A stretch of DNA of 64,000 bases from Chloroflexaceae bacterium (GTDB lineage Bacteria; Chloroflexota; Chloroflexia; Chloroflexales; Chloroflexaceae), in assembly GCA_028282325.1 (NCBI GenBank), contig JANQID010000067.1, positions 1-64,000 on the forward strand. The letters are read 5' to 3'. The translations under genes were made by a program, and so were the position numbers. Positions 1 to 64,000 of this stretch are shown here, in pieces. Under the pieces are notes generated by a model. The model saw only the letters and a list, made by a program, of their open reading frames with translations. It was not told the DNA's origin and ran no database searches. Position 1 is the stretch's first letter, and each line of letters opens with the position of its first letter.

Positions 1-75
1 GCAAAGCGAAGAATCCCGGCTATCGGGGACGCTGAGACCCTTCCCCTTCGCTTCGCTCAGGGTCAGGGTGACATG
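1..75. repeat. Hairpin-type intergenic repeat, first copy
   Basis: The arms aaagcgaagaa and cttcgcttcgctcagg are mutually complementary over the GCGAAG core, and the stretch ends in gggtgacat. A second copy with the same arms and the same tail (caggatgacc) lies at 49818-49880. This copy may be cut by the window edge. It is probably a short non-coding interspersed repeat. No function is evident. Confidence 0.55.
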
Positions 76-90
76 CGGCCTGTTCATTAT

Positions 91-298
91 CGTTTGGTAG
101 ATACGCACGTGATCACGGTTATTCTGCGCGCGCCGCAAGCAGCCACGCTGCTCGGCATGTTATACTGGCGGGTATTTCGCCCACGATGGCGCAGCTTATT
201 GTGCAGCAGAATATTCGCCTGGATACGCTCCCGATTCACTGCAACTTGCGTGCGGCGACCGAAGCCGCCATTGCCGAATTAAGCTCGTCATCGCTGTA
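91..298 (+). pseudogene. Frameshifted remnant of a STAS-domain (RsbR-like) protein, C-terminal part
   Basis: Two reading frames together spell the end of a STAS domain. Positions 97-156 read VDTHVITVILRAPQAATLLG, and from 156 the next frame reads HVILAGISPTMAQLIVQQ and runs on to a stop at 298. The same two blocks occur in one frame in the intact STAS protein encoded at 15854-16969 (VDSQIAQGLLEVVQAAQLLG, then VALVGIRPEVAQTVVGLG). A one-base loss near 156 would explain the break. No start, ribosome binding site or upstream part is visible, so this is read as a decayed fragment rather than a programmed frameshift. A sequencing error cannot be excluded, because the N-terminal part would lie outside the window. 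Confidence 0.6.
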
Positions 299-353
299 AT
301 TCCGAGTAAGCGGACACTCTGGTGTGCCCGCCGATAAGTCGCGCCGAATGTGG

Positions 354-359
354 TATACT
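354..359 (+). promoter_or_regulatory. Probable -10 element for the TPP-riboswitch operon
   Basis: TATACT is preceded by TGG, giving an extended -10 pattern, and lies about 30 bases before the riboswitch core. No good -35 hexamer is seen 17 bases upstream. Position relative to the riboswitch is the main support. Confidence 0.4.
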
Positions 360-384
360 AGACCTGTGTGATACACATGAATCT

Positions 385-482
385 GCTAGGGGAGCCAGAT
401 AAGTCTGGCTGAGAGTGCGACCCAAAAATGTCGCTGACCCTTAGAACCTGATCTGGGTTACACCAGCGTAGGGAAGTATTGA
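385..482 (+). promoter_or_regulatory. TPP riboswitch (thi box)
   Basis: The conserved thi-box blocks occur in order: gggg near 389, ctgaga near 409, the P3 side stem, acccttagaacctgatctgg near 438-458, then accagcgtagggaag ending about 478. These are the hallmark TPP-binding elements. Such RNAs sense thiamine pyrophosphate and turn thiamine synthesis or uptake genes off. Downstream are a strong intrinsic terminator (495-531) and then the thiamine-binding protein and ABC importer genes. Control by premature termination is therefore likely, although the antiterminator pairing was not folded computationally. Confidence 0.95.
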
Positions 483-494
483 TGCGCAATTATG

Positions 495-531
495 CAAGTC
501 GCTGTTCCCTACGTTGGAACAGCGGCTTTTT
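495..531 (+). terminator. Intrinsic terminator of the TPP riboswitch expression platform
   Basis: A 13-bp stem (aag, a T-G pair, then cgctgttcc pairing with ggaacagcg and ctt) closes a short loop and is followed directly by TTTTT. It sits between the riboswitch and the first gene, as expected for TPP-dependent attenuation. Confidence 0.88.
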
Positions 532-567
532 GTGTTTCCCTTTGATTTGATTGTGAAAGGAGCGCTT

Positions 568-867
568 ATGGCATCAATTGCAGTAAGTTTTGAAGTCCTG
601 CCAGGCGGTATCGCCGACAAGTCGGCAGTCTATCGCGCCGTTGATGCGGCGATTGGTGTTGTCGTGCAAAGCGGCTTGCCCTACAAGGTAAGCCCGATGG
701 AGACAACCGTCGAAGGTGAATACGACGCGGTGATGGCGCTGATTAAACAGGCGCAGGACGCTGTGATTGCTGCGGGCGCCGAGCGGGTGTTCACGCTGAT
801 CAAGGTTGATTACAATCCGCACGGCTCAACTATCGCCGAGAAATTGGAAAAGTACGGAGGTCGATGA
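568..867 (+). CDS. Thiamine-binding protein, MTH1187/YkoF family (DUF77)
   Basis: This 99-residue protein matches the small thiamine-binding family PF01910 (MTH1187-like, half a YkoF). It starts MASIAVSFEVLPGG and contains the family pattern SPMETTVEGEYDAVMALI near residues 42-59. Members bind thiamine or its pyrimidine (HMP) moiety and often sit beside HMP/thiamine ABC importers, as here. The ATG at 568 follows GAAAGGAG at good spacing; an upstream in-frame start at 514 would lie inside the terminator region and is rejected. It is the first gene after the TPP riboswitch and about 40 bp ahead of the permease gene, so it is almost certainly co-regulated with the importer. Whether it passes ligand to the importer or buffers thiamine is inference. 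Confidence 0.85.
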   Translation: MASIAVSFEVLPGGIADKSAVYRAVDAAIGVVVQSGLPYKVSPMETTVEGEYDAVMALIKQAQDAVIAAGAERVFTLIKVDYNPHGSTIAEKLEKYGGR

Positions 868-905
868 GTCGATTCGTGCTCATCGTCGGGTGAGGAGACG
901 CCGCT

Positions 906-1736
906 ATGATCCGCAAAGAACGATTGATTCGCCAGTATGCCGTCTGGCATGACGCATCGGCGACATGGGGGGGAACGCTGCTGCGACTGGCCAGAATCGT
1001 TGCGCCGCCGCTGCTGCTGGTTGCCGGTCTTGTGCTGGGCTGGGAGTTACTGGTCGGTTGGCTTGCGATCCCCGGTTGGCTGCTGCCGGCGCCATCGCGC
1101 ATTGTCGCCGCCTTTGTAGACAGTCTGCCGGTGTTGACTGGTCACGTCGCGGCGACGTTGCGCGTTACGGCGATTGGCTTTGGGCTGGCGCTGGTCGCCG
1201 GCTTCGGGCTGGCGTTCTTGATCGACATCTCGCCGTTGCTCAGGCGTGCGTTGTACCCGCTGCTGGTCGCTTCGCAAACGGTGCCAATTGTGGCGGTCGC
1301 TCCTCTCCTAGTGGTCGGATTTGGTTTTGGGATGCTACCCAAAGTGCTGGTCGTTGCGCTGGTGACATTCTTTCCCATCGTTGTCAACACGGTTGACGGC
1401 TTGCAATCCGCCGACCGCGACATGACGCAACTGTTGCGCGCAATGAATGCCGGCTATGGGCAGATCCTGAGGCTGCTGCGCATCCCGGCGGCGCTGCCGA
1501 TGATCTTTACCGGCGTCAAGATTGCGATTACCTACAGCATCATCGGCGCGGTGCTGGCCGAGTGGATCGGCGCCAGTTCCGGCCTGGGCGTCTATATCGC
1601 CCGCTCGCTGCGCGCTTTCCGCACCGACCAGGTGTTTGTCGCCGCCTTTGTGACATCGCTGTTGACGATTATGTTATTCGCTTCCACCAGCGTACTGGAG
1701 CGCTGGTTGGTCTATTGGAAAGGAAACCATTCATGA
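906..1736 (+). CDS. ABC transporter permease for a thiamine precursor (ThiX-like)
   Basis: This 276-residue inner-membrane protein is of the SsuC/TauC/ThiX permease type. Several hydrophobic segments are visible (for example about residues 25-45, 85-110, 120-150, 205-225, 240-262). The region around residues 168-200, with LLRAMNAGYGQILRLLRIPAALP, is the conserved EAA loop that docks the ATPase. The start at 906 follows GAGGAGACG. Its stop overlaps the next gene's start (ATGA), which shows translational coupling to the binding protein. Substrate assignment (HMP, formylaminopyrimidine or thiamine) comes from the upstream TPP riboswitch and the neighbouring NMT1-type binding protein, not from the permease sequence itself. 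Confidence 0.85.
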   Translation: MIRKERLIRQYAVWHDASATWGGTLLRLARIVAPPLLLVAGLVLGWELLVGWLAIPGWLLPAPSRIVAAFVDSLPVLTGHVAATLRVTAIGFGLALVAGFGLAFLIDISPLLRRALYPLLVASQTVPIVAVAPLLVVGFGFGMLPKVLVVALVTFFPIVVNTVDGLQSADRDMTQLLRAMNAGYGQILRLLRIPAALPMIFTGVKIAITYSIIGAVLAEWIGASSGLGVYIARSLRAFRTDQVFVAAFVTSLLTIMLFASTSVLERWLVYWKGNHS

Positions 1737-2740
1737 AGCGACTATTCGTTTTTCTGCTGGCCGGGGTGATCTTGCTGGCGGCATGCGGCGCCCAGCCGAC
1801 GACCGGCGATGCGCCGACTGCGCCCGCCGCGGAGCCGGATCTGACGCCGGTGCGCTTTGGATTGGACTGGACGCCCAACACCAACCACACCGGGGTGTAT
1901 GTGGCCGACGCCCAGGGCTATTATCGCGATCAGGGGCTGACGGTTGAGATTCTTCAGGCGCAGGAAGGCGGCACGGTTGAACAACTGGTTGCCACAGGCA
2001 AACTCGATTTTGGCGTTTCCTACCAGGAAGCCGTGACCCAGGCGCGCATTGAGGGTCTGCCGGTCGTCTCGATTGCGGCGATTATTCAGCACAATACCAG
2101 TGGGTTCGCCAGCCGGGCCGAAGAAGGCATCACCGACCCTGCCGGCTTTGCGGGCAAGAAGTATGGCGCGTTTGGCTCGCCGATTGAGAATGCGGTGATC
2201 ACGGGGCTGATGGAGTGCGCCGGCGCGGATGCCGCGCAAGTCGAATTTGTGGACATCGGCAGCGCCGACTTTTTCGTTGCTACCGAACGCGGCGATGTTG
2301 ATTTTGCCTGGGTTTTTGAAGGTTGGACCGGAATGGAGGCCGAAGAACGCGGCATTCCCCTAAATATCGTGATGATCAACGACCAGAACTGCATCCCCGA
2401 CTACTATACCCCCGTGATCGTCACCGGCGAGCAGACGATCGCTGAGCGACCCGATGTTATCCAGCGCTTTATGCAAGCCGTTAGCCAGGGCTATCAGTTT
2501 GCAATCGCACAGCCGGATGAGGCAGCGGATATGTTGATCGCCGCAGCGCCGGAACTCGACGCCAACCTGGTGCGTCGCAGCCAGGCCTATCTTGCGGAAC
2601 AGTACCAGGCCGACGCGTCGCGCTGGGGTGAGCAACGCCTGGAGGTCTGGCGCGATTATGCGCTATGGATGGCCGAGCGCGATCTGATCCCGGAGATGAT
2701 TGCGCCGGAAGAAGCCTTCACGAACGAGTTTTTGCCGTAG
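1733..2740 (+). CDS. NMT1/THI5-type substrate-binding lipoprotein (ThiY-like)
   Basis: This 335-residue extracytoplasmic binding protein begins MKRLFVFLLAGVILLAACG, a lipoprotein signal peptide with lipobox LAAC (Cys about 19). The mature part starts with RFGLDWTPNTNHTGVYVA, the characteristic opening of the NMT1/ThiY family, whose members bind HMP or formylaminopyrimidine. Other visible family blocks are GTVEQLVATGKLDFGVSYQ (about residues 80-100) and DFAWVFEGW (about 190). The start at 1733 overlaps the permease stop by 4 bp; an in-frame start at 1562 lies inside the permease gene and is rejected. With its neighbours it forms a complete ABC importer under TPP control. The exact ligand is not determined. 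Confidence 0.88.
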   Translation: MKRLFVFLLAGVILLAACGAQPTTGDAPTAPAAEPDLTPVRFGLDWTPNTNHTGVYVADAQGYYRDQGLTVEILQAQEGGTVEQLVATGKLDFGVSYQEAVTQARIEGLPVVSIAAIIQHNTSGFASRAEEGITDPAGFAGKKYGAFGSPIENAVITGLMECAGADAAQVEFVDIGSADFFVATERGDVDFAWVFEGWTGMEAEERGIPLNIVMINDQNCIPDYYTPVIVTGEQTIAERPDVIQRFMQAVSQGYQFAIAQPDEAADMLIAAAPELDANLVRRSQAYLAEQYQADASRWGEQRLEVWRDYALWMAERDLIPEMIAPEEAFTNEFLP

Positions 2741-2770
2741 AGCGCTGTGGAGAAGCCCGGAGATGCTGCG

Positions 2771-3529
2771 ATGTCTGTGATCGAGGTTGATGCCGTCAGT
2801 AAATCATACCCGACGCCCGATGGCGCGCTCGACGCGCTGGAGCAGGTGAGTCTGATCGCGCGGTCGGGCGAATTTGTCAGCGTGATCGGGCCGAGCGGTT
2901 GTGGCAAAAGCACGTTGTTCAACATCATTGCCGGCCTGGAGGAGCCATCCGCCGGTTGTGTGCGCATCGATGATGTAGAAGTGACGGATCGGCGTGGCAG
3001 GGTTGCCTATATGCCGCAACGCGACGCCCTGCTGCCCTGGCGCAACGTGCTGGATAACGCGGTGCTGGCGACTGTCGTGCAGCGCGGCGACGTGCGCGCG
3101 GCGCGGCGCGAAGCCGAAGCGCTGCTCGGCGATTTCGGGCTGGAGGGATTTGGCGAAGCGCTGCCGGCGACATTGTCGGGCGGTATGCGGCAACGGGTGG
3201 CGTTGCTGCGCACCGTTCTCTGGCGTCGCCCGATTATGCTGCTCGACGAGCCGTTTGGCGCGCTCGACGCGCTCACCCGCGCGCAGCTCCAGCAGTGGCT
3301 GTTGGGGCTGTGGAGTCGCCTCGATCATACAATCTTGATGGTAACGCACGACGTTGACGAGGCGTTGCTGCTCTCCGACCGCGTCTATGTGCTAACGCCG
3401 CGACCGGGGCGCGTCGCGCTCGAACTGGCACTCGATCTGCCGCGCCCGCGAACGTACAACATTATCGCCAGCGCGGCGTTTCTGCGCTACAAGACGCATT
3501 TGTTACGCGCCCTGGGACAGATCATGTAA
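2771..3529 (+). CDS. ABC transporter ATP-binding protein (ThiZ-like)
   Basis: This 252-residue ATPase belongs to the nitrate/sulfonate/taurine/HMP importer class. Walker A is GPSGCGKST (about residues 38-46), the signature is LSGGMRQR (about 135-142), Walker B is IMLLDEPFGALD (about 155-166) and the H-loop is MVTHDVDEA. The ATG at 2771 follows GGAG; a GTG at 2747 is an alternative start adding 8 residues. It is the last gene of the riboswitch-controlled operon (thiamine-binding protein, permease, binding lipoprotein, ATPase). The ATPase should power import of a thiamine precursor. Confidence 0.88.
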   Translation: MSVIEVDAVSKSYPTPDGALDALEQVSLIARSGEFVSVIGPSGCGKSTLFNIIAGLEEPSAGCVRIDDVEVTDRRGRVAYMPQRDALLPWRNVLDNAVLATVVQRGDVRAARREAEALLGDFGLEGFGEALPATLSGGMRQRVALLRTVLWRRPIMLLDEPFGALDALTRAQLQQWLLGLWSRLDHTILMVTHDVDEALLLSDRVYVLTPRPGRVALELALDLPRPRTYNIIASAAFLRYKTHLLRALGQIM

Positions 3530-3684
3530 TCGGATCGACGAGGCGTACACTAATAGAGAGATCAGATATATAGACAACAGAGGACTGGCAGTCCTGAAAC
3601 TGTTTTGCACAATTACTACGACAAATGCTTGCGCTACCGGTACGGTCTTCTTCGCGGGCTGCCAGTCCTGAAACCATACTCCTC

Positions 3685-3697
3685 AACCTGTCAGGTT
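3685..3697. promoter_or_regulatory. Palindrome AACCTGTCAGGTT, operator-like or repeat-derived
   Basis: This is a perfect 13-bp palindrome (central T) in the gap before alanine dehydrogenase. Very similar palindromes lie in two other intergenic regions, AACCTGATAGGTT at 34896-34908 and GACCTGACAGGTC at 56038-56050. Its role is unknown. The same gap (3530-3806) also holds two direct copies of cagtcctgaaac at about 3589-3600 and 3664-3675, and no gene. Confidence 0.35.
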
Positions 3698-3769
3698 TTT
3701 ACATCGGCGTCACATGCCCCAAAGCTGTTCATCTATTCGTGCTATGATTATGAGCGCACAAACCGATTT

Positions 3770-3788
3770 TTGTCGATATAATCGACAA
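3770..3788. promoter_or_regulatory. Inverted repeat TTGTCGAT-ATA-ATCGACAA, candidate operator
   Basis: A perfect 8-bp inverted repeat with a 3-bp spacer lies about 150 bp upstream of the alanine dehydrogenase start, in an AT-richer stretch that could hold the promoter. It looks like a site for a dimeric repressor. No regulator can be named. Confidence 0.4.
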
Positions 3789-3806
3789 TCATATGACATT
3801 TAATGG

Positions 3807-3919
3807 TATAGCAATCCTACTCAGGTTGTGAAGTCACTGCAGTGCCGCCTTCAGGTGGCGAAGGGAACCGCCTGAAGGCGGCACTACGCAATCTTTACGA
3901 CTGCGGTAGGATTGCTATA
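3807..3919. repeat. 113-bp nested inverted-repeat element (MITE-like or stem-loop repeat)
   Basis: The outer arms TATAGCAATCCTAC (3807-3820) and GTAGGATTGCTATA (3906-3919) are perfectly complementary over 14 bp. An inner pair, agtgccgccttcagg (3841-3855) and cctgaaggcggcact (3871-3885), is also perfect. The element ends a few bases before the ribosome binding site of the next gene. The architecture suggests a non-autonomous mobile repeat or a large cruciform/hairpin. No transposase is nearby, and no second full copy was found in this window. Confidence 0.65.
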
Positions 3920-3935
3920 TGAGAGGATCGCAGCT

Positions 3936-5039
3936 ATGATCATCGGGGCGCCAAAAGAAATCAAAGACAATGAATATCGGGTGGCGATGACGCCGGGCGG
4001 CGTTCAACAGCTAACCAATCTGGGCCACCGCGTGCTGGTCGAAACCGGCGCCGGCGAGGGGAGCCGCTTTGCTGACGAGGATTATCGTGAAGTTGGGGCG
4101 ACGATTGTGCCCACGAGCACTGACGCCTGGGGCGCTGAACTTGTTATCAAGGTGAAAGAGCCGCAGCCTGACGAATATGCGTTGCTGCGTCCCGATCTGC
4201 TGCTGTTCACCTACTTGCATCTCGCCGCCGACGAACGGCTGACCCGCGAAATGCTGGCCCGCAAAGTTACCGGCATCGCCTATGAGACAGTCGAGCTGTC
4301 CAATGGCAGCCTGCCGATACTGACGCCGATGAGCGAGGTCGCCGGGCGTATGGCGATCCAGGTTGGCGCGCGTTACCTGGAGCGGATGCACGGCGGGCGC
4401 GGCAAATTGCTCGGCGGCGTCCCCGGCGTGCGTCCTGCTGATGTGATCATCATCGGCGGCGGTGTGGTGGGAACCAACGCTGCGCAGATCGCGCTGGGCA
4501 TGGGGGCGAATGTTGTGGTGATCGATGCGAACCTCGACCGACTGCGCTATCTCGAAGAGGTGCTGGGCGGGCGATTGAATACGCTCAGCTCGAATCCGCG
4601 CAACATTGCCGAAGCGGTGCGTCGCGCCGATCTGCTGGTGGGGGCGGTGCTGATCAAGGGCGCCAAAGCGCCGAAGCTGGTGTCGCGCGAAATGATCGCG
4701 ACGATGAAACCCGGCAGCGTTGTGGTCGATGTGGCGGTCGATCAAGGCGGGTGCATCGAAACGACACATCCGACGACGCATTCCAATCCGACGTTCCTGG
4801 TCGATGAGGTAGTTCACTACTGTGTGGCGAATATGCCGGGAGCGGTGCCGCGCACCAGCACCTATGCGTTGAGCAGTGCCACGTTGCCCTACATCGTCAA
4901 TCTGGCGAATAGCGGATTTCCCGCAGCTATCCAGCGCGATCCGGCGCTGGCGAAGGGCGTCAACACGTATGCGGGCGCAGTTACCTATCTCGCCGTTGCC
5001 GAAGCCTTTGGCCTGGAATACGCGACGCTGGTTTTGTAA
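3936..5039 (+). CDS. ald: Alanine dehydrogenase
   Basis: This 367-residue enzyme interconverts L-alanine and pyruvate plus ammonia using NAD. Diagnostic blocks include [20 protein letters not shown] at the N-terminus with the substrate arginine, KVKEP with the catalytic lysine (about residue 72), [10 protein letters not shown] with the catalytic histidine (about 95), and the Rossmann motif [14 protein letters not shown] (about 168-181). The length is close to the usual 370. The ATG at 3936 follows GAGAGGA; an upstream TTG at 3912 lies inside the inverted-repeat element and is rejected. The gene stands alone. It may link ammonia assimilation to central carbon metabolism, which fits a genome encoding nitrogenase, but this is inference. 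Confidence 0.93.
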
Positions 5040-5046
5040 TCGCAAG

Positions 5047-5102
5047 TAGACCGGGCCAGTCTGCAAGAGCATCCCGAACAGAAACCCGACTGGCCCAGTC
5101 TT
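5047..5102. repeat. GGGCCAGTC inverted repeat between convergent genes
   Basis: gaccgggccagtc (5049-5061) and gactggcccagtc (5088-5100) form an imperfect inverted repeat in the 80-bp space between alanine dehydrogenase and the convergent HAD gene. The same gactgggccagtc core occurs in the longer elements at 31876-32015 and 47811-47945. It may serve as a bidirectional terminator, but there is no clear T-run. Confidence 0.5.
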
Positions 5103-5121
5103 ACCCAGAAGCAGATCGCGG

Positions 5122-5784
5122 CTATGCCAATATCTGATCGGTCACGGCATGCAGATCGGCGCCGATGATGTCGGGCTGGGGGAGCAACGGGCTATAGGCG
5201 ACGCCGGGGCGGGCGATGAATGCCGCCGCATAGCCGGCCTTGAGCGCTCCGGCGACATCCCAGTCGTGCGCGGCAACGAGGCGCATCCCTCCGGCGGCGA
5301 CGCCGAGCTTCGCGGCGGCCATATGGTACACCGCAGCGACCGGCTTGTACATCTTCAGTTCATCGACCGACAACGCCTGCTCGAAAAAATCGCGGATGCC
5401 GGCGTTTGTGAGTTGCGCCTCCGCAACGTGCGGCGGCGAATTGGTGAGCGCCGCCAGGCGAAAACCGGCGGCTTGCAATCGCTCCAGGTTCGGACGCACA
5501 TCGGGGTGGGGCGACAGAGTACGGATAGCGCTCAGGATCTGGGTGCGATCTTCCGCCGCCAGCGCTACATTCTGCCGTGCGGCGGTCATATCGAGCGCCG
5601 CGCCGGCGACGGTTCCAAAGTCGTGATACTCGTTCAGCAATGTCGCGACCAGCGCCGATTGCAGCACCTGTGCGAACCATTGCCGTCGGATGGTGGCGGA
5701 GCCAAAGACGCGTTCAAAATGCGGGTCGAGGGCGTGGAGATCAAGCAATGTCTCGTTGACATCAAAAACAATGACGTGGCTCAT
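5122..5784 (-). CDS. Haloacid dehalogenase type II family hydrolase
   Basis: This 220-residue cytosolic HAD-superfamily enzyme resembles (S)-2-haloacid dehalogenases (type II). The nucleophile motif is FDVNETLLDL with Asp8, motif II is LAALTNSPP (about residues 112-120), the motif III lysine is in MYKPVAAVY (about 144) and the last acidic motif is AAHDWDVAGA (about 172-181). Type II family members dehalogenate 2-haloacids, but close homologues act on other phosphorylated or halogenated small molecules, so the substrate is open. It reads in the same direction as the HD-GYP gene, 79 bp downstream of it, and could be transcribed with the signalling operon. Confidence 0.78.
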   Translation of the reverse strand: MSHVIVFDVNETLLDLHALDPHFERVFGSATIRRQWFAQVLQSALVATLLNEYHDFGTVAGAALDMTAARQNVALAAEDRTQILSAIRTLSPHPDVRPNLERLQAAGFRLAALTNSPPHVAEAQLTNAGIRDFFEQALSVDELKMYKPVAAVYHMAAAKLGVAAGGMRLVAAHDWDVAGALKAGYAAAFIARPGVAYSPLLPQPDIIGADLHAVTDQILA

Positions 5785-5863
5785 AAGCAGCTCCTCAACA
5801 GGTCTTATAGATAAATCAGCTACCGAAGAGAGTCTTACTGCACACGATCTTTGTTACAGATCT

Positions 5864-6868
5864 TCATATTTCAAGATCTATAGTGAAAAAGGCTTCGACA
5901 ACCTGCGGATCGAAATGCTTGCCCCTCAGATCGCGAATATGCGCCTGCACCTTTTCAATCGGCCAGGCATCGCGGTATGGTCGATCAGAGCGCAATGCAT
6001 CCCATACATCGATCACAGAGAAGATCCGCGCCGCCAGCGGGATTTCCTCTCCCTTCAACCCGCTAGGATAGCCACTCCCATCCCAGCGTTCGTGGTGGTA
6101 GTGGGGAATGTCCAACGCCGGGCGCAAAAATTCAATCGGCGAGAGCCACTCGTGCGCATAGACCGGGTGCATACGCATAATCTTCCACTCTTCGTCGCTG
6201 AGCGGGCCAGGTTTGTGCAAGATCGAGTCGGGAATGCCGAGCTTGCCGATGTCGTGCAAAAGTGCGCCACGCCGGATGTGCATAATCTCAGCTTCGCCGA
6301 TTCCCAGCAACCGCGCGAGTCGCACCGTCAGCTCTGCTACCCGGAGGCTATGCCCTTCGGTTTCGTGGTCGCGCAAGTCCAGTGCCTGCGACCAACCGGC
6401 TATCGTGGCGTCGTAGGCGCGCTCGATATCCCGCGCGGCCTGTAGGGCTTGCTCCTCGGAATGCTTGCGCTCTTCCAACAACAGCCGATAACGATTGATG
6501 CGCGTGATCGTGCGCACACGCACTTGCAGCTCCAGGCGGTCGATGGGCTTGGAGAGGAAGTCGTCGGCCCCGGCGGAAAGCCCCCGAATACGCGATTGTC
6601 GATCATCGAGCGCCGTCACCATCACGATCGGGATAATCGCAGTACTTTCCTGCGCGCGCAATCGCTGGCATACTTCAAAGCCATCAAGTCCCGGCATCAT
6701 CACATCAAGCAGAATCAGATCCGGCGTATGTTTCTTCGCGAGGTCCAACGCCTCGAAGCTGTCGGCTGCCATCAACAAACTGTATCCTTGCGGCGTCAGC
6801 GCATCCAGGAGGATCTCGCGACCGTCCCTCTCATCATCGACGATCAGTATGCAACTGGCTTTATCCAT
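5864..6868 (-). CDS. Response regulator with HD-GYP domain (cyclic-di-GMP phosphodiesterase type)
   Basis: This 334-residue protein has an N-terminal receiver domain (about residues 5-120; acid pair DD, phosphoacceptor Asp55 in LILLDVMMPG, lysine in LSKPID). A helical linker is followed by an HD-GYP domain (about 150-330). The HD motif is LLHDIGKLGIP, and HHERWDGSGYP carries the GYP signature. HD-GYP proteins hydrolyse cyclic-di-GMP in the cytoplasm, so this is a likely output of the upstream kinases. The ATG at 6868 overlaps the end of the LOV kinase gene by 8 bp, which indicates coupled translation; an ATG at 6877 is an alternative. Confidence 0.88.
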   Translation of the reverse strand: MDKASCILIVDDERDGREILLDALTPQGYSLLMAADSFEALDLAKKHTPDLILLDVMMPGLDGFEVCQRLRAQESTAIIPIVMVTALDDRQSRIRGLSAGADDFLSKPIDRLELQVRVRTITRINRYRLLLEERKHSEEQALQAARDIERAYDATIAGWSQALDLRDHETEGHSLRVAELTVRLARLLGIGEAEIMHIRRGALLHDIGKLGIPDSILHKPGPLSDEEWKIMRMHPVYAHEWLSPIEFLRPALDIPHYHHERWDGSGYPSGLKGEEIPLAARIFSVIDVWDALRSDRPYRDAWPIEKVQAHIRDLRGKHFDPQVVEAFFTIDLEI

Positions 6869-9800
6869 CGCTTGCATCCTTTGCTGCGAGTTGATTGAGA
6901 TTGGTCTCGATCAAGTTTACGAGTTCAACGAGGCGCACGGGTTTGCTCAAGTAGGCGTTGGCGCCGGCTTCCAGACAGCGCTCGCGATCACCGGGCATCG
7001 CCAGAGCCGTCAGAGCGATGATCGGAATGTGCGCCAGATCGGCGCTGGCGCGCATGCGGCGAATGGCTTCCATGCCATCAATGCCCGGCATTTGAATGTC
7101 CATCAACACCAGGTCGGGCGGTATATTGTGCGCGGATGCGAGAGCTTCTTCGCCGTCGCGGGCAATTTCGATCCGATAGCCCAGCTCTGTGAGATAGTCG
7201 CGAAACATCGTAATTGTTGTTTCGTTGTCTTCCGCCAGCAGTATAGTCATCGGCTGGTCGGCAAGCCCGAAGTCGCCTTGTCGTTGGGGATGTTCTCCTT
7301 GAAGGCGATTTACTGCTTCTTGCAGGGCCTGGTCAATCTGCGTGCGATCAACCGGCTTGAGCAGATATGCCGTGCTGGCCACTGCTTCTTTCTGGGCCAG
7401 CGTGTCGATGGTTGCGGCGAGAATGACGGGAACGCCCTGCGTGTCCAGATTGCCGCTGAGGCCCGTCAGGATAGCCAATCCCGGCGGATCGGGATACTCG
7501 GCGTCGAGAAAGATGACTTCCGGCTGGCGTCTGCGGACATAGTTCAGCACCTCTTCAAGCTTGCCTGGACGCATAAGCTCCGTTTCTTGATCGCCCATAC
7601 ACGTGGTGATCTGATCGGCAATAGCCTGATCGGAGGTGATAATCAGGGCATGTGTAATGTGTATTGCCGTTGGCGCCGGCGAAACCTGATGCTTGTCATC
7701 TTCAGATCCGGGAACATCGTCGGAGCTTGAACCGATCGGAGGTCGCCAGGGCAGAGACACGATGAAACGACTGCCCTGGCCCACGACGCTTTCCACCGAA
7801 ACGCTGCCGCCGTGCAGTTCGGCCATACGCGCCACCAGGGCGAGCCCCAGGCCGGTTCCGTTATACTGGCGACTCAAACTGCTGTCCAGTTGTACAAATG
7901 GTTGAAACAGCCGCTCCATGTCAGCCTCGGAAATGCCGATCCCGGTGTCCCACACCGAGAAGTACGCGATCTCTATCTCGCTGTCGCCTTCAACCTCCAA
8001 CCCAATCAGCCCGCCTTCGTTGGTAAACTTGACTGCGTTGGATAGCAGATTGACCAGAACTTGCTTGAGCCTGCGCCCGTCGCCTTGAATACGGGTCACT
8101 TCCGGGTCAATCCGCGTTGAGACAGTGATATTTTTCTTGCGCGCGGTCTGCATAATCAGGCGAACGCTAGACTCGCAGAGTGATTTCACCGATACATCGG
8201 TTGTATCGATATCCAACGTACCGGCTTCGATCTTGGCAACATCAAGGATGTCGTTGATCAGCGCCAGCAGGTGGCGTCCGCTCTCTTCGATCCGTTGCAG
8301 CGCTTGCAGTTGGTGTTCGTTGAGCGGGCCGTGCAGTTGTTCTTGCAACGACTCGGCATATCCCAGCACGGCGTTCAACGGCGTACGCAATTCGTGGCTC
8401 ATCCCGGCCAGGAATTCATCCTTGAGGCGGGCGGCACGTTCGAGCTGGACGTTGAGCCGACGCAGGTCGATGGTCGATTCTTCGACGCGCTGAGCCAAGA
8501 GCGCACGCTCTTGCTCCACGGTATCAAACAGGCGGGCGTTGGTAATGGCCAGCGCGGCCTGATCGGCCACGCCCTGTATCAGCATCAACTCGTTTTCGGT
8601 AAACTCGCGCGTTTCGTCGAGGGGAAGAAGCGAAATTACGCCGATCAATTCGTTGTCACGCACCATATTTGCGCGGAGCATCTTGTGTCCAGCGGTGTCG
8701 GGTGAAAACCAGGGCGGTATCTGGACATCTAAAACTACCTGCACCGCCACCGTGCGCTCCAGATTGATCGTCTCGACATGGTAGGGACACGAATCGCGTA
8801 TGGATTCCTCTGCCGACGCAGCGTGAATGCCCACGCCTCCGGCGTAGCACAGCTTTTGCTGTTGCTCGTCGTACAAGCAGATAAACGCGGACGGGATACC
8901 TAATATATCGATGGTATCTTCGCAAATCGTACGAAGCGTCGTTTGGAGATCCAGCCGCGCGTTTAAGTGCGCCGCGATCCGTGCCAGCGCCTCGGCACGC
9001 TCGGCATTCTGTTGGATGTGGATCTCGGCCAACTTCGCATCGGTGATGTCTTCCGAGACGCCTGCCACGCGGTAAACTTCGCCCTCTGCATTGCAAATTG
9101 GGAACAGGCGCTCGCGAATCCAGCGTATCTGGTTGCTTTCAGGAACGATTCGGTAGATCTCTTCGTATTCGGTCAGATAGTTGTTGCGGCGCGCTTCGGC
9201 GAGCGCAGCTACGACATGCGCGCGATCGTCAGGATGAATCACATCAAGGCGTGAAGCGGGATCGGCATAGACCTCGACATTCGGGCGTGACCAGAGATAC
9301 TCGTAGGTCGGGCTGACATAGAGCAAATGTTCTTGATTCGGCGTCCACAGCCAGAAGATCTCGCGAATGTTTTCGGCGAGCTGGCGGAAGCGGGCCTCAC
9401 TCTCGCGTAATGCTCCTTCGGTGCGATTGCGCTCGGTGATATCGTGGATGATCAAAAAGAACACATCTTTGTCCTGCACTTCAATCGGTCCGCTATAAAC
9501 CTCTACATCGCGAATTTCGCCCGACCTAAGGCGTTGTGGGAAGATAAATGGCTTTTGGGGGCCTTGCAGGGCTTCGGCCATCCACTGCTCGATTTCTTCG
9601 TCAGACAGCAGGCTTATATCTCGGAAATACATCTTTTGCAATGCGCTGAGCGAATAGCCATAAAAGGCGCTGGCAGCCGCATTGGCTTCAAGTATCATTC
9701 CAGTGGTAGGGTTGATGACCAGCTTTACTGCGACATTGCGATCGAATAAGGCGCGATAGCGCTCTTCGCTCTCGCGCAGCGCCGCTTCAGCCTGGCGACG

Positions 9801-11525
9801 ATCACTCAGCTCCTGCTTCATTGTTTTGTAGAGCCGGGCGTTGGTAATGGCCAATGCGGCGTAATCGGCCAGTTCTTGCGCGAATATCAGGTCTTCGTGC
9901 GTATAAGCGTCGCCTGACCGGTCGCGCGAGAGCCAGATCACGCCGGTTACTTTGTTATGCACGCGCATCGGGGCAATAATCAAGCTGGAAATGCCAACAC
10001 GATCTACGTAGGGCAAGTAGGCTCGCGAGATGACCTTTTCCAATTTCTCCTGGTCGACTTCGGCGAGAAAAAACGGTTTGCCGCTGTGAATGGCCCATCC
10101 CGATAACCCATCATCAGGCCGTTGCAAAAAGACCGACGCGATCGAGCGAATGAGCGAGGCGCTGGCCGGGTTGGTATGGTGGAACGCGACCAGTTGCAAC
10201 CATTGTCCCGAAAGCAAGCGGATCATACACAGATCGCCCAGAAACTCAGAGGCCCGGTGCGCGATGAGTTTCAACACGGCGTTGTAATCTAATCCCACCT
10301 CGGCAAGCGCGCGCGACAGTTCGGCCAGCATCTGGACGCGCTGGCTGTATTGTTGCAACCGGCGATTGACGCGCTTGTATTCGCTGATGTCGTACGCCAT
10401 TGCCAATAAACAGGGTTCGTCGACGTCATCCAGCATGATCCGCGCAAATGAGATCTGCATATCCCGCAACGCACCGTTTTTGGTCCGAAATGCCAATTCC
10501 AGTCCCTCGATCGAATCTTGCGTTTGCAATACCTGCTGGATTTGCCGACGCTGGTCAGGATCAGGCCAGAGGTTCAGTTCTTCCGTTGTATGGTCAAGCA
10601 GTTCCTCGCGGCTGTATCCTGAAACACGAAGCACGTTGTTGTTGACATCGATAATACGACCATCGGCGAGAGTCGAAATAATGATGGAAATCGGGCTGAA
10701 ATAAAAGATAATGGCGAAGCGTTGCGAAGCTCTGAGAGACGCTCGTTCCGCATACACCTGTTCGCTCACGTCTTTCTGGATGCCAATGAAGTGGGTGATG
10801 TCGTCATGGTCATCGTGCATCGGAGCAATCGACAGGCTGTTGAAGAACTTGCTTCCATCCTTGCGATAGTTGGTAATGACGGCGTTGCATGCCTGACCGT
10901 TCGCAATAGCTGCGCGGATGTGTCGGGCGACTTCGGGCTCGCTCTCCGGTCCTTGCAGGAAGCGACAATTCTTGCCGATCACTTCGTCGTAGGTGTAGCC
11001 GGTGAGGCGCTCGAAGGCCGAGTTGCAATAGACAATCGGGTTATCGGACTTATTCGATCCTGTAATCAAAATGCCGTCGTTGGTTGAAGCGAGGGCGCGG
11101 GTATAGATCTGCAATTCGTCGCGGCTGCGGCGTTGTTCTTCCCGCAAGCGGGCAAGCTCAACGGCGGCGTGAATAACTCTGGGCAAGCGCCGCATCTGGA
11201 GCGGCGTTTCCAGAATGTAATCGTACACACCGTATTCCAGCGCCTGCGCCGCGCGCTCTTCCTGATCCGGCGCGGCGACAACGATCACCGGCGCGTCGGA
11301 ACAGTATGCGCGAACGTCGGCAATTTTCCGCTGGTCATCGCCGCTGTCGCCGTCGAGCGTGCAAAGCGTCAGGTCATAGCGTTTGTCGGCGTGGTGTGTT
11401 GCGAGTTCATGCGGCGAGGAAACGCTGATGATATGGAATGTCGCTTCAGCAGCGAGTTCGTTCCGTAGGATCGCGTGATCGTGTTCGGTATCAAAGACAA
11501 AAAGGATGTGTAGGGATGTCTGCAT
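6861..11525 (-). CDS. LOV/PAS/GAF hybrid histidine kinase, 1554 residues
   Basis: This is a very large cytosolic sensor kinase. In order: a receiver-like domain (about 5-120) whose Asp58 is present but whose usual acid pair and lysine are degenerate; a LOV domain (about 140-250) with the full signature GKNCRFLQG and photoactive Cys187 (codon 10965-10967), followed by NYRKDG, FFNSLS and GIQ, the flavin contacts; a PAS domain; a GAF domain (about 400-560); two more PAS domains; a second GAF domain (about 840-1000); HisKA with MSHELRTPLNAVLGYAE; HATPase with the GTGLGLA block; and two C-terminal receivers. It should sense blue light through FMN. The start at 11525 follows GGAGGGGAGG; an upstream start at 11588 would overlap the previous gene. 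It is the fourth gene of the signalling operon. Confidence 0.9.
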   Translation of the reverse strand: MQTSLHILFVFDTEHDHAILRNELAAEATFHIISVSSPHELATHHADKRYDLTLCTLDGDSGDDQRKIADVRAYCSDAPVIVVAAPDQEERAAQALEYGVYDYILETPLQMRRLPRVIHAAVELARLREEQRRSRDELQIYTRALASTNDGILITGSNKSDNPIVYCNSAFERLTGYTYDEVIGKNCRFLQGPESEPEVARHIRAAIANGQACNAVITNYRKDGSKFFNSLSIAPMHDDHDDITHFIGIQKDVSEQVYAERASLRASQRFAIIFYFSPISIIISTLADGRIIDVNNNVLRVSGYSREELLDHTTEELNLWPDPDQRRQIQQVLQTQDSIEGLELAFRTKNGALRDMQISFARIMLDDVDEPCLLAMAYDISEYKRVNRRLQQYSQRVQMLAELSRALAEVGLDYNAVLKLIAHRASEFLGDLCMIRLLSGQWLQLVAFHHTNPASASLIRSIASVFLQRPDDGLSGWAIHSGKPFFLAEVDQEKLEKVISRAYLPYVDRVGISSLIIAPMRVHNKVTGVIWLSRDRSGDAYTHEDLIFAQELADYAALAITNARLYKTMKQELSDRRQAEAALRESEERYRALFDRNVAVKLVINPTTGMILEANAAASAFYGYSLSALQKMYFRDISLLSDEEIEQWMAEALQGPQKPFIFPQRLRSGEIRDVEVYSGPIEVQDKDVFFLIIHDITERNRTEGALRESEARFRQLAENIREIFWLWTPNQEHLLYVSPTYEYLWSRPNVEVYADPASRLDVIHPDDRAHVVAALAEARRNNYLTEYEEIYRIVPESNQIRWIRERLFPICNAEGEVYRVAGVSEDITDAKLAEIHIQQNAERAEALARIAAHLNARLDLQTTLRTICEDTIDILGIPSAFICLYDEQQQKLCYAGGVGIHAASAEESIRDSCPYHVETINLERTVAVQVVLDVQIPPWFSPDTAGHKMLRANMVRDNELIGVISLLPLDETREFTENELMLIQGVADQAALAITNARLFDTVEQERALLAQRVEESTIDLRRLNVQLERAARLKDEFLAGMSHELRTPLNAVLGYAESLQEQLHGPLNEHQLQALQRIEESGRHLLALINDILDVAKIEAGTLDIDTTDVSVKSLCESSVRLIMQTARKKNITVSTRIDPEVTRIQGDGRRLKQVLVNLLSNAVKFTNEGGLIGLEVEGDSEIEIAYFSVWDTGIGISEADMERLFQPFVQLDSSLSRQYNGTGLGLALVARMAELHGGSVSVESVVGQGSRFIVSLPWRPPIGSSSDDVPGSEDDKHQVSPAPTAIHITHALIITSDQAIADQITTCMGDQETELMRPGKLEEVLNYVRRRQPEVIFLDAEYPDPPGLAILTGLSGNLDTQGVPVILAATIDTLAQKEAVASTAYLLKPVDRTQIDQALQEAVNRLQGEHPQRQGDFGLADQPMTILLAEDNETTITMFRDYLTELGYRIEIARDGEEALASAHNIPPDLVLMDIQMPGIDGMEAIRRMRASADLAHIPIIALTALAMPGDRERCLEAGANAYLSKPVRLVELVNLIETNLNQLAAKDASDG

Positions 11526-11556
11526 CGATAGCCTCCCCTCCTTGTGATGTGAATTA

Positions 11557-13317
11557 TTATGCGGGCGCTTTCCCTTGATAGCGTTCAAGCACCCGTTGCA
11601 GTTGGCGCATACTCACCGGCTTGCCAAAATATTCATCGACGCCAGCGGCCAGAAAACGCTCGCGGTCACCGGGTTTGACCAGAGCGGTCATCACAATGAT
11701 CGGTGTTGATCTGGCAAGTGTGGTGGTATTGCGAATACGCCGAATCATATCCAGGCAGTCGTCGCGCGGGGATCGCAGATCGACAAGTATCAGCGCCGGC
11801 GGCGTATTGCGAATAGTGTCGATCAATTCATTGCAATGTTGCAAGATCGATACGCGATATCCCAACTCCACCAGACGTTGCGCTGTGTTCTGGGCGATTC
11901 CTTGTTGACCATCGCTGATAAACAGAAGCGCCGCTTCCGTCGAGCGGATGTCTGATGGCGCGCATGATGGAGGATCGGAATCGGCCAGCGCGGCGGATGT
12001 TGATTCAGGTTCCCAGGGCAATGTGATGGTAAATGTGCTGCCGTGCTCAGATTCGCTTTCGGCGGCGATTGAGCCGCCGTGCAACTCGACGAAGCGAGCG
12101 GCGATTGCGAGTCCTAGCCCGGCGCCTTCATACTCTCGTCCGAGCCGACGATCGAGCTGGAAAAACGGTTTGAACAAATGCGGTTTGGCATCGTCGGAAA
12201 TGCCGATGCCTGTATCCCAGACAGCAAAGCGGATGACATGTTGTTCTGGTTCGGCGGAAACGCGCAGACCGACTTTGCCGCCTTCCGGAGTGAATTTCAC
12301 CGCATTGTCGAGCAAGCTAACCAGGATCTGCTTGAGGCGAGACGGATCGGCGTGCAGCGTGGTCGCTCGCTCATCCAGATCGATTTCACTCGCCACCCCT
12401 TTTTGCTCCGCCGTCTGTTGAATGCCTGCAATGCAGTCTGTACAGAGCGGCTCGATGGCTATATATTGCCGGTTCAACTGGATATGATCGACATCGACAT
12501 AAATCAATTCGAGGATGGAGTTGATCAAGGATAGCAGACGCTGCCCATTCGCTGCGATCGTCAGCAGCTTTTCACGCTGGTGTGGATCAAGTCGTTGACG
12601 ATGATCCTTGAGCAACACTTCCGTCAGAAACAAGATGACAGTCAGCGGCGTGCGTAGCTCGTGGCTCATCATTGCCATAAACTCATCTTTAGCGCGCAAG
12701 GCCCACGATAGCTCGGCGCTTGTCGCATGCAAAGCTTTATCGCTCTCTTCCGCACGCTGATTGAGCAAGTCGCGTTCTTCATACAGCGCGAATTCTTCAC
12801 GTTTGTGGGTCGTAATGTCATACAGTGTTACCAGATAGGCAGCGTCGCCTTGCCATTCAATATCGGTGACGTGAAGCTCGGCGGTGCCAAGATCGTCGTT
12901 CTCCAGCACAATGTTGATCTCCAGAATCGCTCCCGATGGCGCCGGAATGCCGAAATGCTCGCCAACTAGCGAGCCGTGGCGCCGGAAATACGACTCCATC
13001 GCTGGGTTGGCTATGCGCACGATGCCGTCGCGATCCACAACCATAATGCCCTGGGGATGCTGCATAACAATTGTGCGGAAATCAGCCGGTTCCGATTCGG
13101 GAGGGAGAGCGGTTTCCTGGTTTGAGATGTCGGGCGCAGTGTCGGCGTGCGAACGCATCTGATTGATAAGCGTTGCAAATGCGGCGACCTTTGCTCGGAG
13201 CGTCGTCAATATTTGCGATGGCGGTATCGGCGCAGCAAGTGATGCCTCGATATCCTGGATCTGGTCTATGAGCTGTTGAAGTTGGATAGAGTTGGATTGA
13301 AGTGCGTTGTCGTCCAT
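11557..13317 (-). CDS. PAS-domain hybrid histidine kinase, 586 residues
   Basis: This cytosolic sensor kinase has an N-terminal coiled segment (about 10-60), one PAS domain (about 80-175), HisKA with His219 in MMSHELRTPLTVIL, HATPase with DNAVKFTPEGG (N box), DTGIGIS (G1) and GAGLGLAIA (G2), and a C-terminal receiver-like domain (about 460-580). That receiver keeps a central Asp in LILVDLRSP, but the acid pair is reduced to FISDGQ. It lies 64 bp after the 809-residue kinase and 31 bp before the LOV kinase, in the same operon. The similar kinase cores suggest duplication within the locus. The signal is unknown. Confidence 0.87.
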   Translation of the reverse strand: MDDNALQSNSIQLQQLIDQIQDIEASLAAPIPPSQILTTLRAKVAAFATLINQMRSHADTAPDISNQETALPPESEPADFRTIVMQHPQGIMVVDRDGIVRIANPAMESYFRRHGSLVGEHFGIPAPSGAILEINIVLENDDLGTAELHVTDIEWQGDAAYLVTLYDITTHKREEFALYEERDLLNQRAEESDKALHATSAELSWALRAKDEFMAMMSHELRTPLTVILFLTEVLLKDHRQRLDPHQREKLLTIAANGQRLLSLINSILELIYVDVDHIQLNRQYIAIEPLCTDCIAGIQQTAEQKGVASEIDLDERATTLHADPSRLKQILVSLLDNAVKFTPEGGKVGLRVSAEPEQHVIRFAVWDTGIGISDDAKPHLFKPFFQLDRRLGREYEGAGLGLAIAARFVELHGGSIAAESESEHGSTFTITLPWEPESTSAALADSDPPSCAPSDIRSTEAALLFISDGQQGIAQNTAQRLVELGYRVSILQHCNELIDTIRNTPPALILVDLRSPRDDCLDMIRRIRNTTTLARSTPIIVMTALVKPGDRERFLAAGVDEYFGKPVSMRQLQRVLERYQGKAPA

Positions 13318-13381
13318 AGAACGCCTGCATCAGTGCATATCCTATCCGCTGGCATGGCGGATCATAATTATATGGATAGTA

Positions 13382-15811
13382 TTACTTTTTGTTGTCAGGA
13401 TCGAGATATGTTTGAATAACTTGCGCCAATCTCCTCATACTGACCGGCTTGCTCAGATAATCATTCGCGCCGGCTGCCAGACAGCGTTCGCGATCTCCCG
13501 GCATCACCAGCGCAGTCACGGCAACGACCGGCAAGGTTGCGAGCGCTGCGTCGGCGCGAATTCTGCGTATCGCTTCCAGTCCGTCTATGCCGGGCATTTG
13601 AATATCCATCAGGATGAGATCGGGCCGATCTTCTTGTATGCGCTGGATTGCTTCCTTGCCGTTCACCGCGATCATAACGTGGTAGCCCTGTCGTTCCAGA
13701 TACCTGCGCATCATTTCAATGTTCGACAGATTGTCTTCCGCCAGCAAGATCCTGGGTGTTTCGCTATCGAATGGGCGCCCCAACGGCAGATGGGGCAATT
13801 CTATATGCCTCCGTTGTGAAATGAGCGGGGCGACCTTGTGCAGCGATTCTCGTAATTGATACCGTGAAAGTGGTTTCACAATATACTCTGCTGCTCCTAG
13901 CTCCAGCCCGCGAGGGCGATCATCAACGACCGATACCACAAGAGTCGGTATATCGCGGGTTTGCGGTTCCAGCTTCAGGGCCCGCAATAGATCCCAGCCG
14001 GACATATCAGGCAGGTTAATGTCGAGCATAATGATGTCGGGTTGTGTGGAAATTGCCTGTGGCAGCGCTTCTGCTCCGCGGGTGCAAACCGAGGCGTCGA
14101 TGCTCAGTTCGCCCAGATAGCGGGTGATCTGTTCGATCGTCGGCGGTGAGTCCTCTATCACCAGTGATCGACGAATAATGCCGCCGAGATCGAGCGGTTT
14201 TGGCGCAACTGGCGGCTCGTGATCAACCTCGGCGATACTCGTTTGCGCCGACTCACTCCAGGGCAGTGTGACAATAAACCGGCTGCCCTGACCGACAGCG
14301 CTTTCAATTGTCACACTGCCGTTGTGCAGTTCGGTCAGGCGGGCGACGAGAGCCAGACCCAGACCGGTGCCCGGATACTGGCGTGTGAGACTGCTGTCAA
14401 GCTGGGTAAATGGCTTGAAGAGCCGTTCCTGATCTTCGGGTTCAATGCCGATGCCAGTATCCCAGACGGTGAACGTGACTGTATGATGTTCTCTATCGCC
14501 TTTGACCTCCAGCCCAATGCAACCGTTTTGTGGGGTGAACTTCACCGCGTTTGAGAGCAGATTGACCAGGATCTGCTTGAGGCGGCGCTGATCGGCCTGC
14601 ACCGCAGTGACTGCGGGATCGATGGAACTTTCAACCGTCAGGCGTTTCTTCTCCGCATCACGCTTGATCAGCCGCAGGCTCGCGGTACACAGGCTGCCCA
14701 CTGGTACCGTATCGGTGGCCAGTTTAACCTTGCCGGCCTCAATTTTGGCGACATCGAGGATATCGTTGATCAGATCAAGCAGATGGCGTCCGCTCTCTTC
14801 GATACTCTGCAGGGCAACACGCTGCTGATCGTTGAGCGTGCCATAGACGCCTTCCTGCAATACTTCAGACAGACCCAGCACAGCATTGAGCGGCGTACGC
14901 AACTCGTGGCTCATACTCGGGAGAAATTCGTCTTTCTGGCGTGCGGCGGTTTCGGCAGTCGCACGGGCGTGGCGCAGATAGGTTTCGACTTGCACCTGTT
15001 TGGTAACGTCGCGTATGATCGCAACAAATCCTTCGGGCTGCTGATCCGCCCCGAATATCAAGCGCATCCGATTTTCGACAAATATCCAGCGCCCATCGGC
15101 ATGACGCACGCGATAGCGCGCTTCGGCAGTATGCGACTTGTTAATCGAAAGCTCCTCCAATGTATTTTGGAACGTCAGCATATCGTCGGGATGCACAAAC
15201 TCCATCTCGTTGCGACCAAGCGAATCATCGACGGAGTAGCCCAGTATTTCGCTCGCCGATGCGCTAACCCATTGGATGACGCCATCCATATCGGCGAGCA
15301 CGATGAGATCGGGCGAAGTATCGAGGATCGCGTGCAGCATTTGTTCGCTTGCCCGCAACGCTGTTTCGGCCTGCTTTTGCTCGGTAACGTCTTGTGTAGC
15401 GCCATAGATATGCGTTGTGAGTTCTTGCTCGGCTTGCCAGACGGCCCGGCTGTTGTCGCGCATCCAGCGGATATCGCCGTTCTTGGCAGCGATAACCCTA
15501 TCAAGCGTGGTAGTGAACGTCTGGTCATCAAGATCGTAAAACACCTCGCGAAACGGGAGCCCGATGTAGATGCGTTGCCCAAAGAGCGCTTCAAAGCCCG
15601 CGTTTGCGAGACGAAAGATATAATCGGGGCCTTCCAGAACGCATATGCTTTTGGATGAACGCATCAACGCTTCGTGGATCAACATCTGCGCCGCCTGCGC
15701 TGCATCCGGATTTTGGAGCTGTTGGCGTTCCTGTTCCAGGCACTTCAAACGTTCTCGCAGCCGAACATTCTCTTCATAGAGATCTGCGGTGGTGAATAGT
15801 TCATTGCTCAT
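13382..15811 (-). CDS. PAS-PAS hybrid histidine kinase with two receivers, 809 residues
   Basis: This cytosolic kinase has a short N-terminal coiled coil (about 10-35), PAS (about 50-150), PAS with a PAC segment (about 160-285; ends VAIIRDVTKQ), HisKA with the phosphoacceptor near residue 300 in SMSHELRTPLNAVLG, HATPase with DTGIGIEPED and GTGLGLALVA, a first receiver (Asp in IIMLDINLPD) and a second canonical receiver (LLAEDN, LILMDIQMPGIDG, SKPVSM). The start at 15811 is preceded by GGGGAA; the upstream in-frame ATG at 15835 has weaker spacing. It follows the STAS gene by 42 bp. Phosphate probably moves from the histidine to its own receivers and possibly to the HD-GYP protein. Confidence 0.88.
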   Translation of the reverse strand: MSNELFTTADLYEENVRLRERLKCLEQERQQLQNPDAAQAAQMLIHEALMRSSKSICVLEGPDYIFRLANAGFEALFGQRIYIGLPFREVFYDLDDQTFTTTLDRVIAAKNGDIRWMRDNSRAVWQAEQELTTHIYGATQDVTEQKQAETALRASEQMLHAILDTSPDLIVLADMDGVIQWVSASASEILGYSVDDSLGRNEMEFVHPDDMLTFQNTLEELSINKSHTAEARYRVRHADGRWIFVENRMRLIFGADQQPEGFVAIIRDVTKQVQVETYLRHARATAETAARQKDEFLPSMSHELRTPLNAVLGLSEVLQEGVYGTLNDQQRVALQSIEESGRHLLDLINDILDVAKIEAGKVKLATDTVPVGSLCTASLRLIKRDAEKKRLTVESSIDPAVTAVQADQRRLKQILVNLLSNAVKFTPQNGCIGLEVKGDREHHTVTFTVWDTGIGIEPEDQERLFKPFTQLDSSLTRQYPGTGLGLALVARLTELHNGSVTIESAVGQGSRFIVTLPWSESAQTSIAEVDHEPPVAPKPLDLGGIIRRSLVIEDSPPTIEQITRYLGELSIDASVCTRGAEALPQAISTQPDIIMLDINLPDMSGWDLLRALKLEPQTRDIPTLVVSVVDDRPRGLELGAAEYIVKPLSRYQLRESLHKVAPLISQRRHIELPHLPLGRPFDSETPRILLAEDNLSNIEMMRRYLERQGYHVMIAVNGKEAIQRIQEDRPDLILMDIQMPGIDGLEAIRRIRADAALATLPVVAVTALVMPGDRERCLAAGANDYLSKPVSMRRLAQVIQTYLDPDNKK

Positions 15812-15853
15812 ATAATTCCCCGTGGGGATTCTCAAGTCGAATTCGGATCGACT

Positions 15854-16969
15854 CTATGCGGTTGTCGGTTTTGGCTTCCGATCCAGCTGTTCCATAGCCG
15901 AGCGGAGATCGCTGTAGGTGCGCATACCGGGTAATTCCAGTCCTAGCCCGACCACCGTCTGGGCCACTTCGGGACGAATGCCCACCAACGCTACTTGCGC
16001 TCCAAGCAGTTGCGCCGCCTGGACTACCTCCAACAGCCCTTGCGCGATCTGGCTGTCAACCAGCGGAACGCCGGTGATGTCGATCACCAGGCAGCGCGCC
16101 CGATCCTGTTCGATAGCGTGAAGCGCCTGCTCCCGTATCATCAGCAGGCGCTGGCTATCGAGCGCCCCAACCAGCGGCATAACCAGCGTCTGGTTTGTTA
16201 CCGGCAGCACCGGCACGCTCAGTTCTCGGATGGCATCGCGCTGGCGGATATTCTCTTCCAGCAAGCGCTCCTGATCAGCGGCGTGTATTTGCACCTCGTG
16301 CAGCACACGTTGCAGTGCGGCGGTGCGCTCAGCGACCCGCGTTTCCAGCAGAGCCTGTGTTTCGCGGAGATCGGCGTTTGACGCGCACACACGCTCAAGC
16401 GTTGCATTGAGGCGGGCGCTATACTGCCAGATGAGCAGCAACGTCAGGCCCATCATCACGGCGACGCTGCCGACGTTAATGCCTCCAATGAGCCAATCGG
16501 GCGGGTCGGGGAGCAACGGGGGAATCACGTTGGCGTACCGAAAGGCGGTAACGGCAACCGCGATGATCCATACGCCGAAGCTCAACATAGCCAGATAGCG
16601 GCGACGCAAATAGGGCAATGCAACCATAATCGACAGTAGGGCGAAGAGCGGCAGGCCGACAGGCACGATGGGCAAGAATACAACAATAAACACCGCTGCA
16701 ATGAGGAATGTTGAACTGATCAACATGACTGCACGCATCACTGCGCCTCGCTGTAACATAAAGCGCGCCAGAATGACGATTAAAGCGACGCCGATTGCCA
16801 GACCGCTCGTGTAGGCCATCAATGAGATGTGCTGCGTGAGGAACAAGAGGAACATCGACAGTGATACAAACAAGATGACGCCCAGAAACCAGTTTAGGAA
16901 CTGACGTAATCGCGCAAGTTGGGCTGCATCCTCATTGTACGCCGATGTATTCGCAGGAGTTTCGCTCAT
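15854..16969 (-). CDS. Membrane-anchored STAS-domain regulator (RsbR-like)
   Basis: This 371-residue protein has six or so predicted membrane helices in residues 25-195, a helical/coiled stretch with RVAERTAALQRVL (about 215-265), and a C-terminal STAS domain (about 275-360). The STAS core reads CLVIDITGVPLVDSQIAQGL, with Ser/Thr in the usual phosphorylation loop. RsbR-type proteins take part in stressosome or partner-switching signalling; here the membrane domain may be the sensor. The ATG at 16969 follows AGGAGG. It is the first gene of the signalling operon that continues to position 5864. A broken relative of its STAS domain lies at 91-298. Confidence 0.83.
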   Translation of the reverse strand: MSETPANTSAYNEDAAQLARLRQFLNWFLGVILFVSLSMFLLFLTQHISLMAYTSGLAIGVALIVILARFMLQRGAVMRAVMLISSTFLIAAVFIVVFLPIVPVGLPLFALLSIMVALPYLRRRYLAMLSFGVWIIAVAVTAFRYANVIPPLLPDPPDWLIGGINVGSVAVMMGLTLLLIWQYSARLNATLERVCASNADLRETQALLETRVAERTAALQRVLHEVQIHAADQERLLEENIRQRDAIRELSVPVLPVTNQTLVMPLVGALDSQRLLMIREQALHAIEQDRARCLVIDITGVPLVDSQIAQGLLEVVQAAQLLGAQVALVGIRPEVAQTVVGLGLELPGMRTYSDLRSAMEQLDRKPKPTTA

Positions 16970-17066
16970 CGGGTTGCCTCCTGACCAGGATGGAATTCCG
17001 CGGATTCGCGTTGTTTGCGTTATGTATCGTCGAGGTTACACGTTTGGGCGCAGATTCTCGTGCATC

Positions 17067-18110
17067 CTATTCGGCGACTGCCTCTGCATTCAGCGCTTCA
17101 AGCAGGCGTCGTGGCTGGCGACGGTAGTGCGCCCATGTCTGGGCTCCGCTGGCAATATCATCGAGAATATGCCACAGCGCGCGATTGGTCGGCGCAGCTA
17201 CGCCAACTGCTGCGGCTTCGCGGGCAATGGCTCCGTAGTATGTGGCGCCTTCCGAGCGTGTGCGCCCTTGATGCAAATCTCGCTGCAGCGACGGCGCTTT
17301 GCCGCCGCGTCCTCCCGCGATCATTCGTTTCAACAACGGATGTAACGCGGTGAGCGGAAGATAGCGCATAGCCATAGCGAGCAGCGCGGCAGGATAACGA
17401 GGCAAATTCACCGGGCGGGCCCCGATGCGCTCCATCACCGCCAGCGCTTCGCGAAAGGCTTGGCGCTCCAGATCTACCAGGCGTCTATCGGCATAGACTT
17501 CATCAGCGGGTATATCAAGAATGGCCGCTGTCGCATTTGCGAGCATATTCAACAGCGCTTTTGACCATTTTAACGCACGATAATCAGCGTACTCGCGCAC
17601 ACGAAATCCGGCGTCGCGGAACGCCTGCGCCCAGCGTGCTGCATTGCCGGACATCATCGACGCCAGGCCAATGCCGCCGCTCTTGGTGACTGTTATGCGA
17701 TCGGGCGCTTCCAGTTCAACCGAGCTGGTGATTACGCCGGCAATCACCCGTTCCGAGCTATAGAAATCGGCCAGCTCCTCTTCGTTGCCAATGCCGTTCT
17801 GTAAACTTAAAACCTGGCCTGGCTGTAGAGCGGCGAGTGTAGGCAATACGCCGGGGGTGTCATATCCTTTCACGCATATGATCGCCAGATCGGGCCTCTG
17901 AAACGCAGCCGGAAGCTCCGCCGGATTGGTATACGCCGCGACATTCGTCATCTCCTGCGTCCGGTTCGCCTCGGAGATGCGCAATGGGCGCGCTGCCAAC
18001 GCTTGCGCTGTGCCGGCGCGAGCCAGCAACGCCGTCGCATGGTTGCTTTGCACCAGCCGCCCGGTTACGAGTAACCCGATTGCACCGCCTCCGATAACGA
18101 CAATTGCCAC
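17067..18110 (-). CDS. 2-dehydropantoate 2-reductase family protein (PanE/ApbA)
   Basis: This 347-residue cytosolic oxidoreductase has the N-terminal Rossmann motif IVVIGGGAIGLLVTG. The PanE block around residues 170-185, ALKWSKALLNMLANA, contains the catalytic lysine and the conserved asparagine. PanE reduces ketopantoate to pantoate with NADPH for coenzyme A synthesis, but many homologues act on other 2-oxo acids, so the substrate is provisional. The GTG at 18110 follows GGAG by 7 bases and gives the expected N-terminus directly before the nucleotide motif; longer in-frame starts up to 18203 add unconserved sequence. It is divergent from the WD40 lipoprotein gene and lies 97 bp upstream of the STAS gene. 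Confidence 0.75.
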   Translation of the reverse strand: MAIVVIGGGAIGLLVTGRLVQSNHATALLARAGTAQALAARPLRISEANRTQEMTNVAAYTNPAELPAAFQRPDLAIICVKGYDTPGVLPTLAALQPGQVLSLQNGIGNEEELADFYSSERVIAGVITSSVELEAPDRITVTKSGGIGLASMMSGNAARWAQAFRDAGFRVREYADYRALKWSKALLNMLANATAAILDIPADEVYADRRLVDLERQAFREALAVMERIGARPVNLPRYPAALLAMAMRYLPLTALHPLLKRMIAGGRGGKAPSLQRDLHQGRTRSEGATYYGAIAREAAAVGVAAPTNRALWHILDDIASGAQTWAHYRRQPRRLLEALNAEAVAE

Positions 18111-18231
18111 GGTTTTGCTCCATAGATAAAAAAAAGGTTGACAGTCTGGTATTATAGCACACGGCATAGCGCGCGCGGCTAGCATTCGCAGCAATGTGAT
18201 CATAGTTACTGAAAATAAGGGGTCAGAACCT

Positions 18232-20475
18232 ATGTTCTTCCGGCATGGATGCCGTTATCGTGAATATATGCGTTTGATGATGGCAGCTCTGACATTCGTG
18301 CTGCTGGCTGGCGGTTGCGCTACGACGCCAATTGCACCGACGCCGACGGTCGCTGATATATCGACGCCGACCCGCCAGCCAGATTCATCGCCTGAAGCAG
18401 TGTCTTCGCCGATTCCAACCGCCGCGATGACGCCTGCGCCGACGCAAACCTCTACTCTGCTGACCCCGGCGCCCGCCACTGCGCAGAATATCACCGCGAC
18501 AACGGTGACGGCGCTGCAACTGCTGGGCGATCTCGGCGTGGGTCGCGCGCTCCAGGCCGTAAGCCATCCCAACGGTAGCCAGCTTATTGTTGTGACGACA
18601 GCCGGACTGGCCTGGGTGTCGTTGCCATCGCTGCAAGTGACTCGCTTTGCGCCCATATCCGGCGCTATCGCTGATGCGCCTGGCCTGGCAATCAGCCCCG
18701 ACGGGCAGCGTGTTGCCGTGATTACCGCGACAGGGACGGAACTGCGCCGATCTGCGAACGGCGAGCGGCTGGCCATGTTGCCGGGAACCAACCCTCGCTT
18801 CAGCCCCGATGGGCAGAGTCTGGCTACTGTTGTCGAAGCGGAGACTTCACGCGCGGTCTCGCGTATCTGGCGCAGCGCCGATGGCATACCTATCGCAACG
18901 CTCGATGGCGCGCATCCGGCGTTTCGCTCCGACGGGCGGATGCTGGCGACGGTTGAGCGATCAGACGCCGAGCAGTCGGTTACGCGCCTCTGGAATAGCG
19001 CCGATTGGTCGCCGGTTGCAGAAGTTGCCGGTCAAACGCCGGTGTTTAGTTCCGACAACAGCATGCTGGCGACGGTTGACGGCGGCATTGTACGGATCTG
19101 GCGGCTATCTGATATTCAAGTGCTTCGTGCAATCGATCTTCAGATGTCGTTTCCGCTGCGCATCGCGGCGGCGTTCAGCGCCGATGGGCAAACATTGCAT
19201 GTTGTCGCTGGGCCTGACCTGCAAATCTGGAACATCGCCGACGGCGAAATGCAGGCGAGTTTTGCTGGCGTCGCCGATGCCGGCGGTTTCCCGAATGGAC
19301 GTTTTAGCCCTGACGGCGCTGTGATTGCAACGTTCGACAACGGCCTGTGCGTATCCGGCGGTATTCGTCTGACGCGCATCGGCGACGGTCAGTTGCTCTA
19401 CCAGGATCGTCGAAGCATAGCCGTCACATTCAGCGCTGATGGTTCGACGGCGATCCTGGTAACTTTCGGCGGTGCGGTGCGCCTGGTTGATCTGGAAGAC
19501 GGATCGGCCGCCGATGTCGATCTCCCCGGCTATACGCACATCGCATTTGGGTCGGGCGGAAGAACCCTGGCTGTCGCCGCGCCGCGCCTGGGCGATGATG
19601 GCTTGCCGGAAACCGTTGTCACGCTATGGAGCGCGCCCGATCTGGAATTGCGCCGTACGCTTGATGGCGACGGCGCGCCGATCGGTCTTGCGTTTGACTC
19701 CGAAGGACGCCAGATCGGGCTGACCAGCGAATTTGGCTGCGAGGGCGTCGCCGCAACAGCCCTGGTCTGGGATCTGGTTGACGGCGGCCCGCCGCGAGAT
19801 GTGTGGCGCAACAGCTTCGGCCCATTTGACATTGTGTGGACAGCCAATCCACCGACCGATGCGGCGGCGTGGTTCGCTCCTAACAACGCTACTGGGAGAC
19901 CTGAACTCCAACTCTGGAGCAGCGCTGCGCTTACAACAACCTTGCCATTGCCGATTATCGGGGTTCAGCTTGAACCGGAGCGGGCGAGCGTGCTATCCTT
20001 CAGCCGTGACGGGCGGCGTCTGGCTGTCGGTGATGTCGATGGCAAGATTCACCTGTTCGATGTGACAACGGCGCAGCGCATAACATCGCTGGTAGCGGGC
20101 GGCGCGATATACGATCTAGAGTTTAGCCAGGACAGCGCGTTGCTCGGCGCCCGGCATATTGACGGCACGATCAACGTGTGGCGATTGGATCCGCCTACGC
20201 CGCTCATAACGCTCAGCAGCGATCCGCTTCCGCTTGACTGCTTCGATTACCAACATACCGTAGGCAACTTCACATTCATCGCCGACAATCAATTGCTGGC
20301 GGTCGGCAGCGACGATGGGGCAACATTCTATCGCCTGAATGACGGTCAGGAAATCCATCGCATCGATGTCGTGGCCCAGGTTATTGTAGTTGATCCAACC
20401 AATCGGCTGATGGCGCTTGTCAATGACGAGCGCGTCACGCTGTGGGCTGTGCAGCCGCAGCACTCTGGCGAATAA
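18232..20475 (+). CDS. WD40-like repeat lipoprotein
   Basis: This protein of about 747 residues has a lipoprotein signal (MRLMMAALTFVLLAGGC, lipobox LAGGC), a Pro/Thr-rich linker (about 30-95) and then many beta-propeller-type repeats. The recurring pattern is FSPDG/FSADG followed about 20 residues later by IWR/LW (for example ISPDGQRVAVI, FSPDGQSLATV, FSADGQTLHVV, FSRDGRRLAVGD). This predicts one or two WD40 propellers outside the membrane, a scaffold for protein contacts. The ATG at 18232 has AAGGGG at 9 bases; ATG 18268 directly before the hydrophobic core is an alternative. No enzymatic function can be assigned. Confidence 0.75.
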   Translation: MFFRHGCRYREYMRLMMAALTFVLLAGGCATTPIAPTPTVADISTPTRQPDSSPEAVSSPIPTAAMTPAPTQTSTLLTPAPATAQNITATTVTALQLLGDLGVGRALQAVSHPNGSQLIVVTTAGLAWVSLPSLQVTRFAPISGAIADAPGLAISPDGQRVAVITATGTELRRSANGERLAMLPGTNPRFSPDGQSLATVVEAETSRAVSRIWRSADGIPIATLDGAHPAFRSDGRMLATVERSDAEQSVTRLWNSADWSPVAEVAGQTPVFSSDNSMLATVDGGIVRIWRLSDIQVLRAIDLQMSFPLRIAAAFSADGQTLHVVAGPDLQIWNIADGEMQASFAGVADAGGFPNGRFSPDGAVIATFDNGLCVSGGIRLTRIGDGQLLYQDRRSIAVTFSADGSTAILVTFGGAVRLVDLEDGSAADVDLPGYTHIAFGSGGRTLAVAAPRLGDDGLPETVVTLWSAPDLELRRTLDGDGAPIGLAFDSEGRQIGLTSEFGCEGVAATALVWDLVDGGPPRDVWRNSFGPFDIVWTANPPTDAAAWFAPNNATGRPELQLWSSAALTTTLPLPIIGVQLEPERASVLSFSRDGRRLAVGDVDGKIHLFDVTTAQRITSLVAGGAIYDLEFSQDSALLGARHIDGTINVWRLDPPTPLITLSSDPLPLDCFDYQHTVGNFTFIADNQLLAVGSDDGATFYRLNDGQEIHRIDVVAQVIVVDPTNRLMALVNDERVTLWAVQPQHSGE

Positions 20476-20537
20476 AAGCGGACAAAACCATAAAAAATTC
20501 TCAGGTACAACGCGCAAAAATAGCGTATAATATCGGA

Positions 20538-20731
20538 GGGGGAGGCGTTCAAAGTTGTTCGTCTCAAACACATTACTTGCTCAGACAAACCGCCTGAACC
20601 GGCAATGTTGCGCCGGATGCTCAGACGGTACGGCGAAAGGGTTGTGAACATGCACACCTGATCGCACCAGGTATAGAGGCGCGGGGAATGCCGGAATATG
20701 CACCTAGTGCATTCGGCATTCTCCGTTTTTG
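20538..20731 (+). ncRNA. Candidate structured RNA with its own promoter and terminator
   Basis: A TATAAT at 20526-20531 precedes a 190-base stretch with no reading frame but several strong helices. One is a long hairpin around 20596-20634 (accgcctga and ccggc pairing with gccgg and ctcagacggt). Another is an acctg/caggt hairpin at about 20655-20672. A final stem at 20683-20724 (ggaatgccg...cggcattctcc) is followed by TTTTT. It could be a small RNA or a regulatory leader of the NUDIX gene that starts at 20780. It does not show the signature sequences of SRP RNA, RNase P, tmRNA or common riboswitches. 6S RNA was considered but not established. Confidence 0.5.
20683..20731 (+). terminator. Intrinsic terminator upstream of the NUDIX gene
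   Basis: ggggaatgccg with aatatgcac pairs to gtgcat and cggcattctcc, a long hairpin with one or two bulges, followed by gtttttg. It ends the candidate RNA, or acts as an attenuator for the gene at 20780. Confidence 0.7.
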
Positions 20732-20779
20732 TTTATCGCCGCCGCTTCATATAGTCTGGGCATTACCAAGGAGCGAGCA

Positions 20780-21748
20780 ATGACAAGGACTTACTGTTTG
20801 AATTGCGGCCATCATATGGAACAACGCATCATCGATGGTCGCACGCGAGAAGTGTGTTCGGCGTGCGGAAATATTTTCTACCGCAATCCGGTGCCGGCGG
20901 TTGGGGTGGTGGTGACGATTGATGACGATGTGGTGCTGGTCAAGCGCAAGGTTGATCCCCAGGCCAAACATTGGGCGCTTCCGGCGGGGTACATGGAATT
21001 GAGCGAGAGCGCTGAGGAAGCAGCTATCCGCGAGTGTTACGAAGAGACCAATCTCCAGATCCGAATCGATCGTCTGCTCGGCGTGTATTCCTTTGGCGTA
21101 GGGAAAAGCAGCGGGCTGGTGATCATCTATGTGGGGACGATTATCGGCGGCGAGTTGTGTGCGAGTGACGATGCCAGCGACGCCCGGGCTTTTCCAATCG
21201 ATGCGTTGCCTGAGCCGATGGCGTTTTGCACCCATGTCCGCGCGCTTGAACGCTGGCGGCAACAGCAACAATCCGCCGAGAAGCACGTTGATATGCTTGC
21301 GCATCTCGATTATGGCGCCGTGGTGCGCCTCGCGCGACGCGACGACGCAAACTCGGTGTTGACGTTGGTGCAGTTCCTGCCGCGCAATGATGGATATGGC
21401 AAAGATTACCATGTTTTTGTTGCGGCTGTTTTTCACGAACGGCTGAATGATCCGGATCGTCCGATCTTGATAGCCGAGGTTGGCGGCGCCCCGGCGGGCT
21501 TTGCCACGCTGAGTTTTCATCAGACGTTGCGCGGCTGGAGCGCTGCCATTGATGATCTAGCGGTGAAACCAGAATATCGACGGCAGCGCATCGGACAGGC
21601 TCTGGTTGAGGCGGCGGTTCGGCTTTCCCAGGCGCGCAATTGCCATACGCTCCACCTGGATACGATTTCGGGAGCGCCGGAAGCGCAAGCGTTTTATCAC
21701 GCGTGCGGATTCGCCGACGGCTGTGTCGCAACGTTACGCGTGCGCTAG
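20780..21748 (+). CDS. Zinc-ribbon NUDIX hydrolase fused to a GNAT acetyltransferase
   Basis: This 322-residue protein has three parts. Residues 5-30 form a zinc ribbon (CLNCGHH and VCSACGN). Residues 35-160 form a NUDIX domain with the complete box GYMELSESAEEAAIRECYEE (about 75-94), which binds metal and cleaves nucleoside diphosphate-X compounds. Residues 185-320 form a GNAT domain with the acetyl-CoA block PEYRRQRIGQALVEAA (about 262-277) and LDTISGAPEAQAFYHACGF. Zinc-ribbon NUDIX proteins resemble NadC/NrtR-like or ADP-sugar hydrolases; the substrates of both domains are unknown. The ATG at 20780 follows AAGGAG by 6 bases. It is convergent with the sugar kinase gene, only 6 bp away. Confidence 0.82.
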   Translation: MTRTYCLNCGHHMEQRIIDGRTREVCSACGNIFYRNPVPAVGVVVTIDDDVVLVKRKVDPQAKHWALPAGYMELSESAEEAAIRECYEETNLQIRIDRLLGVYSFGVGKSSGLVIIYVGTIIGGELCASDDASDARAFPIDALPEPMAFCTHVRALERWRQQQQSAEKHVDMLAHLDYGAVVRLARRDDANSVLTLVQFLPRNDGYGKDYHVFVAAVFHERLNDPDRPILIAEVGGAPAGFATLSFHQTLRGWSAAIDDLAVKPEYRRQRIGQALVEAAVRLSQARNCHTLHLDTISGAPEAQAFYHACGFADGCVATLRVR

Positions 21749-21754
21749 GTTCGA

Positions 21755-23260
21755 TCAGGAAAGCGCCGATGTGTCGCCTGCCGTATCGAGATACCCACGC
21801 TCGCGGCAGGCGGCCACAAAACGCGCGTAGTGCTCTTGATAGCGTGCGGCGTCGAGGCGCGGCTCGATAATGGCGCGCATACGTGTCATCGCTCGCGTCG
21901 CGCTGGACAGGTCGGGGTAAAGCATCGCGCTGGCGGCCAGCACGGCGGCCCCAAACGCCGCTTCGGTTTGCTCGGGCGCCAGCAACGATCGCTCCAGCAC
22001 ATCGGCGCGAATCTGGGACCAGACCTGGCTACGCGCCCCACCGCCGGTGATACAGATCGGGCTGTCGATGCGCGCGCCAAGCCCTTCCAGCGTGGTATAG
22101 CCGAGCCGTTCCAGGTAGGCGACGCCTTCCAGGCATGCCGTGTAGTGCAAAGGCGAACCTTCAGCTACTGCCTGCTCGTCGAGTAGAAAGCCACGGGCGT
22201 CGGGGCGTGCGAATGGGAAGCGTTCGCCGACGCGCTCCAGAGGATAGCAGATGACGCCGCTCGGCGTGAGCGCCGCCGCCTGGCGATCAAGCGCAACCAG
22301 ATCGGCGCCGGCGAAACGGCGCGCCAGCGTTTCGCCGCCAGTGCTGCTCGCCCCGCCGGGCAGCCACATACCCATCGGATGGCGATGGGAGTAGACCCGC
22401 CCCTGCGGATCGCGCAGCAGCTCCGCCGTTACCCCGCGAAACACCAGCGTCGTCCCCAAAACGCTGAGCCATTGCCCCGGCTCGGTCGCCCCGCCGGCGA
22501 TTTGCGACGCACAGCTATCGGTCATCCCGGCAACTATCGCCAGCCCGACGGGCAACCCCGTCTCTTCGGCGGCGCGCGCGCTGACCTGCCCGATCACGGC
22601 GCCTGGTCGGGTAATGCGCGGGAAGTGGTCGAGCGGCAACCCCAACTCAGTCTCGATAAAATCAGGCCAGCGCTCATCGATCAGGTCATAGCCGCTTTTG
22701 AGCGCGTGGCTCCAATCGCTCACGCCATAATCGCCGGTGAGCTGTCCGATCAATACATCGGCGGCGTGGGCGAAATAGCGCGCCGCGGCGAATGTATCCG
22801 GTTCGTTGCGTTGCAGCCAGAGCAGCTTGGGCAATCCGAACGAGGCATCGAAGCGATAGCCCAGCCGCCGGGTGAATGATTGCCCGATGCTGTTGATATG
22901 CGCCGCTTCGGCAGTCGCCCGCCGATCGCTGTACATCAACGCGGGACGCAGCGGGCGACCGCGCTCGTCAAGCGGGCAGATCGTGCCCGATGTCGCGGTG
23001 ATCGCCAGGGCGGCGAGATCGTCGCAACGTTCGCCGAGCGCAACGGTGACTTCACGCAGCCCGGCAGCGACAGCCGACTGCCATTGGCGCGGATCCTGCT
23101 CGAACCCGCCATCCGCGGCGCTTGACGGCGGCGGAAAGGTATGCGACGCCTGGGCGATTACCTGGCCGGCGCCATCGGCGACGATCACTCGTGCGCCCTG
23201 GGTGCCGATGTCGATCCCCATCACCAAGCCGGCCTGCAGCTGTATCGAAGGACGACCCAT
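21755..23260 (-). CDS. FGGY-family carbohydrate kinase (xylulokinase-like)
   Basis: This 501-residue cytosolic sugar kinase has an N-terminal phosphate motif GIDIGTQGARVIVADG (about residues 14-29), the FGGY N-domain block (DWSHALKSGYDL about 160), the catalytic region IVAGMTDSCASQIAGGA (about 235-251) and the C-terminal adenosine motif CITGGGARSQVWSQIRADV (about 400-418). Length and motifs fit D-xylulokinase, but family members also phosphorylate ribulose, glycerol, fuculose and other polyols, and no sugar isomerase is adjacent to help. The ATG at 23260 follows AGAAGGAG. Confidence 0.8.
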   Translation of the reverse strand: MGRPSIQLQAGLVMGIDIGTQGARVIVADGAGQVIAQASHTFPPPSSAADGGFEQDPRQWQSAVAAGLREVTVALGERCDDLAALAITATSGTICPLDERGRPLRPALMYSDRRATAEAAHINSIGQSFTRRLGYRFDASFGLPKLLWLQRNEPDTFAAARYFAHAADVLIGQLTGDYGVSDWSHALKSGYDLIDERWPDFIETELGLPLDHFPRITRPGAVIGQVSARAAEETGLPVGLAIVAGMTDSCASQIAGGATEPGQWLSVLGTTLVFRGVTAELLRDPQGRVYSHRHPMGMWLPGGASSTGGETLARRFAGADLVALDRQAAALTPSGVICYPLERVGERFPFARPDARGFLLDEQAVAEGSPLHYTACLEGVAYLERLGYTTLEGLGARIDSPICITGGGARSQVWSQIRADVLERSLLAPEQTEAAFGAAVLAASAMLYPDLSSATRAMTRMRAIIEPRLDAARYQEHYARFVAACRERGYLDTAGDTSALS

Positions 23261-23390
23261 TGCTTGCTCCTTCTCCCATCTTCTCATGCCGACGGCGGTA
23301 GTATAAGCCAAACGCGCGGCCTGGATCACTCTTTGTACATAGTGTCTAATCGAAAGACGCCGCGAATGTAACTATACGTACTATAGACTC

Positions 23391-23419
23391 TTGACGAAAG
23401 GTTTGGTATTGTATGTATA
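23391..23419 (+). promoter_or_regulatory. Candidate promoter in the nif leader region
   Basis: TTGACG (23391-23396), a 17-base spacer, then TGTATA (23414-23419) lie in an AT-rich stretch about 775 bp before nifH. The -35 is good and the -10 modest. It would transcribe through the repeats and the small reading frame before nifH. Confidence 0.3.
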
Positions 23420-23574
23420 TCAAAACCACAGTTCTGATACAAAGCCTATACCTCAGGCAAGATCGATGTCACTCTTCTACCTGCGCTGATGCAGTCGACC
23501 AGTACTCTGCGCACTGACGCATTCCTACCCAATGAAGGTTTTTGGCGTAACGATGTATAAAGGTATGAGAAGGC

Positions 23575-23780
23575 CCCCGCACCGCTGGCACCGGCCGGGG
23601 ACCACGACACCGGCAGTGTGAGTGCCGATGCGATTGTATGATACCACATACGCGCATCCCCCTCACATGTACCCTTGCGATGATCTGGTTTTGGGACGTC
23701 TCCGCGCCGCTGGCACCGGCCGGGGACCGTTGAAACGTGAAACGGCGGTGTGAGCGCCGATGTAACAACAGCATGCATAT
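23575..23780. repeat. Two-unit degenerate tandem repeat upstream of nifH
   Basis: cgctggcaccggccgggg occurs at 23583-23600 and again at 23708-23725, 125 bp apart. Each is followed by a related block, ggcagtgtgagtgccgatg or ggcggtgtgagcgccgatg. The unit is GC-rich and contains short inverted repeats. No gene overlaps it. The rest of 23261-23570 holds only the candidate promoter. Confidence 0.6.
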
Positions 23781-23821
23781 GCTGACATCTCCTCACCCGC
23801 CCTCATAACAAGGAGGGCGCA

Positions 23822-23905
23822 ATGGCCAGAATCTTCACGACGGCGACGCTTCCAGCCGCGTTAGCCGATTGGTTTTCCCACCACCACGACAGTAGCGTTA
23901 ACTGA
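23822..23905 (+). CDS. Small reading frame (27 codons), possible leader peptide of the nif operon
   Basis: ATG at 23822 is preceded by AAGGAGGG at 23810-23817, one of the strongest ribosome binding sites in the window, and reads MARIFTTATLPAALADWFSH followed by two more His, then DSSVN and a stop. It lies about 290 bp upstream of nifH on the same strand. A GCAGGCG/CGCCTGC hairpin follows at about 23928-23953. The strong site and position suggest a translated leader or small protein. The peptide matches no family known to me and could be chance. Confidence 0.35.
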   Translation: MARIFTTATLPAALADWFSHHHDSSVN

Positions 23906-24008
23906 ATGCAGCAGCCGGGACTGTAAGTGCAGGCGTGAAGCGTGTTTCGCCTGCGCGCAAAGGCCCGGCAAACCGAACGGACCGGGATCGGGTTCGCACC
24001 GTGTTTGA

Positions 24009-25016
<1,008 letters not shown>

Positions 25017-25063
25017 GTGTCGCCGCGCGGACGCCAACAACCAGGAGATAGGAAGGAACTCGT

Positions 25064-25387
25064 ATGAACATGAAAATGATCCGAGCTATTGTTCGCCCCG
25101 AAAAGGCCGAGAACGTCGCTGCATCGTTGGCGGCTGCAGGCTTCCCCGGCCTGACAAAGGTCGATGTCTACGGGCGTGGTCGCCAACGCGGCCTCACCGT
25201 CGATAACGTGCGCTACGAAGAACTCTCGAAGACATTGCTGATGCTAGTTGTCAATGACGATGATCTGGAGAAAGCGATCAATACGATCGAGGTCTCGGCG
25301 CTCACCGGCAACATTGGCGACGGCAAGATTTTCGTGACGCCCGTCGAGAAGACCTACACCATCCGCACCGGAAAAGAGGAGTTGTAG
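25064..25387 (+). CDS. nifI1: Nitrogen regulatory PII-like protein NifI1
   Basis: This 107-residue GlnB/PII-family protein lies directly after nifH, the place occupied by nifI1 in archaea and many anaerobic bacteria. It has the PII fold blocks MKMIRAIVRPEKAENVAASL, a short T-loop region with VYGRGRQRG, and TGNIGDGKIFV near residues 83-93. NifI1 and NifI2 together bind nitrogenase and inhibit it when ammonium is present; 2-oxoglutarate and ATP relieve the inhibition. It ends 2 bp before nifI2. The assignment rests on location plus family. Confidence 0.92.
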   Translation: MNMKMIRAIVRPEKAENVAASLAAAGFPGLTKVDVYGRGRQRGLTVDNVRYEELSKTLLMLVVNDDDLEKAINTIEVSALTGNIGDGKIFVTPVEKTYTIRTGKEEL

Positions 25388-25389
25388 CG

Positions 25390-25749
25390 ATGAAGGAAAT
25401 TATCGCCCTTGTGCGTATGAACGCCGTGCAGCATACCCGCGACGCATTGGCCGAAAAAGGCTACCCGGCGATGGTTGTCACGAATGTGATGGGGCGCGGA
25501 CGGCAGAAGGGTTTGCACTACGAAATGCATGCCAGCCCCAATGGCGGCGTCGAGGTGGGCACGCTGCACTTCTTGCCTAAGCGTATGATCAGCATCGTTG
25601 TTGCCGATAATCAGGCGGACGATGTCATTCAGACCATCATCGACGTGAACCAGACCGGCAATATCGGCGACGGCAAAATCTTTGTCTGCCCCGTCGCGGA
25701 GGTTATACGCATTCGAACGCGCGAGCATGGGGCCAGGGCTATTGCTTAG
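25390..25749 (+). CDS. nifI2: Nitrogen regulatory PII-like protein NifI2
   Basis: This 119-residue PII-family protein begins MKEIIALVRMNAVQHTRDAL and carries MGRGRQKGLHYE and TGNIGDGKIFVCPVAEVIRI (about residues 88-107). Its insertion relative to NifI1 in the T-loop region (HASPNGGVEVGTLHFLPKR) is typical of NifI2. It forms a complex with NifI1 that controls nitrogenase activity after translation. The gene is coupled to nifI1 (2 bp gap) and lies 74 bp before nifB. The pair suggests ammonium switch-off acts at the protein level rather than by a DraT/DraG system. Confidence 0.92.
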   Translation: MKEIIALVRMNAVQHTRDALAEKGYPAMVVTNVMGRGRQKGLHYEMHASPNGGVEVGTLHFLPKRMISIVVADNQADDVIQTIIDVNQTGNIGDGKIFVCPVAEVIRIRTREHGARAIA

Positions 25750-25823
25750 AGCCGGCTGCGCAGCGCAGTATCGGCGTCGTGCCGGTTGCACCGTGGAGAA
25801 TCGACTCGCATATGAGGTTTGTT

Positions 25824-26777
25824 ATGGACTATTCAGGTACGCTGGCTGGACAACAGCATTTGCTTCCCACGGCGGAGATCGCCGCACGGGTGGCCGAACA
25901 CCCCTGCTACAGCAAAGAGGCGCATGCTCGCAGCGGACGCATCCATGTTCCGGTTGCGCCGCGCTGCAACATCCAGTGCAACTACTGCACCCGCAAGTTT
26001 GCCTGTCCGAACGAGAACCGCCCCGGCGTCACGACAAAAGTCGTGTCGCCCAATGAGGCCGTCGTCACCATCCGCGACGCGCTCGCCAGGGAGCCGCGGC
26101 TGAAAGTGCTCGGCGTCGCCGGGCCCGGTGATGCGCTCGCCAACCGGGCGACGATCGAGACGTTCGAGAAGGCCAACGAGGCGTTTCCCTTCCTGACGCG
26201 TTGTCTGTCAACGAACGGGTTGTTGTTGCTCGACATGATCGACGATATTGAACGAGTCGGCATCACAACGCTGACCGTCACCATCAACGCCGTCGATCCC
26301 GATGTCGGCGAGCGCATCTACTCGCACGTTCGCTATCGCGGCAAAACCTATCGCGGGCGCGAGGCGTTCACGCTGCTCAACCGCAATCAATTGGAAGGAC
26401 TGCGCCGGGCCGCGTTGCGCGGCATGATTGTCAAGGTGAATTCGGTGCTGATCCCCGGCGTCAACGATCACCATCTGATCGACGTTGCACGCATCGTAAA
26501 AGCGCTGGGCGCCTATATCCTGAATATCATCCCGGTTATTCCGCTGGCGAAATTCGCGCATGTGCAACCGCCGACCGATGAAGAGGTCAACCAGGCGCGG
26601 GATGCATGCGAGACGGTGATCAGTCAGTTTCGCAATTGTCTGCGCTGTCGTGCTGATGCGATCGGCGTACCGGGCGAAGAGGGCTGCGGAAGCGGCGCGC
26701 TTGATCAGACATGCTCACCGCGATTTCTGCGCGACAAGCCCGTTTTCCGTCTTCAGAAGCAGGAAGCCGTCGGATAA
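25824..26777 (+). CDS. nifB: Radical SAM FeMo-cofactor precursor synthase NifB (short form)
   Basis: This protein of about 317 residues builds NifB-co, the [8Fe-9S-C] core of FeMo-cofactor. The radical SAM motif is CNIQCNYC (Cys48, Cys52, Cys55), followed by the NifB pattern TRKFACPNENRPGVT. The C-terminal block CLRCRADAIGVPGEEG is also diagnostic. There is no NifX-like C-terminal domain, so it is the short architecture found in archaea and some bacteria. The ATG at 25824 follows TGAGG; in-frame starts at 25812 and 25779 are possible. Its insertion between nifI2 and nifD is unusual for nif operons and fits the Roseiflexus-type order. Confidence 0.95.
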   Translation: MDYSGTLAGQQHLLPTAEIAARVAEHPCYSKEAHARSGRIHVPVAPRCNIQCNYCTRKFACPNENRPGVTTKVVSPNEAVVTIRDALAREPRLKVLGVAGPGDALANRATIETFEKANEAFPFLTRCLSTNGLLLLDMIDDIERVGITTLTVTINAVDPDVGERIYSHVRYRGKTYRGREAFTLLNRNQLEGLRRAALRGMIVKVNSVLIPGVNDHHLIDVARIVKALGAYILNIIPVIPLAKFAHVQPPTDEEVNQARDACETVISQFRNCLRCRADAIGVPGEEGCGSGALDQTCSPRFLRDKPVFRLQKQEAVG

Positions 26778-26816
26778 CGTGCTCCAGGCGCTTGACCACA
26801 AAGGAGGTTGTGATCT

Positions 26817-28241
26817 ATGACTACCGAAGAATTTCGTTTTCAGTGTAATACAACCCTGCCGGAGCGTGCGCCGCACGTTGCCGTCAAAGGTTCCTGCGGC
26901 TGCGTTCGTGCGGACGGCGCCGGGTGTTTTATCTCCAGCAACGTCGCCACTACTCCCGGCGATATGACCGAGCGTGGCTGTACCTACGCCGGTTGTCGTG
27001 GCGTGGTGGGCGGCCCCGTGCAAGATGTGATCCAGCTTACCCACGGCCCCATCGGCTGCGCCTTTTTCTCGTGGGGCTATCGCCCGCACGTGGCCGACGA
27101 CGATTTTCATATGAAGTACACCTTCGTTACCGATATGGACGAGACCAACATCGTCTTCGGCGGCGAGAAAAAGCTGCTTCAATCCATCGTTGAGGCGGCA
27201 AACGAATTTCCCGATGCGAAGGGCGTCTTTGTCTACAACACCTGCTCCACAGCGCTGATCGGTGACGACGGCAGAGATGTCGCCAAACGCGCGACCGAGA
27301 TGATCGGCAAGCCAGTCGTCTTCTTCGAGTGCGAAGGCTTCCGCGGCGTCAGCCAATCCGCCGGGCACCACATCGGGAATGAGACGATCTTCAAGGAGTT
27401 GGTCGGCTCGGTCGATCCAGAGGGCGACTTCTCGCGGGCGATCAACATTGTCGGCGACTATAACATCAAGCACGATATGCGCACCTTCGAGCCTTTGTTC
27501 GAGGAACTGGGCGTGAAGATCTTGACCCGCTTCACCGGCAATGTCAGGGTCGATCAGTTGAAGTCAATGCACAAGGCCGCACTCAATGTCGTCCACTGCG
27601 CCCGTTCGGCAACCTACATCGCCGAAATGATGCAGACGAAATACGGTACGCCTTTCATCGATGTGACGCTGTTCGGCATCAAGGCGATCGCGCAGGCGCT
27701 GCGCGATACGGCGACCTTCTTCGGGCTGGAAGAACAGGCCGAGCGCATCATCGAGCGCGAACTCGCCAAGATCGAACCTCAGATCGAATACTACCGCCAG
27801 CGTTTCCAGGGCAAGCGTGTCTTTGTTTACCAGGGCGGTCCGCGCGCCTGGCACTGGATCGAGATGTTCCGCGAGTTGGGACTGGAGACGATCGCCGCCG
27901 CGACGACCTTCGGCCACGAGGATGACTACGAGAAGATCTTCAACCGCATCCAGGTCGGTGGTCTGGTGGTTGACAACCCGAACGTGCCAGAGATTGAGGA
28001 AATTCTGACCCAGATCAAGCCGGATGTATTTGTATCTGGCAACAAAGAGAAATATGTCGCCTACAAATTGGGCGTGCCGTTCGTGAACGGGCACACCTAT
28101 GACACCGGTCCCTACGCGGGTTTCTCCGGCATGGTTCGCTTCGCCCGTGACATCGACAAAGCGATTTCTTCGCCGATCTGGAAGCTGTTGCACGCCGAGA
28201 GCCGGCCGGCGCCGGAATCTTATGCCGCAGCGGCGGATTAA
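26817..28241 (+). CDS. nifD: Nitrogenase MoFe-protein alpha chain NifD
   Basis: This 474-residue subunit holds the active-site cofactor. P-cluster ligands correspond to Cys55 (RGCTYAGC), Cys81 (GPIGCAFFSW) and Cys143 (NTCSTALIGDD). The cofactor ligands are Cys261 in VVHCARSATYI and His426 in NGHTYDTGPYAGF. Gln180 and His184 in GVSQSAGHHI match the homocitrate and substrate-channel residues. The start follows AAGGAGG. Odd features are extra N-terminal cysteines (Cys10, Cys27, Cys29, Cys37) and divergent stretches such as FSWGYRPHV and LFGIKAIAQALRDTA where Mo-nitrogenases usually have YSRAGRR and FFGPTKT. It is probably a true but divergent nitrogenase. Vanadium or iron-only types seem unlikely, with no AnfG/VnfG gene here. 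Confidence 0.93.
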   Translation: MTTEEFRFQCNTTLPERAPHVAVKGSCGCVRADGAGCFISSNVATTPGDMTERGCTYAGCRGVVGGPVQDVIQLTHGPIGCAFFSWGYRPHVADDDFHMKYTFVTDMDETNIVFGGEKKLLQSIVEAANEFPDAKGVFVYNTCSTALIGDDGRDVAKRATEMIGKPVVFFECEGFRGVSQSAGHHIGNETIFKELVGSVDPEGDFSRAINIVGDYNIKHDMRTFEPLFEELGVKILTRFTGNVRVDQLKSMHKAALNVVHCARSATYIAEMMQTKYGTPFIDVTLFGIKAIAQALRDTATFFGLEEQAERIIERELAKIEPQIEYYRQRFQGKRVFVYQGGPRAWHWIEMFRELGLETIAAATTFGHEDDYEKIFNRIQVGGLVVDNPNVPEIEEILTQIKPDVFVSGNKEKYVAYKLGVPFVNGHTYDTGPYAGFSGMVRFARDIDKAISSPIWKLLHAESRPAPESYAAAAD

Positions 28242-28264
28242 CGTCCTGGAAAGGAAATCTTGCA

Positions 28265-29716
28265 ATGACTGTCGTAACCAAACAAGAGCGGGCGGTCGCG
28301 ATCAACCCTACCCGTGCCTGCGCGCCGATGGGCGCGATGCTTGCCGCTTACGGAGTCCACGGCGCGATCACGATTAACCACGGCTCGCAGGGGTGTGCTA
28401 CCTATCCGCGGCACCAGATGACCCGCCACTTCCGCGAACCGGTGGAAGTCGCCACCACCTCGCTGACCGAGAAAACAACGGTGTATGGCGGGCGCGATAA
28501 CCTGATGGCGGCGATAAAGAATATCTGGGAACGCTTCCGTCCGACGATGATCACCATCTGTTCGACGTGCCTCTCGGAAACGATCGGCGATGATGTGTCC
28601 TCGATCATCGCCGAGTTTCAGGAAAGCAACCCGGATGTCACGATCCCGATACTGTCGGTGAAGACGCCATCATACGTTGGCACGCATACCACCGGATTCG
28701 ACAACTTCCTGAAGGAAATTGCAGCGACGATGCCGCATCGCCGCAGCCGGGGCGACGTCAACGGTCGCGTGAACATTATGCCCGGCTGGGTCAATCCCGG
28801 TGATATCCGTGAGTTGAAGCATATCGTGCGCGAGATGCAGGTCGATGGGTTGTGGCTAACCGATTACGCCGATACGCTTGACGGCGGCTACTACTCCCCG
28901 CGCCCGCATTTTCCGCACGGTGGCACGACAATCGAGGAGTTGCGCGACTCGTCGCGCTCGTTGGCGACAATCGCGTTGCAAAAGCATGTGGGCGGTGACG
29001 CCGCCCGTCTCTACAAACGTCGCTACAATGTGCCGGCTCACGTCCTGCCGATGCCGATCGGTCTGAAGAATACCGATACCTTCATCGACACCATGACCAA
29101 GATTACTGGCAATTTGCCGTCTATCGAAGTCCAGGCTGAGCGCGCCCGGCTGCTCGATGTCATCGTGGATACGCATATGTTTAACACCGGCCTGAAGGCG
29201 GCCATCTACGGCGATCCGGATCTCGTCGAAGGACTGGCGCGCCTGGTCGCCGAGATGGGGATGCAGCCCCGGTTCGTGCTGATCCCGTCGAACTCGCAGA
29301 AATGGGCCGACGATATGACCGCCCTTGCCGACGAGATGGGCGTGGATATGGAAATTATGCTCAAGAGCGACATGCACGAGTTGCACAAGCGCATCAAGGC
29401 CGAGCACGTCGATCTGCTCATCGGCCATTCCAAGGGCAAATTTATCGCCGACGCCGAGAAGATACCGCTCATTCGGGTTGGCTTCCCGATCGAAGATCGC
29501 TTCGGCTATCACCGTCGGGCGGTGGTCGGCTACAAGGGCGCAATGTATCTGATCGATGAGATCACCAACGCAGCGCTGGAGAAGCGCGGCAATGTGGTGA
29601 GCAATACGTTGATGGAGATCGATCTGCTGCCGGCGGAGTCCACGAACGGCAATGGCTGCCGGGTGAATTTCAACGGCAAACATTCCATAACCGAGAATCC
29701 AGCATCCGAAGATTGA
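28265..29716 (+). CDS. nifK: Nitrogenase MoFe-protein beta chain NifK
   Basis: This 483-residue subunit completes the alpha2beta2 MoFe protein. P-cluster ligands correspond to Cys19 (TRACAPMGA), Cys44 (GSQGCATY) and Cys102 (STCLSETIGDD). The blocks RHFREPV, VYGGRDNL and TPSYVGTHTTGFDNF are standard NifK. It is shorter at the N-terminus than the proteobacterial form and resembles clostridial and archaeal NifK. The gene starts 23 bp after nifD with GAAAGGAAATC upstream. No nifE or nifN follows; two small genes take their place. Confidence 0.93.
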   Translation: MTVVTKQERAVAINPTRACAPMGAMLAAYGVHGAITINHGSQGCATYPRHQMTRHFREPVEVATTSLTEKTTVYGGRDNLMAAIKNIWERFRPTMITICSTCLSETIGDDVSSIIAEFQESNPDVTIPILSVKTPSYVGTHTTGFDNFLKEIAATMPHRRSRGDVNGRVNIMPGWVNPGDIRELKHIVREMQVDGLWLTDYADTLDGGYYSPRPHFPHGGTTIEELRDSSRSLATIALQKHVGGDAARLYKRRYNVPAHVLPMPIGLKNTDTFIDTMTKITGNLPSIEVQAERARLLDVIVDTHMFNTGLKAAIYGDPDLVEGLARLVAEMGMQPRFVLIPSNSQKWADDMTALADEMGVDMEIMLKSDMHELHKRIKAEHVDLLIGHSKGKFIADAEKIPLIRVGFPIEDRFGYHRRAVVGYKGAMYLIDEITNAALEKRGNVVSNTLMEIDLLPAESTNGNGCRVNFNGKHSITENPASED

Positions 29717-29821
29717 TAGACAAGGGGACTGTCGGGTCTGCCTGGCTTTTGCATCGCGTCCGTTTGCGTTCCGACGAAGACCGAGATGGGCCCGGTTTGG
29801 ATAGTATGAGGAGGATTGACA

Positions 29822-30046
29822 ATGGACTACGATGAATTGGTCGATATGAGCGACGGTGTGAACATCACCGAAAACGGCGACTATCTGTGCATTCAGTATG
29901 CCGATCATCCACTCCACGTCTATCGGCGCGTGCCGCCCGGCAAGAAGCTGCATCCTTCCATTGCGTGCGCCGAGCACAACGGAACTCTGTATAGCCTGGA
30001 CAGGATCGAAGACGAGAAGGAGTTTGGGGACGCATCATCATGGTAG
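29822..30046 (+). CDS. Small acidic unknown protein in the nif operon
   Basis: This 74-residue acidic protein follows nifK by about 105 bp and has an excellent ribosome binding site (AGGAGG at 29809-29814). No family is recognised. The sequence has an acidic start (MDYDELVDMSDG), a possible beta-rich middle (YLCIQYADHPLHVYRRV) with one Cys at about 24 and another at about 49, and an acidic end. It has no signal peptide or membrane segment, so it should be cytosolic. Its last 7 bp overlap the next gene, implying coupled translation. It may be a nitrogenase accessory or assembly factor, by position only. Confidence 0.7.
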   Translation: MDYDELVDMSDGVNITENGDYLCIQYADHPLHVYRRVPPGKKLHPSIACAEHNGTLYSLDRIEDEKEFGDASSW

Positions 30047-30330
30047 ACGCATCAACGCAGCCGCAGTTTTGTGCGTGTACGCTCAAGCTTAATCTCAAGT
30101 CGCCGCGAATTGGCCAGCGGGTGCGTGTCACTATGCTCAAGGAAATCGTGAGTTGGGATGGTCCGCGCCGGGTCGTCATCGCTGCCGGCACGGTGTACGA
30201 GGGCGTCGTGGTCGGTGTTGACCATGAAGGCTTTTTCGATATGCTGACCGACGTCGGTCAGCGCAAAGGCTACTACATCGAAGATGCGACCATCCGCGTC
30301 GAACGGCTGGAGGCGGTCAACGCGGCGTAA
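30040..30330 (+). CDS. Small unknown protein, translationally coupled to its nif-operon neighbour
   Basis: This 96-residue cytosolic protein overlaps the preceding small gene by 7 bp. It contains a CAC motif at about residues 11-13 and a probable small beta-barrel: KSPRIGQRVRVTML, RRVVIAAGTVYEGVVVGVD and KGYYIEDATIRVERL alternate short strands and turns as in SH3- or KOW-like folds. No family is recognised. It ends the nif gene run, about 100 bp before the decayed modA. A role in metal-cluster handling or nitrogenase control is a guess from position. Confidence 0.68.
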   Translation: MVDASTQPQFCACTLKLNLKSPRIGQRVRVTMLKEIVSWDGPRRVVIAAGTVYEGVVVGVDHEGFFDMLTDVGQRKGYYIEDATIRVERLEAVNAA

Positions 30331-30433
30331 TCGCGCCGTGTTGACTGCGCCAGCTTGTCTCGGCTCCGTTCTTTGCCTGCCTATTCAAACTTTGAGTACT
30401 CGCAAAATCAGGATACAATGATCGTAGGGGAAG

Positions 30434-30961
30434 TTGCTAAACATCATTACCGTCAACCTGGTCTTTGCCGGTTCGCGCTATCTCGCTGACGAGATCGCCC
30501 AGGGCGCGCCCGCCGATGTGTTCGCCTCGGCCAACCGGAGATTGATGGCGCCGGTAATGCGCGCGGGGCGTATGTCGAACGACAGCGGGCGCGTGTTTGC
30601 GCGTAATCGGCTGGCAGTTGTCGCCCAGAAAAACAACCCGGCCCAACTCGCAACGCTGCGCGACCTGGTGCGGCCCGGCCTCAAGATCGCGCTGGGGACG
30701 CGCTCAACCGGAATCGGCGCCTACGCGCTTGATGTGCTGACGAAGGCGGAACAACTCGGACGCATCGGCGTACCCGATCGCGAGGCGGCGCTCCAGAACG
30801 TGGCGTTTTACGAGCGCGATGTGCGCGCCGTGCTGTCAAAGGTGATGGTTGGCGATGCCGACGCGGCGTTCGTCTACACGTCGGATTGTCACGACGCCGC
30901 AGACGAGGCCGCCGCTTCGATCATTTATCCGCTGGAAGAACTCTGGTTCAACACGGGATAA
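30434..30961 (+). pseudogene. Decayed duplicate of molybdate-binding protein ModA
   Basis: The reading frame is 175 codons, about 110 fewer than the intact ModA encoded at 31018-31872, with which it shares much sequence in register: VFAGSRYLADEIAQGAPADVFASAN against FNFAGSQQLAQQLGQDAPADV, then ARPGLKI and GAYAL blocks. It lacks the signal peptide and the first molybdate-binding loop, has only a TTG as possible start, and stops early after IIYPLEELWF, missing the C-terminal helix. It cannot be a secreted binding protein as it stands. A tandem duplication followed by decay is the simplest explanation. Confidence 0.75.
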
Positions 30962-31017
30962 GGCCTGCGTCCGGAAACTCGGCGGGCGCTGATCCGCCGC
31001 AATGAGTTTCACCGGTG

Positions 31018-31872
31018 ATGCATAGGGATCTTGATCTGCAACGCGCTTTTGCTATCGGTATCGGCGTTTTGTTCGTCGCACTGCGGCTGGCCGCCTGTGG
31101 CCAGCCGTCTGTGCCCGCACCCGATGCGCCCCTCCCGTCGCCAACCGCGAGCGACGATGTGATCGTCTTTGCCGCCGCTTCGCTGACCGAGTCGTTCACC
31201 GAGATCGGCCGGGCGTTTGAGGCGGCTCACCCCGGCGTCACCGTCATCTTTAACTTTGCCGGATCGCAGCAACTGGCCCAGCAACTTGGCCAGGACGCGC
31301 CCGCCGATGTGTTCGCCTCGGCGAACGTCGCGCAAATGCAAGTCGCCATCGATGCCGACCGGGTGGACAGCGGCGCGCAGCAGACCTTCGCCCGCAATCG
31401 TCTCGTCGTGATCACGCCCGCCGACAATCCGGGCGCGATCACAACGTTGAATGATCTCGCGCGCCCGGGGTTGAAAATTGTGCTGGCCGCCAAGGATGCG
31501 CCGGTTGGCGCGTATGCGCTCGCCTATTTGGAGAAGGCCTCGCAAGCGGCGGAATTCGGCGAAGGCTATCAGAGTAATGTACTAGGTAATGTTGTTTCGT
31601 ACGAAGAAACGGTGAAGGCGGCGCTGGCCAAGGTTGCGCTGGGCGAGGCCGACGCCGGCATTGTGTATGCATCCGACGTAACGCCTGATCAAGCCGCGCA
31701 GGTGCAGACGATCGCGATTCCTGACGATCTGAATACCATCGCCGTGTATCCCATCGCGCCGGTGAGCAATAGCAACCGGGCGCAACTGGCCCGGGCGTTC
31801 ATAGACTATGCGCTCTCCGCCGATGGTCAGGCCGTGCTGGAGAAATACGGTTTTATCTCGGCGTTACAATAA
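31018..31872 (+). CDS. modA: Molybdate-binding lipoprotein ModA
   Basis: This 284-residue periplasmic-type binding protein has a signal peptide with lipobox RLAACG (Cys about 25) and a Pro-rich linker. The ModA signature is VIVFAAASLTESFTEIG (about residues 45-61), with the two molybdate loops containing AAASL and FAGSQQ. Further family blocks are ADVFASAN, TFARNRLVVI and YPIAPVSNSNR. It should deliver molybdate to the ModB channel for nitrogenase cofactor synthesis, fitting its place after the nif genes. Start ATG 31018 (GTG 31015 is adjacent); the ribosome binding site is weak. Confidence 0.92.
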   Translation: MHRDLDLQRAFAIGIGVLFVALRLAACGQPSVPAPDAPLPSPTASDDVIVFAAASLTESFTEIGRAFEAAHPGVTVIFNFAGSQQLAQQLGQDAPADVFASANVAQMQVAIDADRVDSGAQQTFARNRLVVITPADNPGAITTLNDLARPGLKIVLAAKDAPVGAYALAYLEKASQAAEFGEGYQSNVLGNVVSYEETVKAALAKVALGEADAGIVYASDVTPDQAAQVQTIAIPDDLNTIAVYPIAPVSNSNRAQLARAFIDYALSADGQAVLEKYGFISALQ

Positions 31873-31875
31873 TAA

Positions 31876-32015
31876 GAAACTGTCTGAAAAGACTGGGCCA
31901 GTCTTAAAACCGGCCTACCAGTGAACGTCTGAGCGCAATTTCCGCCGAAGACTTCTCCAAACGTTTGTGTGGAAGACTGGCCTAGTCTGTTTTCTGCCAC
32001 TCTTCAGACAGGTTC
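31876..32015. repeat. 140-bp MITE-like inverted-repeat element, full copy
   Basis: The ends aaactgtctgaaaag and cttcagacaggttc are inverted repeats. Inside are two short palindromic blocks, gactgggccagtc near 31891-31903 and agactggcctagtct near 31975-31989. A second copy with the same order of blocks lies at 47811-47945, and a shortened one at 46704-46758. It separates modA from modB. It has no coding capacity and could be a non-autonomous transposon relic or a stem-loop that affects the operon transcript. Confidence 0.7.
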
Positions 32016-32028
32016 TAAGGTGAGAGGT

Positions 32029-32865
32029 ATGGCAGTTCAGCAAATGCAGCGAGTTGCAGCGGGCACGCTGCTCCGCCGACGGCGGTTGAATAGGCTCGTG
32101 CTGGCGTTGATGGCGGCACCTCTGCTGGCGTTCGTATTCCTGCCGCTGGCGTCGCTCATCCTGCGCACGGGACTCGACGCCTTGAGCGTTAATCTGTGGA
32201 ATGCGGCGGTGCTCCAGGCGGCGGCGTTGAGCATGGCGACAAGCGCGACGGCGACGCTGTTGACGATCGGGTTCGGCACGCCGCTTGCCTATTTGCTGGC
32301 GCGCTATCAGTTTCCGGGGCGCACGCTCGTCGAGACGTTGTTGGAACTGCCGATGGTGCTGCCGCCCGCCGTGGCCGGGGTCGCGTTGCTGATGGCGTTT
32401 GGGCGGCGCGGCGTGCTGGGCGTGCATCTCAGCGACCTCGGCGTGGAGATCGCCTTCACCCAGGCGGCGGTGGTGCTGGCCCAGTGTTTCGTCGCCGCGC
32501 CGTTCTATGTCCGTGCGGCGGTGGCAGGCTTAGCGCAGATCGACCGCGATGCCGAGCAGGCCGCTGCCGTCGACGGCGCGGGGCCTTGGATCGTCTTCAC
32601 GCGCATCACGCTGCCGCTGGTCTGGCCCGCGCTGTTTGGCGGCGCGGTGATGACCTGGGCGCGTGCGCTGGGCGAGTTCGGCGCGACGATTATCTTCGCG
32701 GGCAATTTCCCCGGTCGCACCCAGACGATGCCACTGGCCATCTACATCGGATTCGAGCTTGATCTGTATGTCGCGTTGACGTTGTCGATCATCCTGCTCG
32801 CGTGTTCGTTCAGCGTCCTGCTGATTGTCAAAGGTCTGCTGCGCCAGCGGGTCGGCGAGATCTAG
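32029..32865 (+). CDS. modB: Molybdate ABC transporter permease ModB
   Basis: This 278-residue inner-membrane protein has five or six helices (about residues 20-45, 60-85, 100-120, 140-165, 200-220, 245-268). It carries the conserved ATPase-docking loop DAEQAAAVDGAGPWIVFTRI (about 180-199) and the ModB/CysT-type sequence ALGEFGATIIFAGNFPGRTQ (about 212-231). The ATG at 32029 follows AAGGTGAGAGG; an upstream in-frame start at 31969 lies inside the repeat element. It works with ModA to import molybdate. No ModC ATPase gene is in this window, so the energy-coupling subunit must be encoded elsewhere or shared with another importer. Confidence 0.9.
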   Translation: MAVQQMQRVAAGTLLRRRRLNRLVLALMAAPLLAFVFLPLASLILRTGLDALSVNLWNAAVLQAAALSMATSATATLLTIGFGTPLAYLLARYQFPGRTLVETLLELPMVLPPAVAGVALLMAFGRRGVLGVHLSDLGVEIAFTQAAVVLAQCFVAAPFYVRAAVAGLAQIDRDAEQAAAVDGAGPWIVFTRITLPLVWPALFGGAVMTWARALGEFGATIIFAGNFPGRTQTMPLAIYIGFELDLYVALTLSIILLACSFSVLLIVKGLLRQRVGEI

Positions 32866-32889
32866 CCGCGCGGCAACAAAGGAAAGCTT

Positions 32890-33780
32890 ATGCCGGTATT
32901 CATTTCTGACGAGGAGATCGAGCGCTTCATTCGCGAGGATGTCGCATATTTTGATCTGACAACCTTCGCGCTGGGTATCGGCGCGCTGCCGGGCCGGATC
33001 ACGTTTGCAACCCGTCACGATACGGTGGTATGCGGCGTGGAGGAAGCCGGACGCGTGCTGACAAAACTCGGCGCGATTGCGGACATAGCGCATGCCAGCG
33101 GCGAGCGTCTCCCGGCGGGGACGCTCTTTCTCGCGGCGACCGGCCCCGCCCAAACACTGCATCAAGGCTGGAAAGTCGCGGTCAATCTGCTCGAATATGC
33201 ATCGGGGATTGCCACACGCGCGCGTGCGATGGTCGATGCGGCGCGGAGCGTGAATCCGGCAGTCGGTGTTATGACGACGCGCAAAACGTTCCCCGGCAGT
33301 CGGGCGCTCGCGATCAAGGCGGTGCTATCCGGCGGGGCGATGCCGCACCGGCTGGGGTTGTCGGAAACCGTATTGGCGTTTGATCAGCACCTGGCGTTTC
33401 TCGGCGGCCTGCCCGGTTTGCTCCGACAGCTGGATGATGTGCGCCGCACCTGCCGTGAAAAGCTGATCGGCATCGAAGTTACCGGCCCGGATGACGCGCT
33501 GACCGTCGCGCGGGCCGGCGTGGACGTTATACAGTTCGACAAACTCGCCCCGGAGACGCTGGCCGAGATCGTCCCACGGCTGCGTCAGATCCGGCCACAT
33601 GTCGTCCTCGCAGCGGCGGGCGGCATCGCGCTTGACAATGTGCGCGCGTATGCCACGACCGGCGTCGATTTACTGGTGACTTCGGCGCTGTATTTTGGCA
33701 AACCGGCGGATATTGAGGCCAAGCTGACGCCGGAATCCGACGCTGCCGGTTCCGCGCTCCCGACGACCCGGCGGCGCTGA
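32890..33780 (+). CDS. modD: ModD, quinolinate phosphoribosyltransferase-like molybdenum-locus protein
   Basis: This 296-residue protein is related to NadC. It opens MPVFISDEEIERFIREDVAY and has DLTTFALGIG, the ModD pattern, then NLLEYASGIATRARAMVDAA (about 101-120), MTTRKTFPGSRALAIKAVLS (about 130-149) and HRLGLSETVLAF. Phosphoribosyl-pyrophosphate-site residues of NadC are largely kept. ModD genes accompany molybdate transporters, but their reaction is not established. It lies 24 bp after modB in the same operon. A role as a true NadC for NAD synthesis is less likely, given the ModD-type start and context. Confidence 0.85.
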   Translation: MPVFISDEEIERFIREDVAYFDLTTFALGIGALPGRITFATRHDTVVCGVEEAGRVLTKLGAIADIAHASGERLPAGTLFLAATGPAQTLHQGWKVAVNLLEYASGIATRARAMVDAARSVNPAVGVMTTRKTFPGSRALAIKAVLSGGAMPHRLGLSETVLAFDQHLAFLGGLPGLLRQLDDVRRTCREKLIGIEVTGPDDALTVARAGVDVIQFDKLAPETLAEIVPRLRQIRPHVVLAAAGGIALDNVRAYATTGVDLLVTSALYFGKPADIEAKLTPESDAAGSALPTTRRR

Positions 33781-33930
33781 ACGTTCCCGCCTCACTCCTG
33801 CAAGAGATGTTCGACGCGCTGGTGTAAACAACATGAGCCAATCTATGCACCGGCAGCCGCCTAAAGCCTGACCGGCTTCGGCGAAATACTCCGGCGCGAC
33901 GGTGGCGTGATCAGATCAGATGACGCCACA

Positions 33931-34533
33931 CTACGCCTCAAAGAAGCGAGCTGTCGGGGTTGGAAATTGCGGGATGACCTGCGATGGCAGCTTCGCCTGG
34001 CCGCGAAATACTCCTAGAGAGCGGTAGGCGCCTCGGTCAAGGACGAGCAGCTCGACGGTTTGTGCGCTCGGGTCGGCCACCCAGTACTCGGAGATGCCAG
34101 CTCGGGCGTAGGCGTCCTGCTTTTCGCGTCGGTCATAGCCAGCAGTGCTCGGCGAGGCGATCTCGACCACCAGGTCCGGCGCGCCAACGATGCGGCTGGA
34201 GGTAATAATGGAGAGATTGGCGTTGAGTATCACGACGATATCCGGCTGCACCACCGTTCCTGGATCAAGTTCGGCATCGGTTGGCGCGGCAAACACCCGA
34301 CCTTGTCCGGCGAACTCGACATAATTCATCAGGTGGGCCATAATACGAGCGCTCGCGCCCTGATGTCCAGTGTTCGGTGCGGGCGTCATAAACAGCACCC
34401 CGTCAATAACCTCATAGCGCTGGCCGTCGTCCGGCAGCGCCGCGTAGTCGGCATAGGTCCAGCGACCCTGCGGCGGGCCGGGCGTCTGGTCGGCGGGCAT
34501 GACGGTCGGCAGCACATCGACGATTGATGTCAT
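33931..34533 (-). CDS. Uma2-family restriction-endonuclease-like protein (DUF820)
   Basis: This 200-residue protein has the Uma2/DUF820 order of motifs: WTYADYAALPDDGQRYEVID (about residues 25-44), VVQPDIVVI (about 98-106), PDLVVEIASPSTAGYDRREK (about 120-139) and YARAGISEYWVADP. These form a PD-(D/E)xK nuclease-like core. The family is very abundant in cyanobacteria and Chloroflexota and its function is not known. The ATG at 34533 follows GGAGGAG. The gene stands alone, convergent with modD; 33781-33930 between them shows nothing recognisable. Confidence 0.82.
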   Translation of the reverse strand: MTSIVDVLPTVMPADQTPGPPQGRWTYADYAALPDDGQRYEVIDGVLFMTPAPNTGHQGASARIMAHLMNYVEFAGQGRVFAAPTDAELDPGTVVQPDIVVILNANLSIITSSRIVGAPDLVVEIASPSTAGYDRREKQDAYARAGISEYWVADPSAQTVELLVLDRGAYRSLGVFRGQAKLPSQVIPQFPTPTARFFEA

Positions 34534-34895
34534 AGCTGTCTCCTCCGGCGTTCGTGTGGTCAATGGCAAGTGTAGTATAGCACAGGCGCGGCGGTTGAAA
34601 TTTGAAGGCTTATCAATAATCGTTTAAGAATAATAAGGATATTTATAGGGTATCATTTAATATGAAGGTCATGTACACGAAAAAAGGATAAAATTCGTAG
34701 GTTATGTCTTCTTGAAAGTCTTCTGGAAGCCCAGGACAGAGGTTTGAGAGCTTTTGAGAGCTTTTATCGATAATTGAATAGTAAGGTGCATGCTAAAATC
34801 AGCAGTGGATTCAGGCGAGTTCGGTCTGAGGATTTTTGCACATAGCACATAACGTAAAAATGTTTGTGCGCAATTGGCTTTTGTTCATACGAGTT

Positions 34896-34908
34896 AACCT
34901 GATAGGTT
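34896..34908. promoter_or_regulatory. Palindrome AACCTGATAGGTT upstream of HMG-CoA reductase
   Basis: This 13-bp palindrome lies just before the probable -10 of mvaA and resembles the sites at 3685-3697 and 56038-56050. The surrounding gap 34570-34947 is AT-rich, contains a tandem gagagctttt pair near 34748-34769 and a repeated ggttatgtct (34702 and 34905 regions), and holds no gene. Confidence 0.35.
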
Positions 34909-34924
34909 ATGTCTCTTTCCAGCT

Positions 34925-34930
34925 TATACT
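34925..34930 (+). promoter_or_regulatory. Probable -10 element of mvaA
   Basis: TATACT lies about 50 bp before the chosen start codon. The -35 is not clear. The AACCTGATAGGTT palindrome occupies the region just upstream, where a repressor or activator could act. Confidence 0.35.
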
Positions 34931-34977
34931 ATTGTTAACGAAGTAGAATGACTTCATTCAAGGGGCGTTACAAGAAT

Positions 34978-36273
34978 ATGGGGATAAAAAATTCACGCCT
35001 TCAAGGTTTCTTCCAGCTTGGTCCTCTCGAACGACTCGAAAAAGTTCAAGCGTTTGATGGACTTTCGGATAGCGATGTCAACTCGCTTCACGGCGGCGCT
35101 GGCGGACTATCACTTGAGCGGGCCGATAAAATGATCGAGAATGTGATTGGCACGTACAACCTGCCGCTTGGCATCGCGACCAACTTTCGTATCAATGGTC
35201 GCGATATGCTGATCCCGATGGTGGTCGAAGAGCCATCAATTGTCGCTGGCGCGAGTTATGCGGCAAAGCTTATTCGCGCCGGGGGCGGTTTTCAAACAAG
35301 CAGCACCGATCCGTTGATGATTGGTCAAGTCCAGCTTGTGCGAGTGGCCGATCCCAACAATGCGCGGGCCAAGATTCTCGAACGCAAGGATGAGCTTCTG
35401 TCGATTGCTAATGCCCAGAGCCGATCACTGGTCAGGTTGGGCGGCGGCGCTCGCGATGTCGAAGTGAACTACTTTTCGACCAGCCCGATGGGGCCGATGC
35501 TGGTCGTGCATCTGATTGTGGATTGCCGCGATGCAATGGGCGCCAACGCTATCAACAGCATGTGCGAAGCGGTGGCTATGCTGCTTGAGCAGATTACCGG
35601 CGGGCGCGCCTACTTGCGAATCTTGTCGAATCTGAGTGATCGACGTTTGTCGCGCGTGCGGGTGGTAGTTCCCCCGTCGGCGCTTGAGCGTGACGGAATG
35701 ACGGGCGAGGAAGTGGTTGACGGCATTCTCTGGGCCTATTCCTTCGCCGCCGTTGATCCCTATCGGGCGACGACGCATAACAAGGGCATTCTCAACGGTA
35801 TTGATCCGGTGCTTGTTGCAACCGGCAATGATTGGCGCGCTGTCGAATCGGGGGCGCATGCCTATGCGTCGCGCAATGGCCGCTATACGTCGTTGAGCGT
35901 TTGGGAGCGTGACGAAGAGGGCAATCTTGTCGGCGTGCTTGAGATGCCGCTGGCGGTTGGCATTGTGGGCGGCGCAACCAAAGTTCATCCCACGGCGCAG
36001 GCTGCGCTCAAGTTGCTTGGCGTGCAGCATGCCAGTGACCTGGCGGAAATCTGTGTCGCGGCCGGCCTGGCGAATAATCTGGCAGCGATGCGTGCGTTGG
36101 CTTGCGAGGGAATCCAGCGTGGTCATATGGGCCTTCACGCACGGCAAATTGCAATGGCAGCCGGTGCGACCGACAGTCTCGTAGATGAGTTGGCCCGCCG
36201 TATGGTTGAGGAACGCAATATTAAGCCCGCGCGCGCCGCAGAGTTGCTGGCTGAACTACAGCTACAGGGATAG
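34978..36273 (+). CDS. mvaA: Hydroxymethylglutaryl-CoA reductase, class II type
   Basis: This 431-residue cytosolic enzyme converts HMG-CoA to mevalonate for isoprenoid synthesis. Family blocks include [18 protein letters not shown] at the start, [19 protein letters not shown] (about 54-72, with the catalytic Glu region), [38 protein letters not shown] (with the conserved Asp), and the C-terminal [10 protein letters not shown] with the catalytic His. The length and lack of a membrane anchor place it in class II. ATG 34978 aligns with the family start; ATG 34948 would lie only 11 bases after the predicted transcription start. It begins a mevalonate block with HMG-CoA synthase, a thiolase homologue and a DUF35 protein. 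Confidence 0.92.
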
Positions 36274-36326
36274 CCGGGTTTCTCACTTTTCACATCCTCA
36301 CATAGCTCTCTCAACACAAGGCAAAG

Positions 36327-36383
36327 GTGCGATATCCCAGAACGGGCCAGACCAGGATGTCTGAAGCCCCGGGGTTATCGCAC
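36327..36383. repeat. Inverted repeat between mvaA and the HMG-CoA synthase gene
   Basis: gtgcgata (36327-36334) pairs with tatcgcac (36376-36383), and next to them tccc pairs with gggg. Between the arms lies acgggccagac, resembling the gactgggccagtc core of the dispersed repeat family. It may be a hairpin affecting transcription within the mevalonate block. Confidence 0.45.
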
Positions 36384-36418
36384 GCTTATATTTCGATTGT
36401 AGCAACAGGAGTGTTCTT

Positions 36419-37468
36419 ATGATGCAACCAGATCGTCCCGTGGGCTTGATTGGCTATGGGGTTTATATACCACGCTATCGCATCGCTGCGAATGAGATCG
36501 CGCGTATATGGACTGACGGACAAAGTGGAGCTCCTATCGAAGCGAAGAGCGTTCCCGGACCTGACGAGGATACCGTTACGATTTCGATCGAAGCTGCGCG
36601 GAACGCTCTCGCTCGTTCAGGAATCCGCGCCGAGCAGTTGAATGCGATCTGGATCGGTAGTGAAAGCCATCCCTACAGCGTGAAACCCAGCGGCACGATT
36701 GTTGCCGAAGCTCTCGGTACAACTCCCTGGATCAGCGCGGCGGATTGGGAATTCGCATGCAAAGCGGGTAGTGAGGCGCTGACTGCGGGAATGGGCATGG
36801 TCGGCAGCAGAATGGCCGAATATGTTCTGTCAATTGGCGCAGATACGGCGCAGGGACGCCCCGGCGATGCGCTTGAGTATACCGCTTCGGCGGGGGCGGC
36901 TGCATTCATCCTTGGACCGGCTGATGAGTGTCTGGCTCAGATTGAAGCCACAGTCTCTTATGTTACCGATACCCCGGACTTCTTCCGCCGCGCCGATCGC
37001 CCCTATCCCGTGCATGGGAATCGTTTCACCGGCGAACCGGCCTATTTTCATCAGATACAAAGCTCGGTGAAGCGCTTGATGCACGAACTTGATCGCCAAC
37101 CGCAAGATTATACATATGCGATTCTCCACCAGCCGAATGCCAAGTTCCCGCAAGCCGCTGCGAAACGCCTCGGTTTTACGCCGGAGCAGCTCGCACCCGG
37201 TTTGCTTTCACCGAAAATTGGCAATACATACTCGGCAGCGGCTCTGTCCGGACTTTGTGCTGCATTAGATGTCGCTCAGCCAGGCGATTCTATTCTGGTA
37301 GCAAGTTACGGCAGCGGTGCAGGAAGCGATGCATACTCGTTTGTCGTCAACGAGAAAATTCTGGAGCGCCGCCATCTGGCGCCGTTGACATCCGTCTACC
37401 TAGAGCGCAAGACGTTTGTTGATTATGCCGTCTATGTCAAGTGGCGCGGCAAACTCGTTATGGGATGA
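36419..37468 (+). CDS. Hydroxymethylglutaryl-CoA synthase, archaeal type
   Basis: This 349-residue enzyme condenses acetyl-CoA with acetoacetyl-CoA. It resembles the archaeal HMGS group: VGLIGYGVYIPRYRIAANEI at the start, Glu82 in GSESHPYSVKP, nucleophile Cys114 in WEFACKAGSEAL and His237 in AILHQPNAKFPQAAA. All three catalytic residues are present. In archaea this enzyme forms a complex with a thiolase and a DUF35 protein that channels acetoacetyl-CoA; here both partner genes follow directly (63 and 32 bp gaps). The start is ATG 36419 (36422 possible) after AACAGGAG. A mevalonate route of this type in a bacterium is a feature of Roseiflexus-like Chloroflexota. Confidence 0.92.
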   Translation: MMQPDRPVGLIGYGVYIPRYRIAANEIARIWTDGQSGAPIEAKSVPGPDEDTVTISIEAARNALARSGIRAEQLNAIWIGSESHPYSVKPSGTIVAEALGTTPWISAADWEFACKAGSEALTAGMGMVGSRMAEYVLSIGADTAQGRPGDALEYTASAGAAAFILGPADECLAQIEATVSYVTDTPDFFRRADRPYPVHGNRFTGEPAYFHQIQSSVKRLMHELDRQPQDYTYAILHQPNAKFPQAAAKRLGFTPEQLAPGLLSPKIGNTYSAAALSGLCAALDVAQPGDSILVASYGSGAGSDAYSFVVNEKILERRHLAPLTSVYLERKTFVDYAVYVKWRGKLVMG

Positions 37469-37531
37469 ACCCCGATGCTCATCGCTGCTGAAGAGATGAC
37501 TATCGATACGATGAATATATGAGAGGGTGTT

Positions 37532-38698
37532 ATGAAACCGGTTTATATCGTCGGCGCGCATGCTACATCGGTTGCCGAGCATTATGAGTTCTCGCTGGCT
37601 GATTTAGCGCTAGAGGCGTTGCGCGGCGCATTCAAAATGGTGACTCCAGCATTGGAACCAGAGCGGATTGGGGCGATCTATGTCGCGAATGCGTTCGGCG
37701 AGGCGCTGGTCGGTCAGGCCAATCTGGGCGCAGCCCTGGCTTCCGCCGCCGGCCTCAGCGGCATCGATGCGCTGCGTGTGGAAGCCGCCGGAGCGAGCGG
37801 CGGCCTGGCGCTGCGTCAAGCTGCAATGGCGGTGATCTGCGGCACGTATGATCTGGTTGCCGTTCTGGGCGCCGAGAAAGTTACCGACAAGCTGGAAGAT
37901 CGGATGGAAGCTGCGCAGATGCTCTCCATCGATTCCGATACCGAAGCGGATATTGGTGCAACATTGACGTCGCAATGGGCGCTCTTGATGCGTCGCTATA
38001 TGCACGAGTATGGCTACGAGGCCGCTGACTTCGCACCGTTTCCGATCAATGCGCATAGCAATGGCAAGCACAATCGCGAAGCGCTCTATCGTTTCTCGAT
38101 AACGGCTGAGAAATATCTCAAAGCGCCGCAAATAGCATCTCCCTTGAATATGCTGGATTGCTCTTCGCTGGGCGATGGCGCAGCGGTAGTCCTTGTCGCT
38201 TCCGAACGTCTGGCGCGTGAACTGACTTCGCCCCGCGTTCGGATTGGCGGGAGCGGTCTGTCCACCGATACGGCGGCGCTCTATCAACGCCGCGATCCGC
38301 TCTTGCTCAATGCTGCCCGGCAAAGTGCAGCGACGGCGATGCAGCAGGCCGGGGTCGTTCACGCCGATATTGACGTTTTGGAATTCACCGATCCGCACAG
38401 CATCGCCGCCGCACTGGCATTGGAAGCCAGCAGGTTTGTCGATCGCGGAGCCGCGCCGCGTCATGCGGCTGATGGCGGCATCACCGTGAGCGGCGCCACC
38501 CCGATCGCTACGGCCGGCGGCTACAAAGCCCGCGGCGATGTTGGCGGTGCCAACGGTGTGTATCAACTCGTCGAACTTGTTCGGCAGTTGCAGGGAAATG
38601 CCGGCGCAGCGCAGGTTCCAAACGCACGCGTGGCATTCGCGCAGTGCCTTGGGGGCGTCGGTTCAACTGCTATATCGCATATCCTCCTTGCGGAGTAA
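37532..38698 (+). CDS. Thiolase-superfamily protein lacking the usual catalytic residues
   Basis: This 388-residue protein has the thiolase fold and stands where archaea encode the acetoacetyl-CoA thiolase partner of HMGS. The nucleophile motif normally read as EACASGG is EAAGASGG here: Gly87 (codon GGA at 37790-37792) replaces Cys. The usual His in the HD motif is replaced (EFTDPHS, residues 284-290), and the GHPxGxTG motif reads GDVGGANG (about 335-342). The C-terminal Cys372 in AQCLGG is kept. The protein is full length with a good ribosome binding site (GAGAGGG), so it is not an obvious pseudogene. It could be a structural partner of HMGS and the DUF35 protein, with acetoacetyl-CoA supplied by another thiolase. 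Confidence 0.8.
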   Translation: MKPVYIVGAHATSVAEHYEFSLADLALEALRGAFKMVTPALEPERIGAIYVANAFGEALVGQANLGAALASAAGLSGIDALRVEAAGASGGLALRQAAMAVICGTYDLVAVLGAEKVTDKLEDRMEAAQMLSIDSDTEADIGATLTSQWALLMRRYMHEYGYEAADFAPFPINAHSNGKHNREALYRFSITAEKYLKAPQIASPLNMLDCSSLGDGAAVVLVASERLARELTSPRVRIGGSGLSTDTAALYQRRDPLLLNAARQSAATAMQQAGVVHADIDVLEFTDPHSIAAALALEASRFVDRGAAPRHAADGGITVSGATPIATAGGYKARGDVGGANGVYQLVELVRQLQGNAGAAQVPNARVAFAQCLGGVGSTAISHILLAE

Positions 38699-38730
38699 CC
38701 TTGTAGAGCAAATAGGAGCAGAAATAGATC

Positions 38731-39126
38731 ATGGATATTGCAAAACATTGGCGCCAGCGCGCGACGCGCTATCGTATGCAAGGCCAGCGCCATCGTGAAA
38801 CGGGAGAGATCCGGTTTCCGGCGCGTCCGTCTGCCTTGTGCGAAGATCCCGCAGTATGGGAGCCATACATTCTCAGCGGTCGCGGAGAAATTTATAGCTT
38901 TACCGTCTTGCGTCAATCTGCAGACGGCTTCGTCGATCTAACGCCGTATCCGCTCGCGATGGTGCGCCTGAATGAGGGACCACTGGTGGTCGCGCAGCTC
39001 ACCGATTGTGAAGAGGCGGAATTGTCTATTGGCCAGCCGGTCGAAATGGTTACGCGGCGTCTTAAAGATACCGGTGAGGATGGGGTGTTAGTATACGGTT
39101 ATAAGTTCCGTCCGGTGCTGTCTTAA
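38731..39126 (+). CDS. DUF35/OB-fold protein of the HMGS-thiolase complex, zinc ribbon degenerate
   Basis: This 131-residue protein resembles the small OB-fold partner (DUF35, ChsH2-like) that bridges HMGS and thiolase in archaea. The region RYRMQGQRHRETGEIRFPAR (about residues 12-31) matches the family start, where a CxxC...CxxC zinc ribbon normally sits, but only one Cys (about 36) remains. The OB fold follows (GRGEIYSFTVLRQ, AMVRLNEGPLVVAQL, YGYKFRPVL). It follows the thiolase homologue by 32 bp. Loss of zinc ligands together with loss of thiolase catalytic residues suggests the whole sub-complex has changed role. Confidence 0.78.
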   Translation: MDIAKHWRQRATRYRMQGQRHRETGEIRFPARPSALCEDPAVWEPYILSGRGEIYSFTVLRQSADGFVDLTPYPLAMVRLNEGPLVVAQLTDCEEAELSIGQPVEMVTRRLKDTGEDGVLVYGYKFRPVLS

Positions 39127-39149
39127 CAGATGCACCGCAGAATCAAGAA

Positions 39150-39184
39150 AGGGATGACGCATCACAATACGTCATCCCTATTTT
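39150..39184. terminator. Bidirectional intrinsic terminator
   Basis: agggatgacg (39150-39159) pairs perfectly with cgtcatccct (39170-39179) around a 10-base loop and is followed by ATTTTG. It lies between the convergent DUF35 and lexA genes. On the minus strand the stem is followed by ctttctt, a weaker T-tract. Confidence 0.82.
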
Positions 39185-39203
39185 GCGTCAATGCAGAATG
39201 CGC

Positions 39204-39866
39204 CTACAGCATCGGACGGAGCACGCCGATCACGCGCCCTTGAATGCGCACATTGGCAGGGGTTGTGTAGATGGGATCCATCGTAACGTTCGCCGGCTGG
39301 AGGCGAATGGCATCGCCTTCGTAGTAAAACTTCTTCAGAGTGACAGCATTTTCGTCAATCATCAATGCTGCGACCATCTGGCCGTTCTCGGCGGTCTGCT
39401 GGTTGCGCATCAGCACAATATCCCCGTCATCAATCAGGGCGTCAATCATCGAATGACCGCGTACGCGCAGCGCGTACACATCCTTAAGCTTATCAGGCGC
39501 GACGATGTCGCTGGGCACATCGACCATCTCGGCTGAACCAGCGCTGGTGTCTTCTGGATCCGGCAGCGGCTGGCCAGCGGTAATCACGCCGAGCATCGGC
39601 ACCTGATAGCTCGCCGGGCTGATCGGCGCAGAAGGTACGAGCGCCGAATCGGGCAGCCTGATGCCGCGTGAAACATTGTCCGCCCGACTCAATTTGCCCT
39701 TCTCCTGAAGGATCTTGAGGTTATAGGCGACCACAGACGTTGAAGAGATGTCAAGGTCGTTCTGGATGTCGCGGATCGCGGGCGGATAGCCCTTATTCTG
39801 GACAAAATCATAGATGTAGCTGAGAATGCGTTCTTGTTTGGGGGAAAGACCGTCGGCTGTTCGCAT
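39204..39866 (-). CDS. lexA: SOS-response repressor LexA
   Basis: This 220-residue repressor has an N-terminal winged helix (about 1-65, MRTADGLSPKQERIL, with ISSTSVVAYNLKILQEKGKL as the recognition part) and a C-terminal S24 peptidase domain. The self-cleavage site is Ala97-Gly98 in GVITAGQP, the nucleophile Ser139 in RVRGHSMIDALI and the general base Lys178 in AVTLKKF. RecA-stimulated cleavage releases SOS genes after DNA damage. ATG 39866 is the natural N-terminus; longer in-frame starts up to 40070 give unconserved sequence. A strong promoter 200 bp upstream implies a long untranslated leader. It is divergent from the ROK kinase gene. Confidence 0.93.
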   Translation of the reverse strand: MRTADGLSPKQERILSYIYDFVQNKGYPPAIRDIQNDLDISSTSVVAYNLKILQEKGKLSRADNVSRGIRLPDSALVPSAPISPASYQVPMLGVITAGQPLPDPEDTSAGSAEMVDVPSDIVAPDKLKDVYALRVRGHSMIDALIDDGDIVLMRNQQTAENGQMVAALMIDENAVTLKKFYYEGDAIRLQPANVTMDPIYTTPANVRIQGRVIGVLRPML

Positions 39867-40071
39867 TGGATCTGCCCTTTCGTTGACCCCAGCCACGACG
39901 GCCGGCGGTAATAGTCTTTTTGTCGTATCCAGGAGCGCTATAGTTGATGAAGAACAAGCATTCAACGTATCGAGTCGAATATGCCTTGTCGCTAGACGCG
40001 GCTTGTTCCCTCGTTCTGCACTCCTTAGTTGCCGAAAAGCTGCCGCTGCATGGTAGAACTTTTGTAGCAAG

Positions 40072-40101
40072 ATTATAGCAGGAAAACACTTGTGCTGTCA
40101 A
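40072..40101 (-). promoter_or_regulatory. lexA promoter
   Basis: On the minus strand TTGACA (40101-40096) and TATAAT (40077-40072) are both consensus hexamers separated by 18 bases. The next bases read ctacaaaagttctacc, a partial inverted repeat that could be an operator for LexA itself, though it is not a perfect match to a known SOS box. Confidence 0.75.
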
Positions 40102-40121
40102 GCATTTTGTGATGGACATGC

Positions 40122-40127
40122 TATAAT
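40122..40127 (+). promoter_or_regulatory. Extended -10 element of the ROK kinase gene
   Basis: TATAAT preceded by TGC gives an extended -10 pattern about 40 bp before the start codon. It lies back to back with the lexA promoter, so the two transcripts start about 70 bp apart and diverge. Confidence 0.55.
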
Positions 40128-40168
40128 TGAGCTTGTCACAAAGCGTTGCGAAGGCAGGGGAAAAGCGA

Positions 40169-41101
40169 ATGGAATATGTGATCGGCGTGGATCTTGGCGG
40201 AACCCAACTTCGTGCGGTGCTGGTTGATCGAAGCGGGAACGTCTATGCGCAAGAAAGCATGTTGACCGAGGCTGTCAACGGTCCGCAACATGTCATTGAT
40301 CGTGCCGTGATGTCCATCGAGCGGGTGCGTGCTTGCATACCCGATGATGGCGTATTGCTTGGCGTAGGCGTGGGTTCTCCCGGACCGGTTGATCCTGAGA
40401 CCGGAATTGTTTTTACAACACCGAATATGCCGGGTTGGCATTATGTGCCATTGCGTGATATGCTGGCTGAACGCATCGGCTTGCGAATAGAACTTGGGAA
40501 TGATGCCAACGCTGCGGCCCTTGGCGAATGGCATTTTGGAAAAGGCGTTGGCTGTCAACATCTCGTCTATGTAACCATTAGCACAGGGATCGGCGGCGGG
40601 GTGATTGTCGATAATCGCTTGCTGCTGGGACGGATCGGCGCAGGTGGCGAAATTGGGCATATGCTGATTGATGCAGAGCGGTTTCAGACCTGGGAGAATA
40701 TGGCGTCCGGCACTGCGTTGGGCGCGGCGGCGGCGGCGGCGCTGGTCAACAACCTGGACACGATATTGCATACGCTGGCGACGCCGGAGACGGTGACTGC
40801 GGCGCATGTCTCTCAGGCAGCGGCGCGTGATGATCGGCTTGCGCAAGCGTTGATGCAGCGTGAAGCTGAACTCCTTGGCGTCGGCTTTGTGAGCCTGCTG
40901 CATCTGTTCAGCCCGCAGAAGATCATCGTCGGCGGCAGCGTTGTTACGCGCAATCCTGGCCTTATTGATGCTGCTCGACATACCGTCCGCAAATATGTCA
41001 TTTCTGATGTCTACAACGAAGTTCCTATTGAGGTGTCTGCATTAGGTGATCGAGTCGGATTGCTGGGTGCAGCGGCGCTCTTCCTCTATAACCACGAATA
41101 A
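40169..41101 (+). CDS. ROK-family sugar kinase (glucokinase-like) lacking the zinc motif
   Basis: This 310-residue cytosolic kinase has the ATP motif VIGVDLGGTQLRAVLVDRSG at the N-terminus, GVGSPGPVD (about 77-85), LELGNDANAAALGEWHFGKG with the catalytic Asp (about 109-128) and STGIGGGVIVD (about 137-147). After GGEIGHM the normal ROK zinc-finger CxCGxxGCxE is missing; the sequence goes GHMLIDAERFQTWENMASG. Family members phosphorylate glucose or N-acetyl sugars; the lost zinc site makes assignment uncertain. The ATG at 40169 follows AGGGGAA. The FecR-like gene follows after 1 bp, so the two form an operon. Confidence 0.82.
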   Translation: MEYVIGVDLGGTQLRAVLVDRSGNVYAQESMLTEAVNGPQHVIDRAVMSIERVRACIPDDGVLLGVGVGSPGPVDPETGIVFTTPNMPGWHYVPLRDMLAERIGLRIELGNDANAAALGEWHFGKGVGCQHLVYVTISTGIGGGVIVDNRLLLGRIGAGGEIGHMLIDAERFQTWENMASGTALGAAAAAALVNNLDTILHTLATPETVTAAHVSQAAARDDRLAQALMQREAELLGVGFVSLLHLFSPQKIIVGGSVVTRNPGLIDAARHTVRKYVISDVYNEVPIEVSALGDRVGLLGAAALFLYNHE

Positions 41102-41102
41102 T

Positions 41103-42554
41103 ATGCAAGCTGCTCGACAATCGCTGATGCCGCAGGAGGCTGCGCAGCAACGCGCTTTGCGCATTGCCTGGCTGGTTCTCCTGACGGCATTTGGTATTTT
41201 TTGCGGGTTGGTCTCGACGGCAGGATATCTCGCCTGGGATTTCTATATCGCGGCGATGGACTCGCACGATAGTCTGTTGATTGTACGTGGGCAACGGGAG
41301 TGGGTGACCTGGTTGCCTCCGCAGCGGACGTATTTTCAGCAGGCTACCGTCGAAGAGCAGCTTATCAAGGAAGGAGCTGAGGTTCGCATTGCGCCATCCG
41401 CAGGGTATGGCCAGGTTGCGACAATTCGCCTCTTCGACCAGAGTACGCTTGATCTCTGGCCAGGCGCTGATATATTGCTGGAGAAGCTGCAAACCAGCCG
41501 TTGGAGCCATTCTGAGCAGACGGTTGCGCTGCGCCAGCGGGGCGGCTATGTACGCTACGACATTCGCGACGATCAGCCGTTCCAACAAATTTCCTATCGT
41601 GTAGCAGTCGGCACGGCGGCAATTGATATGACGCCCGGAGGCAGTTACAGTATCGATCTGCGCCCCTGTAGCCGCACGGTGCTCTTGCCGGAAAATTTGG
41701 AGCTTGAGCCGGTGTGCGTTGCTGATGTTGCGGTGCGCTCCGGTCGTGCTGAATTGCATAGCCAGGGTCGCAGCGTCATGATTTTGCCTGGGCAACGTGT
41801 GGAAATTGACCCGTCAGGCTTGCCGGGTCTGCTTGTTCCTGCCCGCTGGGAATTGATCCGCGATGGCAATTTTAGCGAATACGATGAAGTTGCGTATAAC
41901 AACACCACCGTACCGGGTCAACCAATGTTGTTGCGATCGGATTCTTGGCAAGTCTATGGGGCGCCCTTCGACTCCGATGCTTCAGGCTTTTTCAAGCTTT
42001 TCCGGGCTTGCCAACCGCCGGAGACCGACTCCAACTGCGATCCTATGGACATTCGAACCATTGCCGGGTTTGTGCGTACCGGCAACCAGACCAGAAATTT
42101 CACCACGGGCATTCAGCAAGATCTGGGGGTTGATCAACGAGGCGTGGATGTTTCTGAATATCGTTCGCTTGTGTTTTCAGCCTGGGTGCGCGTCTTATAT
42201 CAATCTGTTCCGCAAACCGGCGATCAAGGAACCGAGTGCCCGGTGATGATCCGGTTCCTGGGCAAGCGCAATAGTCCGGTCGATCCTGAGCAGGAGCGAG
42301 TTGTGTGCGTCTACTCTAGCACGGATGTCACACAAGCGCCGGTTCAGGCATCTGGCGTCACCTACTATCGAGTTGGACCCTATGAGTGGCGTCTGTTGCG
42401 CATTGAGTTGCGTGATCCTTATTGGATGCCTGACTTTCGCTTTCTACGGCGCATCCAGATCTATGCCAACGGCCATGATTACGACTCGCGCATAACAGGT
42501 ATCTCCTTGATCGGCTCGCACTATTCCCCTGAGTATGTCAATGCTGTTCCCTAG
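41103..42554 (+). CDS. Single-pass membrane protein with FecR-like domain
   Basis: This 483-residue protein has a short cytosolic N-terminus, one membrane helix (about residues 20-42, AWLVLLTAFGIFCGLVSTAG) and a large outer part. Residues 100-250 resemble a FecR domain: IRLFDQSTLDLWPGADILLE, GTAAIDMTPGGSYSID, VRSGRAELHSQGRSVMILPG. The rest (about 260-483) is beta-rich, with cysteines that may form disulfides (FRACQPPETDSNCDP) and no family I recognise. FecR domains in proteobacteria control sigma factors, but no sigma factor is adjacent, so that role is not implied. It starts 1 bp after the ROK kinase gene. Confidence 0.72.
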   Translation: MQAARQSLMPQEAAQQRALRIAWLVLLTAFGIFCGLVSTAGYLAWDFYIAAMDSHDSLLIVRGQREWVTWLPPQRTYFQQATVEEQLIKEGAEVRIAPSAGYGQVATIRLFDQSTLDLWPGADILLEKLQTSRWSHSEQTVALRQRGGYVRYDIRDDQPFQQISYRVAVGTAAIDMTPGGSYSIDLRPCSRTVLLPENLELEPVCVADVAVRSGRAELHSQGRSVMILPGQRVEIDPSGLPGLLVPARWELIRDGNFSEYDEVAYNNTTVPGQPMLLRSDSWQVYGAPFDSDASGFFKLFRACQPPETDSNCDPMDIRTIAGFVRTGNQTRNFTTGIQQDLGVDQRGVDVSEYRSLVFSAWVRVLYQSVPQTGDQGTECPVMIRFLGKRNSPVDPEQERVVCVYSSTDVTQAPVQASGVTYYRVGPYEWRLLRIELRDPYWMPDFRFLRRIQIYANGHDYDSRITGISLIGSHYSPEYVNAVP

Positions 42555-42607
42555 CCTGATGCGAGTTCGTTGGTCGGGGGGGTGTTGCGGGCTGCTTCTG
42601 GAGCATC

Positions 42608-43027
42608 ATGCTATATACCGGCATTGATATTATCGAAATAGCGCGCATTCAACGCATTGCTGACCGTTGGGGTCAACGCTTCCTTGATCGCGTCTTCACA
42701 ACTGCTGAACTGTCTGATTGCGGATTTGTCGGCGCTGAACGGCGGAATTATGCGTCGCTGGCAGCGCGCTGGGCGGCGAAGGAAGCGGCGTCAAAAGCGC
42801 TCGGCGTTGGTGTGCGCGGATTGGGGGCGGGGTCGGCGGCTTCGGGCGTTGCCCTGATCGACCTCGAAGTTGTTCGCGAACCGAGCGGTCGTCCGACGTT
42901 GCGCCTCTGGCGAACGGCGGAGCAGGCAGCGCAGGCACGCGGCATCACGGCGTTAGCGCTTAGTCTTTCTCATTCGCGCGATTATGCCGTGGCAAACGTC
43001 TTCGGCATCGGGATGCCGTTTCCCTGA
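42608..43027 (+). CDS. acpS: Holo-[acyl-carrier-protein] synthase
   Basis: This 139-residue enzyme transfers 4-phosphopantetheine from CoA to acyl carrier protein. The AcpS signatures are both present: TGIDIIEIARIQRI at the N-terminus with the metal-binding Asp7, and AARWAAKEAASKALGVGV (about 52-69) with the catalytic Glu. The C-terminal LSLSHSRDYAVANV is also typical. It starts 54 bp after the FecR-like gene and lies upstream of the NAD(P)HX repair gene, an arrangement seen in many bacteria. Confidence 0.93.
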   Translation: MLYTGIDIIEIARIQRIADRWGQRFLDRVFTTAELSDCGFVGAERRNYASLAARWAAKEAASKALGVGVRGLGAGSAASGVALIDLEVVREPSGRPTLRLWRTAEQAAQARGITALALSLSHSRDYAVANVFGIGMPFP

Positions 43028-43136
43028 GATGACATAACGTTGTTTGCCGATCTTGCGATTGCGCCGCGTCGATCTCGCATTGATCTATTGTTATGTGAGA
43101 TGTAGAATACGCGCATATCATTCAGGAGTTTTTCTG

Positions 43137-44798
43137 ATGCGTCTGGTGACGACCGCGCATATGCGACGGCTTGAGCAAGTTGCCGTCGATGCTGGCGCAA
43201 CCTGGTCTGGCTTGATGGAACAGGCTGGATGGGGGGTGGCCCAAGAAGCGTTACGCTATCTGGGTGATGCACGCGGACGGCGAGTGGTTGTGTTGGCAGG
43301 CCCGGGCAACAACGGCGGCGATGGATTGGTAGTTGCGCGCCATTTGCACGATGCGCAGGCAATGGTTTCGCTCTATTTCTGGAATCGCGCTAACCCCGAA
43401 CAAGACGCTAACTGGCAGCGCTGCCGCCAACGTGATATGCCTGAGATGCTGGCCGCTGACGACGCAGGTTATGAGGTCTTACGGCGCTGGCTGGTCGATG
43501 CTGATCTTGTGATTGATGCGCTTCTAGGCATGGGTGTGAGCCGACCGGTGACGGGGAGTCTGGCGGAAGTTGTAATGCTGGTAAACCATACATCTGCTGA
43601 GCGCCGAACGTTGCGCACCTCCGATCAGCATCAGCGTGCGTTAGCCGTGCTGGCCGTCGATGTTCCGACCGGTATCGATTCTGATCGAGGGCTGGTAATG
43701 GGAACCGCAATAGATGTTGATATGACCGTAGCAACAGGGCTGCCTAAACGTGGATTGGTGTTCTATCCTGGACGGGCGCACGCTGGGTCAATTTCGGTTG
43801 CGGATCTTGATATTCCATCGATCTATCTGGAGGCAATTATGAGTAAAATGATAACAACGGCGCAAGCGCGTTCCTTGCTCCCCGCGCGCCCTGAAGACTC
43901 GCATAAAGGAACCTTCGGCAAAGTAATGGTTGTCGCCGGCTCGCTTTTCTACCCTGGCGCGGCGATACTGGCGACCGCCGGCGCTGCGCGGGTCGGGGCC
44001 GGTCTGGTAACGCTGGCCTCAGCGCGGAGTGTGCTTAGCGCCGGCGGTCGCTTGCCGGAGATCACGCTGCTGCCGCTTGCCGAAGCGGATTGGGGCGCCA
44101 TTGGCCCAGAGGCGAGTGCGGAGCTTGGTAAGCGCCTGGAGAGTTACGATGCATTGTTGATCGGTCCAGGATTGGGGCAAGAAGAAGCAACCGTACAGTT
44201 TCTGCAACGCCTGCTTGGCCTGGATCAGCCCAAAACGCGGGGGTATGTCGGTTTTATCTCGCCTGCCGAAAAGACGAAACCAGACGAGACTGAGCAACGT
44301 GTCTTTGAATTGCCCCCCGCGGTGCTTGATGCCGATGGGTTGAATATGCTGGCAAAGGTCGAAGGATGGAGCGAGCGGCTGCCACGCGAGCGCTTTGTTT
44401 TCACCCCCCATCCCGGCGAGATGACGCGCTTGCTGGGGGTGGACGAACTCGACGCCGATCGCATCAAAGTCGCCGTCGATGCGGCTGCTCAGTGGGGACA
44501 GGTTGTTGTGCTCAAAGGAGCGACAACTGTGGTTTCCGCGCCGGATGGACGCAGCGTTACGCACGCCTTAGGCAACCCGGCGCTAGCCACTGCGGGAACA
44601 GGCGATGTGCTGGCCGGTGCGATCGCTGGCTTTCTGGCGCAGGGTTCAACCCTCTTCGATGCCGCAGTGCTCGGCGTCTATCTCCACGCTGCGGCCGGCC
44701 AACTGGCGCTTCAAGAATTGGGCGACGCCGGCGCACTGGCAAGCGATCTCTTGCCGCGCTTGCCGCTTGCTCTGAAACAACTGAAGGCCGATTCATAA
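43137..44798 (+). CDS. nnr: Bifunctional NAD(P)HX epimerase/dehydratase
   Basis: This 553-residue fusion repairs hydrated NAD(P)H. Residues 1-235 form the epimerase (NnrE/YjeF_N) with LAGPGNNGGDGLVVARHL (about 48-65) and the Asp of VDVPTGIDSDRG. Residues 245-550 form the ADP-dependent dehydratase (NnrD, ribokinase-like) with GSLFYPGAAILATAGAARVG (about 269-288), VFTPHPGEM and the GTGD motif in ATAGTGDVLAGAI. The start at 43137 has AGGAG 8 bases upstream. Both halves look complete. It follows acpS by 109 bp. Confidence 0.93.
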   Translation: MRLVTTAHMRRLEQVAVDAGATWSGLMEQAGWGVAQEALRYLGDARGRRVVVLAGPGNNGGDGLVVARHLHDAQAMVSLYFWNRANPEQDANWQRCRQRDMPEMLAADDAGYEVLRRWLVDADLVIDALLGMGVSRPVTGSLAEVVMLVNHTSAERRTLRTSDQHQRALAVLAVDVPTGIDSDRGLVMGTAIDVDMTVATGLPKRGLVFYPGRAHAGSISVADLDIPSIYLEAIMSKMITTAQARSLLPARPEDSHKGTFGKVMVVAGSLFYPGAAILATAGAARVGAGLVTLASARSVLSAGGRLPEITLLPLAEADWGAIGPEASAELGKRLESYDALLIGPGLGQEEATVQFLQRLLGLDQPKTRGYVGFISPAEKTKPDETEQRVFELPPAVLDADGLNMLAKVEGWSERLPRERFVFTPHPGEMTRLLGVDELDADRIKVAVDAAAQWGQVVVLKGATTVVSAPDGRSVTHALGNPALATAGTGDVLAGAIAGFLAQGSTLFDAAVLGVYLHAAAGQLALQELGDAGALASDLLPRLPLALKQLKADS

Positions 44799-44888
44799 CC
44801 GACGATGCATTGAATGACTGCGTTTCCTTGTCAAGGTACGTTGCTGCGAGCTGTAAACCTATCGGGTGCGGTAGTATGTCTGTAGACT

Positions 44889-46250
44889 ATGAACACAGTA
44901 GATTTGATCGCCAAAAAGCGTGACGGGGGGGCCCTCTCGACGCAGGAAATCGAGTGGTTGATCGCCAACTACGCCGACGGAGCTATTCCCGACTATCAAA
45001 TGGCCGCCTGGGCGATGGCCGTTGTGCTGCGCGGCATGGATTTGCGCGAAACGGTCGATTTGACGCTGGCTATGGCGCGTAGCGGCGAGATGCTCGATCT
45101 GCACGGAGTTGCGCCTGTAACGGTAGATAAACATTCCACAGGCGGCGTGGGTGACAAGACAACCCTGTTGCTGGCCCCCCTTGTCGCATCGCTGGGCTTG
45201 CCGGTGGCCAAGATGAGCGGTCGGGGGCTGGGTTTCAGCGGCGGCACGATCGATAAATTGGAGAGTATTCCAGGATTGCGCACTGATGTAACGCCGGAGG
45301 AGTTTCGACGGTCGGTGCGCGATATTGGCCTGGTAATCGCATCCCAGACGATCGATCTCGCCCCGGCGGATAAGCGCCTGTATGCGTTGCGCGATCTGAC
45401 GGCAACCGTTGAGTCGATCCCGTTGATCGCCGCCAGCGTGATGAGCAAAAAGCTGGCAGCGGGAGCCGATTGCATCGTGCTTGATGTTAAATATGGCGCC
45501 GGCGCGTTTATGCGTACGCTTGAACAGGCGCACCTCCTGGCGCGGACGATGGTGGATATAGGCCAGTGCGCTGGTCGGCGCATAGCCGCGGTGCTCAGCT
45601 CGATGGAACAGCCGTTGGGCTATGCGGTTGGCAATGCCCTGGAAGTTCGCGAAGCAGTTGCTGCCTTGCGCGGTGCTGGTCCGTCTGATCTGGTCGAGCT
45701 TTGTATGCAGTTAGGGACGCAGTTGCTGCTTTTGACTCGTAATCTTGAGAGATCGCCGACAAAGGCGACGCTTGACGCCGACGAAGCGCGACACATGTTG
45801 GAGCATACGCGGTTGAGTGGCGCGGCATGGCATATGTTCCGACAAATGGTCACGAATCAGGGCGGCGATCTGGCAGCGCTCGATGCCATCGCCGACGATG
45901 CAGACTCAAGCGCGTTCGCGTTACTGCGTGCGCCGGTGGTCATTGGACTTTATGCGCCGCAGGATGGGTATGTTGCATCAATTCAGCCCCGCGCGTTCGG
46001 CCTGGCGCTCAGCGATCTTGGCGGAGGGCGCAAACGCAAGGATGACGCGATCGATCCGGCGGTCGGGTTCATCCTGGTGGCGAAGGTCGGCGACGCCGTT
46101 GCTGCCGGCGATCCATTGTTGTACATTCATGCTGCTAGCGAGTCCGATGCGACGCATGTGGCGCCGCACCTGATCGCGGCGTATACATTCACCGATCAAC
46201 CGCCGGATACCCCTTCGTTGGTATCGGAAGTCATTACAGTCGAGGCTTGA
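44889..46250 (+). CDS. Pyrimidine-nucleoside/thymidine phosphorylase
   Basis: This 453-residue enzyme cleaves thymidine or uridine with phosphate. Blocks typical of the family are LIAKKRDGGALSTQEIEWLI at the start, VDKHSTGGVGDKTTLLLAPL (about 79-98, phosphate site), KMSGRGLGFSGGTIDKLESI (about 108-127), DKRLYALRDLTATVESIPLI with pyrimidine-binding Arg, and MSKKLAAGADCIVLDVKYG (about 186-204). The C-terminal domain contains GGGRKRKDD. It may be DeoA or Pdp; family-level assignment is secure and substrate preference is not. The gene begins 90 bp after the NAD(P)HX gene. Confidence 0.93.
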   Translation: MNTVDLIAKKRDGGALSTQEIEWLIANYADGAIPDYQMAAWAMAVVLRGMDLRETVDLTLAMARSGEMLDLHGVAPVTVDKHSTGGVGDKTTLLLAPLVASLGLPVAKMSGRGLGFSGGTIDKLESIPGLRTDVTPEEFRRSVRDIGLVIASQTIDLAPADKRLYALRDLTATVESIPLIAASVMSKKLAAGADCIVLDVKYGAGAFMRTLEQAHLLARTMVDIGQCAGRRIAAVLSSMEQPLGYAVGNALEVREAVAALRGAGPSDLVELCMQLGTQLLLLTRNLERSPTKATLDADEARHMLEHTRLSGAAWHMFRQMVTNQGGDLAALDAIADDADSSAFALLRAPVVIGLYAPQDGYVASIQPRAFGLALSDLGGGRKRKDDAIDPAVGFILVAKVGDAVAAGDPLLYIHAASESDATHVAPHLIAAYTFTDQPPDTPSLVSEVITVEA

Positions 46251-46315
46251 TCAATGTGCTGTGCGAATAGCGTTCATCCGTAATTTTACAATGTTAATAA
46301 CCAGTTGAGAAAGCT

Positions 46316-46699
46316 ATGCCAATCTACGAATACATTTGCCCTCAATGCAACGGTCGGTTTCAAAAGCTCGTGCGCGGATTTCATAATCCGGAGGGGCTCG
46401 CCTGCCCGCGCTGCGGTAATACTGAAGTGTCACGCGCCATTTCACGCTTTGCTGCACCGAAGTCGGAGGAAGCTCGCCTTGATTCTCTGGCCGATCCCGC
46501 GACATTCGCGGGGTTGGACGAAAATGATCCCCATTCGATCGCACGATGGGCGAAGAAGATGGGCAAGGAACTTGGCGAAGAAGTTGGCGAGGATTGGGAC
46601 GAGATGGTAGACCAGATGCTCGAAGAGGAGATGAGCGGCAAAGGCGGTGATAGTGACGCTGGCGCCGGAGGCCAAACTGACGATCTCGGCTGGGGATAA
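46316..46699 (+). CDS. FmdB-type zinc ribbon protein
   Basis: This 127-residue cytosolic protein has an N-terminal FmdB/CxxC_CxxC zinc ribbon (MPIYEYICPQCNGRF, then ACPRCGN, Cys8, Cys11, Cys30, Cys33). An acidic helical C-terminal half (GKELGEEVGEDWDEMVDQML) and a Gly-rich end follow. FmdB proteins are common, and their role in regulation or nucleic-acid binding is unproven. It lies 65 bp after the phosphorylase gene and before hisG. Confidence 0.85.
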   Translation: MPIYEYICPQCNGRFQKLVRGFHNPEGLACPRCGNTEVSRAISRFAAPKSEEARLDSLADPATFAGLDENDPHSIARWAKKMGKELGEEVGEDWDEMVDQMLEEEMSGKGGDSDAGAGGQTDDLGWG

Positions 46700-46703
46700 T
46701 AAT

Positions 46704-46758
46704 CGGTTTGAAAAGTTTGGCCCGGTCTGCCGGCGGTCGCTTTTCAGACAAATTCTGA
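46704..46758. repeat. Short variant (55 bp) of the dispersed inverted-repeat family
   Basis: The ends cggtttgaaaag and cttttcagacaaattc are inverted repeats. The inner tttggcccggtctgc resembles the gactgggccagtct block of the 140-bp copies. It fills almost the whole gap between the FmdB gene and hisG. Confidence 0.55.
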
Positions 46759-46768
46759 GAGAACAGGT

Positions 46769-47788
46769 GTGAAGAACGCTCTCCTTCGTTTTGCGATTCC
46801 ATCGAAAGGTTCCGGATACGACGATTCGGTAGCTTTGCTCGCAAGCTGCGGATTGCGGGTCTCGCGCGCGAACCCACGCCAATACACCGCAACGCTGCGG
46901 GGTTTGCCCGATACCGAAGTGCTGCTCCATCGCCCCGCCGACATCGTCGAGAAAGTTGCTGAGGGCAGTATCGACATCGGCATCTCCGGCATCGACCTAG
47001 TGCTTGAACAGCGTGGCGATGATGAAGATCTGCTGGTTTTGATCGATGACCTGGGGTTCTGGCACGTTGAGCTAGTCTTTGCAGTACCGCAGACCTGGAT
47101 TGATGTAAGTTCGTGGCAAGATCTTGCGGATCTTTCGGTCGAGCTGCAAAATCAAGGTCGCCCGCTGCGCATCGCAACCAAATATCAAAGCCAGGTGCGC
47201 AGTTTTTGTTATAGCCAGGGCATCAACGCCTTCCAACTGGTCGACTCGCAGGGCGCCACCGAGGCTGCGCCGGGGCGGGGTTATGCCGACATTATCGCCG
47301 ACATCACCGAAACCGGAACGGCTATTCGCGACAACAAGCTGAAGATCGTGGGCGGACCGATCATTCGCTCGCATGCGGCGCTGATCGGAAGCCGCATCAC
47401 GCTGCGCGACAACCCGCATCGCCTGGAACTGGTGCGCCAGTTGATCGAACTGATTGAAGCGCGGCGGCGGGGACGGCGGTTCTATTCGCTTACCGCAAAC
47501 ATCGCCAGCGCTTCGCTAGAGGCTATCGGGCGGCTGTTGGCGGCGCGCCCTGAATTGGCAGGGCTCCAGGGGCCGACTATTTCGCCGGTATGGAGTAAGC
47601 ACGGCGATGCCGACGCAACAGAAACAGCATGGTATGCGGTGAATGTCACTGTGCCGCAGGATGAACTGATGCCGGCCGTTGATTATCTGCGCGACATCGG
47701 CGCCAGCAGCATTACGTCGTTGCCGGTGCAATATGTGTTTCACGCCCGGAGTGACGCATTCACGCGGCTGATAGAAGCGCTCGGGTAA
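46769..47788 (+). CDS. hisG: ATP phosphoribosyltransferase
   Basis: This 339-residue enzyme catalyses the first step of histidine synthesis. Signatures are FAIPSKG at the N-terminus, VEKVAEGSIDIGISGIDLVL (about 55-74), and YADIIADITETGTAIRDNKL (about 172-191, the PRPP-binding HisG motif). The length and C-terminal domain (SLTANIASASLEAI...DYLRDIGASSITSLPV) indicate the long form with an ACT-like regulatory part for feedback by histidine, so HisZ is not needed. It starts with GTG at 46769. No other his gene is adjacent; it sits between the FmdB gene and purM. Confidence 0.9.
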   Translation: MKNALLRFAIPSKGSGYDDSVALLASCGLRVSRANPRQYTATLRGLPDTEVLLHRPADIVEKVAEGSIDIGISGIDLVLEQRGDDEDLLVLIDDLGFWHVELVFAVPQTWIDVSSWQDLADLSVELQNQGRPLRIATKYQSQVRSFCYSQGINAFQLVDSQGATEAAPGRGYADIIADITETGTAIRDNKLKIVGGPIIRSHAALIGSRITLRDNPHRLELVRQLIELIEARRRGRRFYSLTANIASASLEAIGRLLAARPELAGLQGPTISPVWSKHGDADATETAWYAVNVTVPQDELMPAVDYLRDIGASSITSLPVQYVFHARSDAFTRLIEALG

Positions 47789-47810
47789 TTTGACATAATA
47801 CGAAAGCGTA

Positions 47811-47945
47811 TAGACTGAAAAGACTGGGCCAGTCTCAAAACCGGCATACCATTGGACGTCCGAGAGCAATCTCCGTTGAAGCCTTCAGCAAACGTTTTCA
47901 TAGAAGACTAGCCCAGTCTGCTTTCTGCACTTTCAGATAGACGCA
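47811..47945. repeat. MITE-like inverted-repeat element, second long copy
   Basis: It shares with 31876-32015 the order tgaaaagactgggccagtct, then aaaaccggc, accatt or accagt, tgaagcc or cgaagac, aaacgttt, agactagcccagtct and ctttcaga. The ends are degenerate inverted repeats. It lies between hisG and purM. The parallel between the two copies over their whole length shows that it is a defined element and not chance palindromes. Confidence 0.7.
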
Positions 47946-47960
47946 ACGAGGCAAGCTACT

Positions 47961-48983
47961 GTGACAGGTTCCTATAGAGATGCGGGCGTGGATATCGACG
48001 CCGCTGCCCGCGCCAAGACATTGATGGCGGCAGCTGTGCGATCGACACATAGCGCTGCCGTGCTTTCCAGCATAGGTTCATTCGGCGGCTGTTTCGATGC
48101 AGAGCTGGCGCTGGTTGATGTTGAAGCGCCGGTGTTAGTTTCCAGCACCGACGGCGTCGGCACCAAGACGATGGTCGCCGCCGCGCTGGGACGCTACGAC
48201 ACTGTCGGTCAGGATCTGGTCAACCATTGCATCAACGATATTCTGGTGCAGGGCGCACGCCCGTTGTTTTTTCTCGACTACGTCGCGGCGGCGCATCTCG
48301 AACCGGCGATGATCGCCGATGTGGTCGGCGGCGTCGCCCGCGCCTGCCAGGAATCCGGATGTGCGTTGTTGGGCGGGGAAACGGCAGAAATGCCCGGCGT
48401 CTACGTCGAGGGAGCGTTCGATCTGGCCGGAACCATTGTTGGTGTGGCGCCGCGCCGCGAGATGCTGCCGCGCGCCGATGTCGCCCCCGGCGATGCCATT
48501 CTGGCGCTGCCGTCGAGCGGATTGCATACGAATGGCTATTCTCTGGCACGCCGGATCGCTGCGATGGTCGGCTATGACGCCCGCCCCGATGCACTCAGTG
48601 GGCAGAGCGTCGGCGAGGCGCTGCTGGCCGTGCATCGCTCCTATCTCCGCGACGTCACCGCCTTGCGCGCCGCCGCGCCGATCAAAGCGTTGGCCCATAT
48701 CACCGGCGGCGGTGTCTTCGACAACCTGCCGCGTGTGTTGCCGCCCAACCTGGGAGCGGAGATCGTTCGTGGCGCCTGGCCGATTCCGCCGATCTGCGAT
48801 TTCCTGGTCAAACATGGCAATGTTGTCGAGCCGGAAGCCTATCGCGTCTTCAATATGGGTTTGGGTATGCTAGCGGTCATTGCATCCGAATCTGTCGATG
48901 TGGCCCTTGCTGCCGAACTGGAGATCTACCGCGTGGGGCAGGTAGTTACAGGGAACGGCGTCCGGCTCCGTGATGCTGTATGA
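47961..48983 (+). CDS. purM: Phosphoribosylformylglycinamidine cyclo-ligase (AIR synthetase)
   Basis: This 340-residue purine biosynthesis enzyme starts with GTG at 47961. Blocks typical of PurM are YRDAGVDIDAAARAK, VLVSSTDGVGTKTMVAAAL (about 58-76), GQDLVNHCINDILVQGARPL (about 83-102), GCALLGGETAEMPGVY (about 132-147), LPSSGLHTNGYSLAR (about 180-194) and ALAHITGGGVFDNLPRVLP (about 235-253). It is followed 26 bp later by purC, forming a purine operon. Confidence 0.95.
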   Translation: MTGSYRDAGVDIDAAARAKTLMAAAVRSTHSAAVLSSIGSFGGCFDAELALVDVEAPVLVSSTDGVGTKTMVAAALGRYDTVGQDLVNHCINDILVQGARPLFFLDYVAAAHLEPAMIADVVGGVARACQESGCALLGGETAEMPGVYVEGAFDLAGTIVGVAPRREMLPRADVAPGDAILALPSSGLHTNGYSLARRIAAMVGYDARPDALSGQSVGEALLAVHRSYLRDVTALRAAAPIKALAHITGGGVFDNLPRVLPPNLGAEIVRGAWPIPPICDFLVKHGNVVEPEAYRVFNMGLGMLAVIASESVDVALAAELEIYRVGQVVTGNGVRLRDAV

Positions 48984-49009
48984 TCCGATCAAGCGGAAAG
49001 GAAGTCGCT

Positions 49010-49756
49010 ATGCAACTGGGTGAAAAACTCGCGGAAGGAAAAACCAAGATTGTCTATCTCCATCCGGAAGATTCGCAACTTGCCGTGCTCGCGCATAAAG
49101 ATGGCATCACGGCCGGCGACGGCGCGCGCCGAAACATTATCCCCGGCAAGGGCGCGCTTGCCGGACAAACCACGGCGAACGTATTCGCGTTGCTCAACCG
49201 CGCCGGTATTGCCACGCATTTTGTCGCTGCACCGGATCCGAAGCTCACGGTGGTGCGTCGCTGCGCAATGATCCCGCTCGAAGTCGTGACTCGACGCCTT
49301 GCTACCGGCTCGTACCTGAAACGACACCCTGATGTGGCCGAGGGTGCGCGCTTCGACCCGCCGCTGATCGAGTTTTTCCTCAAAGACGACGCGCGCCACG
49401 ATCCGCTGATCACCGAGGCGGAGATTGCTGCACAGGGCATTGCTACAGCCGGTGAAATCGCTCATATGACCGCCGCAGCGGTGCAAGTATTCACTGTGTT
49501 GGAACAGTCCTGGTCTTGGCAAGATGTCACGCTGGTCGATCTCAAAATCGAGTTTGGGCGTGACCAAGGCGGGGAGTTGCTGGTTGCGGATGTGATTGAC
49601 AACGACTCATGGCGGATCTGGCCGGGCGGTCAGAAAAGCCAGATGCTTGACAAGCAAGTCTATCGCAACGCCAGGCAGGTTGACGACGCAGTACTAGAAG
49701 AGGTTCGCCAGCGCTACGTGCAGGTTGTAGAGATGACGACGGCATTTCTGGAATAA
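49010..49756 (+). CDS. purC: SAICAR synthetase (phosphoribosylaminoimidazole-succinocarboxamide synthase)
   Basis: This 248-residue enzyme adds aspartate to CAIR in purine synthesis. Signatures: LGEKLAEGKTKIVYLH at the start, FVAAPDPKLTVVRRCAMIPL (about 75-94), EVVTRRLATGSYLKRHP (about 95-111), VTLVDLKIEFGRDQGGELLV (about 173-192) and ADVIDNDSWRIWPGG (about 193-207). The ATG at 49010 follows GGAAAGGAAG; an earlier ATG at 48980 overlaps the purM stop. The length of about 240 is normal for the bacterial form. Confidence 0.95.
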   Translation: MQLGEKLAEGKTKIVYLHPEDSQLAVLAHKDGITAGDGARRNIIPGKGALAGQTTANVFALLNRAGIATHFVAAPDPKLTVVRRCAMIPLEVVTRRLATGSYLKRHPDVAEGARFDPPLIEFFLKDDARHDPLITEAEIAAQGIATAGEIAHMTAAAVQVFTVLEQSWSWQDVTLVDLKIEFGRDQGGELLVADVIDNDSWRIWPGGQKSQMLDKQVYRNARQVDDAVLEEVRQRYVQVVEMTTAFLE

Positions 49757-49817
49757 TCGAAACCGGACGCCGCCGAACCGTCATACTCATCCACCAGGTC
49801 GCCTGATTGCGCCATAT

Positions 49818-49880
49818 ATTGAGCGAAGCGAAGAACAGCGCATTTCAAGCGCTGAGATCTCCGCTTCGCTCAGGATGACC
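49818..49880. repeat. Hairpin-type intergenic repeat, second copy
   Basis: attgagcgaagcgaagaac and ccgcttcgctcaggatgacc form a hairpin with GAGCGAAGCG/CGCTTCGCTC arms. The same arms and tail are present at 1-75. The rest of the gap 49757-50119 holds no convincing gene; a 67-codon frame at 49875-50078 has no homology that I recognise. Confidence 0.6.
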
Positions 49881-50119
49881 ACGTACAGTACGGCCCCGGA
49901 TTTGGCATCACGGCCCTTTTCTGGTACACAAACCTATGCGTGCTTCCCAGCACGAGAGTTCATACATTGCGAGCGCGTTCAACACGCCAATCCCGTCAAA
50001 ACGTCAGGATTTTTACCGTCACGTACCACGAGCATCACTCAGCATTGCCTGCCGATCGATGCGGCATTGCAGGCGTAATCTTGCCTGACAAATCAGTGTG
50101 ACTTTCTGATTGCCGAATA

Positions 50120-50923
50120 TTAGCTTGTTGTTTTGCGGCTGCGCCGTTTGACGCTGCTCGATTTCGGGCGCGTCGGGTACATCTCGCGCATCTTCGACTG
50201 CCGCAGGGCTTGGGCGCGGCGCAGAGCTTCGCGCTCACCGTACTTGGCGATCGATATCGAAGTGCGGCGAACCACGCGCGGCGCGGGACTCCAAGTCACC
50301 TCGTAAGCCGGGCGCTCGCTCAACGTACCGTCCTTCGTCCGCGAACGCTTGGTGATGCGGCGAACACCGATCACGCCGGTTTTTGAGCGTCGGCTGCGAC
50401 TCACAACAGGGCGATCGGTGCGGGGCTTCTTCAGCTCACGCTCGGCCTCATTGCGAAACTCGACGGCTTCGGCCAGCGCTTCATCCTTGCCCGAATACAT
50501 TCGGTCGCTAAAGAATTTCACGCGCTGCTGACCCGCGTAGCTTACCCGCACATACCAGCCATGCGTGCGCTTCTTGGGCTGATCGATCCGACTAATGCTC
50601 TTGTAGCGTATTCCGCCTTGTCCCTGCTCTCGGGATTCCGTCGCACCTGTCTCTTCCTTCTCCGGCATAGATGTTTCTTCACTCATGCTATCATCCTCCT
50701 CTGATCTGAGATAATAACCGCTGCCCTGATTAACACGAGCCATCGGACTGTCTGGCTCAGCAGCGATAATCGAAAAGAACTGGCGTATCGAACTATCCGC
50801 GTAGTCGCGATCCAGATACTCACGAACCCTGGTGAGCAGTTCTGTGCCGGTCACGGCTTCCGCCGGGCTTTTCGGCAGCACAACTGGCAGGATACGCAGC
50901 AGTTGCTCCCGAAGAGTGGACAT
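50120..50923 (-). CDS. AP2/ERF-domain DNA-binding protein
   Basis: This 267-residue protein has an N-terminal helical region (MSTLREQLLRILPVV to GSGYYLRSE, about 1-80) that may be a winged helix. An acidic linker is followed by an AP2-like domain (ISRIDQPKKRTHGWYVRVSY, FFSDRMYSGKDEALAEAVEF, about 110-170) and a second related segment (KTGVIGVRRITKRS...PAYEVTWSP, about 185-250). A basic Ser/Arg/Lys tail ends it. AP2 domains are best known in plants, but bacterial versions exist in Chloroflexota and homing endonucleases. ATG 50923 has AAGGAG at 8 bases; ATG 50998 would add 25 residues. Probably a transcription factor; its targets are unknown. Confidence 0.68.
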   Translation of the reverse strand: MSTLREQLLRILPVVLPKSPAEAVTGTELLTRVREYLDRDYADSSIRQFFSIIAAEPDSPMARVNQGSGYYLRSEEDDSMSEETSMPEKEETGATESREQGQGGIRYKSISRIDQPKKRTHGWYVRVSYAGQQRVKFFSDRMYSGKDEALAEAVEFRNEAERELKKPRTDRPVVSRSRRSKTGVIGVRRITKRSRTKDGTLSERPAYEVTWSPAPRVVRRTSISIAKYGEREALRRAQALRQSKMREMYPTRPKSSSVKRRSRKTTS

Positions 50924-51215
50924 ACCAAACGCTCCTTGTTGCTTGTCGCCTTGAACCTCGCTGGCTATTGATGCGTTCAAGGTTGTGTCTTTGCTCATCC
51001 GGGCAAGAATGCGAGTGTGCTTATTGTATCAGGTTTTTTGTCAGAATGTAACCCCCCGTTATACAAAATATTAAAGTGTCTTAATCACCAGATTGAGTCG
51101 CCAGAGATAGTACGCCAAAACACTCTGCTGAGACAGCCGCCGGTTTGAGTTGTTGATACTTTATTTCACATCACTTATGAAAGCATCTTCAGCATAGCAT
51201 GTCTTTACGGACTGT

Positions 51216-51285
51216 CACCGCACCAAAATGCCAGGGTTAGTATTATAACACGTTTTTTAAATTCTCACCACACCAAATTGCCAGG
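51216..51285. promoter_or_regulatory. Two direct 20-bp repeats, candidate operator pair
   Basis: CACCGCACCAAAATGCCAGG (51216-51235) and CACCACACCAAATTGCCAGG (51266-51285) are nearly identical and spaced exactly 50 bp apart, about five helical turns. A reversed half-copy (tttggtgt, 51323-51330) lies nearer the gene. The sites precede the gene at 51384 and follow the divergent AP2-protein gene. The surrounding gap 50999-51383 has no gene. Confidence 0.5.
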
Positions 51286-51383
51286 AGAGGGTAATAATTT
51301 TGAAACTCGCGGTGCTACCATGTTTGGTGTAGAGGTCGTGAGAACGATCACGTCCTCATCATACAAAAGCTATTAAGGGAGAT

Positions 51384-51815
51384 ATGATGAACACGGCAAC
51401 CTACCCTACATCCGCGCAGGAGTTAATCCGCAATTCTGAGATTGGGCGATCGCTGCACACTGTCTGGCAGCCGCAGCCTGACGACCTAGTCTTGAACGTA
51501 AACCACAATGGCAGTGGTGTGCCAGTAACCGCCGCGTCGGTCTATCATGCAGTTGCCGGCCCAGACAAAGGCTGGAACGCCGGCTGGCGCTGGTGTCCAC
51601 GCCTGGATGATCTGGTCAGTGAACAAGGACTTGTCAGCCAGATCGGCGGCTCGTTTTTGCTGCAGGAATTGCCGTTGCCCGAACAAACAATGCATTGGCA
51701 TGCAACGCTGTCGCACGAGGATCAGCATGTCGATGCGTTCGGCGATCACCCGATCACTGCATGCATCAAACTATGGACGGAAATTACCGCTGCCAGCAGC
51801 GAAATGAATGTATAG
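51384..51815 (+). CDS. Unknown 143-residue protein
   Basis: No family is recognised. The start follows AAGGGAG, and a clear terminator follows at 51937-51976, so the gene is likely real. The protein has no signal peptide or membrane segment, is rich in His, Trp and acidic residues (GWNAGWRWCPRLDDLV, HWHATLSHEDQHVD) and is probably a small globular cytosolic protein. A pair of 20-bp repeats lies upstream, suggesting specific regulation, possibly by the divergently encoded AP2-domain protein. That link is inference. Confidence 0.65.
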   Translation: MMNTATYPTSAQELIRNSEIGRSLHTVWQPQPDDLVLNVNHNGSGVPVTAASVYHAVAGPDKGWNAGWRWCPRLDDLVSEQGLVSQIGGSFLLQELPLPEQTMHWHATLSHEDQHVDAFGDHPITACIKLWTEITAASSEMNV

Positions 51816-51936
51816 CGTTTGACGCTAATTGCATCGGCAGACGGCGCAACTATATCAACTCGTTCTAAGTCTAATATCTGGCTCTCGTTAAGGTTGTTTC
51901 ACTGCACGTAGTTGTATTTTTTCGATGCAAGTGTCA

Positions 51937-51976
51937 GAAAAAGCGCTAAAGCGGTAATCCGCCACGCGCTTTTTTG
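51937..51976 (+). terminator. Intrinsic terminator after the unknown gene
   Basis: aaaaagcgc ... gcgg taat ccgc ... gcgctttttt forms a two-part stem ending in TTTTTT. It lies about 120 bp after the stop of the gene at 51384. Confidence 0.8.
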
Positions 51977-51999
51977 TTTGGTTCAACCACGGAAGCATA

Positions 52000-52145
52000 T
52001 TACGAAGGCGCATTGGATTTGATCGTGTGATTGACCGATTGTTTGATCAGTGCGGTCAACGTCGCCAGGTCTACATCGTCGATGCTTTTGATGTAGAGGC
52101 AAGCTTTCCCGATTTATGGTATCCGCCGCTAGCGGCGAAGGCATG
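52000..52145 (-). pseudogene. Possible remnant of a DUF1801-type protein C-terminus
   Basis: On the minus strand two frames give GGYHKSGK and then CLYIKSIDDVDLATLTALIK with a stop at 52000-52002, resembling the GKSCLYIKRL..DVD end of DUF1801 proteins but with a frameshift between the pieces. The rest of the gap 51977-52327 has no intact gene; an open stretch upstream (around 52150-52240) has no family that I recognise. Confidence 0.35.
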
Positions 52146-52327
52146 AGAATGATGCGGCGTTGGCTATGGTAGAAGCGGGAGAAGATTGCGAGGACCATCA
52201 ACGGGTTGAAGATCGGCGGGTTGAGATGGGGCGCGGCGGTGAACGCCAGCCGGTGATCGGCGGTCTAGAGTATGCGCCCGTTCATACGCCGCAGGCGGCC
52301 ATTACCTGCATAACCTGGATGTGGCGG

Positions 52328-55300
52328 CTATCGGCTATGATCCTCGGCTATGCGCAGCGATAGCACTCTCGATGCGCTGTCGTCGCCCATCGTAATACCG
52401 TAGAGCGTGTCGGCGGCCTCGATCGTTCCCCGGTTGTGAGTAATCAGCAGAAACTGCGTGCGCCGGGTTAGGTCATCCAGCGCCGCGCGGAAACGCCCCA
52501 CGTTCGACTCGTCGAGCGCCGCGTCCACCTCGTCGAGGATACAGAACGGGCTGGGGTTGACGGTAAGAATGGCGAAGAGCAGCGCCGACGCGGTCAGGGC
52601 ACGCTCGCCGCCGGAAAGCAGTGAGATGTTTTGCTGGCGCTTGCCGGGTGGGCGGGCGCTGATTTCGACGCCGACGGTGCGTCCGTTGGCTGCGGGTGTG
52701 GTCGTTTCGGCGGCGCTTGCTGCATCCTCGATTCCGTTGCGTGCGCCGCCGACCAGGTTCAGACGCGCGGTTCCGCCGCCAAAGAGCCGGGTGAACTGGC
52801 GCTCGAACTCGGCGGCGACTGCGCTAAACGTCGCTGTGAAGCGATCGTGCATCGCCGCATCCAATTCGCTGATCAGCTCTTTCAGCGTCTCGCGGGCTTG
52901 GCGCAGATCATCGAGCTGGGTGCTCAGAAAATGTTGGCGCTCGGCGGTCTGCTCGTACTCTTCGAGCGCCAGCGGGTTGACGACGCCCAGGCGCGTGATC
53001 CGGTCGCGCAACGTCTGGATGGATGCTTGCAGCGCTGCAATGTCATCGGCGGACGGCGCATCCGCGTCGGGCGATTCGGCTTTGGTTTGCGTCGGGTCGA
53101 TCTGTTCGGCGGCGGCGCGCTCGAAGACGCTCTCCAGCCGATCGCGGGCACGCTGGCTATCGAGCGCGGCGCGATTGGACGCCCCTTCCCGTCCGAGCAG
53201 TGTCGCCGTAGCTTCGGTTTCACGCTGCTCCAGTGCAACCAGGCGGGATTCATCGGCCTCAAGCTCAGCCTCAGCCGGATCGATCTCGGCCCGCAGTGCG
53301 TCGATCTCGGCGAGCAACGCGTGGTGGCTGGCGGCGAAGCGGTCGTGGTCGGCGCGCAGTTGGTCGCGCTCGCTGACCAGGCGTTCCCCGACCTGATCCG
53401 CCTGCCCTGCCTGAGCAACCAGGCGTTGCAGATTCTGACGGTGGGTCGCGATCAGTGTGCGCTGCGCTTTAACCTGACTCTCGGCGCCGGCGACGGCGGT
53501 GCGCAAGTTGGCGAAGTGTTCCTGAGCCGCGCGGTCGGCCTCGCTCTCGCTGGCCTGGCGGGCGCGCAAGGTATCGAGGCGTTGCTGAGCGGCGACGGCG
53601 TTTTCCTCGGCGGCGATGCGGCGGGATTCTAGATCGAGCGCCGGCTGTTCAAGCGCGGCGCTGTCCCGCATAACCGTCTCGCGGCGCTGCTGTTGCCAGG
53701 TGCGCTCTTGTTCGGCCTGGGCCGTACGGCGACTGGCGCTATCAAGCGCGGCGCGCGTGGCGTCGTTTTGGCGCACGGCCTCACGCAGGCGGGCCTCGCC
53801 CGCGCGGAGGACGTTCGTCGCCGCTTCGAGCTGCGCTTCCAGGTTGCGCTTGCGTTCTTCGGCCTGCTGAATCGCTCTTTGCGCAGCGGCGACGCGTTCG
53901 GGCAGCTCGCGCAGATCGCGTTCGCGGCGCAGCGTGCCCGACTCTTTTGTCGCCGCACCGCCGGTAACTGCACCGCCGGTAATGACCTGCTCGCCCGCCA
54001 GCGTCACGATAGTCCAGCCGCCGGAGAGCCGCCGCAGCTCTTCGCGTGCAACGGCAAGATCGCGCACTACGCGCGTGCGACCGAGCAGATATTCGACCAC
54101 CGCACGATAGCGCTCATCATATTCGACTAGGTCGGCGGCCACGCCGAGAATCGCGTCGGTGCGCGTCTTGTGCGCTTCGGAGCTTCCCCCGCGCGATGTG
54201 TTTTTGAGCGTGTCCAACGGCAGAAACGTCGCCCGGCCCTGCCCGCCGCGTTTGAGTTCGGCGATGGCATCTTCGGCGTCGCGCCAAGTTTCGACGACGA
54301 TGTTTTGTAGTCGCGAGCCGAGTGCAACTTCAATCGCGGTTTCCAGCTCGGCGGGCGTGCGGATAATCGACGACACCAGCGCGAAATCTATGCGCCCGGT
54401 GCGTTCGGCCCATTGCAGCGCCGCCTTGACGCCCGCAAATGTTCCGGCGTGGGATCGCGCCAGCCGGCTGAGCGTTTCCAGGCGCGCCTCGGCATCGGCG
54501 TGGGTGCGGCGGGCGGCGGCCAGTTCCTCATCGGCGGCGGCGCGGTTGCTGCGCAGGTCATCGAGTTCGGTGCGGGCGGCGGTCAATGCTTCCTCGGCGG
54601 CGGCGTGCTGATCCTCGGCGGCGGTCAGGGCGGTGCGGGCGGCGTCAACCTGTTCGCGAGCCGCATTCAGGCGCGTGTCGGCCTGCGCCAGCGCGGCGTC
54701 GAGTTCGATCTGCTCTTTCTGCAACCGCTCGCGCTGAGCGGCAAGCTGTTCGGCGCGGGTGCGCAGTTCGACGACGGCGGCGCTCGCTTGCAATGACGCA
54801 TCCTGCGCATCGTTGATCATTCGCGTCAGTTCGCGCCGCGCGGCTTCGGCGGCGGTGATTTCGGTCTGGCAACCGGCCAGCCGAGTCTGGCGTTCGGCCA
54901 GTTCGGCTTCGGCGGCGGCCAGTTCGGCTTCGGCGGCGGTCAGTTCACGTTCCGCCTCCGAACGGCGCAACTCCAGATCCTGGCGATTGCGCTCTAGATC
55001 CTCGGCGCGCCGGTTCAGCGCGGCCAGACGTTCCTCAGCCACCGCCAGCTCGCGCTGAATCACCTCGGCGCGAGTGTGCAACGAACTGCCGCGCTGGTGT
55101 AGCTGGCCGAGATGTTCGCGGCGGGCGCGGGATTCCTCGCGGGTGGCGCGCAACTCGACGGCGACGCTTGCCTGGGTTGCGCGGGCGCGTTCCAATTCAG
55201 CCGCCAGTTGTTCGTCCGCCTGCTCGGCGCGGATCAACTCGGCGCGGGCGGCGCGCCACTGAGCGGCATATGAGCGCGTGAGCAGGTCGCGCAACTCATC

Positions 55301-55948
55301 ATTCAACTGGCGCTGCTGGCGGGCCTGCGTCGCCTGGCGCTTGAGCGAGCGCAGACGCGGTTCCAACTCTCCCAGCAGATCGGACAGGCGTTGCAAATTG
55401 GCGTCGGTTTCGCGCAGCCGCCGCAGCGCCTCATTCTTACGCATCTCGAACCCGCCGATCTCGGCGGCGTCCTCAAACAGGCGGCGGCGCTCTTCGGGAC
55501 GCAGGGTCAGCGCGGCATCCACCAGACCCTGGTTGATGATCGTATATGAGCCGCCCAACGACGCGACGGCGGCCTGTACGTCGCGCAAGCGCACGCGGTT
55601 GCGGTTGATGAAATATTCGTTGTCACCGGTGCGTGTCGCCCGGCGTGTAATCGCCACCTCGTCGAAGGCCAGCGGCAACAACCGGTCGCTGTTGTCGATG
55701 ATCAACGAGACCTCGGCCAGACCGGCTGGCGCGCGCCGACCGCCGCCGCTGAACAGCAGTTCTTCGGTGCGTTTGCAGCGCAGCGCCGCATAGCTCTGCT
55801 CACCAAGCACCCAGCGCACCGCGTCGGCGACGTTGCTCTTGCCAGAGCCATTCGGCCCGACGATTGCGGTAACGCCGGGTTGGAACTCGAAGACGGCGCG
55901 TTGAGCGAACGTTTTGAAGCCCTGGATTTCGAGACGTTTGAGATACAT
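52328..55948 (-). CDS. smc: Chromosome segregation protein SMC
   Basis: This 1206-residue chromosome-organising ATPase opens [20 protein letters not shown]. Walker A is GPNGSGKSN (about residues 33-41), with the R-loop and [12 protein letters not shown] following. Long coiled-coil arms (about 170-500 and 670-1010, rich in Ala, Arg, Glu) flank the hinge (about 515-640; [40 protein letters not shown]). At the C-terminus are the signature [16 protein letters not shown] and Walker [20 protein letters not shown] dimers with ScpA/ScpB compact and separate chromosomes. ATG 55948 gives the standard start; earlier in-frame starts to 56080 are unconserved. No scpA or scpB is adjacent. Confidence 0.95.
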
Positions 55949-56037
55949 AGCCGATAGCCGAGAATTCGATAACCGATAGGAGCGCGCGCTTCCAGCGTGC
56001 GATTGAACATCGCAGCGGGGAGATCGCAGCGGGTCGG

Positions 56038-56050
56038 GACCTGACAGGTC
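56038..56050. repeat. Palindrome GACCTGACAGGTC upstream of smc
   Basis: A 13-bp perfect palindrome (central A) lies in the 150-bp space between smc and the AhpD-like gene. It is related to the AACCTGTCAGGTT and AACCTGATAGGTT palindromes at 3685 and 34896. The same space has short repeats of cgatag. Role unknown. Confidence 0.35.
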
Positions 56051-56101
56051 TTCACTGGCCGAGCGCGCGACGGGATGCACTGCGCCGCAATCTAACCCTT
56101 T

Positions 56102-57145
56102 TCATTCGCTCTGACGCGCCGCGGGCATATGAGTAGCCAATGCCCTTTCGGCGACAATACTACGCGCGGTGGTCAAACTGGCCCAGGCCAGCGCGGCGAG
56201 GAGTTGGCCCTCACCGGGAAAATGCACTGCGAACGCTTCCACCACGCCAGCGCCGATCTGATAGGGCGCAAACGCCGTGAGTAGCGCCAGATGTCCGGCG
56301 GTCTGAGACCGCGCATCCAGATGACGAATCGCCTCCTTAACCCACTGCCGGCTCAACCCCGGATCGCTGCCATCCCAGTCGTGTAGCCGCTCGCGCACCA
56401 GATCGCGCACCTCAATCGGCAGCACCGCCTCGCCAAAACGATCGACGACGGCGGCGAAGCGTGCGAGCGCCCCCGCGACATACGGCGACGACGCGGCCCA
56501 GGCCAGATCGCTGGGTAACGGTGCTTCCGGCAGCAGATCCAGCGAGCTTCCCGGAAGCTTGGCCCGGTGCGTGGCTTGAGCGAACATCCAACCCGCCACC
56601 CGCTTCAGCGGCGCCCTGAGCCAGCGGTTATTGAGGGGCAGCGGCGTATCGTCCAGCAACACGCTTACCATACGATTGATGTAATGGAAAATCAGCGCTG
56701 TGCCGATGATCTCCGGCGCGTCGGCGGCGGTGAACGGCGGTGTTTGCAGGGTAGTCGCGTTTCGGGGGTGCAAGGCGGCAGCCCACTCGATGATCGCACG
56801 CAATGCCGGGTCGGACAGCGTTTCCGGTCGTTCGATCGCAGCGGCGGCGCGGGTATCGAGCGCATACAGCATAATTGTGTGTGCGTCCACGCAATACGGG
56901 CACCGGTTGATGCGCGAGATAGTCGTAGCCACCGCCTCTTTGTAATCACGCCGGACATGGCCGACTACCAGCGTCTCGCGGCACGCCATCCACACGCCGG
57001 CCAGCAAGCGCGGCATCGGCGAATGCAGGGTGAACGGTTCGACAAGCGCGCCGAAATCGCGTTGAACCTGATCATAGGTCAGGGCGACGAGTTCGTCGGC
57101 GGCATGTGCTGGAACAGGTTTTATATATTTGATAGCCATAGGCAT
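56102..57145 (-). CDS. AhpD/carboxymuconolactone decarboxylase-like protein
   Basis: This 347-residue protein has the AhpD-like core motif INRCPYCVDAHTIMLYA (about residues 78-94, CxxC followed by His), typical of peroxidase-linked disulfide reductases of the CMD/AhpD superfamily. The C-terminal half (about 200-345) lacks the second copy of the CxxC motif and has no other feature that I recognise. It may act in peroxide or thiol redox chemistry, but the substrate is unknown. Its ATG at 57145 overlaps the stop of the upstream reductase gene (TAATG), so translation is coupled. It is the last gene of a three-gene operon. Confidence 0.75.
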   Translation of the reverse strand: MPMAIKYIKPVPAHAADELVALTYDQVQRDFGALVEPFTLHSPMPRLLAGVWMACRETLVVGHVRRDYKEAVATTISRINRCPYCVDAHTIMLYALDTRAAAAIERPETLSDPALRAIIEWAAALHPRNATTLQTPPFTAADAPEIIGTALIFHYINRMVSVLLDDTPLPLNNRWLRAPLKRVAGWMFAQATHRAKLPGSSLDLLPEAPLPSDLAWAASSPYVAGALARFAAVVDRFGEAVLPIEVRDLVRERLHDWDGSDPGLSRQWVKEAIRHLDARSQTAGHLALLTAFAPYQIGAGVVEAFAVHFPGEGQLLAALAWASLTTARSIVAERALATHMPAARQSE

Positions 57146-58083
57146 TATAGCGTCGGAGGCGTTTGCGCCTCAGGCTCCTCCTCGACCAGACTTGGTCGCA
57201 ACGCCAGACTCTGCTCTCGCGCCAGTCGTGCAAAGAAATCGCCTAGGCGGCGGCTGCCAACGCATGGTCCGGTCATATCCGGCGTCGAGAAGGCGAACTC
57301 CAGGAATTTGAACAGCGTATACGCATTCTCGTGACCGACGAAGCGCGCCGCGTCAGCCATCAGGCTCACCATTTTGAGCGGCATATAACGAATCTTCGGT
57401 GGAAGGCCCAATGTCTTGAACGCCAGTCGGGCCATCTCTTCGCGGGTGAAGATTTCTGGCCCGCCAATGGGTACAAGCGTGTTGCGCTGATTGCCGGCGG
57501 CGATCATCCGCGCGACCTCCTCGCCGAAGTCAAGACCGTGAAGCGGGTTGATGCGCACGTTGGGATCGCCGGCAACGTAGAGAACTCCACGCTGGCGCGC
57601 CGAACGCAGCAGATAGCCGATGTCATTGTAGAAGCCGGTTGGCTGATAGATCAGGTAATCCAGCCCCGATGCGCGAATGGCGGCCGCCACACCCTCGCGG
57701 ATCTCGGCAACCGGGCTGACGGCGGCCATTTCTGGGCCACGCAGCACGCTGACGAACGCGAAGGTGTTGACGCGAGCGCGGCGGGCCTCATCGAGCAACG
57801 CCAGATTGCCGTGATAGTCCACTTCCCAGAGCGACGGTTTGCGATTGACGATGTACATGCCGATCGATGAGAAGATAACATCAACGCCGTCGCATAGCCC
57901 GCGCAACGTTTCCGGCTGCGTAACCTCGGCGACAAATGGCTCGACCTTGCCGACCAGATCATGCGGAATGCGCTTGACATCGCGCGTGAGAACCCGCACG
58001 TCGAACAAGCCGCTGCTTACGCATGCACGTGCGACATTGCCGCCAACATACCCTGTCGCTCCGGCAATCACGATCTTGATCAT
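57145..58083 (-). CDS. NmrA-like NAD(P)-binding reductase (atypical SDR)
   Basis: This 312-residue protein starts MIKIVIAGATGYVGGNVARA, the Rossmann motif GxTGYVG of atypical short-chain dehydrogenases. It continues with VRVLTRD (about 27-33), GVDVIFSSIGMY (about 60-71) and VNTFAFVSVL (about 95-104). There is no YxxxK catalytic pair, so a sensor-type or isoflavone-reductase-like role is possible. The start at 58083 follows GGGAGGG. It lies between a membrane-protein gene and the AhpD-like gene with almost no gaps. Substrate unknown. Confidence 0.8.
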   Translation of the reverse strand: MIKIVIAGATGYVGGNVARACVSSGLFDVRVLTRDVKRIPHDLVGKVEPFVAEVTQPETLRGLCDGVDVIFSSIGMYIVNRKPSLWEVDYHGNLALLDEARRARVNTFAFVSVLRGPEMAAVSPVAEIREGVAAAIRASGLDYLIYQPTGFYNDIGYLLRSARQRGVLYVAGDPNVRINPLHGLDFGEEVARMIAAGNQRNTLVPIGGPEIFTREEMARLAFKTLGLPPKIRYMPLKMVSLMADAARFVGHENAYTLFKFLEFAFSTPDMTGPCVGSRRLGDFFARLAREQSLALRPSLVEEEPEAQTPPTL

Positions 58084-58085
58084 TA

Positions 58086-58790
58086 CTACCCTCCCTGGCG
58101 TCTGGACGACTCCGCTGTCGCGAATGGCGCCATTGCGCCAACCCGTAGATAACTCTCGAACAAAATGAGACTGATAAGCAATATGACTTCGAGACCGTTG
58201 GTAATCAGGCTGAGGTTCTCGGACCCTAAGGGTGCAGCCGCACCGCTGCCCAGCAGCACAACCAGCGCCGCCAGCGCCATCCATGGCCACCCCCGCGCCC
58301 GCCAGATCGCGCTGCCGGTGATCAATGCCGCTATGGTGATCGCGATGCCCGACGCCGATGGGCCGGCTTCTTCAGGGACGTAGCGCACATAGCCATGCAC
58401 GGCAAGGGGAACAAACTCAAAGTGGGCAAACTCGAACAGGCCAAATGCGATGAGTGCTCCAATGATCATCCATGTCGCCATCCGTGCCGTGCGAGATAGA
58501 GTCCATTCAACCCCGGCCTGGCGCGCCTGATCGATGACAATAAAGACGAAGAATGGCGAAAACACTGCGTGCGAGAAATAACGCGGCATACTGAGCGCGA
58601 AGAGCAGCGGACCGGCGCTCAGCACCGAGCCGAGCGCGAGAACGAGATTCTCATAGACCAGAAAGCCCAGCATCGCGATTATGAGAACCGCACTCCAGCT
58701 CCATGATGCGGATTGACGAGACAGCATAATCATCCAAGCCAGCAGGACGATCTCGATGAACAGGTAGGCAAGATGAAAAACGCCGGCCAT
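58086..58790 (-). CDS. Multi-pass membrane protein of unknown function
   Basis: This 234-residue protein has about seven predicted membrane helices (near residues 5-23, 30-50, 55-75, 78-98, 107-130, 148-168, 173-190, 200-220) and short loops. It has no recognised family. A conserved-looking loop is SMPRYFSHAVFSPFF (about 67-81). The start at 58790 follows GAGGA; the earlier in-frame ATG at 58937 adds 49 unconserved residues. It is the first gene of the operon with the NmrA-like and AhpD-like genes (2 bp gap to the next), suggesting a membrane-linked redox function; this is inference. Confidence 0.7.
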   Translation of the reverse strand: MAGVFHLAYLFIEIVLLAWMIMLSRQSASWSWSAVLIIAMLGFLVYENLVLALGSVLSAGPLLFALSMPRYFSHAVFSPFFVFIVIDQARQAGVEWTLSRTARMATWMIIGALIAFGLFEFAHFEFVPLAVHGYVRYVPEEAGPSASGIAITIAALITGSAIWRARGWPWMALAALVVLLGSGAAAPLGSENLSLITNGLEVILLISLILFESYLRVGAMAPFATAESSRRQGG

Positions 58791-59039
58791 GAAATCCTCG
58801 CTCACATCCGAACCACACCTCCGCTTCAGGCAGGGAAACCTCGGTTTGGGGATGAACACCGGAACTGCGTCTAGTTTATCCAGATTGCGTAGATTGGCAA
58901 CTCGCCCACCGATGACTGCTTCCCAGTCGGTCAGCACATCTCCGTCACCGGTGATAACGCATCGACGCTTCCGTGAGTCTGGGTATGCCCCTGTTTCATG
59001 CAGCAGCGTCTAAGGTTGGTTGACATAAAATCGTGGCAT

Positions 59040-60158
59040 TTACATCGGCAGGACGATCAGCTCCCGCTCGAACGAGGTCAGGCTGTGTCCGCCGTCCGTC
59101 GCGACTACCACATCGTCTTCGATGCGCACCCCGCCCAAACCGGGTACGTAGATGCCCGGTTCGATCGTGAACGTGACGCCCGCAGGCAGAGGATCAACGC
59201 TACCGGACATAATATTCGGCAGCTCATGCACCTCCAGACCCAGGCCGTGACCGGTGCGATGGATGAAGCGCTCGCCATAGCCGCCGTCGGTGATGACCTC
59301 GCGCGCGGCTTGATCGATCCGCTCACCGGTGATGTTGGGACAGACCGCTGCACGTCCGGCGATATTTGCCGCCAACACCAGTTCATAGATTCGTCGCGCC
59401 TCTATGCCGGGATCGCCTAGCGCAACCGTGCGGGTGATGTCGGAGAGATAGCCCTGATAGATCGCGCCGCAATCGATGATGATCAGGTCGCCGGGTTGGA
59501 AGGCACGGTCGCTGTTGATGTGATGCGGGTTGGCGCTGTTGGGTCCGCTGGCGATGATGTTGGGAAAACTCTCGCCTTCGCCGCCTGCCGCCGCTATTGC
59601 ATCCGCGCAGATTGATGAGAGTTGGCGCTCGGTCATGCCGGGACGGATCTTCGTGATCGTCTCGTGCAAGGCAACCTCGACAATACGGGCGGCTTCGGCC
59701 ATTGCGGTCAGTTCGTCGGCATCTTTGACCATACGCATGTTGGCCAGGATTCGGGTGGCGTCGCTGGTCTGGACGCCGGGCAAGGCTTGCTCCAATGCCC
59801 GCAATTCCATCACCCGCATCACCCGGTGTTCGATGCCCAGCGGCTTGCCGCGCAATGCTGGATCGATCGCCGCATCGAGTGCGGCACGCAACGCAGCGTC
59901 AGGGCCGTCGGCGTCGAGCCACGGAAAATAGTGCATCGGCAGGCGGGCGCGCGCTTCGGCCTGGGTCTGATCCAGCGCCGGGATCGCGAAACAGGGTGTG
60001 GAGCCGTCGGCAGGGAAGATCGCCAGCGTCAGACGCTCTCCACGATGAAACTTCAGTCCGGTGAGATAGTGCAGATTCGCGTCCGGCATCAAAACCAGCG
60101 CGGCCAGGTTATGCTCGTGCATCGCGGCGGTGAGCCGGGCAAGGCGGTCAGTGCTCAT
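59040..60158 (-). CDS. M24-family Xaa-Pro dipeptidase/aminopeptidase
   Basis: This 372-residue metallopeptidase cleaves Xaa-Pro peptides. The N-terminal creatinase-like domain (about 1-130) includes ALVLMPDANLHYLTGLKFHR. The C-terminal pita-bread fold has the metal ligands: Asp in IIIDCGAIYQGYLSDITRT (two), His in HRTGHGLGLEVHE, Glu in FTIEPGIY and Glu in VRIEDDV. The ATG at 60158 has AAGGAG 9 bases upstream; the ATG at 60167 is too close to it. Family-level assignment is firm; PepP or PepQ type is not distinguished. The 80 bp between it and the tail end of the membrane-protein region hold nothing recognised. Confidence 0.9.
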   Translation of the reverse strand: MSTDRLARLTAAMHEHNLAALVLMPDANLHYLTGLKFHRGERLTLAIFPADGSTPCFAIPALDQTQAEARARLPMHYFPWLDADGPDAALRAALDAAIDPALRGKPLGIEHRVMRVMELRALEQALPGVQTSDATRILANMRMVKDADELTAMAEAARIVEVALHETITKIRPGMTERQLSSICADAIAAAGGEGESFPNIIASGPNSANPHHINSDRAFQPGDLIIIDCGAIYQGYLSDITRTVALGDPGIEARRIYELVLAANIAGRAAVCPNITGERIDQAAREVITDGGYGERFIHRTGHGLGLEVHELPNIMSGSVDPLPAGVTFTIEPGIYVPGLGGVRIEDDVVVATDGGHSLTSFERELIVLPM

Positions 60159-60272
60159 CGGCGACATCTCCTTATCGAGCGTTCACGCAATGTGGATATG
60201 AGTGCGGCAGTTGTGGATGGATCTATTGTACCATTCCTGGCAGAACTTTCCACCCCCAAATACGAAGCAACC

Positions 60273-60308
60273 ATATGTGCAACATAGGATATGATATGTT
60301 GCGCATGT
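60273..60308. promoter_or_regulatory. Interrupted palindrome, candidate operator for the ABC exporter operon
   Basis: atatgtgcaacata (60273-60286) and tatgttgcgcatgt (60295-60308) are inverted repeats with 12 of 14 matching positions and an 8-bp spacer, about 160 bp before the ABC gene. The size and symmetry fit a dimeric regulator such as a TetR- or GntR-type protein. The rest of 60159-60469 contains only the putative -10 at 60417. Confidence 0.5.
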
Positions 60309-60416
60309 GGATTCTAAATTAAGCTGATTTCATAACACTTCAACCGATGTATGAGATGTATGAACAGATAATGCGTACGGATACGCTCATTGTACCACCC
60401 CCGCTGCATCCTGCGC

Positions 60417-60422
60417 TATAAT
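60417..60422 (+). promoter_or_regulatory. Probable -10 element of the ABC exporter operon
   Basis: TATAAT lies 48 bp before the start codon at 60470. No clear -35 at 17 bases is seen, which would fit an activated or regulated promoter. Confidence 0.45.
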
Positions 60423-60469
60423 AGCCGCACGCAGCGCGGTGATGTGGCAATGTTGCAGACGAAATATTT

Positions 60470-61378
60470 ATGTCAACCGATACGATCATCCAAACCGAGC
60501 ACCTGACCCGGCGTTATGACAAGCGCTTGGCCGTCGATGACCTCTCGCTGGAAGTGGAACGCGGTGAGGTGTTCGGCTTTCTGGGGCCGAACGGCGCCGG
60601 CAAAACCACCACCATCGCGATGTTGCTGGGGCTGGTGCGGCCCGACAGCGGGCGGGCGTTCGTGCGCAGCCACGATGTCCAGCAGGAGCCGGAAGCCGCC
60701 CTCGCTAGCGTCGGCGCGATGATCGAAGCCCCGGCGTTCTACCCCTATCTCAGCGGGCGCGACAATCTGCGTGTGTTGGCTCGCGCCGCCAATTTGCCCG
60801 ATCGCACGGCGGACGCTGCACTTGCCATCGTCGAATTGGAGCAGCGCGCCGGGGATCGCTTCCGCACCTATTCCCAGGGGATGAAGCAGCGTCTGGCTAT
60901 CGCTGCCACGCTGCTGGCCGACCCGGAGCTGATCTTGCTCGACGAGCCGACCAATGGCCTCGATCCGGCGGGCACGGTGGAAATCCGTGAGTTGATCAGC
61001 GCGCTGGCCAGAGGAGGGCGTACGATTTTTCTGTGCAGCCACATCCTCCACGAAGTCGAGCAGGTTTGCCGGCGCGTCGCCATCCTCAAGGAGGGGCGCA
61101 TCCTGGCCCAGGGCGCGGTCGATGATCTGCTGCACCGCGGCCAGCGGGTGCGTGTACGCGTGGCCGGCGATCCGGCGCGGGCGTATGACATATTACGTCA
61201 AGTTGATTGGATCGGCGCAATTGAGCGGCGCGACGATGTTCTGCTCATCGACGCTCCCGGCGAGCGCGCGCCCGACATCAACGCGCTCCTGGCGCGCAAC
61301 GATGTGCCGGTAGCCGAAATCCGCGCCGACGATCCCAGCCTGGAAGCATTCTTTCTGGAAGTCACAGGCCAGCCATGA
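60470..61378 (+). CDS. ABC exporter ATP-binding protein (ABC-2 type)
   Basis: This 302-residue ATPase has Walker A GPNGAGKTTT (about residues 39-48), signature YSQGMKQRLAIA (about 134-145), Walker B ELILLDEPTNGLDP (about 153-166) and the H-loop FLCSHILHEVEQ (about 188-199). The C-terminal 80 residues are the usual extension of CcmA/drug-exporter ATPases. It overlaps the permease gene by 4 bp (ATGA). The substrate (drug, lipid or antibiotic) cannot be read from sequence. Regulation by the upstream palindrome is possible. Confidence 0.88.
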   Translation: MSTDTIIQTEHLTRRYDKRLAVDDLSLEVERGEVFGFLGPNGAGKTTTIAMLLGLVRPDSGRAFVRSHDVQQEPEAALASVGAMIEAPAFYPYLSGRDNLRVLARAANLPDRTADAALAIVELEQRAGDRFRTYSQGMKQRLAIAATLLADPELILLDEPTNGLDPAGTVEIRELISALARGGRTIFLCSHILHEVEQVCRRVAILKEGRILAQGAVDDLLHRGQRVRVRVAGDPARAYDILRQVDWIGAIERRDDVLLIDAPGERAPDINALLARNDVPVAEIRADDPSLEAFFLEVTGQP

Positions 61379-62280
61379 GCTTTCTCTCTCTCTTCCGCGC
61401 CGAATGGTTCAAGCTGTCGCGCCGCCCGTTGACCTGGATTTTGCTGGCGATTTTCCTGGCGCTGATGGTGGTGTATTTCGGGATGATCTTTCTGCTGGTC
61501 GCGCTCAACGATGGTATGTTCACCGGCGGCGAGAGTCAACTCAAGGTGCTGGCCGATTTCCAGGTGGAGCAATATCGCCGCTGGCTCAGTTTCCCCGGCG
61601 TTTTCGGCGCGACCTTCAGCCAGATCAACAGCATCGGCGGCATCTGCGCGATCGTCCTGACCGCCGGAGCGATGGGCAGCGAGTATAGCTGGGGGACGCT
61701 GCGGCTGCAACTCGCGCGTCACCCAAGGCGCGAGCGCTACCTGATCGCGAAGATCGTCGCCTTGCTTTTGCTGATCCTTGCGGGTATGGGCATCGTTCTC
61801 GTCTTCGGCGTCGGGCTAGGCTGGCTGTTCGGCTCGTTGCTGGGCGATGCGGGCAGCGTGGGTTTAGGCGACATCTTGGCGATTCCACTGGCGGTGGTGC
61901 GGGCGCTGGCAGTGATGACGCCGTACGTGATGTTCACGCTGGCCAGTTGTACCTTCGGGCGCTCGTTACTGGCCGGGGTCGCCGGCGGCTTGATCTTTCT
62001 CTCCGTCGATGTCAGTCTGGGCGGGATCACACTCTTTGTCGAACGCGACAGCCCGGCACTCCTCTTTTACAACCTGCTGCTTCAGCAAAACATCAACACG
62101 TTCGTCACGCTCAACAGCCGCAGTTTTGGTCTCAGCCCCGAACTGCTGGTCGCCAATCTTGATATGAACGTCTTGCCCTCGCCGCTGCAAGCGACGCTGC
62201 TGATCGCGCTGTATAGCATATCGTTTGGATTCGCGGCCTATTGGTGGCTGGCGCGCCGAGATATTCCAGGGGCGAGTTGA
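61375..62280 (+). CDS. ABC-2 type permease
   Basis: This 301-residue membrane protein starts MSFLSLFRAEWFKLSRRPLT, the typical cytosolic start of ABC-2 permeases, and has six helices (about residues 20-42, 85-110, 125-155, 170-195, 200-220, 265-290). An extracytoplasmic loop between helices one and two carries GESQLKVLADFQVEQYRR. It works with the ATPase encoded just upstream (4-bp overlap). Substrate unknown. A small unknown gene follows 3 bp later. Confidence 0.86.
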   Translation: MSFLSLFRAEWFKLSRRPLTWILLAIFLALMVVYFGMIFLLVALNDGMFTGGESQLKVLADFQVEQYRRWLSFPGVFGATFSQINSIGGICAIVLTAGAMGSEYSWGTLRLQLARHPRRERYLIAKIVALLLLILAGMGIVLVFGVGLGWLFGSLLGDAGSVGLGDILAIPLAVVRALAVMTPYVMFTLASCTFGRSLLAGVAGGLIFLSVDVSLGGITLFVERDSPALLFYNLLLQQNINTFVTLNSRSFGLSPELLVANLDMNVLPSPLQATLLIALYSISFGFAAYWWLARRDIPGAS

Positions 62281-62283
62281 GTT

Positions 62284-62805
62284 ATGTTACATGGGTCGGT
62301 TGAAAAGATATTGACGTATGTGCAGGTGGCGCCATTCCCGCATGGTAGCGCGGCAACGTTTGGGATCACGAGCGCCTTGACTTCGCATATGGCCGTCAGG
62401 ATGCTGGCGCGCCGCAAAGCTATCGCCGGAACGCTCCTCGGTTGTATTGCCCTTGCCGCGCTGGGGGTGGCGATTTTCGCCGAAGCCGACGCCCGCTCGC
62501 GCTTTCAGGAGTACAAGCGCATCCGGGCGCTGCTGGAACGCTATGGCTGGAAGCGTCGCATCATTGACCCGGTCTCTTTCTCGCGCTGCCAGCGCGACAC
62601 GGCTCAGGTAGCCGCGATCAAGGCCGGATACGGCGCGCAAATCAAGCGCTACTTCTACGACCGCGGCTATCGCTGGTATCACGTGGTTCCCGATGCGCTG
62701 CTAAAAGATCCACTGTACCTCTTCAGCCGCCAGTTTATCCGCAGCAGCTTCTTTGTGAAGACATACAACGCGCGGCGGCGAGCATCGTCGGAAACGAGGA
62801 TGTAG
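62284..62805 (+). CDS. Unknown small membrane-anchored protein after the ABC exporter
   Basis: This protein of up to 173 residues (ATG 62284; ATG 62389 is an alternative giving 138) has one membrane helix (GTLLGCIALAALGVAIFAEA). It is followed by a basic, aromatic segment, RIIDPVSFSRCQRDTAQVAA and RYFYDRGYRWYHVVPDALLK. No family is assigned. The 3-bp gap from the permease suggests membership of the same operon. It might assist the exporter at the membrane. Confidence 0.6.
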   Translation: MLHGSVEKILTYVQVAPFPHGSAATFGITSALTSHMAVRMLARRKAIAGTLLGCIALAALGVAIFAEADARSRFQEYKRIRALLERYGWKRRIIDPVSFSRCQRDTAQVAAIKAGYGAQIKRYFYDRGYRWYHVVPDALLKDPLYLFSRQFIRSSFFVKTYNARRRASSETRM

Positions 62806-62942
62806 CTTTACGCGCTACATCCACATACGTAGGTCGTCCGAACTCTTTAGCAAACCGCCGGATCCGCGCAGTTCATCGCACCCTCTGATACGATCGAACA
62901 TCGAACAATGTGGGACACCGACTGAAGATTGAAACATCCCGA

Positions 62943-62975
62943 CAAAAAGCGGGGACTCAATTGACCCCCGCTTTG
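62943..62975 (-). terminator. Intrinsic terminator of the RNA-binding-protein gene
   Basis: On the minus strand aaagcgggg pairs with ccccgcttt and TTTT follows, a good terminator 40 bp after the stop of the RRM protein gene. Confidence 0.82.
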
Positions 62976-63014
62976 ATGCCAGCCTGTGCCATATACAGGT
63001 GAGATTACGGCAAA

Positions 63015-63335
63015 TCAGTAGCGATTCCGGCGATCCGAGAAGCTATCGCGCCGACCGCGACCGCCGCCGAAGCCGCCGCGTTCGCCCCGACTCTTATCCT
63101 CGGCCTCATTGACGCGCAAGTTGCGGCCATCGATCTCGTAGCCATCGGTTGCGCGGATAACCGCCGCCGTATCTTCAGCCTCGATCTCGACAAAACCAAA
63201 ACCGCGCGAGCGGCCGGTGTCGCGATCGCTAATCACGCGCGCGCTCTGCACCTCTCCGTGGGCGTTGAAGATCTCGGTAAGCTCGGCATCACCGATGCTC
63301 CAGGGCAAGTTTCCGACAAATAGCTTAACCAACAT
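63015..63335 (-). CDS. Glycine-rich RRM RNA-binding protein
   Basis: This 106-residue protein has a single RNA recognition motif (about residues 1-78): RNP2 is KLFVGNLPW and RNP1 is GRSRGFGFVEIE. A Gly/Arg-rich tail (GGFGGGRGRRDSFSDRRN) follows. Such small RRM proteins in cyanobacteria and Chloroflexota are often cold-induced and bind RNA. The ATG at 63335 has AAGGAG 8 bases upstream; the ATG at 63341 is too close. The following 300 bases to the tRNA genes hold no other gene. Confidence 0.9.
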   Translation of the reverse strand: MLVKLFVGNLPWSIGDAELTEIFNAHGEVQSARVISDRDTGRSRGFGFVEIEAEDTAAVIRATDGYEIDGRNLRVNEAEDKSRGERGGFGGGRGRRDSFSDRRNRY

Positions 63336-63629
63336 GGTCATTCTCCTTAATACACAAATAGACCGGCGACCGGCGCAAACACACCGTCGCTGCATGAAAA
63401 ATCAACAAATCACTCAACCGGACGGGAGCCATGCTTCTAGCTCATTCGATCCAGCATGCACAACGTATATTCTTTGGGCGATGAAAGTTCTGCTGCGTAC
63501 TCAGGAGGATGCCGTGAATAGTTAAGGCGAGGCTTACAGCGCAATACGTTGGTGAACCTGCAAAGTATACCATGCTTTTGTGAAAATGAAAACGCCGCCA
63601 ACCGCATTCTGTGCGATCGACGGCGCGAC

Positions 63630-63705
63630 TGGTGGAGCGAAGGAGACTCGAACTCCTGACCCCCTGCGTGCAAAGCAGGTGCTCTCCCAACTGAGCTACC
63701 GCCCC
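63630..63705 (-). tRNA. tRNA-Ala (anticodon TGC)
   Basis: Reading the minus strand, ggggcggtagctcagttggg forms the acceptor and D arm, cctgctttgcacgcagg the anticodon arm with anticodon TGC, and aggagttcgagtctcct the T arm. The acceptor stem closes and CCA is encoded (63630-63632). Confidence 0.97.
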
Positions 63706-63790
63706 AATTGAATTGATGCAACGCATGGAAAATGGAGAATGAAACGCGGAGCCTGCGCTTGATTACTCCGGCCTTCATTCTCCATCAAAA

Positions 63791-63867
63791 TGGTGGGCGT
63801 ACCTGGACTCGAACCAGGGACCTCAATCTTATCAGGATTGCGCTCTAACCAGCTGAGCTATACGCCC
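63791..63867 (-). tRNA. tRNA-Ile (anticodon GAT)
   Basis: On the minus strand gggcgtatagctcagctggt starts the acceptor and D arm, caatcctgataagattg is the anticodon arm with anticodon GAT, and cctggttcgagtccagg is the T arm. CCA is encoded (63791-63793). It lies upstream of tRNA-Ala on the same strand, about 85 bp away. Confidence 0.97.
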
Positions 63868-64000
63868 ACGTAAAGCAACATCGAGAATTATACCGCGAAC
63901 GCATGTCCATGTCAAGGCAATGATTACGTGCTGCGTTGAGGCAGGGCGATAGCGCCCCTCGATACGCGCTGAGCGCTACCCCATCCTGTCTTGTTGCGTC

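Follow-up and report, generated by a model that had tools for sequence, protein, structure and literature searches.

The window, i.e. the whole stretch of DNA analysed, spans 64,000 nucleotides and corresponds to positions 1-64,000, forward strand, of contig JANQID010000067.1 of a Chloroflexaceae bacterium (assembly GCA_028282325.1). It contains a cluster composed of the following genes:

34948..36273, + strand: HMG-CoA reductase (HMGR), 441 aa, the following pathway step (PF00368, TIGR00532)
36419..37468, + strand: archaeal-type HMG-CoA synthase (HMGS), 349 aa (NCBIfam equivalogs above cut-off; HMGS of 6ESQ, E 9.9e-122)
37532..38698, + strand: pseudo-thiolase, 388 aa, archaeal-type thiolase family (PF00108 and PF22691 above cut-off; NCBIfam; 7YVY, 6ESQ)
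38731..39126, + strand: DUF35 protein, 131 aa (PF01796, OB fold kept; four-Cys zinc ribbon lost)

The thiolase-like and DUF35 genes are separated by 32 bp and both lie directly downstream of HMGS and HMGR. An earlier, sequence-only reading had described the thiolase, HMGS and DUF35 genes as full length and adjacent, and its coordinates, frames and lengths (388 aa and 131 aa for the last two) were found to be correct. Elsewhere in the window, at 24063-29716, a nitrogenase-like row was noted, with nifH-, nifB-, nifD- and nifK-like genes recognized by eye and neither nifE nor nifN evident in the ORF list.

The thiolase-like protein belongs to the thiolase family by both sequence (Pfam matches above cut-off) and fold. 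Its closest solved relatives are 7YVY (E 3.7e-77), which is also the top fold match, and 6ESQ. An AlphaFold2 model, based on 8 sequences, recovered the thiolase fold, with a mean pLDDT of 68 and a poorly modelled loop domain. The residues expected of an acetoacetyl-CoA thiolase, namely the nucleophilic Cys and the catalytic His of the HDAF and GHP motifs, are lacking. The relevant positions are:

37790..37792, + strand: Gly87 codon, aligned with the nucleophilic Cys of 7YVY and 6ESQ
37976..37978, + strand: Trp149 codon (Asn in 25 of 25 Cys-bearing copies, Trp in 51 of 51 copies from the order)
38387..38398, + strand: Thr286-Asp287-Pro288-His289, replacing the HDAF motif (alignment, 51 order sequences)
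38537..38539, + strand: Asp336 codon, replacing the His of GHP (alignment, 51 order sequences)

When aligned to 7YVY and 6ESQ, Thr286-Asp287-Pro288-His289 falls on HDAF/HDCF, so that Thr286 replaces the first catalytic His; Gly335-Asp336 falls on the GH of GHP/GHA, where Asp336 replaces the second. This comparison with the archaeal set, proposed in the sequence-only reading, bears out its claims that Gly replaces the nucleophile and that the His motifs are changed (EFTDPHS, GDVGGANG). Across the order and its relatives, it would be a mistake to annotate this gene as an acetyl-CoA acetyltransferase.

The synthase, described as intact by the same reading, is so: the catalytic Glu82, Cys114 and His237 are all present. 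The closest solved relative is the corresponding chain of 6ESQ, and the archaeal catalytic pair carries the same numbers, Glu82 and Cys114 (PMC6392133). The catalytic residues are retained in every HMGS sequence covering those positions.

The DUF35 protein, whose closest solved relative is also a 6ESQ chain, has indeed lost the four-Cys ribbon. It had been credited with a single Cys, which holds for the former ribbon (Cys37) and not for the whole protein, where Cys93 is also found. Among 51 order sequences, 47 have no ribbon Cys and 4 have one. In some loci of the order another gene sits between thiolase and DUF35. What intervenes in many Roseiflexaceae-type loci is a conserved gene of about 200 aa, membrane-protein-like and, by eye, similar to the Yip1 type (examples are L012:2774-3394, L020:2733-3440 and L028:2686-3432, along with similar order loci); it is not at that place in the window.

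The generality of these features was evaluated in a sample of 61 genomes, comprising the window's own and 60 relatives from its family and order. A thiolase match was detected in 56 of the 61, including G007 and G030, where the best match is no more than a paralogue at 40% or pieces on broken contigs. In the 51 order sequences compared, the nucleophile is missing throughout: position 87 is Gly in 50 and Thr in 1. Position 286 is Thr in 25, Ser in 23, Cys in 2 and His in 1, position 336 is Asp in 50 and Asn in 1, and His289 and Trp149 are invariant (51/51 each). In the comparison set of 25 Chloroflexota copies, defined by presence of the nucleophilic Cys, the corresponding residues are His286, Phe289, His336 and Asn149 throughout. 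A sequencing or frame error as the cause of the Cys loss is ruled out by the agreement of 51 homologues; the loss is far beyond chance or such error. The cluster can be described as a known three-protein set in which a pseudo-thiolase takes the place of the thiolase, and its conservation across this order of green non-sulphur bacteria is confirmed.

Selection was evaluated with a Nei-Gojobori-type estimator on close pairs from six genera. Omega ranges between 0.03 and 0.18 for the thiolase gene and between about 0.01 and 0.29 for DUF35, and is usually lower for HMGS; the estimator is simple, some of the dS values are high and one pair is too nearly identical to be informative. Purifying selection acts on both genes, and neither shows decay. 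The three genes are adjacent and conserved together, as looked for in a complex. Their presence is also joint: in five genomes of the order lacking the thiolase, archaeal-type HMGS and such a DUF35 are likewise absent. The pattern is less clean in three fragmented assemblies: in G007 and G030 HMGS lies on broken contigs and no intact thiolase was found, while in G009 a partial thiolase was detected and HMGS was not found.

These data bear on the idea that the protein is a functionless relic heading for loss. The lost catalytic residues and an omega somewhat above that of HMGS would agree with it; against it stand the uninterrupted, full-length frames seen in four families, the low omega and the fact that the gene occurs, or is missing, together with HMGS. 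The idea has next to no likelihood. Decay toward loss is ruled out by the low omega. Of the "structural relic" proposed in the sequence-only reading, the relic half, in the sense of decay, does not hold, given omega of 0.03-0.18 and co-occurrence with HMGS and DUF35, while the structural half fits best.

Outside the order, HMGS-linked members of the family are of two kinds: either Cys and both His are retained, together with a zinc-bearing DUF35, or Cys is lost and the His are partly lost. The first kind includes L086 (a Calditrichaeota-labelled contig), L104, L107, L111, L120, L121 and L123. In the second the Cys is replaced by Gly, Asp, Glu or Gln, a variety that points to lost chemistry, and such copies always lie beside HMGS. 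Thiolase copies away from HMGS keep the Cys in 18 cases out of 21. Fifteen genomes contain both a degenerate HMGS-linked copy and an unlinked, Cys-bearing one. A contig scan with a single protein query yielded only 7 loci. The unlinked copies L050, L051 and L126 have Thr at the Cys position and keep both His motifs; they form a separate clade, with a Cys loss of their own.

With the catalytic columns left out of the tree, a single clade (UFBoot 96, SH-aLRT 97) unites 49 HMGS-linked copies that lack the Cys and extends from the order into other Chloroflexota; adding L082 to this clade is not rejected (AU p 0.51). The linkage pattern is thus largely one historical event. For this reason the Fisher p is not independent evidence, the pattern being mostly one event rather than many cases, and few independent events enter the independent-pairs test of Cys loss versus HMGS linkage.

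A Cys loss confined to the order is ruled out, as it reaches other Chloroflexota, where the ribbon is mostly kept. Four ribbon Cys were found in the DUF35 of 15 out of 16 loci outside the order; about ten degenerate linked loci had no DUF35 detected nearby. Most degenerate non-order copies with a nearby DUF35 still have the ribbon, so that its loss appears to have followed that of the Cys. The exception among the 16 is L084, with a ribbon-less DUF35 (L084:1028-1423); the adjacent thiolase has Asp at the Cys position and keeps both His.

The source of acetoacetyl-CoA was then considered. A search for a second thiolase, suggested in the sequence-only reading, retrieved four further classical thiolases from the window's genome, all with intact Cys, NEAF, GHP and second-Cys motifs. 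A second archaeal-type thiolase is not there, the PF22691 match being single. At least one classical thiolase is encoded in 60 of the 61 sample genomes; none turned up in G058, a genome 92% complete whose sister G039 does encode one. The proposal that acetoacetyl-CoA comes from elsewhere is upheld as a possibility by these counts. DXR and IspG were not found in the window's genome, which agrees with the mevalonate route demonstrated in Roseiflexus castenholzii (PMC3857490). In G023, G044, G049, G052 and G059, two of which are rated 100% complete, neither archaeal-type HMGS nor DXR nor IspG was found. A bacterial-type HMGS as replacement in cluster-less genomes of the order was rejected, matching in 1 of 5 only (G052).

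The abundance of classical thiolases is also relevant to the alternative that the protein retains acetoacetyl-CoA thiolase activity, its nucleophile now being another residue, e.g. Cys372 or His289. Cys372 does occupy the position of the second catalytic Cys (CxG motif) of classical thiolases. However, a shift of the nucleophile to this residue was rejected for its poor conservation (Cys in 38 of 51 sequences, with Ser, Thr or Val in the others), neither of the two His bases is retained, and the activity would be unneeded where classical thiolases are present. Retained activity is therefore very improbable.

More weight can be given to the alternative that the old pocket was rebuilt in the order, with Trp149, His289 and Asp336 as working residues, either for another CoA-ester reaction or for holding a CoA ligand through which HMGS is regulated. 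These residues are nearly invariant (51/51, 51/51 and 50/51) and differ from those fixed in Cys-bearing copies, and a precedent is given by Ltp2 and Sal, thiolase-fold aldolases with DUF35 partners (PMC12329534). However, the position of the former first catalytic His varies among Thr, Ser, Cys and His, a drift which, judged from the alignment, argues against old-type chemistry; the YDHF or YDCY motif of Ltp2 and Sal is absent; the genomic context includes only HMGS and HMGR; and outside the order the pocket is variable. Altogether, a rebuilt pocket seems unlikely. The more specific version, in which the rebuilt site binds or transforms a CoA metabolite and so controls HMGS within the same complex, DUF35 being now a metal-free scaffold, is similarly doubtful. 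The "new reaction" mentioned in the sequence-only reading keeps some, though low, probability, as several pocket positions have been re-fixed in the order.

The reading that we favour, and consider probable, is that the pseudo-thiolase is a non-catalytic subunit of an archaeal-type thiolase/HMGS/DUF35 complex, with a structural role and a part in the CoA site, and that acetoacetyl-CoA is taken from the pool. Nucleophile loss in 51 of 51 sequences, an HMGS intact wherever covered, purifying selection and joint presence and absence fit this reading best. It is also favoured by the varied replacement of the Cys outside the order, the single clade of 49 copies, the classical thiolases in nearly all sample genomes and the precedents of 6ESQ and PhlA. 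A physical complex with a shared CoA site is suggested by homology to 6ESQ: descriptions of the archaeal complex report that CoA is bound by residues from all three proteins and that DUF35 tethers thiolase and HMGS (PMC6392133, PMC12329534). Given such a shared site and tether, HMGS could be deprived of its assembly and of a part of its CoA site if the thiolase fold went missing, even where the thiolase reaction has become dispensable.

According to this scaffold reading, the three proteins would still assemble, with the thiolase fold holding DUF35 and HMGS together and retaining its share of the three-protein CoA site, while classical thiolases would supply pool acetoacetyl-CoA, to be taken up by HMGS. 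As for its history, the HMGS-linked copy probably lost the Cys first, other thiolases retaining the reaction, and then the His residues; finally, in the order, its partner would have lost the zinc ribbon. The re-fixation of Trp149, His289 and Asp336, which is more than a passive relic pocket needs, stands against a purely passive role; these residues may plug the old pocket, Trp149 with its aromatic ring and the other two as a His-Asp pair, or make up a new site. Other points against the scaffold reading are the degenerate linked loci outside the order that have no DUF35 close by, the gene interposed before DUF35 in some order loci, the mostly single event behind the linkage pattern, and the unpaired HMGS or thiolase of G007, G030 and G009.

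Literature searches, of partial coverage, retrieved no description of this pseudo-thiolase. The set appears to have dropped the thiolase step and yet retained the protein, so that assembly and channelling could be told apart by experiment. In addition, classical thiolases become the likely entry to the isoprenoid route in these phototrophs and their relatives.

The archaeal complex is explained by channelling, in which HMGS pulls the unfavourable thiolase step. The same three gene families lie side by side in the window as in the archaeal set (6ESQ), but Cys85 and the two His of the archaeal thiolase are lost in the window, as is the zinc ribbon of the archaeal DUF35. Because of these losses, a complex of the window's proteins could not itself make and channel acetoacetyl-CoA. 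Similarly, the Pyrococcus furiosus thiolase PFC_04095 (7YVY), although closest among solved sequences and top in fold comparison, keeps Cys, HDAF and GHP.

Ltp2 and Sal, thiolase-fold proteins turned into aldolases (PMC12329534), form with their DUF35 partners the steroid aldolases Ltp2-ChsH2 and Sal-Shy (6OK1, 9MYR), and share with the window's pair the altered thiolase active site. Their YDHF/YDCY motifs (PMC12329534) and steroid degradation context, in contrast, were not found here: Tyr never occurs at position 286 of the 51 order sequences, which have Thr, Ser, Cys or His there.

The same three-subunit architecture, with one non-catalytic thiolase-fold subunit, is found in PhlACB (PpATase), a Friedel-Crafts acylase of Pseudomonas protegens (5M3K, 5MG5). 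There, the HMGS-like subunit PhlA has Gly115 in place of Cys and is required for a functional complex, in which only PhlC residues act (PMC6392133). The two cases are mirror images: PhlACB has a dead HMGS-like subunit and acts through the thiolase-like PhlC, whereas in the window's set it is the thiolase-like subunit that is dead, next to an intact HMGS. Taken together, they suggest that, in this architecture, each of the thiolase-fold subunits is able to turn non-catalytic.
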